Shown: positions 1-35,654 of the stretch, piece after piece
Numbering within the stretch: the stretch's first letter is position 1
How the letters are laid out: the number at the start of each line of letters is the position of its first letter
Assembly (NCBI GenBank): GCA_012267425.1
Contig: JAAXGO010000166.1
Location: forward strand, 1-35,654
DNA from: Rhodothermales bacterium
GTDB lineage: Bacteria; Bacteroidota; Rhodothermia; Rhodothermales; Bin80
Reading direction: 5' to 3'
DNA length: 35,654 nt
Program-made: the position numbers and the translations under genes
Notes under the pieces: model-generated
What the model was told of the DNA's origin: nothing
The model's input: only the letters and a program-made list of their open reading frames with translations
The model's database searches: none

Positions 1-714
1 GATTCTTGATCACAGGTGTGCTCCGCACGGGCCCGAGTACGATTGCTCCTCCGCGTATCCGAACAGGTCAGCTTCCGCTTCATCGTAGCCTTGCGGAGCA
101 CGCGCCACGTGATTCCTCGTGCCTCCGCTTGCCGTTTCCGCTCTGCACTCACGGAGGCCTTATCCTCAGAGATCTCTTCCTCCTCCCAGTGTAAACACTC
201 GTCCATCACCACCGCATCGTGCGTGCTGGCTGGCGTTACCACTACGCTGTGCGCGATCCCCTTGATATCGGTACCGACGTATGCTTCATGCCGATACTGG
301 TTGCCTTTCTTTGTCGATCTCAATTTCAGGCCTTCGCCTTTGCTGCTTGTTCTTCGTTGACGACGGCGCATTGATGATTGTGGCACTGCTCCCTTCTTTG
401 GCCACTGTGTTTTTCCATGTAGCTCCTGCTGATGGCGAAGAGCTTTTCCTGAATACCATGCTGCTCAAGAAAATGCCGGAACCGACAGATGGTCATCTCA
501 TCCGGCACCTGGTCCAGGCTGATCTGGGCAAACCGCCGGATCACCTCCGGCCAAATTAAGGTGGACACCCGTTGCCCCGTTTCGGAGAGTGCTTCCTGAT
601 AGGCTCCAACAACTCCATCCAAGGCAGCACGGCATCCATCTTTTCGAGGAATACCTGTTTCCGGGCTTTTTTCCGTGCCTGGTATGCTATGTCGGAAAAC
701 ATCAGTATAGACAT
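1..714 (-). pseudogene. IS5-family transposase pseudogene (frameshifts and an internal deletion)
   Basis: Conserved transposase blocks split across frames; the block normally between 'GNG' and 'FAQISLD' is missing. Confidence 0.83.
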
Positions 715-777
715 GGTATTAACAAATGAGTAAACAATTGTATTATCAATATATGACAGGATTTGCTCAGAGTTTCC
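1..777 (-). mobile_element. Decayed IS5-family insertion sequence, running off the left edge; terminal inverted repeat about 741-777
   Basis: Minus strand gives transposase pieces in several frames: MSILMFSDIAYQARKKARKQVFLEKMDAVLPWMELLEPIRKHSPKRGNG (from 714), FAQISLDQVPDEMTICRFRHFLEQHGIQEKLF, ATIINAPSSTKNKQQ, STKKGNQYRHEAYVGTDIKGIAHSVVVTPAS. These match the IS5-type transposase pattern. Terminus GGAAACTCTGAGCAAATCCTGTCATAT ends at 777. Confidence 0.85.
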
Positions 778-830
778 TATAGAGAATTTTTACCGGAAAA
801 CCGCGTTAGGGATTGGCGGACTAGTACGCG

Positions 831-862
831 TCAGGTCGGTGGTTCAAGTCTATCCGGGCCCA
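831..862 (+). other. 3' tRNA fragment (tRNA-Ile-like T-arm plus acceptor strand), possible att-site scar
   Basis: TCAGGTCGGTGGTTCAAGTCTATCCGGGCCCA resembles the 3' end of tRNA-Ile(GAU). No 5' half and no CCA follow. Confidence 0.6.
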
Positions 863-898
863 TAGGGACTTACGGGGATTCGGGTCCGATATTTGCTA

Positions 899-1086
899 AT
901 TATTTAATTGGACGCGGAATCGGTCTCCCGGTACGCCTCGAGAGCACTCCTGGCCCGGCCCTCGTCGACCCTGATAGCACTGGAGGACCGTTTGGGCGGT
1001 CTTCCAGCTGCCCAGGTCGCAGAGGACCTCGAGCGGCAGGTCCATGAGGTCTGAGGCCGTCCAGCATAGCCCGCTAAAAGTTCCAT
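899..1086 (-). pseudogene. Tyrosine recombinase/integrase C-terminal remnant
   Basis: Minus strand reads MDLPLEVLCDLGSWKTAQTVLQCYQ, then after a frameshift VDEGRARSALEAYRETDSASN*. This matches the integrase C-terminal pattern (LGxWKxxQTxLxCYQ with catalytic Tyr). Confidence 0.6.
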
Positions 1087-1215
1087 AACATCATGTATTG
1101 CAACGCGTTCCGCGTGACATGCGGAGTCGCGTCGTCTCTTGCAATCTGTTACGATCCGGTGTATTCTTTCCTTGTAGTGTTACAGTAAGTGATATACACC
1201 CAAGGAAGGGAGCGC

Positions 1216-1410
1216 ATGACCAAGCGACCGAAAACACTTACCGCTCGGTCGTGTGCTCCGTGGGTCGACCCCGGCGTACGACGCTCGCCGAAGCCGCCGA
1301 GGTGGAGTGACTACGTCATAGGGTGGCTGCCCCCGGACCGCCGCGACCCCACCCGTCGTGGTGTCTTCCTTGAGGTAAGGACCGAATTGAAGGTAGAGAC
1401 CGACTCGTAG
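1216..1410 (+). CDS. Small uncharacterised protein (64 aa) immediately upstream of mcrB
   Basis: ATG 1216 preceded by a purine-rich SD (AAGGAAGGGAGCGC); stop at 1410 is 2 nt before the mcrB ATG at 1413. Confidence 0.45.
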   Translation: MTKRPKTLTARSCAPWVDPGVRRSPKPPRWSDYVIGWLPPDRRDPTRRGVFLEVRTELKVETDS

Positions 1411-1412
1411 AG

Positions 1413-3602
1413 ATGCCTAAACCATCGTCAGATCACCCCGTTCTCCGTGCAGCTGTCCTCTGGCGGGACCGCTGCCTTCAAGGCAACGGATCGGTATTCA
1501 CCGATAGGCATCTGTGGACCTCGGAGAATGTCGGATACCTCGTCAAGTACTTCGCGGAGAACCCGCGTGAGGGTGAGGGGACTTTCTTCGAGAAGCTGGA
1601 GAAACAGTTAGCCCGCGCACCTGGAACCGCGAAGCAGCTGGCGGCGGAAATGTTCTGGGTAATGTACCTGTTCCCCAGACCTGGCTCGATACGGCCCGGA
1701 ACGAAGCGCCAACAGATTCGCCAAGTCTGGGAATGGTCGGGCGAGCCGTTGCCCGATGCTCTCTCTGAATTGAACGAGGCCCTCGACGATGGCATTGGGA
1801 ATACGGGTATGTTCAGTTTCCACCGGTGGCGGGAATTTCTCTTTTTCATCCGAATGATGGAGGGATGGACGCGGCTGCCCGCTTCGGAACGCGAGGCTCG
1901 GCTTGCTGATCCATGGGCTTTCGCGAAGTGGCTGGAGGAGCAAGACGAGACGAAAACCCGCCAGCTTCGGCACGTTCTCCTGTACCTGCTCTTCCCCGAC
2001 TGCTTCGAGCCCTTCGCCAGGGGGTACCCGAAGAAAACCATCGGGCGTGCGTTCGCGGAGAAATTCGGGGAAGACCCGGCGGCGTTCGACCACGCGGACC
2101 GGGTCGTCCTTGATCGGAAGATCCTCGACATCCGGAAAAAGCTCCAGGAGGAAGGTGCCGCTCCAGACTTCGATTTCCACGACGAACCCTATCAGTGGGT
2201 GTGGCACCCGGATAAGGTAGACTCCCCTATAGAGCAATGGTATCGGGAGAAGTTCGGGACGGCTCGGGTGTGGGTGCTCACGCCGGGTAGGGGTGCGCAG
2301 TTCTGGGGTGAGTTCCAAGAAGAGGGGATCATCGCGATCGGATGGGATGATCTCGGAGATTTGCGAGAATACGGGAGCAAGGAAAGCATTCACGAACGAA
2401 TCCGCGGGGCCTACGGAGCGACCAATCCAACGATGGACTCTCTGGCCTGCTATCAATTCGCCTACGAAATGCAACCCGGAGACTATGTGATCGCAAAGCA
2501 GGGGCGCTCGGTACTCCTGGGTCACGGAGTAATCACCTCTGAATACGAATTCCGTGAGATGCGCTCCGAATGCAAGCACATCCGCCAAGTACGCTGGGAG
2601 GTCACTGGAAAATGGTCGCTCCCCAAGGATCGGCGGGTGACTACCAAGACCCTCACTGATTTCAGTGACGAAAAGCACTGGCTTCAGTTCGCTTTCGGGT
2701 TAATGGAGGATGCGCCACCCATTAACAGCAGGTACACTCGCAAGGAAGCTTTAAAGGATCTCTTTCTTTCCGAGCCGGAGTTCGACCACATTATCAACGC
2801 CTTGAAACGCAAAAAGAACGTAGTCCTGGAAGGTCCTCCCGGTGTGGGGAAGACCTTCATAGCCAAGCGCCTAGCCTACCGGGTGATCGGATACGAGCTC
2901 CCGGAGAGGGTGCGGATGATCCAGTTCCACCAGAGCTATGCGTACGAGGACTTCATCCAGGGGTATCGGCCGAGGGAAGGAGGGGGATTCGAACTGCACA
3001 ACGGGGTGTTCGTCTTGTTTTGCCGCGAGGCTGTGGCCAACCCCGACGATCGTTACGTCTTCATCATCGATGAGGTGAACCGTGGGAACCTCAGCAAGAT
3101 CTTCGGCGAGCTGATGCTGCTCATCGAGGCCGACAAACGGGGTCCCGAGTACGCCGTTCCCTTGACGTACTCGCCCAAGGCCGAGGACTTCCACGTTCCG
3201 GCGAATCTCTTCCTCATCGGCATGATGAACACGGCGGACCGGTCGCTGGCTATGGTAGACTACGCACTTCGGCGGCGCTTCGCGTTTATTCGCCTTTCGC
3301 CTGCCTTCGGAACCGATCAGTTCAGCAATTATCTGAACGACGTGGGTGTGCCCGAGGAGCTTGTCAAGAAGATCGTAGTCCGATTCTCGGCGCTGAACGA
3401 GAAGATTCGGGCCGACCGCAGGAACCTTGGCCCCGGCTTCGAGATCGGGCACAGCTTCTTCTGCCCTGGCGACGATGACGGGGGATTCGGCGAGTCGTGG
3501 TACGACGCGATCGTCCGGCGTGAGATCGAACCCCTGTTGCGGGAATACTGGTTCGATCGTCCCGATCATGTGGACGGGGAGATCCGGGCGCTGCTGAAGT
3601 GA
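1413..3602 (+). CDS. mcrB: McrB-family GTPase subunit with an internal EVE-like domain
   Basis: Walker A LEGPPGVGKTF; McrB-type NRGNLSKIFGELMLLIE and MMNTADRSLAMVDYALRRRFAF; upstream VWVLTPGRGAQFWGEFQEEGIIAIGWDDLGDL...MQPGDYVIAKQGRSVLLGHGVI resembles EVE/PUA-like domains. Confidence 0.92.
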   Translation: MPKPSSDHPVLRAAVLWRDRCLQGNGSVFTDRHLWTSENVGYLVKYFAENPREGEGTFFEKLEKQLARAPGTAKQLAAEMFWVMYLFPRPGSIRPGTKRQQIRQVWEWSGEPLPDALSELNEALDDGIGNTGMFSFHRWREFLFFIRMMEGWTRLPASEREARLADPWAFAKWLEEQDETKTRQLRHVLLYLLFPDCFEPFARGYPKKTIGRAFAEKFGEDPAAFDHADRVVLDRKILDIRKKLQEEGAAPDFDFHDEPYQWVWHPDKVDSPIEQWYREKFGTARVWVLTPGRGAQFWGEFQEEGIIAIGWDDLGDLREYGSKESIHERIRGAYGATNPTMDSLACYQFAYEMQPGDYVIAKQGRSVLLGHGVITSEYEFREMRSECKHIRQVRWEVTGKWSLPKDRRVTTKTLTDFSDEKHWLQFAFGLMEDAPPINSRYTRKEALKDLFLSEPEFDHIINALKRKKNVVLEGPPGVGKTFIAKRLAYRVIGYELPERVRMIQFHQSYAYEDFIQGYRPREGGGFELHNGVFVLFCREAVANPDDRYVFIIDEVNRGNLSKIFGELMLLIEADKRGPEYAVPLTYSPKAEDFHVPANLFLIGMMNTADRSLAMVDYALRRRFAFIRLSPAFGTDQFSNYLNDVGVPEELVKKIVVRFSALNEKIRADRRNLGPGFEIGHSFFCPGDDDGGFGESWYDAIVRREIEPLLREYWFDRPDHVDGEIRALLK

Positions 3603-4642
3603 AGATTCCGATCAGGAACATCTACTATCTCCTCTGCTACGCCTGGGGCCACGTTGGGGAAGGGGAGACGGTCGATGTCGGATCCGAGAAGTTCGGCGGG
3701 CTGGTCGACCTGTTCGCCAAGGTTCTGAACGAAGGCGTCTCGCGGCTCGTCTCCCGCGGGCTCGATCGCGACTACCTTTCCATCCACGAAGACATCCGCG
3801 GACTCAAGGGCAAGCTCGATCTCGCGACCACGATAAAGCGGAATCTGCTGCTGAACGGCAAGACGCACTGCGCCTTCGACGAACTGAGCTACGACGTGTC
3901 TCAGAACCGGATTCTCAAGGCGACTCTGCACAGTCTGACTCTGGTTACGACCTTGGATCCGGCCGAGAGACGGCGGACTGAACGCCTGTATAGGAAGCTG
4001 GACGCGGTCTCCGATGTCCGGCTCACCGCGAGTCTGTTCCGCACCGTCCAGATCCACCGGAACAACCGGTTCTACAACTTCCTCCTGCACCTCTGCCGCA
4101 TCATCTACGAGAATCTCCTAGTGAATGAAGAGGAAGGGACGGCACAGTTCCGCGACTTCCGCGAGGACGAGCACCAGATGGGTCTGGTGTTCCAGCAGTT
4201 CGTGAGGACGTTCTGCGAACGGGAGACGGACTACCGGGTGAGCGCGCCCAGGATCAACTGGTTCGGGGCGGAGGGAAGCAAGACGGACCTCCGGCACCTT
4301 CCGGGCATGCAGACCGACATCGTGCTGCGGTCGCCCGAACGCACGATCATCGCCGACACCAAGTTCTACAAGCATCCGTTGGTTACTTCGCAGTTCGGCG
4401 GCAGGCGGGTCCGTTCGGGCCACCTCTACCAGATCTTTGCCTATGTGACGAACTGGGCTGCGGAGGCCTCTTCTCACGATCCTGAGCCGGAGGGGTGGCT
4501 GCTCTATGCTGCGGTTAATGGCGATTTCGACTACCGTTTTGAGCTTGTGAAGCGGCGGATCCGGGCGTGTTCGATCGATCTGTCGCAGAAGTGGCGAGAG
4601 ATTGAGACGGACCTGCGGAAGTTGGTGGATGGGGGAGAATAG
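3599..4642 (+). CDS. mcrC: McrC-family nuclease subunit
   Basis: IPIRNIYYLLCYAWG N-terminus and PD-(D/E)XK-like TDIVLRSPERTIIADTKFYK. GTG start overlaps the mcrB stop (GTGA). Confidence 0.93.
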   Translation: MKIPIRNIYYLLCYAWGHVGEGETVDVGSEKFGGLVDLFAKVLNEGVSRLVSRGLDRDYLSIHEDIRGLKGKLDLATTIKRNLLLNGKTHCAFDELSYDVSQNRILKATLHSLTLVTTLDPAERRRTERLYRKLDAVSDVRLTASLFRTVQIHRNNRFYNFLLHLCRIIYENLLVNEEEGTAQFRDFREDEHQMGLVFQQFVRTFCERETDYRVSAPRINWFGAEGSKTDLRHLPGMQTDIVLRSPERTIIADTKFYKHPLVTSQFGGRRVRSGHLYQIFAYVTNWAAEASSHDPEPEGWLLYAAVNGDFDYRFELVKRRIRACSIDLSQKWREIETDLRKLVDGGE

Positions 4643-4901
4643 AATCGGGAGGGTTGTTACTCGAAGGGAGTCGCGAGGCCGGTCACAGATGGCTCAGCCT
4701 CGGCGCGGGAACCGCCGCTGGACAAACCGGAGACGGGATTGGGTTAGGACGACGAAACCGCTCTTGGGGGAGCGGGAGATTGCCTGGTTTGGCGGATCTA
4801 TCGACTTTTCCTCGCTCCGAACTTCGTCCGTCGCCGTCCCATTCGATCCGGCGTCATCCCGCTCACATGTGCATATTCTACGAAGTGATACGCGAACCAC
4901 A

Positions 4902-4916
4902 GTTATGAATCATAAC
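4902..4916. promoter_or_regulatory. Perfect 15-bp palindrome GTTATGAATCATAAC (operator-like)
   Basis: 7+1+7 inverted repeat; a further TTATGATT lies at about 4935-4942. Confidence 0.35.
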
Positions 4917-5024
4917 CCATTGTCATACAACATCTTATGATTGTTGCTACTAGTTCGAAGCGGAGCTTGTTCTCAGCCCTAACGGTCTTAGAACGGAAGG
5001 ATCCTGATCCCGAAAATCGCAGCC

Positions 5025-5693
5025 TTAGCTTCGTCGGCTAAGCAGATGGGCTTGCCGCGTAGGCTCCGGAATCCTGTAGCCCCGAGCGAACGAGAGCGTA
5101 AGGCACTCAGCCTCCATGAGTGTAATGCGGTGACCTACACTCACGAATACGGGCTGTACGTGATCACGCGTGCGGACTACGGTACCGAGCCGTTCGTGAG
5201 TTCTCTCGTCGAGGAGAGGCGTTGTGCATCCTTTTTTCGGTCCGGGTTCGTCATGTCGCCCGACGTACCGCTTTTTCGCCACACCGAATGTCGGACAGTC
5301 GAGCTGCACGCCCAAATGGCAGGCGAGCCCGAAGCGGCGGGGATGGGCAAGGCCGTGGCCGTCTGTCACGATGACGTCGGGTAGAGAGGAAAAAGACTCG
5401 AGTGCCGGAATGACAACGGGCAGCTCCCGGAAGGACAGCAGCCCGGGTACGTACGGAAATGGAACGTCGGCGCGCCGCAGGACACTGTCGACGATTACGA
5501 GGTCAGGAATGCTCAGAACCACAATCGCTACGTGTGCCAGACCGTCACGAATGCTCACGTCAACGCCAGCTACTGTACGGGGAGGACGCGCCAACACTTG
5601 TTCCCGGACGTGTACTGCAAGCCGGCGCTGGAGCTCGACAGCCTGCTTAGGTGACAGATTCCACGAGTGCGGATGCCGGAGCGAGAGTTTCAC
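5025..5693 (-). CDS. nfi: Endonuclease V
   Basis: VAGVDVSIRDGLAHVAIVVLS..., YVPGLLSFRELPVVIPAL, DVIVTDGHGLAHPRRFGLACHLGV, GVAKKRYVG: hallmark EndoV blocks. Confidence 0.93.
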   Translation of the reverse strand: MKLSLRHPHSWNLSPKQAVELQRRLAVHVREQVLARPPRTVAGVDVSIRDGLAHVAIVVLSIPDLVIVDSVLRRADVPFPYVPGLLSFRELPVVIPALESFSSLPDVIVTDGHGLAHPRRFGLACHLGVQLDCPTFGVAKKRYVGRHDEPGPKKGCTTPLLDERTHERLGTVVRTRDHVQPVFVSVGHRITLMEAECLTLSFARGYRIPEPTRQAHLLSRRS

Positions 5694-5720
5694 GGCGGGA
5701 CAATTGGGAGGCTGTCGGCG

Positions 5721-5748
5721 TTGACCCTTAGATTAGCGCTCATATAGT
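5721..5748 (+). promoter_or_regulatory. Sigma70-like promoter TTGACC-N16-TATAGT
   Basis: The -10 ends 8 nt before the ATG at 5757, so the transcript would be nearly leaderless. Confidence 0.5.
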
Positions 5749-5756
5749 CGCTCTGC

Positions 5757-6398
5757 ATGAAGTTCCTGTTTCCGGTACTCCTGTTGACCTTTCTTTCCGG
5801 ACGCGCGTCCGCTCAGGAAGTCGGAGGCAAGTCACCGGGCAAGGCGGCCGCACTCAGTCTTCTAGCACCGGGCTTTGGACACCGGTATGTGCACGAAGGC
5901 CGGTGGCAGGGATCAGCGGCGTACTACGTCCTGGCCGATGCAAGTTTCTGGCTCTCGCTTGTAGGCGTTGAATGGCATGCACAGCAGACGGCGGAGAGTT
6001 ACCGAACGTTGGCAACCAGTCGCGCCGGCGTAAGCCTGGCGGACAAGGACCGCCGGTTCCTCATCAACCTCGGGCTGTACAGGTCGTCGGAAGAATATCG
6101 CGAAGACCATTTGCGCCGCCGCCTGTGGGATCGGATCTACTACGTGGATGTGCCGGGATTTCAGTGGGAGTGGCAGTCCGAGGAAGACTTGATGCGATAT
6201 CGGAGCCTGAGGGAGGAGGCCGACACCTGGGAAAGGCGGCGGATACTTCTGATTTCGGCGTTGGCCACCAACCGCATCCTGGCCGTCATGACGTCGCTTC
6301 TTGCCGCGCGCCGTCAAGGGCCTAATCTAGTGCTGGCTGTTGCTCCGCCGCCCGCGCAGACACGCTGGCCTATCGTGCATTTTACCGTGGGATTCTGA
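5757..6398 (+). CDS. Secreted/membrane protein of unknown function (DUF5683-like)
   Basis: Signal peptide MKFLFPVLLLTFLSGRASAQ; ALSLLAPGFGHRYVHEGRWQGSAAYY motif. Confidence 0.7.
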   Translation: MKFLFPVLLLTFLSGRASAQEVGGKSPGKAAALSLLAPGFGHRYVHEGRWQGSAAYYVLADASFWLSLVGVEWHAQQTAESYRTLATSRAGVSLADKDRRFLINLGLYRSSEEYREDHLRRRLWDRIYYVDVPGFQWEWQSEEDLMRYRSLREEADTWERRRILLISALATNRILAVMTSLLAARRQGPNLVLAVAPPPAQTRWPIVHFTVGF

Positions 6399-6474
6399 CG
6401 GGCTCGGGACCTGCAGCCCGGCGTGGACGTAACAAAGCGGTTCAGGCGGGTTGCAGCATTGACTGACTCGGTTC

Positions 6475-6551
6475 GGGTCCTTAGCTCAGTTGGTTAGAGC
6501 GCTACGTTGACATCGTAGAGGTCGATGGTTCGAATCCATTAGGACCCACCA
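6475..6551 (+). tRNA. tRNA-Val(GAC)
   Basis: Full cloverleaf: acceptor GGGTCCT/AGGACCC, D-arm GCTC..GAGC, anticodon arm CTACG-TTGACAT-CGTAG, T-arm GATGG-TTCGAAT-CCATT, encoded ACCA. Confidence 0.95.
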
Positions 6552-6715
6552 CCGGACTGACCCGGGGGGAAGTTGCACAGGTCTGGATTCCGGCGCGGAA
6601 TTGGCAATGCGGCGGGAAACCTTCCGTCGCTTCCGTAGATTCCAACTGGAGGCCTACGCACGCGCTCCGCCGTGTTCCGAATTCGTCGTACGTTCCATTT
6701 GAGTGAGGCAATACC

Positions 6716-7234
6716 ATCGCAAGAAGACACAGAATCCGTGTAAACGATGACATACGTGCCCTGTATGTTCGAGTCGTAGATCCAAAGGGCAATCACGGAG
6801 TGTATTCGATCGGGCACGCGCTGGAACTGGCCGGGAGGCAGAACCTTGATCTTGTTGAGATAGCGCCGAACGCCGAGCCGCCCGTCTGCAAAATCATGGA
6901 CTTTGGCAAGTATCTCTATGTGCAGAAGAAAAAGGAAAGGGAGTCCAGAAAGCGCCAGCACCAGATGCAGCTGAAGGAGGTACGATTTAGGCCGCGGACA
7001 GATACGCACGATTTCGAGTTCAAGACCAAGCACGCCCGGCAGTTTCTGGAAGAGGGCAACAAGGTGAGGGCCTATGTCCAGTTTCGGGGCCGTGACATCA
7101 TTTACAAGGATCAAGGGATGAAAGTCCTGGCGCGCTTCGTCGACGCTCTCAAGGATGTCGCGAAAATCGACCAGGCACCGCGCATGGAAGGCCGCCGCAT
7201 GACGACCATCCTCGCGCCCTCAAAGCCCAAGTAG
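6716..7234 (+). CDS. infC: Translation initiation factor IF-3, apparent ATC start
   Basis: [68 protein letters not shown]...; in-frame stop upstream; GAGG 7 nt before ATC. Confidence 0.92.
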
Positions 7235-7376
7235 CGTATCAAGATCCTGGGGATTCGGCCGCCGCAGCTTGCCGTGTCCGGCTGAATGCCCTATTCTCGG
7301 TCATCCGCCCACCATTGCGGAACGACACTCGGTCCATTACGTTGACCGGGGCCGATCAAGCCAGGGAGTGAGTCGC

Positions 7377-7571
7377 ATGCCCAAGATGAAGACCAACAGC
7401 GGCGCCAAGAAACGATTTCAGCGCACCGCCACCGGACGCCTCAAGCGCGAGAAAGCCTTCAAAAGCCACATCCTAACTAAGAAGGATGGGAAGCGGAAGC
7501 GCAACTTGGGCAAGAAAGCGCTCGTTCACCCGACCGACCAGCCTCGTATCAACCGGCTTCTTGGAGGCTGA
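7377..7571 (+). CDS. rpmI: 50S ribosomal protein L35
   Basis: [36 protein letters not shown]...; located between infC and rplT. Confidence 0.96.
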
Positions 7572-7610
7572 TTCGGCCCGACAAGGCCAATTCTGACACG
7601 CAAGAACACC

Positions 7611-7961
7611 ATGCCTCGTACACGTAACCGCGTGGCCTCGCGGCGCCGCCGCAAGAAAATTCTCCGCATGGCAAAGGGCTATTGGGGAGGTCGCAGTAAG
7701 ATCTACACCGTGGCCAAGCATGCGGTCGAGAAAGGGCTGCAATACGCCTACCGCGACCGACGCAAACGCAAACAGCAATTCCGTCGGCTGTGGATTTCTC
7801 GCATCAACGCCGCAGCACGCCTTAATGGAACGACCTACGGGCGACTGATGCACGCGCTTGACAAAGCGGGAATCAGCCTGAACCGCAAGGCGCTTGCTGA
7901 TCTCGCCATGCATGATCCCGCTGCGTTCACACGCGTGGTGCAGGTGGCCAACGATGTATAG
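7611..7961 (+). CDS. rplT: 50S ribosomal protein L20
   Basis: [70 protein letters not shown]. Confidence 0.97.
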
Positions 7962-7968
7962 TTCAGTG

Positions 7969-8013
7969 ATGGACGCCCATCGAAACCGATTTTTCTTCGG
8001 CGCCTTTCCCTGA
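7969..8013 (+). CDS. Putative pheST leader peptide MDAHRNRFFFGAFP
   Basis: 14 codons, four Phe (three consecutive), directly upstream of a hairpin set and terminator preceding pheS. Confidence 0.78.
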   Translation: MDAHRNRFFFGAFP

Positions 8014-8022
8014 AGGGGGCGC
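8000..8022 (+). promoter_or_regulatory. Attenuator 5' (pause) hairpin GCGCC-TTT-CCC-TGAA-GGG-GGCGC
   Basis: Overlaps the last Phe codon and the stop of the leader peptide. Its 3' arm GGGGCG (8016-8021) is also complementary to CGCCCC (8062-8067) in the terminator. Confidence 0.65.
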
Positions 8023-8059
8023 TGAGAGGCTGTGGCAAACAGGATGCCCACCATTCAAT

Positions 8060-8097
8060 CCCGCCCCTGCGACGGCAGGTGAGGCGGGTTTTTTTTT
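8060..8097 (+). terminator. Rho-independent terminator/attenuator upstream of pheS
   Basis: CCCGCC CCTGC GACG GCAGG TGA GGCGGG followed by nine T. Confidence 0.88.
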
Positions 8098-8122
8098 GCA
8101 ACGAAGCCGGCGGTAGGCACCG

Positions 8123-9163
8123 ATGAACACGGATGAAAAGACCGCAGCGGAGCTCTTGTCCGGCGACGTTCGGCAGGCGACGGAAGATATTGCAGCCGCT
8201 GATCTTAGTTCTGAGGAGGCTTGCGAGACGTTCCGGGTTCGCTTTTTGGGCCAGCGCAGCGGGATTGTCACGGGGTTGTTCAAGCGTATGAAGAAGCTGC
8301 CCCAGGAGGCACGCCCCGCGGCAGGAAAATCGCTTAATGCACTTCGGAAGCTGGCCACCGACAGGCTCAAAGCGGGGCGTAAGGCACTCAAGGCCGCGCC
8401 AAAGCTGGCAGAGGTTGATCTCACCCTTCCAGGGAGGCGGGCCGTACCTGCAGGATCGGTTCATCCAATTACACAGACGCTAGCTGACATCACCGGAATC
8501 TTCCGGCGCATGGGATTCACCGTCGCGGATGGACCAGAAATCGAAGACGACTGGCACAACTTCACGGCGTTGAACTTCCCGCCAGACCATCCAGCTCGCG
8601 ACATGCAGGATACGCTGTTTTTGGAAGCACCGGAGTCGTCTTCAGGCGGCATCATGCTGCGCACGCACACTTCTCCGGTCCAGATCCGGGCGATGGCTGC
8701 GGGGAATCCGCCGTTTCGGCTGATCGCACCGGGCCGCGTCTATCGCAACGAGACTATCACCTATAAGTCATACTGTCTCTTCCACCAGGTTGAGGGGCTC
8801 GTCGTAGACGAAGGCGTGACGATGGCGGATCTGAAGCACGTGCTCTTTACGTTTGCACGCGCCTACTTCAGCGAGGACGTGCGGCTGCGGTTCAGGCCCA
8901 GTTTTTTCCCATTTACCGAACCAAGCGCAGAGCTCGACATCTGGTGGGACTTGCCCGAGAAGCCGGGAGAAGGGCGCTGGATGGAAATCCTGGGCTCAGG
9001 CATGGTCGATCCGAACGTACTCGATGCGGTCGGGATAGACTCGGAGAAGTACACCGGCTACGCTTTCGGAATGGGTGTAGAGCGTCCGGCGATGCTGCAG
9101 TACGGCATTGAAGATATCAGGCTGTTCTACGAAAACGACGTGCGATTCCTCGCACAGTTCTAG
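8123..9163 (+). CDS. pheS: Phenylalanine-tRNA ligase alpha subunit
   Basis: HPITQTLADITGIFRRMGFTVADGPEIEDDWHNFTALNFPPDHPARDMQDTLFL..., GMGVERPAMLQYGIEDIRLFYENDVRFLAQF. Confidence 0.97.
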   Translation: MNTDEKTAAELLSGDVRQATEDIAAADLSSEEACETFRVRFLGQRSGIVTGLFKRMKKLPQEARPAAGKSLNALRKLATDRLKAGRKALKAAPKLAEVDLTLPGRRAVPAGSVHPITQTLADITGIFRRMGFTVADGPEIEDDWHNFTALNFPPDHPARDMQDTLFLEAPESSSGGIMLRTHTSPVQIRAMAAGNPPFRLIAPGRVYRNETITYKSYCLFHQVEGLVVDEGVTMADLKHVLFTFARAYFSEDVRLRFRPSFFPFTEPSAELDIWWDLPEKPGEGRWMEILGSGMVDPNVLDAVGIDSEKYTGYAFGMGVERPAMLQYGIEDIRLFYENDVRFLAQF

Positions 9164-9177
9164 GCTGCGGTTGGCCC

Positions 9178-11631
9178 ATGAAGATCTCCATCAGCTGGCT
9201 TAAGGAGTACGTAGACTATTCATATTCGCTCGAGGAGCTGAGCCATGCTCTTACGATGAGCGGATTGGAGGTCGAAGAGGCCGCGGTTGTAGGAGAATCA
9301 CTTGACGACGTGGCCGTGGGATGCGTTCTCGAAGTACGACCACATCCGAACGCCGACCGCCTAACCGTATGCCAGGTTGACGTCGGTGATGACTCGCCTT
9401 TGCAGATCATCTGCGGCGCACCCAACGTGGCTGCGGGCCAGCATGTCGCAGTTGCACGCGTCGGCGCCAAACTCATGCTGCCAAGCCGTGAGAATCCTGC
9501 CGAATCAGTTCCTGTAACGATCAAGAAGACAAAGATCAGGGGCGAGTGGTCCGATGGCATGATCTGCGCGGAAGACGAACTGGGTCTATCCAGCGACCAT
9601 TCAGGCATTATGGTACTCCCGGACGATGCCGAGGTGGGAGAGGCTTTCGACGACTACCTCGGCCGGCGAGGCCTCTTTGCGCGCGATGCTACGCTTGACA
9701 TCGCTGTGACGCCAAACCGTCCGGACGCCATCTGCCACGTCGGCGTGGCGCGTGACGTGGCGGCACTCACAGGAGCCGATCTCGTGCGTCCTGACGTGAA
9801 ATTGCCGCAGGCGGGCGGCGAGACCGCAAAGCACGTCATCGTTGAAATCAAGTGCCCTGACGCATGCCGCAGGTACGTCGCGCTTCTGGTACGCGGCGTT
9901 ACGATCCGGGACTCGCCGACGTGGATGAAGCGTCGACTGGAGGCTGTCGGTCTTCGCTCGATCAACAACGTCGTTGACATCACCAACTACGTGATGCACG
10001 AATGCGGCCAGCCTCTGCACGCGTTCGATTACGACCGAATTCGAGGTGGCCGCATCGTAGTGCGACAGTCTCCAGAAGGGGAGCGCTTCACGACGCTTGA
10101 CGGCAAGGACCACATCTTGATGAAAGGAACGGTGCTGATCTGCGACGCAGGGCGTTCCGTCGCGCTCGGCGGCATGATGGGTGGTGCAAACTCAGAGGTT
10201 GACGAGACCACGACAAATGTCCTCATCGAAAGTGCCTGGTTCGACCCGTACATCACGCGCAGGGCGGCCAAAAAGTTGGGACTTTCAACGGATGCATCGT
10301 ACCGCTTCGAGCGCGGCGTTGATTCCGATGGACAGGTATGGGCAGCGGCTCGGGCCGCACAACTGATGGTGGATCTGGGTGGAGGCACACTCGTGTCCGG
10401 CATGGTAGACGCCCACCCTAATCTCCTTGAGATGCCTGTAATTGATTTGCGTCTCGCGCGTATTGCACACGTCTTGGGCACCGACATCCCACGCCCGGAG
10501 GTCGTGCGCATTCTACGTGCGTTAGGATTTGGGGTAGCCGAAGCAGAAGGTGACATCCTTCGCTGCCAGGTTCCTACGCACCGCCCAGACGTGGAGCGCG
10601 AAATCGATATCATCGAGGAAGTAGCCAGAATCCACGGGTATGACGCGATTGCAGAGCCTCGAAGCACACCGATTCCGAGCTTCGTGCCGAGCGAGCGGCA
10701 GGCGGACCTCCTGCGTTCGGCCATCAGTACCTATCTCGTTGGAAGAGGCTACAGGGAAATCGTAACGAACTCGCTGCTGGGCAGGGAAGAAGCGGAGCGC
10801 TTCATCGATCCAGTGCTGGGCCGAACGGGCCCCGTCGTTGAAACGCTCAACGCGGTGTCGCAGTCCATGACGACGCTTAGGCCGAGATTGCTGCCCGGGA
10901 TGCTGCGAGTGATGGAACACAATCAGAATCACGGGCAACGCGCGCTGCGATTCTACGAATTCGGGCACGTCTTTCGGCGCACAAATGGCACTGGAACGTT
11001 TATTGACGGCTACGACGAAGGCGAGGCGTTCATCATGGGAGTAACGGGTCTCGATGCCCCGACGACCTGGGATCGTAAGCCCCGCGAGGCCGACATTTTT
11101 GATCTCAAAGGCGACGTAGAGTCGATCTTCGAGCAACTCCACGTTCCGAGGGTCCGTTTCGAGGCGCACAACGAGGCTACGCAGCTTACCAACTACCGCC
11201 TTACGGTTTATTCGGGGGACATCCCTCTAGGTAGTATTGCGCGCGCAAAGGCCGACTTACGTACGCCTGTTTACTTTGCCGAATTCGACTGGACGCAGTT
11301 TGTTCACCTGTGCGGAGCGCAATCCCACACCACGTATCGGGCCGTCGAACGCCATCCGACGGTTGAGCGCGACATAGCCGTTGTGGTTGCCAAGTGCGAA
11401 GCTGTTGGCCCTATGACGGCCGCCATCCGAAAGAGTGGTGGACCACTGTTAAAGAGCGTGGAAGTATTTGACCTCTACCAGGGCGAGCGGATAGAACCGG
11501 ACGCCAAGAGCGTTGCCTTCGCCCTTTGCTTCGGTGCCGACAAGACGCTGACAGATGAGGAAGTAGACTACCGCGTACGCGCAATCGTTCGGCGCTTGGC
11601 GAAGAAATTCGGAGCAAAACTCCGCCAATAA
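9178..11631 (+). CDS. pheT: Phenylalanine-tRNA ligase beta subunit
   Basis: MKISISWLKEYVDYSYSLEELSHALTMSGLEVEE...; tRNA-binding domain VGCVLEVRPHPNADRLTVCQVDVG; adjacent to pheS. Confidence 0.97.
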   Translation: MKISISWLKEYVDYSYSLEELSHALTMSGLEVEEAAVVGESLDDVAVGCVLEVRPHPNADRLTVCQVDVGDDSPLQIICGAPNVAAGQHVAVARVGAKLMLPSRENPAESVPVTIKKTKIRGEWSDGMICAEDELGLSSDHSGIMVLPDDAEVGEAFDDYLGRRGLFARDATLDIAVTPNRPDAICHVGVARDVAALTGADLVRPDVKLPQAGGETAKHVIVEIKCPDACRRYVALLVRGVTIRDSPTWMKRRLEAVGLRSINNVVDITNYVMHECGQPLHAFDYDRIRGGRIVVRQSPEGERFTTLDGKDHILMKGTVLICDAGRSVALGGMMGGANSEVDETTTNVLIESAWFDPYITRRAAKKLGLSTDASYRFERGVDSDGQVWAAARAAQLMVDLGGGTLVSGMVDAHPNLLEMPVIDLRLARIAHVLGTDIPRPEVVRILRALGFGVAEAEGDILRCQVPTHRPDVEREIDIIEEVARIHGYDAIAEPRSTPIPSFVPSERQADLLRSAISTYLVGRGYREIVTNSLLGREEAERFIDPVLGRTGPVVETLNAVSQSMTTLRPRLLPGMLRVMEHNQNHGQRALRFYEFGHVFRRTNGTGTFIDGYDEGEAFIMGVTGLDAPTTWDRKPREADIFDLKGDVESIFEQLHVPRVRFEAHNEATQLTNYRLTVYSGDIPLGSIARAKADLRTPVYFAEFDWTQFVHLCGAQSHTTYRAVERHPTVERDIAVVVAKCEAVGPMTAAIRKSGGPLLKSVEVFDLYQGERIEPDAKSVAFALCFGADKTLTDEEVDYRVRAIVRRLAKKFGAKLRQ

Positions 11632-11743
11632 AGGTAATCCGTATTGCAGATAGTGCCGTTCGGGTGAACCTTTTGTTGAGGCTTGGCGGTTACATTTTGT
11701 TGCGAGTCGCCGCGGTCAGCGCGAATTCAATTTCATAGAGCCC

Positions 11744-12067
11744 ATGACGAACGGCTCAGCGTCGGATACCGGTCATAAGGCACGTCCTGAAGCAGACAGT
11801 GTGAAGGCGAGTCCAGTCGTTTCCTTGGCTGGCTTGCAGTCGCTTACGAAGCTGCGCGACAGGATAAGAAAGGCTGCCGGTGAACTCGAGCGGCTTCGCC
11901 GCGAGAACATGGCGCTTGCCGAACGCATCCGCGAGCTTGAAACCCGCCCACTGGTGGATCTGGATGGAACCGTGCTTGCGTTTGATGAGGACCCCGATGA
12001 GCTCCGGGAGAAAGTCGACGCCTTCATCGCAACGATTGACTCCTACCTGGCACGCGAATCCGGCTAA
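11744..12067 (+). CDS. Small coiled-coil protein upstream of zapA
   Basis: LRDRIRKAAGELERLRRENMALAERIRELE heptad region; ends 3 nt before the zapA start. Confidence 0.7.
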   Translation: MTNGSASDTGHKARPEADSVKASPVVSLAGLQSLTKLRDRIRKAAGELERLRRENMALAERIRELETRPLVDLDGTVLAFDEDPDELREKVDAFIATIDSYLARESG

Positions 12068-12070
12068 GCA

Positions 12071-12373
12071 ATGCAGAAACTGGTCCGCGTACGCATTCTC
12101 GGGAGAGACTACCCACTACGCATCCCGGAAGCGCAAGAAGAGGAAATACGTGCAGTAGCCGACGGCGTGGATGCCCGTCTGAGAGGCTTCAAGCGTGCGT
12201 ATCCCGGGCAGTCCGACATCGTCGCTGCCGTGATGACGGCGCTGGATCTCGCGGACGAATTGCATACAGCCCGGAAAGTGCCGCAGAGGTTGAAAGAGGC
12301 ATTCGATGTAGAGCTTAAGAGGATGGACTACGACCTCGAACGGGCACTGCAGACAGCGGAAATGGTTGGATAG
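12071..12373 (+). CDS. zapA: Cell division protein ZapA
   Basis: VRVRILGRDYPLRIPEAQEEEIRAVADGVDARLRGF...SDIVAAVMTALDLADEL. Confidence 0.85.
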   Translation: MQKLVRVRILGRDYPLRIPEAQEEEIRAVADGVDARLRGFKRAYPGQSDIVAAVMTALDLADELHTARKVPQRLKEAFDVELKRMDYDLERALQTAEMVG

Positions 12374-12375
12374 AC

Positions 12376-12432
12376 GGGGCACCCTTCGGTGGAACAGCCC
12401 TTTGGAGGGGCTGTTACAGGTGCCCTACTTTT
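12376..12432 (+). terminator. Nested hairpin terminator after zapA
   Basis: GGGCACC...AACAGCCC-TTTGGAG-GGGCTGTT-acag-GGTGCCC followed by TACTTTTT. Confidence 0.65.
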
Positions 12433-12433
12433 T

Positions 12434-12643
12434 CTGGCCGGAGTCCGCAGCGGCGCTGGCAAAAGGAACCGACAATTTCGTTAAAGGGAGCTAGCCTTCG
12501 GGTTTGGACGTCAGGCCGCATCCTCGCCATGAGGTGAGGTCTCCGCGCGGAGATGCGCGAACCGCGGAAGGTGGAAGAATCTGAGCGGCCCCCACCGTGT
12601 ATTTTCGGGGTTCTTGGACCCCTCCGCTGCGGATTCGGGCCAG
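12434..12643 (+). ncRNA. ssrS: Structured ncRNA candidate, possibly 6S RNA
   Basis: Long terminal helix CTGGCCGGAGTCCGCAGCGG (12434) with CCGCTGCGGATTCGGGCCAG (ends 12643); inner GGCCGC/GCGGCC and several hairpins; no convincing ORF; located between zapA and rny; own terminator at 12656-12690. Confidence 0.55.
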
Positions 12644-12655
12644 CGAATTCATGCG

Positions 12656-12690
12656 TACCCCGTCAGGTACGGAACCTGACGGGGTATTTC
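12656..12690 (+). terminator. Rho-independent terminator
   Basis: TACCCCGTCAGGT-ACGGA-ACCTGACGGGGTA followed by TTTCTT. Confidence 0.85.
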
Positions 12691-12737
12691 TTATAGGTAC
12701 TTGCTGGAGACCTACTCCACCAGACAAACTGCATTCC

Positions 12738-14435
12738 ATGGACGGCATGACAGCCTTGCTGTTGTCGACCGTCGCCCTGATATCGTTTGGAAGTGGTATC
12801 GCCGTATATAAATGGATTCTTGTCCGCAGCGTCCGACGCCAACTGGCCGTCGCCGAGCAGCAGGCGAAAGAGATCCGCGCAAAAGCCCGCGAGCAGGCCG
12901 CCAGGGAGCGGCAGGAGCACATGGAAAGTGCGAACGCAGCACTTGCAAAAAGACGCAGAGTGTTGGATGAAGAGCGGGAAGAAAGCCAACGCGCCCTGAG
13001 GCGGTCCAAACGGAAAGTGGCGAAGCGGCACGAGCGACTCAACCGCCGCACTCAGCGCGTCAACGAACGCGAAAGACTCCTCCAATCAGCAGGCGACCTT
13101 TTCGACACTCTCCGGCGCAAGGCGGAGCAGACGCACAGGCAGGCAGAGCTATTGCGCGCAAATGCCGACACGCTGCTTCACGAAGCGACCACCCGGCGTG
13201 CCTCTCTTCAGGATCTCGAATCGTCGCTCGACAGTCGCAAGAAGCGCCTCGAGATAAGAAAGAAAGAACTTGACCGCCTCGTCGGCGAAACAAGACGCGC
13301 CTTGGAGCGGATCTCCGGCCTGTCGGCGGACGAGGCACGTGACGCGTTGCGTGCAGATCTGATCGACGAAGCCCGCTTGAAGGCGTCCGCACATATCCAA
13401 GATATCCGTGACCAGGCAAAGCTGACGGCTGCCCGCCAAGCGAGGAAGGTGATCGTTTCGGCAATTCAGCGGACGGCTGCCAGTCACGCCATCGAAAACA
13501 CGGTGTCGGTGGTCAACATCCAGTCCGACGAAATGAAGGGTCGGATCATCGGACGCGAAGGGCGCAATATCCGAGCCTTCGAGGCAGTCACCGGCATTGA
13601 GGTCATCGTCGACGATACGCCCGAAGCCGTCATCCTGTCCGGTTTCGATCCAGTCCGGCGGGAAATAGCGCGGATCGCACTTGACAAACTGGTTCGGGAC
13701 GGACGGATCCATCCAGCCCGTATCGAGGAGGTAGTCGAAAAGACAAGGGCCACGATGCACGAAGAGATCGTCGAGATAGGCGAACGGACCATCATCGATC
13801 TTAATTTGCACGGCCTGCACCCTGAAATCATCCGCCATATCGGCCGAATGCGATACCGAACGAGTTACGGCCAGAACTTACTTGCGCACTCTATGGAGAC
13901 GGCCCGGATTGCATCGATTATGGCGGCCGAGATAGGGCTCGATACCACGAAGTCTCGCCGTGCTGGTCTGCTGCATGATATCGGCAAGGTGATCGAGGAT
14001 GCGGTCGATCAGCCGCACGCGCTTGCGGGGATGGAGATGTGCAGGCGGTACGGCGAAGCTGGCGATGTCTGCAACGCAATTGGCGCACACCACGACGAAA
14101 TCGAGATGACGGCGCTGATTTCTCCTGTTGTCCAGGCCGCGGATGCGATATCCGGCGCGCGGCCCGGCGCACGGAGGGAATCGTTGCAGTCGTACATCAA
14201 GCGTCTTGAGGATCTCGAAGACATTGCGTCGTCGTTCAATGGCGTAGACCGAGCGTTCGCCATACAGGCCGGTCGCGAAGTGCGCGTGCTCGTCAACCAC
14301 GATAAGGTCTCCGACAAAAATGCTGCAAAGCTCGCCAGCGACATATCCGAGCGCATCGAGCGCGAAATGCAGTATCCTGGTCGGATACGCGTCACAGTGA
14401 TCCGTGAGGTACGGAAGGTGTCGTATGCCAAGTAG
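12738..14435 (+). CDS. rny: Ribonuclease Y
   Basis: N-terminal TM plus coiled coil; KH domain [52 protein letters not shown] domain [30 protein letters not shown]. Confidence 0.96.
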
Positions 14436-15642
14436 CACGGCCATGCAACGCACCGCCCTTCTTTTGGCGGCCGCGGTCGCAGGTTGTGTGCCGTCCGGCC
14501 CGGACCAGGCGCATTTAGAGCGTGCGCGCGAGCTCTCTGATCGCTTCATCATCGTGGACGGTCACATTGATGTGCCGCACCGGATGACGCAGTTTGAAGA
14601 GGACGTTACGGAGGCGACGCTTGCGGGTGATTTCGACTGGCCGCGAGCGGTGAAAGGCGGATTGAACGCACCGTTCATGTCGATTTATATCCCGAGCGAG
14701 CTACAGAGCGTCGAAGGAGCGGCGAAGGCGCGTGCCGATTTGCTCATCGACATGGTAGAAGGCATTGCCGCACGTGCGCCCTACAAGTTCGGCGTTGCAA
14801 ATACCACTGCAGACGTTCGACGCCACAAGGCAGAAGGACGCATTTCGCTGCCGATGGGCATGGAAAACGGTGCTCCCATCGAGACTCTGACAGATGCAGC
14901 CCACTTCTACAGGCGAGGCATCAGGTATGTGGGACTCGTACACGCACGCGACAATCATTTGAGTGACTCGTCATATGATACCACGCGCACGTGGGGAGGC
15001 CTGAGCCCCTTTGGCAAACGGGTGGTCGATGAACTGAACCGCCTGGGCATCATCGTTGACGTGTCACACCTCACCGACAGTGCTGCCGCACAGGTAATTC
15101 GGCGCTCAAGAGCCCCGGTGCTTGCGTCCCATTCGTCGGTGCGGTACTTCACGCCAGCGTGGGAGCGCAACATGAGTGACGATCTCATCCGGGCGTTGGC
15201 TGCAAAAGGTGGCGTCATCATGATCAGCTTTGGGTCAACGTTTCTTCGAGGCACGTATCGAAAGCGAAGCGATCTACTTAGCGAACGTATCGAACACCAT
15301 CTTGCGGAAGACGACATCGACCTGAGCTCCGAGCGTGGCGCACTGTATCGCGAACGCGAGCGCAAGGCGAATCCGATCGGCACACTCGGTGACGTGGCAG
15401 ACCACATCGATTATGTCGTTCGGCTCGTCGGTGTCGATCACGTCGGGCTGGGATCCGACTTCGACGGAGTGACGGCACTACCGCGCGGCTTGCACGACGT
15501 GTCTACGTATCCCACGTTGGTTGCCGAGCTCCTTGATCGCGGTTATTCAGACGACGATCTTGAAAAGATTCTCGGCGGCAATGCGCTGCGAGTGTGGGAG
15601 GGCGTAGAGCGCGTTGCCGCGGAACTCAGGCCTGTGGACTGA
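14425..15642 (+). CDS. Membrane dipeptidase (peptidase M19), predicted lipoprotein
   Basis: Lipobox [78 protein letters not shown] 14425 overlaps the rny stop; ATG 14443 is an alternative. Confidence 0.9.
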
Positions 15643-15648
15643 GCGCGG

Positions 15649-17076
15649 CTACTTGTGCAGACCATCTGCAATGTAGGCGAAGACGTTGTTTTTCGGAATC
15701 CGCTCTTGTGCGAGCGTATCGCGATCCCGGATCGTCACGGAGCCGTCTTCGAGCGTCTGCCCGTCCACAGTGATACAAAGCGGCGTTCCAGCCTCGTCCA
15801 TTCGGCGGTAGCGCTTACCGATCGAGCCTCTGTCATCGTAGAAGACGTTCCATGTGCTGGCAATGTCGTCGGCGATCGCGCGGGCCACTTCTGGCATACC
15901 GTGTTTACGGACCAGCGGAAAGACGGCTGCCTTGATCGGAGCGATGGCGGGATCGAACCGCAAAACAACCCGCCGTTGGCCTTTGACCATTTCTTCGGTG
16001 TACGCCTCGCAGAGGAGCATCAGGATCGTTCGATCAAGACCGGCTGAGGTTTCCACCACATAGGGTATAAAGCGCTCTTTTGTTTGTGGGTCGAAGTATT
16101 CCATCTTCTTGCCGGAGTACTCTTCGTGGCGGGAGAGGTCATAATCAGTGCGTGAGTGAATGCCTTCTACCTCCTGCCAGCCGATCGGGAATTTGTACTG
16201 GATGTCGACTGCAGCGTCTGCGTAGTGTGCTGGCTTCTCGTGGACGTGCCAGCGCAGCCGGCTTGGCTTGATGCCGTTGTTCACGTGCCACTGAAGTCTC
16301 CGTCCCCGCCACTCTTCGTATGCCTCCATCTGCGTGCCGGGCCGTACGAAGTATTGCATTTCCATCTGTTCGAATTCACGCATCCGGAAGATGAACTGCC
16401 GGGCTACGATTTCATTACGGAAGGCTTTTCCGACCTGCGCGATGCCGAAGGGCACCTTGAGGCGCGCGGTTTCTTTCGCATTGTGGAAGTTGACGAAGAT
16501 GCCCTGAGCGGTTTCGGGACGCAGGTAGATGGTGCTTGACGCTTCTTTGAGTGCGCCGGCGTGGGTTTCGAACATCAGGTTGAATTGCCGCACGTCAGTC
16601 CAGTCAAAGGCCCCGGAATCGGGGGAGCGGATCTCTTCGTCCATGATGATGGCGTGGAGGGCCGCCGGCAGGTTCTCCGCGTAGAGTGCGGCGATGAGAC
16701 GCTCATGAACCTGGTCGGCCCGCGTGTTGCGGCCCTTGGTGCGAAGACGTTCGATATGGCCTTCGATGAGCTGATCTGCCTTGTAGCGACGTTTCGACTG
16801 GCGGTCGTCGATGAGTGGATCGTGGAATGCGTCAACATGGCCGGAAGCTTTCCAAACGCCAGAATGCATTAGGATGGAAGCGTCCACTCCAGTGATATTG
16901 TCGTGCCGGTAGACCATTGCCTTCCACCACGAGTCGCGCACATTTTGCTTGAGTTCGACGCCTAGCGGGCCGTAGTCGTAGGCCGCACCGAGGCCGCCGT
17001 AGATCTCGGACGAAGGAAAGATGAATCCACGTCGCTTGCATAGCGAGACGATCGTATCGAGTCTTCTCATCTCCAA
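15649..17076 (-). CDS. glyQS: Glycine-tRNA ligase (homodimeric type)
   Basis: LCKRRGFIFPSSEIYGGLGAAYDYGPLGVELKQNVRDSWW; LRPETAQGIFVNF; FRNEIVARQFIFRMREFEQMEMQYF. Confidence 0.96.
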   Translation of the reverse strand: MEMRRLDTIVSLCKRRGFIFPSSEIYGGLGAAYDYGPLGVELKQNVRDSWWKAMVYRHDNITGVDASILMHSGVWKASGHVDAFHDPLIDDRQSKRRYKADQLIEGHIERLRTKGRNTRADQVHERLIAALYAENLPAALHAIIMDEEIRSPDSGAFDWTDVRQFNLMFETHAGALKEASSTIYLRPETAQGIFVNFHNAKETARLKVPFGIAQVGKAFRNEIVARQFIFRMREFEQMEMQYFVRPGTQMEAYEEWRGRRLQWHVNNGIKPSRLRWHVHEKPAHYADAAVDIQYKFPIGWQEVEGIHSRTDYDLSRHEEYSGKKMEYFDPQTKERFIPYVVETSAGLDRTILMLLCEAYTEEMVKGQRRVVLRFDPAIAPIKAAVFPLVRKHGMPEVARAIADDIASTWNVFYDDRGSIGKRYRRMDEAGTPLCITVDGQTLEDGSVTIRDRDTLAQERIPKNNVFAYIADGLHK

Positions 17077-17172
17077 TCCTCTCCGACAGTGAGTTTGGTT
17101 TGGTGCAGCAAGCTACCGCGCGCCGACGGCCGAAACCATGTCCGCCGGTTGAATATGGAGTGAGAAGCTTAA

Positions 17173-18285
<1,113 letters not shown>

Positions 18286-18586
18286 GCCGGCGGAAACGAA
18301 CGGTGTACGAAAGTGGTGAACCGGAGAAGCGGTGACCCGTCTCGACTGTCAGCGAATGCAGCACACGCGCGGAACCGCAATGGTCAGACCCGTGTCCATT
18401 CGCAGCCTGGTCCGCATTTCTACAGGCGAAACCGGTTGGCCAGGCTGAGGCGTGGCCAAACCAAGTCCAACTTGCACTGAGGGTGCTCTTCGCCGCCACG
18501 CCGCTCCCGCAGGGGGAACGAATTCTCGTAATCTGAGACGGTTATCAAGGTAACAGGTTTCACGGACTGGAAAAAGGGTTTTCGCA

Positions 18587-19189
18587 ATGTCTGACCGCAT
18601 GCTGATGATTGAAAGGGCACTGTGGGCCGAGGGATACTCACATGTTGCGGGAGTGGACGAGGTGGGTCGTGGAGCGTTGGCTGGCCCGGTCGTTGCCGGA
18701 GCGGTGATCCTGTCCAAAGGTACGTTCATCCCCGGTGTTGACGACAGCAAGAAATTGCGTCCTTCCGGCCGCGAGGCAGCTTACCGTATCATCCGTGAAA
18801 AGGCCCTGGCCGTCGGCGTCGGCATCTGTGACCCGGAGACGATTGATCGCATGAATATCCTCCATGCGGCGCTCGAAGCGATGCGGCGCGCCGTGGAGGC
18901 CTTGGATTCGGCGCCTTCTTTCCTTCTCGTTGACGGCAATCGATGTTTTCCGAATTGCGAGCTGCCTTTCAGGACCGTTGTCGGGGGCGATGCTAAGAGC
19001 CATTCGATCGCTGCCGCGTCCATCATTGCCAAGGTCACGCGCGACCGCTTGATGCGCGACCTTCACCGGCAGTATCCGGATTATGGGTGGAATACGAATG
19101 TGGGATACCCTACGCAGGCGCACTATGCGGGGCTTGAGGTAGTCGGGCCCTCACTGCATCACCGGCGCTCGTTTCGACTGGCCAAGTGA
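18587..19189 (+). CDS. rnhB: Ribonuclease HII
   Basis: VAGVDEVGRGALAGPVVAGAVIL; DDSKKLRPSGREAAY; GGDAKSHSIAAASIIAKVTRDRLM. Confidence 0.97.
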   Translation: MSDRMLMIERALWAEGYSHVAGVDEVGRGALAGPVVAGAVILSKGTFIPGVDDSKKLRPSGREAAYRIIREKALAVGVGICDPETIDRMNILHAALEAMRRAVEALDSAPSFLLVDGNRCFPNCELPFRTVVGGDAKSHSIAAASIIAKVTRDRLMRDLHRQYPDYGWNTNVGYPTQAHYAGLEVVGPSLHHRRSFRLAK

Positions 19190-19815
19190 CGTCGGAGAGC
19201 CGACAGGACGTTCTCCGCGGTTTCTGTAACGCTTCGCCCGTCGGTCCGTACGGACAAGTGGGCGCGTTGATACTGTGCTTGCCGAGCTGCCAGAAGGCTG
19301 GAGACCCTCATGGTCAGCTGGGCCGCGGACAGGCGCTGACCAGTTTTGTCTACTAGGAGCGGTCGTACGGTTTCAGAATCCAGAAGGCGGCGTACCAGTT
19401 CTTCCGGGCTTGCCTCCAGGTACACCACGATACCACGCCGAAGTGCCAGAGCCAAGTTGTCAGCGCCTATCAGCGCACCTCCCCCAAGCGCGTACACCCC
19501 AGGGACTTTGGCCGATTCGAGTGCGGCAGATTCAAGTTCGCGAAATCCGGCTTCACCTTCGGTATCGAAGATCTCCTGAATGCTGCGATCCGCTCGCCTT
19601 TCAATGACGATATCCAGATCCACGAACGGCAAGCGGAGTTTCGTCGCGACGATAGGGCCGACCGAGCTCTTCCCGCTTGCCATGAAGCCGGTCAGGTAGA
19701 TACTGTAGTCGGCCAAGGTATCCCAGTGCATCGCCTCCAGTCTCGAGGGCTTTGAACGTGACAAGCCGCTGGAGGGTGCGTCTGTTGCTGACAGCCCAGT
19801 GTCGCTTCCGACCAT
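19159..19815 (-). CDS. aroK: Shikimate kinase (start uncertain; ATG at MHWDTLADYS possible)
   Basis: IYLTGFMASGKSSVGPIVATKLRLPFVDLDIVIERRADRSIQEIFDTEGEAGFRELE; LGGGALI; LLDSETVRPLL. Confidence 0.9.
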   Translation of the reverse strand: MVGSDTGLSATDAPSSGLSRSKPSRLEAMHWDTLADYSIYLTGFMASGKSSVGPIVATKLRLPFVDLDIVIERRADRSIQEIFDTEGEAGFRELESAALESAKVPGVYALGGGALIGADNLALALRRGIVVYLEASPEELVRRLLDSETVRPLLVDKTGQRLSAAQLTMRVSSLLAARQAQYQRAHLSVRTDGRSVTETAENVLSALRRHLASRNERR

Positions 19816-20213
19816 GTGCGGTTCATCGGAGAATATTCAAAAGCGTGGCATAGTCTCTCACAACGCCATACTTGGTGTTGCAGGTATCGAGGGAAGATCC
19901 AGGAGGTCTATGGGCAATGCAAGACATCCATCCCATTCTCCAGTACGCTGAAGATCCCTGCAATGGGCGGCAGCGTAGCGGAGTAGTAGGTCTGGTGGAC
20001 AAGCTAGAGGCTCTACCTGAACCATCGTGCATTTGCCCTGTCATCTCAGGGTCAGATACCGGATAAATCAGGCCGTGGCGCTCTGGAGAAGCATCTCGGC
20101 CTTTCTCTAGCCCGATCGACGGTCAAGACCCTGGATTTTGTCGCCCATGATCGCCGATTCATGTCGAATAGTACGTTATAGTATATTCTTTCTCAGTTTA
20201 GTATCTTATATGT

Positions 20214-21512
20214 ATGGATACATACGACCGCCCGCAAGTACGGCGCATCATCGAACTCGTGAAGGAAGGCCCGACCATGCGGATCGTTGCAATTACCGGT
20301 CCTCGGCAGACCGGGAAGACGACGATTGCAGTCCGGGCATGCCAACTGCTGGCCGAGTCGGGGTATACGTGTTGGTACGTTGCCACGGACGACCCAACCC
20401 CTGCCCAGTTTCCTTTGCTGGGGTGGCCGGACGCCATAGACATCGCTCTGGTGGGTGCCACGCCCGACGGGGCGTGGCTTGTCGAACTCTGGGAGCGCGC
20501 GCGCCGAGCCTCTGTGCGATCCGAGCGGGGCTTGGTGCTGATGCTCGACGAGATTCAGCTCGTCCCGAACTGGTCGGGCATCGTGAAGGGACTCTGGGAC
20601 AGGGATCGGCGAGCGGGATACCCCCTCCGTGTTGTAGTCCTGGGGTCGGCCTCCTGGCGGATGCTCACCGGATTGAACGAGAGCTTGGTCGGTCGGTTCG
20701 ACGCGTTGCCGACTACTCACTGGTCACTCCGGGAGATGGCGACGGCATTTGATCTGTCCGTTGATGAGTATCTGTTCTTTGGTGGATATCCGGGTGCGTT
20801 ATCCGAGGGATCGGGAACCGAGAGGCTCGCCGCTTGGCAGAATCACATCACGCACTCAATTGTCGCGCCCACCATAGATCGGGACATCGTTGGGCTGGCA
20901 CGGGTCAGGAAACCGGCGCTGATGCGCCAGGTGATGGATCTGGCACCGCAGTATTCCGGTAAGCTCATATCCTACAACAAGCTGCTCGGCCAGCTTCAGG
21001 ACGTTGGCAACACGACGACCGTCGCCCGGTACCTCGATCTCCTTTCCGACGCGGGCCTAGTCACTGCCTTGTCCCGATACACACCGGCCCCACACGGGGG
21101 GAGAGCCTCTCCTCCCAAACTCATTGTGCTCAATACGGCGCTAATGACGGCACCGTCCGGATACACGTTCAAAGAAGCGCGGGCTGATCGATCCTATTGG
21201 GGTCGGCTTGTGGAGAGCGCAGTGGGCGCGCATCTCTACAACACTCGCGGTACCGCGACCCGGCTCCACTTCTGGCGCGTCCCTCCGCACGAAGTCGACT
21301 TCGTCATCGCCCGCGGCCCCCACTTGCTCGGGATTGAGGTCAAGAGCGGGAAATCACGGAGCCAATCCGGTCTGGACGCCTTCGCCGACCGCTTCCGAGA
21401 CGCCAGGACGGTGGTGGTAGGTACGGGTGGAATTCCACTCAACGAGTTCCTGATGCTGGGCGCTGACGATTGGCTGGAAGAGATATGCAATCGCTTGTAC
21501 CCCGCACCGTAA
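20214..21512 (+). CDS. AAA family ATPase with C-terminal DUF4143-like domain
   Basis: ITGPRQTGKTTIAVRACQLL (Walker A); LVLMLDEIQLVPNWSGIVKGLWD (Walker B); LGSASWRMLTGLNESLVGRF; C-terminal HFWRVPPHEVDFVIARGPHLLGIEVKSGKS. Confidence 0.88.
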   Translation: MDTYDRPQVRRIIELVKEGPTMRIVAITGPRQTGKTTIAVRACQLLAESGYTCWYVATDDPTPAQFPLLGWPDAIDIALVGATPDGAWLVELWERARRASVRSERGLVLMLDEIQLVPNWSGIVKGLWDRDRRAGYPLRVVVLGSASWRMLTGLNESLVGRFDALPTTHWSLREMATAFDLSVDEYLFFGGYPGALSEGSGTERLAAWQNHITHSIVAPTIDRDIVGLARVRKPALMRQVMDLAPQYSGKLISYNKLLGQLQDVGNTTTVARYLDLLSDAGLVTALSRYTPAPHGGRASPPKLIVLNTALMTAPSGYTFKEARADRSYWGRLVESAVGAHLYNTRGTATRLHFWRVPPHEVDFVIARGPHLLGIEVKSGKSRSQSGLDAFADRFRDARTVVVGTGGIPLNEFLMLGADDWLEEICNRLYPAP

Positions 21513-24500
21513 AACTGATTGAGCCGAGGGACGACGAGCGGTTCGAACATGAGAGCCTGTCGTTGACCCACTTCCGGTCGGACCACGGCTACGTCCTGTT
21601 GGGTGAGCCAGGCCTGGGCAAGAGCACGGAGTTCAAGACGGAAGCTCACCGGGTATGCGCTCCAGATCCCATCACGGCGCGACGCTTCATGAGTCGAAGC
21701 CTCGAGGGTCATCCCGACTGGCACGGAGGAGGACCGCTCTTCATTGACGGACTGGACGAGGCGCGTGCCGGTGGTGCGGATCCGAGAGCACCACTGGACA
21801 AGATTCTGGGTCGGCTCGAGGCGCTGGGGAGCCCCCCGTTCCGCCTGTCGTGCCGCTCTGGTAGCTGGCTGGGACCTGGAGATCAGCGGGAATTCTCCTC
21901 CCTTTCGGGTGCTGCACCGATTCGGGTCCTGCAGCTGAACCCGCTGGATCGAGAGGGCATTCGGCAAATCGTTTCTCGCCAGCGAGACGACGCCGACGAA
22001 TTCATACTCGTGGCCTTCGAGCACGGGCTGGATGCCTTCCTTTGGAATCCTCAGTTGCTCATGGTACTCCTCAACTCTGTGGAGGTAGCTGGCTGGCCTG
22101 ATAGCCCCAGCGCGGCCTTCGAGAGAGCCTGCCAGGAGCTAGTTGGGGAACGGAACAATGAGCACCGGGACGCCCGCCGTGGGATGGCGCGACCCTCCCG
22201 CGATGCAGTTCTAAGCGCGGTAGGAAAGCTGGCGGCGCTGATGTTGATCGCCGGCAAGGGTGGCTGGACGACAACCGATTCGGACGATCCCGACATTCTC
22301 TCCTTGAGTCAAGTGGAAGGTGGGGACAGGAACACCCTGTTTGCTGCTCTGGAGTCTGGACTTTTCAGAGGTCCCTCCACTTGCCGAATCCCGACTCATC
22401 GGCTTGTGGCCGAGTTTCTGGGTGCCAGATACTTGGACGAAAGGATTCGCGCTCGCGACGGAGTAACCGTGAGGCGCACGCTTTCGCTGCTCATGGGTGA
22501 TGACGCGATTCCCCTGCCCGATCTCCGGGGGCTTTCCGCCTGGCTCGCTGCCGTGAGCCCCCAAGCCAGGACGACCTTGATTCGCGCGGATCCAGTTGCC
22601 GTGGCGTTCGACGGAGACGCGAGCAGTTTTGAGGCTAGGGAGCGAAGGGAGCTGTTCGAAAACCTTGAGAAAAGCACCGAGTTTGGGCGCGTCTGGCCTT
22701 CTGTGGTCGCCCTCGGTGCCTTTGCCGGCAGCCAAGGTAAGGCGGTGATCTGGGAGTTGACAGCTTCTTCTTTACGCTCAGACGTTAGGCAGCATCTTGT
22801 TCTTCTCCTCCTCTCCGGCTTCCCGCGGATGGTTCATTCTCGTACGGAAGGGAGTATCGGTCCTCCAGCGCAATCGGCCTCTGACCGTGTCGTATTGCTG
22901 GACATCGTCCGCGACGCAACGTGGTGGTCTGATGTCCGCTGCCAGGCTCTTCGCGTCCTGGACCAAGTTCTTTACGACAACCCGATCCGGTGCGCTACGC
23001 TGCGCGGACTCGTGGAAGACATTGAAGAAGAGCGGCTCCCGGACGAACGGAACAAGCTGTTTGGCACGCTGCTTGACATCATGTATCCAAGAGATCTGCC
23101 GCCGGCGGAAATCTGGGATCATCTCGCCGTTCCCCCCTACCCGCACCGCTTTGACACCTACCAGAAATTCTGGACCGGTCTCGTGGACACGTCCAGCGAC
23201 GAGCAGATCAGGGAGTTGCTCGACTCGCTATGCGCTCGTGCATCCGAAGTGGTTCCGAGGCTGGCGAACCAGCAGCTGGACAACATCGTTCTCAAGCTCG
23301 TCGCGCGCGGGCTCGATCTGTTCGGGGACCAACTGGACACACGCTCGATCTACCACTGGTTCGAGCTCGTGGAAGTGGACCTTGAACGGTTGCGATTGGT
23401 CCCGGCGGGTAGCGGGGGTCGCCGGCGCGGCGGCTTCGATACCGAGGCTGAGGAGGCGATCAGGACTTGGCTGAGGTCGCGTCAACGAGTCCAATACGAA
23501 CTTGTTGAGGCCGGCCTTCACAGGCGGGAGTCCGAAATCGGGCATAAACTCCTTAATGTAACGATCGGCCGGAAATTCCTGGGAGAAGAGTCGCCAGCCG
23601 GGTTTCGCCAATGGTGTCTCGTGCGCGCGGCGAAGCTTTGGGACAGGCGGCCGAAGATCGCAGAAGAACTTGCTTGGTGGGCGATTCGCTCGCTGGAGGG
23701 CTGGGATCCGCCATTGTCCGACGACGAAGTAGCGCACGCCGCGCGAGACACGCCAGCCTTGCGGGAGTGGAACAGCAAGCGCCTTGAGGCCAAGGCGCGC
23801 TGCAAACGCAAGGATGCAGAGAGGAAGAAGCGCGATGCGGAGATGCTGCGGGAACAGCGGCTAGCAGAGATAGCTGCGGTACGGCAGCACACGAAGGAAC
23901 TGGCGGTGGGACGCTGTTCGCCTGCCCTGTTGCACGAACTCGGTCAAGTCTACTTCGACGGTCTTGTTGAGGAAGGACCGGGTAATGGTCCGGTGGCGAG
24001 CCTGGCTTCGTGGTTCGACCACGACAAGATCCTCGTGGAAGCGACGCTGGCAGGATTGCGCAGTCTGCTCGACCGTGCTGATCTGCCGGATCTGGCCCAG
24101 ATCACTAGGTTACATGAGAAGAGGAAACTTTCGTACTTCGCTGTCCCCTTTCTGGCGGGCATGGCTGAGGAGGAGCGCGCGGGCAGCGATCCGCTGGCCC
24201 GTCTAGGTGAGAAGGGAAGGCGGCGAGCGCTGGGCTATTATCTTGTCTCAAGATTGCCCAGCAAGCGATACTTGCCCGACAACGTTCCGATCGCCGAAGA
24301 GGACACTCGCCCGTCTTGGTATTTGCGAGCCCTGGACTCGTATCCCCGGGCTGTGGCCGACGCGCTGGTCGCGGTGCACAACGCCCGCGTCCGCACCAAG
24401 GAGCCGCCGGATCAGCACCTCTACGACATGGGCTTCGATCCGGCATACCAGCGCGTGACACCGATCGCCGCCAAGCGGATGTTCTCTGTCTTTCCAACGC

Positions 24501-25720
24501 GATGCACCAAGCCGCAGTTAGAGTCCTTGCGTCTAGTCCTCTGGGCCGCTACGGGAACTAGTGGTATATCGACCGCCAAGCTGCGTGATCTCGTGCTAAG
24601 GCGACTCCGGCGTAGCAGCATGGACGTAGCGCAGCGGGCTCAGTGGCTTTGCGCCGGTTTGTTCGTCGCCAAGGATGACTGCCTTCCGCTTCTGGTAGAT
24701 TTCCTCGTGGCCGGCGGCGACGCTCGCGTGCGGCATATCGTCGACTTCTTCGGCTCACACGACCGGCGGCGGCGCGGCTCGCTTTCGCTTGAAGGCTGGC
24801 ACGCCGATGAGCTCGCCCAGCTCATCCAGACACTTGGGAGACGCGTTCGTCGATTCAATCCGCCGGAAGGCGCTGGTTTTCTTAGGGATGAGCAGGTGAC
24901 GCAAAGGAAGTTCCAAACCCTGCTCACGTCATGGGTCCGAACGCTCGCTGGGCGCGCCCATGACGAGGCCACCGACGCACTCGAACGGTTGGCTTCCAAT
25001 CCGGATCTAGGCGCGTGGGAAGTAGAGATTATCCAGGCGCGAGAGGCTCAGGCCAAGAAACGCCGCGTGGCCAAGCAGGAAGACCTCACTTTGGCGCAGA
25101 TCCAAGAAACTCTCCGGGGCGGCGCCCCTGCCAGTGTCACGGACCTCACCGCATTTGTGCTCGATGCTCTCGAACAGTTGGGGGAGCGTATCCGGAATGG
25201 TCCCACGAGCGACTGGCTCCAGTATTGGCACCGAGATCCGGAATCACGGCGGAGGCTACTGGAGCCTCAGCACGAGGACGACTGCCGTAACGCGCTGCTC
25301 TCGGATCTAGCGCAGATGCTGCAGCCGTACAATGTCGATGCACAGGCAGAGGGTCGATATGCCGATGACAATAGAGCGGATATCCGAGTGGCGGCCGGCT
25401 CCCAACTCGCGATCCCGATAGAGATCAAGAAGAACTCGCATCGCGACATTTGGCGCGCGGTGGACGAACAGCTGGTGGCGAAGTACACACGCGCGCCGGA
25501 ATCTGGTGGTCACGGAGTCTACCTGGCGCTCTGGTTCGGGCCAGACTATATGAAGGTGGTGCCGCCTCACGGACGCTTGCCCAAGACACCGGCCGAGTTG
25601 AAGGAACGACTCGAAGAGCAGCTCGCTCCGAGGCTCTGGGCCAAGATCGGCATCGTCGTGATCGATGTAAGCCCGTCCGGCAGGTACGGACGAGACGGGA
25701 CGGGTGGGTCTGCGGCCTGA
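21485..25720 (+). CDS. Large STAND/NACHT-like NTPase with C-terminal PD-(D/E)XK-like nuclease domain; candidate defence effector
   Basis: P-loop YVLLGEPGLGKSTEF; Walker B GGPLFIDGLDEARAG; long helical middle; C-terminal HEDDCRNALLSDLAQML...RADIRVAAGSQLAIPIEIKKNSHRDIW. Start ATG 21485 or TTG 21470, both inside the upstream gene. Confidence 0.82.
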   Translation: MQSLVPRTVKLIEPRDDERFEHESLSLTHFRSDHGYVLLGEPGLGKSTEFKTEAHRVCAPDPITARRFMSRSLEGHPDWHGGGPLFIDGLDEARAGGADPRAPLDKILGRLEALGSPPFRLSCRSGSWLGPGDQREFSSLSGAAPIRVLQLNPLDREGIRQIVSRQRDDADEFILVAFEHGLDAFLWNPQLLMVLLNSVEVAGWPDSPSAAFERACQELVGERNNEHRDARRGMARPSRDAVLSAVGKLAALMLIAGKGGWTTTDSDDPDILSLSQVEGGDRNTLFAALESGLFRGPSTCRIPTHRLVAEFLGARYLDERIRARDGVTVRRTLSLLMGDDAIPLPDLRGLSAWLAAVSPQARTTLIRADPVAVAFDGDASSFEARERRELFENLEKSTEFGRVWPSVVALGAFAGSQGKAVIWELTASSLRSDVRQHLVLLLLSGFPRMVHSRTEGSIGPPAQSASDRVVLLDIVRDATWWSDVRCQALRVLDQVLYDNPIRCATLRGLVEDIEEERLPDERNKLFGTLLDIMYPRDLPPAEIWDHLAVPPYPHRFDTYQKFWTGLVDTSSDEQIRELLDSLCARASEVVPRLANQQLDNIVLKLVARGLDLFGDQLDTRSIYHWFELVEVDLERLRLVPAGSGGRRRGGFDTEAEEAIRTWLRSRQRVQYELVEAGLHRRESEIGHKLLNVTIGRKFLGEESPAGFRQWCLVRAAKLWDRRPKIAEELAWWAIRSLEGWDPPLSDDEVAHAARDTPALREWNSKRLEAKARCKRKDAERKKRDAEMLREQRLAEIAAVRQHTKELAVGRCSPALLHELGQVYFDGLVEEGPGNGPVASLASWFDHDKILVEATLAGLRSLLDRADLPDLAQITRLHEKRKLSYFAVPFLAGMAEEERAGSDPLARLGEKGRRRALGYYLVSRLPSKRYLPDNVPIAEEDTRPSWYLRALDSYPRAVADALVAVHNARVRTKEPPDQHLYDMGFDPAYQRVTPIAAKRMFSVFPTRCTKPQLESLRLVLWAATGTSGISTAKLRDLVLRRLRRSSMDVAQRAQWLCAGLFVAKDDCLPLLVDFLVAGGDARVRHIVDFFGSHDRRRRGSLSLEGWHADELAQLIQTLGRRVRRFNPPEGAGFLRDEQVTQRKFQTLLTSWVRTLAGRAHDEATDALERLASNPDLGAWEVEIIQAREAQAKKRRVAKQEDLTLAQIQETLRGGAPASVTDLTAFVLDALEQLGERIRNGPTSDWLQYWHRDPESRRRLLEPQHEDDCRNALLSDLAQMLQPYNVDAQAEGRYADDNRADIRVAAGSQLAIPIEIKKNSHRDIWRAVDEQLVAKYTRAPESGGHGVYLALWFGPDYMKVVPPHGRLPKTPAELKERLEEQLAPRLWAKIGIVVIDVSPSGRYGRDGTGGSAA

Positions 25721-25777
25721 TCGCTTCCGCCGAGCCATCTGGTTTCAGCAAGCTGAACGTCTCACTCGCACCGTGCG

Positions 25778-25801
25778 CGATAAGGCTCTTATCGTCTGTT
25801 T
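25778..25801 (+). terminator. Weak terminator-like hairpin after the STAND-nuclease gene
   Basis: CGATAAG-GCT-CTTATCG followed by TCTGTTT. Confidence 0.35.
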
Positions 25802-25969
25802 CCTCTCTGAGTAGTCGGTGGCGTTACTGCCTGCGCTCCCCCTGACTCTACTAAGGCCTTGCTGCCAAGGAGTTACCGACTCAGGTGGCTTGGATTCCGA
25901 TGGAACTTCGGTTTAAGGCAGGCGGCACTACGTATTTTTGGGCAGCCTCTCTATGTGCCTCCCGATCGA

Positions 25970-26740
25970 ATGACGTACAGGTTGCTCATTGAGTACGACG
26001 GCACTGACTTTTGCGGCTGGCAACGGCAGCAAGCCCATCCGACCATTCAGCGGGCGCTGGAAGACGCACTGGCTGTTGCAATCCAGCGCACGGTCACAGT
26101 CATTGGGTCGGGACGAACGGATAGTGGTGTACATGCTCGCGCGCAGGTTGCACACTTTTCAATCGAAAAAGGCATCGATCCGCTCCGTCTCTTGCGCAAG
26201 CTCAACGGTCTCCTTCCCGCCTCGATTGCGGTACTTGATCTCACGAATGTGCCGGACGGATTTCATGCACGCTTCGCCGCGCGGCAACGGCGGTACAGGT
26301 ATTACGTGTCAACAGTCCCACGAGCACTCGATCGGAACTGGCGATTGGAGTTGCGTCAGGCACCTGATTTCACGCTCATGAACCAAGCTGCAGTGCGTCT
26401 TGTCGGCGCGCACGACTTCTCGGCATTCTGCCGCACGCAGTCAGAAACGACCAACCGGTTATGCAACGTACGCCGCGTGCTCTGGGAAGCAGGAGGGCGC
26501 CCGGGTGACTGGTACCTTGAAGTCACGGCTGACCGCTTCCTCCATGGTATGGTGCGTACGATCGTCGGAACGCTCCTCGAAATCGGCCGCGGCAAACGCC
26601 CGGCAGACGACATTGAGCGGATCCTGAATTCTCGCGATCGGCGCGAGGCCGGGCCCGCAGTACCGCCACACGGCCTCGTCCTGGAAGAGGTGTCATACGA
26701 CGAAGCGTCCCAGGCAGCAACGAACCGGCCTGAAAAGTAG
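25970..26740 (+). CDS. truA: tRNA pseudouridine(38-40) synthase TruA
   Basis: MTYRLLIEYDGTDFCGWQRQQAHPTIQRALEDAL; GSGRTDSGVHARAQVAHF; DFSAFCR; ADRFLHGMVRTIVGTLLEIGRGK. Confidence 0.96.
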   Translation: MTYRLLIEYDGTDFCGWQRQQAHPTIQRALEDALAVAIQRTVTVIGSGRTDSGVHARAQVAHFSIEKGIDPLRLLRKLNGLLPASIAVLDLTNVPDGFHARFAARQRRYRYYVSTVPRALDRNWRLELRQAPDFTLMNQAAVRLVGAHDFSAFCRTQSETTNRLCNVRRVLWEAGGRPGDWYLEVTADRFLHGMVRTIVGTLLEIGRGKRPADDIERILNSRDRREAGPAVPPHGLVLEEVSYDEASQAATNRPEK

Positions 26741-26748
26741 TCGTACAT

Positions 26749-28185
26749 ATGCTCGACACGTCCTCCCGCCCGTCGTCCGTCGTGCGCCTCGTTTCTGCCG
26801 TTGCACTCTGTACGCTTTTCCTGACAGCCTGCGAACGCCCGTTTGTGGATGAGGAAACGCCACAGATCCAAATCCTTGAACCGAACCTGTCCGAAACCAT
26901 CGCTCATCGGGCGATCACGATCTCACTGACGGCGACGTCCTTTCGCGAAGTTTTCGATGTGCGCCTCAATGGCGTGCCGATGCAACGGCAGGATAGTGGA
27001 ATCTGGCAGATTGACTGGGTACTCTCTCGCGGGATCAACGAACTCATCTTCGAAGCCATCGACGTGGCAGATGTCACGGGCATCGACACCACGTATGCCC
27101 TCCATCTGCCCTTTGGATTCACGCTCAATGCTCCAAGGCTGCCTGCTGGGCGCGGCGGGCACACTGCTACTTTCTCGCGCAGCGCTGATCTGTTCGTCGT
27201 CGGTGGCGCGGAGTACGTCGGTGGCGCGGCGCGCTCAGACGTCTATGTTCTGCCGTTTGGAGCCACATCTTTCACTACATCACAAGCGCGCCTCGGCGAG
27301 GCCAGAACGGGACATACGACGACGCGGCTTCCGGACGGACGGCTTCTCATTCTTGGAGGCAGCCGCGTGGATAATCTGCAATCGGTGTACGACCTCGTCG
27401 AGTCCGCAGAAGTCCTCGATCCCGACATGGGCACACTCCTTACAGTTCCCGTCGAGGGAGAACCGATCCGTCGCACGCTTCACAGTGCCATCGTGCGGTC
27501 TGGAAACGCCGGGCGCGTTTTCGTTGATCTATACGGAGGCCGTGGCGACATCAGCTACGGCTCGGATCCAGTCCTCGGCGTGCGGCGCGATCTGCGCACG
27601 TTTGAAGTTCTCTCCAACCGGGTCGTTGCACTCAATGACCCCTTTTCGGCTCCACTATTGCCTTTAGGAGTGTTCGGACACACTTCGACACAGATCCATG
27701 ACGGACAGCACGCCCTGTTCGGCACGCTCTTCAACGGCGACTTGACGGAACACGTCAATTTCCGGCTGCACTACGAAGCCGACGGTAGCCTGACACTCCT
27801 CGACGTGGCAGCCATGACCACGCCTAGAACTCGCCACGTTGCTACGCGGCTGCTCGGCAATCTTGTCGCTCTATTTGGCGGGCGGCGGGAAGCGCCCGGC
27901 GACGTGGTGGTCCAACCGGAGATTTATAGTGTGAAAGGTGATCGTTTCTTCCGCATGCCGCCCGGGCAGCAGGCCATCCAGAGGTTTGGTCATACCGGAT
28001 CAACGTACTTCCCAGACACCGTCCTTCTGGTGGGTGGATTCGGAGTTGACGGAACCGCGTTTGCCGCTTCAGAGTTCTTCGCGTTCATTACTTTCGAGAG
28101 GCACGGCGCGAACAATGGAAATTGGTCAGGTACTGCGCTGGATCGTTATAGCGATTGTGATAATTATCCTAGCGATTATTGTTGA
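26749..28185 (+). CDS. Kelch-like beta-propeller lipoprotein
   Basis: Lipobox LFLTAC; about six repeats of (R)xGHTxx...VGG/LGG/FGG: GRGGHTATF..FVVGG, RTGHTTTRLPDGRLLILGG, RTLHSAIV..DLYGG, FGHTSTQIHDGQHALFG, RTRHVATRL..ALFGG, FGHTGSTYFPDTVLLVGG. Confidence 0.8.
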   Translation: MLDTSSRPSSVVRLVSAVALCTLFLTACERPFVDEETPQIQILEPNLSETIAHRAITISLTATSFREVFDVRLNGVPMQRQDSGIWQIDWVLSRGINELIFEAIDVADVTGIDTTYALHLPFGFTLNAPRLPAGRGGHTATFSRSADLFVVGGAEYVGGAARSDVYVLPFGATSFTTSQARLGEARTGHTTTRLPDGRLLILGGSRVDNLQSVYDLVESAEVLDPDMGTLLTVPVEGEPIRRTLHSAIVRSGNAGRVFVDLYGGRGDISYGSDPVLGVRRDLRTFEVLSNRVVALNDPFSAPLLPLGVFGHTSTQIHDGQHALFGTLFNGDLTEHVNFRLHYEADGSLTLLDVAAMTTPRTRHVATRLLGNLVALFGGRREAPGDVVVQPEIYSVKGDRFFRMPPGQQAIQRFGHTGSTYFPDTVLLVGGFGVDGTAFAASEFFAFITFERHGANNGNWSGTALDRYSDCDNYPSDYC

Positions 28186-28300
28186 CGCGATACTAGGACT
28201 GTTGGGCTTTCTATTCAAGTTGGCACTGCCGGTCCTCATTATACTCCTGGTCGTGGCCATCTTCCTGTGCTTTATCGGGATGCTGAAGGCGCGTCGGTAG
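28115..28300 (+). CDS. Small hydrophobic membrane protein (61 aa)
   Basis: MEIGQVLRWIVIAIVIIILAIIVDAILGLLGFLFKLALPVLIILLVVAIFLCFIGMLKARR: two TM stretches; overlaps the end of the Kelch ORF. Confidence 0.65.
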   Translation: MEIGQVLRWIVIAIVIIILAIIVDAILGLLGFLFKLALPVLIILLVVAIFLCFIGMLKARR

Positions 28301-28306
28301 CTGTCT

Positions 28307-28780
28307 TTGATGGGTCTTTCCACATTGCTCGAACCGGACCGCCGATGGATGAAGGCGGCCCTGCAGGAAGCAGAGCGCGCCTTCGACGCAAATGAAGTGC
28401 CAGTGGGCGCGGTGGTCGTGCAGAAAGACAAGATTGTCGGGCGAGGGCACAATCTTGTCGAAGCGCTCAAGGATCCGACGGCCCACGCGGAAATGATTGC
28501 CGTCACCGCCGCCTGCGAAACGCTCAAAAGCAAATACCTCGGCGGTTGCACTTTGTACGTAACGCTGGAGCCCTGTCCGATGTGTGCGGGCGCAATTGTC
28601 CTCGCCAGGCTCGACCGACTGGTATTCGGGGCACTCGACACACGCGCGGGTGCAGCATCGACGCTCTACAGTATTCCGCAGGACCATCGCCTGAATCATC
28701 GTCTGGACGTTGTATCAGGCGTATTAGTCACCGAGTCGGCATCGCTGCTTCAATCGTTCTTTCGTGAGCGCAGGTCCTGA
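28307..28780 (+). CDS. tadA: tRNA-specific adenosine deaminase
   Basis: DPTAHAEMIAV and TLEPCPMCAGAIVLARLDRLVFGALDTRAGA: zinc deaminase motifs. Confidence 0.94.
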   Translation: MMGLSTLLEPDRRWMKAALQEAERAFDANEVPVGAVVVQKDKIVGRGHNLVEALKDPTAHAEMIAVTAACETLKSKYLGGCTLYVTLEPCPMCAGAIVLARLDRLVFGALDTRAGAASTLYSIPQDHRLNHRLDVVSGVLVTESASLLQSFFRERRS

Positions 28781-30219
28781 ATGGGCGGGTCATGGTGCAG
28801 GGCTGCGATAGCTTCTTGTATGGCGTCGTCCGGCGGAGGGTCGAGGAAGCGACTGACGCCCCACATGGCGAGTGCGGACGCCGGCAGCGCAAAGAGAATG
28901 GCTGACAGCGGAGGCGCCGCCGACAGGAACTCGGCAGCGAGATATGTAAGGGCACCGGTACAAAGGGCTGCGGCCCCTCCCATGCGAGTAGCCTTTTTCC
29001 ACCAGAGGCCCGCCACGACAGGCACGAAGAAGCTGGCGCTGAGCAGTCCGATCGCGGCGGAATAAAACTCCGTAAGGAGAGCGGGTGGAGCAAGCGCAAG
29101 TGCCGTTGCAACGACGCCCACCACCCAAGCGACACAAACGACGACGCGTTGCTCCGTCTTCCTGGTCATCGTTCGCTGAAGCGCACTGCGGATGAAGTCG
29201 TGCGCCACGGCCGAACTACATGCCAACAACAGTGCATCCGTCGTCGACATGACGGCCGCAATAATGGCCGCGACAGCCATACCCCTTACCAGAGGCGGAA
29301 ATTGTGTCTCGACCGTGAACAGGAATACCCGGTCGGCATCGCTAAGTTCGGGAAACAGCGCCGCGCCCTTCGGGACGATCACGAGCACTGCAAAAAGGAT
29401 CATTGCGCTGAAAGCGACCATCGCCAGGTTGAGAGACAGCCGCGCGGCGGTTGCATTCCGGGCCGAATATACGCGCATGACGATGTGCGGTATTACGGAT
29501 ATGGCAGTCGCCCAAAGCACGAACGAGCCGATGTAGCTCAATAACGGCTGATTGAACGCGGCGCCCAGACGGGCACCCTTGCCCGCCGCTTCGTCCAAAA
29601 GTGCTGCCGGTGAGCCGTCGCGTACGAGGATGAGTAGTGCAATACCTATAACGACCGAAAGCATCAGGATTCCCTGGGCGACGTCGGTCCACGTAACGGC
29701 TACCATTCCGCCGATCGAAACATAGAGTATGAACACGACGGCGGATACCAGCACAGCGTAGTTGTAAGGGAATCCCAAAAGGACCTCCGCCGTGATGCCC
29801 GCCGCCTTCATCTGCGCGACGATGTAGGCCGTAAAAGCGGCTACGATCAACAGCGGCGCACTCAGCCGTACTATCAGGTGCGGGAAGCGAAAGACGAGAA
29901 AGTCGGTGATCGTGTAGCGCCCGAAATTCCGCAAAGGCCGGGCCACAAGCACGGAAGCAACCGGAAATCCCACCACTGCGCCAGCGAATAGCGCGAGTGC
30001 ATACGGAATACCACGCCCGTATGCCAGGCCCATTACACCGATGATGGATCCTCCGCTGGCCAATGCGGCCATGATTGCCAACGCATTCACGCCCGTGGTA
30101 ATCCGCCGTCCTGCAACCCAGTATTCGTCGGATGAGCTGAGCGCCCTGCGCGAGGCCCAGAGCCCGATGCCGATGCAGGCAATGAGATAGGCTGCAACGA
30201 GAAAACGCTCGGCGGTCAT
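28750..30219 (-). CDS. Sodium:solute symporter family protein
   Basis: Many TM segments; SSDEYWVAGRRITTGVNALAIMAALASGGSIIGVMGLAYGRGIPYAL; AAVMSTTDALLLACSSAVAHDF. Confidence 0.9.
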   Translation of the reverse strand: MTAERFLVAAYLIACIGIGLWASRRALSSSDEYWVAGRRITTGVNALAIMAALASGGSIIGVMGLAYGRGIPYALALFAGAVVGFPVASVLVARPLRNFGRYTITDFLVFRFPHLIVRLSAPLLIVAAFTAYIVAQMKAAGITAEVLLGFPYNYAVLVSAVVFILYVSIGGMVAVTWTDVAQGILMLSVVIGIALLILVRDGSPAALLDEAAGKGARLGAAFNQPLLSYIGSFVLWATAISVIPHIVMRVYSARNATAARLSLNLAMVAFSAMILFAVLVIVPKGAALFPELSDADRVFLFTVETQFPPLVRGMAVAAIIAAVMSTTDALLLACSSAVAHDFIRSALQRTMTRKTEQRVVVCVAWVVGVVATALALAPPALLTEFYSAAIGLLSASFFVPVVAGLWWKKATRMGGAAALCTGALTYLAAEFLSAAPPLSAILFALPASALAMWGVSRFLDPPPDDAIQEAIAALHHDPPIQDLRSRKND

Positions 30220-30425
30220 CAGCGATTACAATGGTGAGATGCCACTATCCGCATGAGGGCGATTACGGGGGCGAGAACCATCAGTGCGGCCAAGAGCCAT
30301 GCCATCAGCGCAAGACCGGCAACGCTGACATCCCGCGACAAGGGAAGAAAAGGAAGAACGGCGAAGAGCAGGATTCCTACGAGAAACCGGCGGTCGGCAC
30401 GTGGAAGCGGATGAAAATTTGACAT
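30219..30425 (-). CDS. Small membrane protein, DUF3311-like symporter partner
   Basis: 68 aa, two TM; stop overlaps the symporter start (TGATG). Confidence 0.65.
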   Translation of the reverse strand: MSNFHPLPRADRRFLVGILLFAVLPFLPLSRDVSVAGLALMAWLLAALMVLAPVIALMRIVASHHCNR

Positions 30426-30431
30426 GCAGGG

Positions 30432-31724
30432 TCAGCTTGCGAGCACGTGCTCCATAATGTCTGCGGCTACGTCCACGTCGTGGCGTGTCACGATGAGTGG
30501 TGGTGCCAGCCGCACGGCGTTTTGGCCGCAGCCAAGTACCAGAAGGCCGCGCTGGAAACACGCCTGTTCAAACCGCGCAGCCTCACCCGGCTGGGTAAAC
30601 TCCATGGCTATCATGAGTCCCCTTCCGCGTATTTCGCGGATTCCATCATATCGCGCTGCGAGGTCGTCGAGACTCTTCCGTAGGTAGGTACCAATGACCT
30701 TTGCATTCGCCATCAGGCCGCTTTGGATTAGATCCAAGGTTGCCAATGCAGCAGCGCATGACACGGGGTTACCGCCGAATGTGCTTCCGTGACTGCCGGG
30801 GGGCCAAGTCATGATGTATTCTTTCGCCATCAGTGCACTAATCGGCAGACCGGACCCCAGGCCTTTGGCGAGAGTGATAATGTCGGGTACAACACCTGAG
30901 TGTTCGAGTGCGAAGAATGTGCCGGTCCGTCCCATTCCCGACTGAATTTCGTCGGCGATAAGCAAGATGCCGTAGTCATCGCAGAGGCGGCGCAGCCGAA
31001 CAAAGAAGTCTGGAGGTGGCACGCAATGTCCGCCTTCTCCCTGGATCGGCTCGACAATTACTGCGGCCACTTCGGTCGGAGCGACCCTGCGCCTGAAAAT
31101 CCCATCCCGCCAGGATTCGACGCAGTGCACGTCACATGACGGAAAGATCAGATTATAGGCACAGTTCGAGCAGTCGCCGTACGGCAGGTGATGGATTCCG
31201 GGCAGCATCGGTCCGAATCCGGCGCGTTGTTTGGCCTTACTTGCGGTCAGGCTCATGGCGCCGTAGGTCCGCCCGTGAAACGCTCCGTGGAACGCGATGA
31301 TATCCGAGCGACCCGTATGGTACCGTGCGAGCTTGATGGCCCCTTCGACGGCTTCGGCCCCAGAATTTCCCAAGTATACGCGCCACGGGTCGTCTCCAGG
31401 TCCAAGCGCTGCGAGGCGGCGGCAAAGCTCCGTATAGGTATCGTAGTAGAAGTCTGTCCCACAGATGTGCAGTAGCTGCTTCGACTGTGCATGGATGCGC
31501 GACAGAACCTCTGCATGGCAATGGCCCGTGAGCGTAACCGCGATTCCGGACATGAAGTCCAGAAACTGATTGCCGTCCACGTCCTCGATCACGGTTCCTT
31601 CGCCGCGTGCAACCACGAGCGGGTATTCCTTGATCAGGGATGGCGACGTCACATCCGCGTCACGGGTAATGATCGCCCGCGCCTTGGGACCGGGCAATTC
31701 GGTGCGGAGTACAGGAGCGTTCAT
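30432..31724 (-). CDS. Class III PLP-dependent aminotransferase
   Basis: VEDVDGNQFLDFMSGIAV-type N-term; NSGAEAVEGAIKLARYHTGRSDIIAFHGAFHGRTYGAMSLT; LLIADEIQSGMGRTGTFFALEHSGVVPDIITLAKGLGSGLPI. Confidence 0.93.
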   Translation of the reverse strand: MNAPVLRTELPGPKARAIITRDADVTSPSLIKEYPLVVARGEGTVIEDVDGNQFLDFMSGIAVTLTGHCHAEVLSRIHAQSKQLLHICGTDFYYDTYTELCRRLAALGPGDDPWRVYLGNSGAEAVEGAIKLARYHTGRSDIIAFHGAFHGRTYGAMSLTASKAKQRAGFGPMLPGIHHLPYGDCSNCAYNLIFPSCDVHCVESWRDGIFRRRVAPTEVAAVIVEPIQGEGGHCVPPPDFFVRLRRLCDDYGILLIADEIQSGMGRTGTFFALEHSGVVPDIITLAKGLGSGLPISALMAKEYIMTWPPGSHGSTFGGNPVSCAAALATLDLIQSGLMANAKVIGTYLRKSLDDLAARYDGIREIRGRGLMIAMEFTQPGEAARFEQACFQRGLLVLGCGQNAVRLAPPLIVTRHDVDVAADIMEHVLAS

Positions 31725-31733
31725 ATCGAGAAT

Positions 31734-32681
31734 CTACCGACCTTCGAGCAGCGCGCGCGGGATCTTCTCGGCACGTATGCCGGCGCGTCCGACTACGGGT
31801 TCTGCGGCAAGTAAGGCATTGCGGATCGACTCGGCGGTTGCGTCGGCTGCCGCCGCAGACAGCGATGTGAGCATTTCACTCGGCAGATTCGCAGAACGAA
31901 AGGGTGCTTGTATGGAAAAGGCAATGGCAATACCACTTCCCGTAAGTAGTGCAATCCGATTCCACCCCGACGCGGCACGCTTCGCAAGATCATTAAGATG
32001 CCGCGGCACCAAGGGAGCGTCAGTGGCAACGACGCTGATCACCGCCGGTGTGTCGTTGGTGATCCCCCCGTTGGTAGCACCGAGATCGGCGGGTTTTCCT
32101 TGGTGAGCGAGACTGAGGATACCGATGGTCCAGGTCAATCCGCCGGTCGTGATCGTACGGGAGGCCGTGCCGACGCCTCCTTTGTAGCCGAACGCCACGG
32201 CTGCCGTACCTGCGCCCGCGGATCCTTGCACAACAGGCCCCGAGCGGGCGGCCCGAATCGCTTCAAGAGCGTGTTTGCTTTGCAGTGTCCGCTCACGGGG
32301 ATCACATAAGGCTTGGTCGTCGAAACCGATTATGACGGGTGGCCAGCCGCTTCCGACCGGAAGACCTTTTGACAGGCTGAAGGCGTAGGTGAGTGCGCCG
32401 TCATACATCCGGCCTACGCTGATCAAGGGCGCAATGAAGATCGGCGATCCCAAAAGCCCGAAATCCTCGATGACAGCGAGACCGGTGATTTCGAGGTTGC
32501 TGCCGAAGGTGTGCATCCCCCACGGAATGGAGGTCTGCGTAGCGCCGGAGGGCATGACTACAGTAGCGCCTGTGTTGACGGCTCCATTGCGGATGCTTAC
32601 GTGCCCGACCAGGACACCGGGAACGTCGGTGATGGCGTTGAATGCTCCACGCGACAACCTTGCAGTGCAACTCGAAGGCAC
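31734..32681 (-). CDS. P1/DmpA-like (S58) peptidase paralogue
   Basis: FNAITDVPGVLVGHVSIRNGAVNTGATVVMPSG; VATDAPLVPRHLNDLAKRAASG. Confidence 0.9.
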   Translation of the reverse strand: MPSSCTARLSRGAFNAITDVPGVLVGHVSIRNGAVNTGATVVMPSGATQTSIPWGMHTFGSNLEITGLAVIEDFGLLGSPIFIAPLISVGRMYDGALTYAFSLSKGLPVGSGWPPVIIGFDDQALCDPRERTLQSKHALEAIRAARSGPVVQGSAGAGTAAVAFGYKGGVGTASRTITTGGLTWTIGILSLAHQGKPADLGATNGGITNDTPAVISVVATDAPLVPRHLNDLAKRAASGWNRIALLTGSGIAIAFSIQAPFRSANLPSEMLTSLSAAAADATAESIRNALLAAEPVVGRAGIRAEKIPRALLEGR

Positions 32682-32682
32682 G

Positions 32683-33825
32683 CTACAGCCGGTTGTATTT
32701 CTTCATGATGTCTACCAGCCTGTCAAGAGGAAGGCCGTGGCGGACGATGCCGCCTATTCCTTTCATGGTTGGAGCGGCGGTCAGGGCATTCAGAGCGGCC
32801 TCCTCGGCCGCTTCAACCGCCGCGTGCCATAATTGGCTGAGGCTGCGGTCAGTGAGCGGGCCCGGCGACTCGCCTGAGTGCTCAGTGGAAAACGCGAGAC
32901 ACAGATCGCCGCTTCCGTGCGTGGACACGCTGCCCGTTCTTGCGAGTCCAAGGCTCATCCTCTTGCACATGCGCGTCAGTTGCTTGGAAAGAAGCGGAGC
33001 ATCGGTCGCCGCAACGAGAATGACGGACTTGGATTTTTCTTCAGGATTTTCCGGATAGTCCTCAAGCTCTTGGCCGACTGGTACGCCGTCGATGCGCAGC
33101 AAGTGGCGCACGCTGTGATTGGCGTTGACGAGAACACCTACTACATAGTCTCCGACGATGCGCGATGCCGTTCCGATGCCCGCCTTGAAGCCGTACGAAC
33201 GCATTCCAGTGCCTCCTCCTACGGCTCCTTCTTGAACGTTGCCGCCCGTTGCCGATTCTATTGCCCGGAGCACGTCGTCTTCGGTGATATGGCGGCCCTC
33301 GATGTCTCCCAGGCTGTCCCAGCATTCGGCAACGACGGGGATAGGCACAGGTCGGGACAGGCCGATGTCTGGATTCTGCCGCAGCAGCCAGCTCAGCGCC
33401 GCGTCGTAGACGATCCCGATGTTTGCGGTGCCGGTCAGGAAGACAGGGGTTTCCAGTTGGCCCGTGGCTCGTGTGCTAAGGAGGCCGGTCATTTCTCCGT
33501 TTCCGTTCAGCACGAAGTGGCCGGCTGCAACGGGGTCTTCGTAGGGGTTTCCGTCGTGCGGCAATATCACGGTTACGCCCGTGCGCACGTTGGTGCCGCG
33601 GATGTTCGTAGTGTGTCCCACACGGACGCCGGCTACGTCGGTGATCGCATTGAAGGGGCCTGGCGCGAGCGTGCCAAGGTGGATTCCGAGATCGCGAAGA
33701 CGCGCCCGTTCATCGAGACTTTGCCATGCTCGGGCGGCGGATCGGCGTAGGCTGGCCAAGGTGCCGACGAACCCTCCGAACGCCTTGCGAAGAAACTGCC
33801 GTCGTGATCGGCGGTGAACTATCAT
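32683..33825 (-). CDS. P1/DmpA-like (S58) aminopeptidase with Tat-like signal
   Basis: RRSRRQFLRKAFGGFVG (twin-Arg); FNAITDVAGVRVGHTTNIRG..VRTGVTVILPHDG; VAATDAPLLSKQLTRMCKRMSLGLARTGS. Confidence 0.92.
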   Translation of the reverse strand: MIVHRRSRRQFLRKAFGGFVGTLASLRRSAARAWQSLDERARLRDLGIHLGTLAPGPFNAITDVAGVRVGHTTNIRGTNVRTGVTVILPHDGNPYEDPVAAGHFVLNGNGEMTGLLSTRATGQLETPVFLTGTANIGIVYDAALSWLLRQNPDIGLSRPVPIPVVAECWDSLGDIEGRHITEDDVLRAIESATGGNVQEGAVGGGTGMRSYGFKAGIGTASRIVGDYVVGVLVNANHSVRHLLRIDGVPVGQELEDYPENPEEKSKSVILVAATDAPLLSKQLTRMCKRMSLGLARTGSVSTHGSGDLCLAFSTEHSGESPGPLTDRSLSQLWHAAVEAAEEAALNALTAAPTMKGIGGIVRHGLPLDRLVDIMKKYNRL

Positions 33826-33926
33826 TCGGCGGATTTCAAACTTCAGACAAGAGTATACGAATTATACCATACGCTGTGACGCAGGCCATAGTGGGCGGGA
33901 AACAGCGCCATTTCTCGGCGGGTTTT

Positions 33927-34940
33927 ATGCTGATCATGTACGACGTTGTCATCATCGGAGCAGGACCTGTCGGGTTGGCCTGCGGCATCGAGGCCAAACG
34001 GCTGGGATTACGCTGTGTAGTCGTAGATAAGGGCGCGCTCGTTAATTCGCTGCTCGGTTATCCGATCAACATGGAGTTCTTTTCGACGCCGGAGCTTCTG
34101 GAGATCGGCGGGTACCCATTCCCCACGCTTCGTTACAAGCCGAGCCGCCAAGAAACGCTCGAGTACTATCGCCGTGTGGCGCAGGAGGAAGGTCTGTCTC
34201 TTCGTCTTTATGAGCGGGTATTGAGCGTACACGGTGAAGATGGCAGCTTCGCGGTAGAGACCGAGAAAGGTGTCATTGACGCTCGCAAGGTGGTTGTGGC
34301 CACTGGGTTCTTTGATGTTCCGAATCGCCTAAACGTCCCCGGCGAGGATCTCCCTAAGGTGAGTCATTACTACAGGGAGGCATACCCGTACGTCGGGCAG
34401 CGTGTCGCAGTGATCGGTGCAAAAAACTCCGCCGCGAAGGTGGCCTTGGAATGCTACCGGCACGGAGCCGAGGTTTCTCTCATTCACCGTGGTAGTGCGC
34501 TTTCTGATCGCATCAAGTACTGGATTCGTCCGGATCTGGAGAATCGGATTCGGGAAGGCAGTATCAGGGCGTTCTTGAGTTCGACCGTCCTGCGGATCGA
34601 GCCCGATCAAATCGTCGTCGACGGTCCGGCGGGGCACAAGGTGATCGGAAACGATTTCGTGCTGGCGATGACCGGCTATCGGCCCGATTATGCGTTCCTC
34701 GAAGGGCTCGGCATCGAGATAGGGACGGACGAGGACAGGACACCGCGGCATGATCCTGAAACGTTTGAAACAAACCGCCCGGGGATGTATCTGGCAGGAA
34801 CGGTGTGCGGCGGCCTTCGAACGAGCCGGTGGTTTATTGAGAACGGCAGGTTCCATGCTGGACAGATCATGGGCCACATCTCATGTGGCTCAGTGGAGGC
34901 ATTGGAGCTCCAGGACCGGATTTGGAAGACCGCAGAGTGA
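33927..34940 (+). CDS. YpdA-family FAD/NAD(P) oxidoreductase (putative bacillithiol disulfide reductase)
   Basis: YDVVIIGAGPVGLACGIEAKRLGL..VVVDKGALVNSLLGYPINMEFFSTPELLEIGGYPF; VIGAKNSAAKVALECYRHGAEVSLIHRG; ATG at 33927 (alternative 33936). Confidence 0.9.
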   Translation: MLIMYDVVIIGAGPVGLACGIEAKRLGLRCVVVDKGALVNSLLGYPINMEFFSTPELLEIGGYPFPTLRYKPSRQETLEYYRRVAQEEGLSLRLYERVLSVHGEDGSFAVETEKGVIDARKVVVATGFFDVPNRLNVPGEDLPKVSHYYREAYPYVGQRVAVIGAKNSAAKVALECYRHGAEVSLIHRGSALSDRIKYWIRPDLENRIREGSIRAFLSSTVLRIEPDQIVVDGPAGHKVIGNDFVLAMTGYRPDYAFLEGLGIEIGTDEDRTPRHDPETFETNRPGMYLAGTVCGGLRTSRWFIENGRFHAGQIMGHISCGSVEALELQDRIWKTAE

Positions 34941-35181
34941 GGCGGTGTAGAGTTTTATCTGTGCGGAAGATCCTGTTTCGGAGAGCGTGACTTGGATTCT
35001 TGCTGGCGACTCGCTTGCCAGAGAGCAATCATCTTGCTGGATTGGCTGAGCCTTACGAATTCAAAGGGTTCTTGGCAAAGTACTTGTCTGTTGGGTACCA
35101 GATTCTGTGCCATTTGTCAGTTTGGCTGACTCTGCGTGCGGCCGCGTCGTATTGCGGACTCCAGGGGCTGCTGGATATCCA

Positions 35182-35210
35182 AGAAAACTCTGAGCAAGTC
35201 CCGTCGTATT
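35182..35210 (+). repeat. Solitary IS5-like terminal repeat, related to the one at 741-777
   Basis: GAAAACTCTGAGCAAGTCCCGTCGTAT aligns with the reverse complement of 751-777, GGAAACTCTGAGCAAATCCTGTCATAT (23/27 by eye). Confidence 0.65.
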
Positions 35211-35218
35211 GAGAAAGA

Positions 35219-35480
35219 CTAGAAATTATGGTAGAGCCCTACACGGGCAAATACGAAGCGAGAGAATCGGTAGGACGCGGCGTGCACGTAGCAGGAAGTA
35301 GTTGTTAGCGAGGCATGCCCTAGCGTTGCCTGCACGAGGTGAACGGGAGCTCCCCTGGAGCGCATGCGAGGCAGCCGCATGTCGAAACCAGTGGGTGGAA
35401 ACGGGCTCTTTGACGCCGCCGGTGCGAGCGGCGCGCTATACAATGTCGTGGATTCCCTTGCGTGTCAATGCTCCCTACTT
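35219..35480 (-). pseudogene. Tyrosine recombinase (XerC/D-like) C-terminal remnant
   Basis: Minus strand: GGVKEPVSTHWFRHAAASHALQ in one frame, then RGAPVHLVQATLGHASLTTTSCYVHA in another; HxxR and LGH...Y motifs split by a frameshift. Confidence 0.75.
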
Positions 35481-35535
35481 ACCAGAGAACACTGGATCAT
35501 CTTCCTTGCTCCTGCCGAGTTACTGTAATGAGTAC

Positions 35536-35564
35536 TTGACATTTCGAATTCTACTGGTTAATTT
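35536..35564 (+). promoter_or_regulatory. Sigma70-like promoter TTGACA-N17-TAATTT, apparently leaderless
   Basis: Perfect -35, 17-nt spacer; -10 ends 6 nt before the ATG at 35571. Confidence 0.55.
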
Positions 35565-35570
35565 ACCGGC

Positions 35571-35654
35571 ATGGAGGCACAGCATCAGGTATTGACGACG
35601 CTTCGGGCTTCGGTGCCAAAAGTATCCGCGCTGCTCAGCGAGCGGCGCGACCTG
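35571..35654 (+). CDS. Partial ORF running off the right edge
   Basis: MEAQHQVLTTLRASVPKVSALLSERRDL... open to the window end, directly downstream of a promoter-like sequence. Confidence 0.45.
   Translation, partial: MEAQHQVLTTLRASVPKVSALLSERRDL

Follow-up and report, generated by a model that had tools for sequence, protein, structure and literature searches.

The stretch of DNA analysed here (the window) comprises 35,654 nucleotides of contig JAAXGO010000166.1 from a Rhodothermales bacterium (GenBank assembly GCA_012267425.1). On its forward strand lie two overlapping genes, which a sequence-only reading had described as an ATPase gene with a frame of 1411-1416 amino acids starting inside its 3' end. 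We confirm this arrangement, and the overlap is 28 nucleotides from the ATG at 21485, the start that aligns with relatives. Residue numbers for ORF2 are counted from the alternative TTG start. The pair is laid out as follows.

20214 to 21512, plus strand: ORF1, an AAA_14 ATPase plus DUF4143 protein of 432 amino acids (PADLOC PDC-S01, model PDLC04791), the EruA-linked partner
21470, plus strand: alternative TTG start of ORF2, giving 1416 amino acids
21485 to 25720, plus strand: ORF2, a predicted EruA-type NACHT nuclease of 1411 amino acids from the ATG at 21485
21485 to 21512, plus strand: overlap of 28 nucleotides between the ORF1 3' end and the ORF2 ATG start

The overlapping frames suggest that translation of ORF1 and ORF2 is coupled. 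Invariant motifs in the alignments of both proteins rule out a chance or artefactual annotation of the pair. A promoter and terminator scan of the region upstream of the pair revealed nothing beyond chance level.

ORF1 carries matches to Pfam AAA_14 (E=2e-17) and DUF4143 (E=2e-25), and it aligns end to end with the PADLOC model PDLC04791 for PDC-S01 (E=6e-133, 441 bits, residues 4-420), a profile that is also matched by all 16 partners tested. We take DUF4143 to have a PD-(D/E)XK-like nuclease fold, an assignment made from its motif. The ATPase and nuclease-like residues of ORF1 are conserved in all or nearly all of the aligned partners.

20298 to 20324, plus strand: ORF1 Walker A GPRQTGKTT, residues 29-37, with K35 invariant in 59/59 partners
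20535 to 20552, plus strand: ORF1 Walker B VLMLDE, residues 108-113, with D112 and E113 invariant in 59/59
20877 to 21350, plus strand: ORF1 DUF4143 domain, residues 222-379, E=2e-25
21291 to 21344, plus strand: ORF1 PD-(D/E)XK-like motif EVDFV...GIEVK, residues 360-377, with D362 kept in 57/59, E375 in 57/59 and K377 in 58/59

ORF2 is not matched in Pfam or in PADLOC, and sequence searches of the PDB with either protein gave no useful match. Over nearly its whole length, however, ORF2 aligns with the NCBIfam model NF058535, "NACHT domain-containing antiphage protein EruA" (E=5e-214, residues 22-1401 to profile positions 8-1318). Its score of 714 bits falls below the curated equivalog cut-off of 1000, and we therefore file it as a divergent EruA-type protein and not as an EruA equivalog. 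The same profile is matched by all 14 close relatives. Matches below the cut-off also occur in the control genomes Methanocaldococcus jannaschii and Methanosarcina acetivorans. The EruA of PMC12839154 is an unrelated E. coli regulator.

21485 to 22670, plus strand: ORF2 NACHT module, approximately residues 6-400, from the AlphaFold2 model and Foldseek
21602 to 21628, plus strand: ORF2 P-loop GEPGLGKST, residues 45-53, with K51 in 77/77
21740 to 21760, plus strand: ORF2 Walker B FIDGLDE, residues 91-97, with D93, D96 and E97 in 77/77
22671 to 25036, plus strand: ORF2 helical-repeat middle, approximately residues 401-1189, helical in the model up to residue 640 and lowest in conservation
25037 to 25702, plus strand: PD-(D/E)XK-like nuclease domain at the ORF2 C-terminus, spanning residues 1190-1411 and modelled with a mean pLDDT of 89.7
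25379 to 25429, plus strand: ORF2 putative catalytic D1304 and E1318-x-K1320, from alignment conservation

For residues 6-640 of ORF2, an AlphaFold2 model built with 76 sequences has a mean pLDDT of 91.1 and finds NOD2 as its best Foldseek match (E=7e-7), followed by NLRP3, NLRC4 and Avs4 (1e-4). Together with a Walker A motif and a Walker B of the form DxxDE, this NACHT fold bears out the N-terminal NACHT/STAND NTPase that had been proposed from the letters. All the motifs quoted at that stage are present (LLGEPGLGKS at 43-52, FIDGLDE at 91-97, EDDCR at 1269-1273, RADIRV at 1302-1307 and PIEIKK at 1316-1321), and the repeat-like helical middle is likewise seen in the model, which ends at residue 640. 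The helices that follow the NACHT module give weak Kap95/importin-like matches. Conservation counts for ORF2 derive from 79 aligned proteins, 77 of which have letters at the sites in question; the two ends, NACHT and nuclease, are the most conserved and the stretch between them is less so, consistent with the middle being a presumed sensor arm.

The model of the C-terminus displays an alpha-beta core whose strands bear D1304 and E1318-x-K1320. Fold matches in the PDB are weak, with none below E=0.001 and the best (E=0.011) being a non-nuclease, although most of the top 50 are proteins that we take to be PD-(D/E)XK superfamily members (Can2, EcoRV, SwaI, PfoI, McrC, Mus81, EndoMS and DdmD). The motif E..D..ExK..Q is nearly invariant in the family (E1269 77/77, D1304 75/77, E1318 76/77, K1320 75/77, Q1334 76/77). 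Model topology, residue positions and conservation thus place in this region the alpha-beta core with E..D..ExK by which the superfamily is recognized. The confident model, the weak matches and the conserved motif all support the nuclease-like C-terminus that had been proposed, and the tail of ORF2 is likely a DNA-cutting PD-(D/E)XK-like domain. Four EruA-type copies have altered nuclease residues with an intact P-loop: L019 (ExK replaced by VVINR), L103 (D-V-R), L033 (G for D1304) and L026 (R for K1320).

Nucleases of the PD-(D/E)XK type are also found in anti-plasmid systems, and the presence of DdmD among the weak fold matches would fit a pair directed at plasmids or mobile elements of another kind instead of phages. 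However, the one relative family that has a name carries an antiphage annotation, and we consider such a specificity quite improbable.

A scan of GTDB genomes yielded 80 EruA-type loci, and three more came from viral contigs. The GTDB loci are distributed among Rhodothermota/Bacteroidota, Gemmatimonadota, Acidobacteriota, Chloroflexota, Actinomycetota, Nitrospinota, Latescibacterota, Thermodesulfobacteriota, Pseudomonadota and Chlorobiota. By the ORF1-family profile, about 65 of the 78 loci with enough flanking sequence, spanning about ten phyla, have a partner gene immediately upstream in the same orientation (62 were called by script, two more, L047 and L053, were recognized by eye, and L084 is a fusion; L051 and L100 are weak matches). 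Of the 57 unfused pairs in which the partner match is strong, 48 have overlapping genes; the overlap is most commonly 4 nucleotides and mostly 4-25. At L084 (positions 4630-10128, from a Thermoanaerobaculia bin), a single 1832 amino acid frame in one metagenome assembly encodes both proteins and retains the two catalytic motifs, a natural fusion. Pairwise distances of partners and EruA-type proteins are correlated across 59 pairs (r=0.86, reached in 0 of 1000 permutations); because shared ancestry of neighbouring genes inflates this value, it demonstrates co-inheritance rather than contact. The expectation that the two genes would co-occur elsewhere thus holds.

An intact pair is also present on a contig classed as viral (L108, IMGVR_UViG_3300022743_000214). 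An uncontrolled PADLOC scan of 140 ORFs flanking paired loci returned matches to DpdF, PsyrT, DarG and MzaA/MzaE, as well as to reverse transcriptase, Cas1 and methyltransferase models; we do not count these defence-type neighbours as proof of a defence role. Many EruA-type loci come from isolates with the prefixes RHO, CAR, COS and APA, which we assume denote marine-sponge metagenomes; the host is a marine bacterium, probably associated with sponges.

The fusion and the gene order place the DUF4143 domain of ORF1 beside the NACHT module at its N-terminal edge, the position of the effector in Avs and bNACHT proteins. ORF1 might consequently be the main effector, acting in trans when the NACHT protein senses an invader. 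In addition to this placement immediately N-terminal to the NACHT module, the conserved DUF4143 motif speaks for such a role, as does the retention of the partner motif in L103 and L026, whose ORF2 nuclease residues are altered. However, ORF2 keeps its own C-terminal nuclease residues in 75-77 of 77 rows, and the nuclease activity of DUF4143 is putative. We regard ORF1 as main effector as possible, if somewhat doubtful.

The distribution of the partner family bears on how tightly the two genes are tied. Across the host's family plus one further member of the order, all 34 full-length partner genes adjoin an EruA-type gene, and the unpaired partner copies in the host's relatives are fragments or carry stop codons. 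These relatives suggested that the partner family is always linked to EruA, an idea ruled out by another phylum, in which 29 of 30 PDLC04791 loci have no adjacent EruA. In a partner tree, 60 EruA-linked and 24 stand-alone partners are separated by a single branch (SH-aLRT 99), and linkage changes once as opposed to 21 times in shuffles, a result to be read with the rooting in mind and with stand-alone genes sampled from one phylum. Linked partners from Desulfobulbus group with the linked set, and the split is therefore not merely taxonomic. EruA-linked partners thus appear, with good support in this sequence tree, to be one EruA-specific group within PDC-S01.

The EruA-less loci of the other phylum, and the common occurrence of solo EruA, could mean that PDC-S01 and EruA are independent defence-island systems that travel together. 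Against this explanation stand the overlap of the two frames, their fusion in one case, the single group formed by EruA-linked partners and the adjacency of every one of the 34 full-length partners in the relatives searched, and we judge it very unlikely.

EruA-type proteins do occur alone. No DUF4143 partner lies upstream of above-cut-off EruA in 12 of 12 Pseudomonadaceae genomes, and around the plasmid-borne relatives from Pantoea, Vibrio, Bradyrhizobium, Agrobacterium and Burkholderia the partner profile gives no match over a distance of about 5 kb. Encoding of the partner elsewhere was ruled out for eight solo-EruA genomes, where no partner-like gene was found at E<=1e-10 with a query that does find matches in the host's relatives. 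In the vicinity of the solo homologue on the Pantoea plasmid are an integrase, an Abi gene and ppl, which is an antiphage gene; a search for an E. coli EruA by DNA similarity to this copy found no match. Solo members are found at several places in the EruA tree (8 changes), and the Pseudomonas members L077 and L085 are nested inside a paired group, so partner loss has probably occurred. Given about 13 relatives and the 12/12 above-cut-off proteins that lack a partner, EruA-type proteins are not always partner-dependent.

These solo proteins are relevant to a further possibility, that ORF1 is a restrainer, akin to an antitoxin or guard, that keeps ORF2 inactive until infection removes it. The upstream position and translational coupling of ORF1 resemble those of antitoxin-toxin operons, and the strong co-inheritance would also be expected. 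A passive inhibitor, however, would hardly need the ATPase and ExK residues that 57-59 of 59 ORF1 copies maintain, and solo EruA relatives manage without an ORF1 homologue, with none elsewhere in the eight genomes tested. We therefore view the restrainer as unlikely.

The pair is flanked by aroK (SKI, E=5e-36) and truA (E=2e-42). In order-level relatives the gene order rnhB-aroK-truA-kelch is conserved, with divergent aroK and truA, and in six of the loci read the distance between the alignable parts of these two genes is below about 150 bp. Since aroK and truA are neighbours in relatives and are separated by the pair in the window, the pair was inserted there, in agreement with the original suggestion. 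Some relatives, namely L172, L163, L161 and L169, have a wider aroK-truA spacing of about 0.5-1.3 kb, with an extra ORF in L172 and L163. The aroK-truA junction may be a recurrent insertion site.

The host genome is a bin of about 90% completeness and 7% contamination that has about two further EruA copies (L002-L005, on contigs C13, C34 and C311 of host genome G000). One copy is apparently split between the end of contig C13 and the start of C34. Another, on C311, has an open frame but is missing about 375 middle residues (aligned at 6-418 and then at 792-1201). Genomes of the host's family (G002-G015) contain up to seven EruA-type matches each, some of which are fragments or have internal stops, which suggests repeated gain and decay of EruA-type genes in this family. 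The closest EruA relative, at 67% identity, is found in a Gemmatimonadota bin, pointing to transfer of the gene between phyla if that bin is clean.

We consider it likely that ORF1 and ORF2 constitute a two-gene variant of the EruA-type NACHT defence system and operate as follows. The helical-repeat middle of ORF2 would sense a component of a phage or mobile element, upon which the NACHT module would switch and oligomerise with ATP. This switching would activate the C-terminal PD-(D/E)XK nuclease, which might cut the DNA of the invader or of the cell and thereby stop the infection; phage defence by the copy in the window would be the presumed outcome. ORF1 would be a dedicated subunit, co-transcribed with ORF2 and translated in a coupled manner. 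It probably contacts the NACHT module at its N-terminal edge, and there it might engage DNA or license activation.

More tentatively, and with rather less than even confidence, we propose a split NLR-like complex that carries a nuclease-type domain at either end. The separately encoded DUF4143 ATPase, a subunit dedicated to EruA, would dock on the NACHT module from its N-terminal side, acting in trans as an effector or loader, and the C-terminal nuclease would serve as a second blade. If true, this would provide the first mechanism for this branch of PDC-S01 and would mean that bacterial STAND immunity can be built in a new way.

The locus had been called a candidate undescribed defence system, and this holds only in part. 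The EruA family is already named as antiphage in NCBIfam and ORF1 belongs to PDC-S01, so that the novelty seems to reside in the pair, no description of which was found in the literature covered (preprints and most subscription journals lay outside it). That literature likewise yielded no account of EruA or HyoA as phage-defence proteins or of a DUF4143 defence system. Among prokaryotic defence systems PDC-S01 is reported to rank fourth in frequency, and experimental validation is pending for most PDCs (PMC12988326). The pair gives one branch of this very common candidate defence gene its first partner. Since the pair links one well-supported PDC-S01 group, through a conserved operon that is fused in one case, to a predicted NACHT nuclease from a family already named as antiphage, the function of that group can be probed with just two genes and a handful of point mutations.

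Among known systems, PDC-S01 is matched by ORF1 end to end, but unlike ORF1 its loci in the other phylum almost all lack EruA. EruA (NF058535) is collinear with ORF2 over its full length, with an N-terminal NACHT module, helical repeats and the same C-terminus, whereas its above-cut-off Pseudomonadaceae members lack the overlapping DUF4143 ATPase that accompanies ORF2. HyoA (NF058534) can be aligned only in its C-terminal part (E=2e-31, residues 943-1358) and far more weakly than EruA, at 108 bits against a cut-off of 1200. Avs (AVAST) and bNACHT systems also combine a STAND/NACHT switch with a nuclease, and Avs4 is among the fold matches of ORF2. bNACHT proteins, however, have an N-terminal effector, a central NACHT domain and a C-terminal sensor (PMC12169576). 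As the initial reading had anticipated, models and motifs place the NTPase of ORF2 at the N-terminus and its nuclease at the C-terminus, with a second gene in addition. This STAND layout, with a C-terminal nuclease and an ATPase partner on the N-terminal side, reverses the usual order of effector, switch and sensor.
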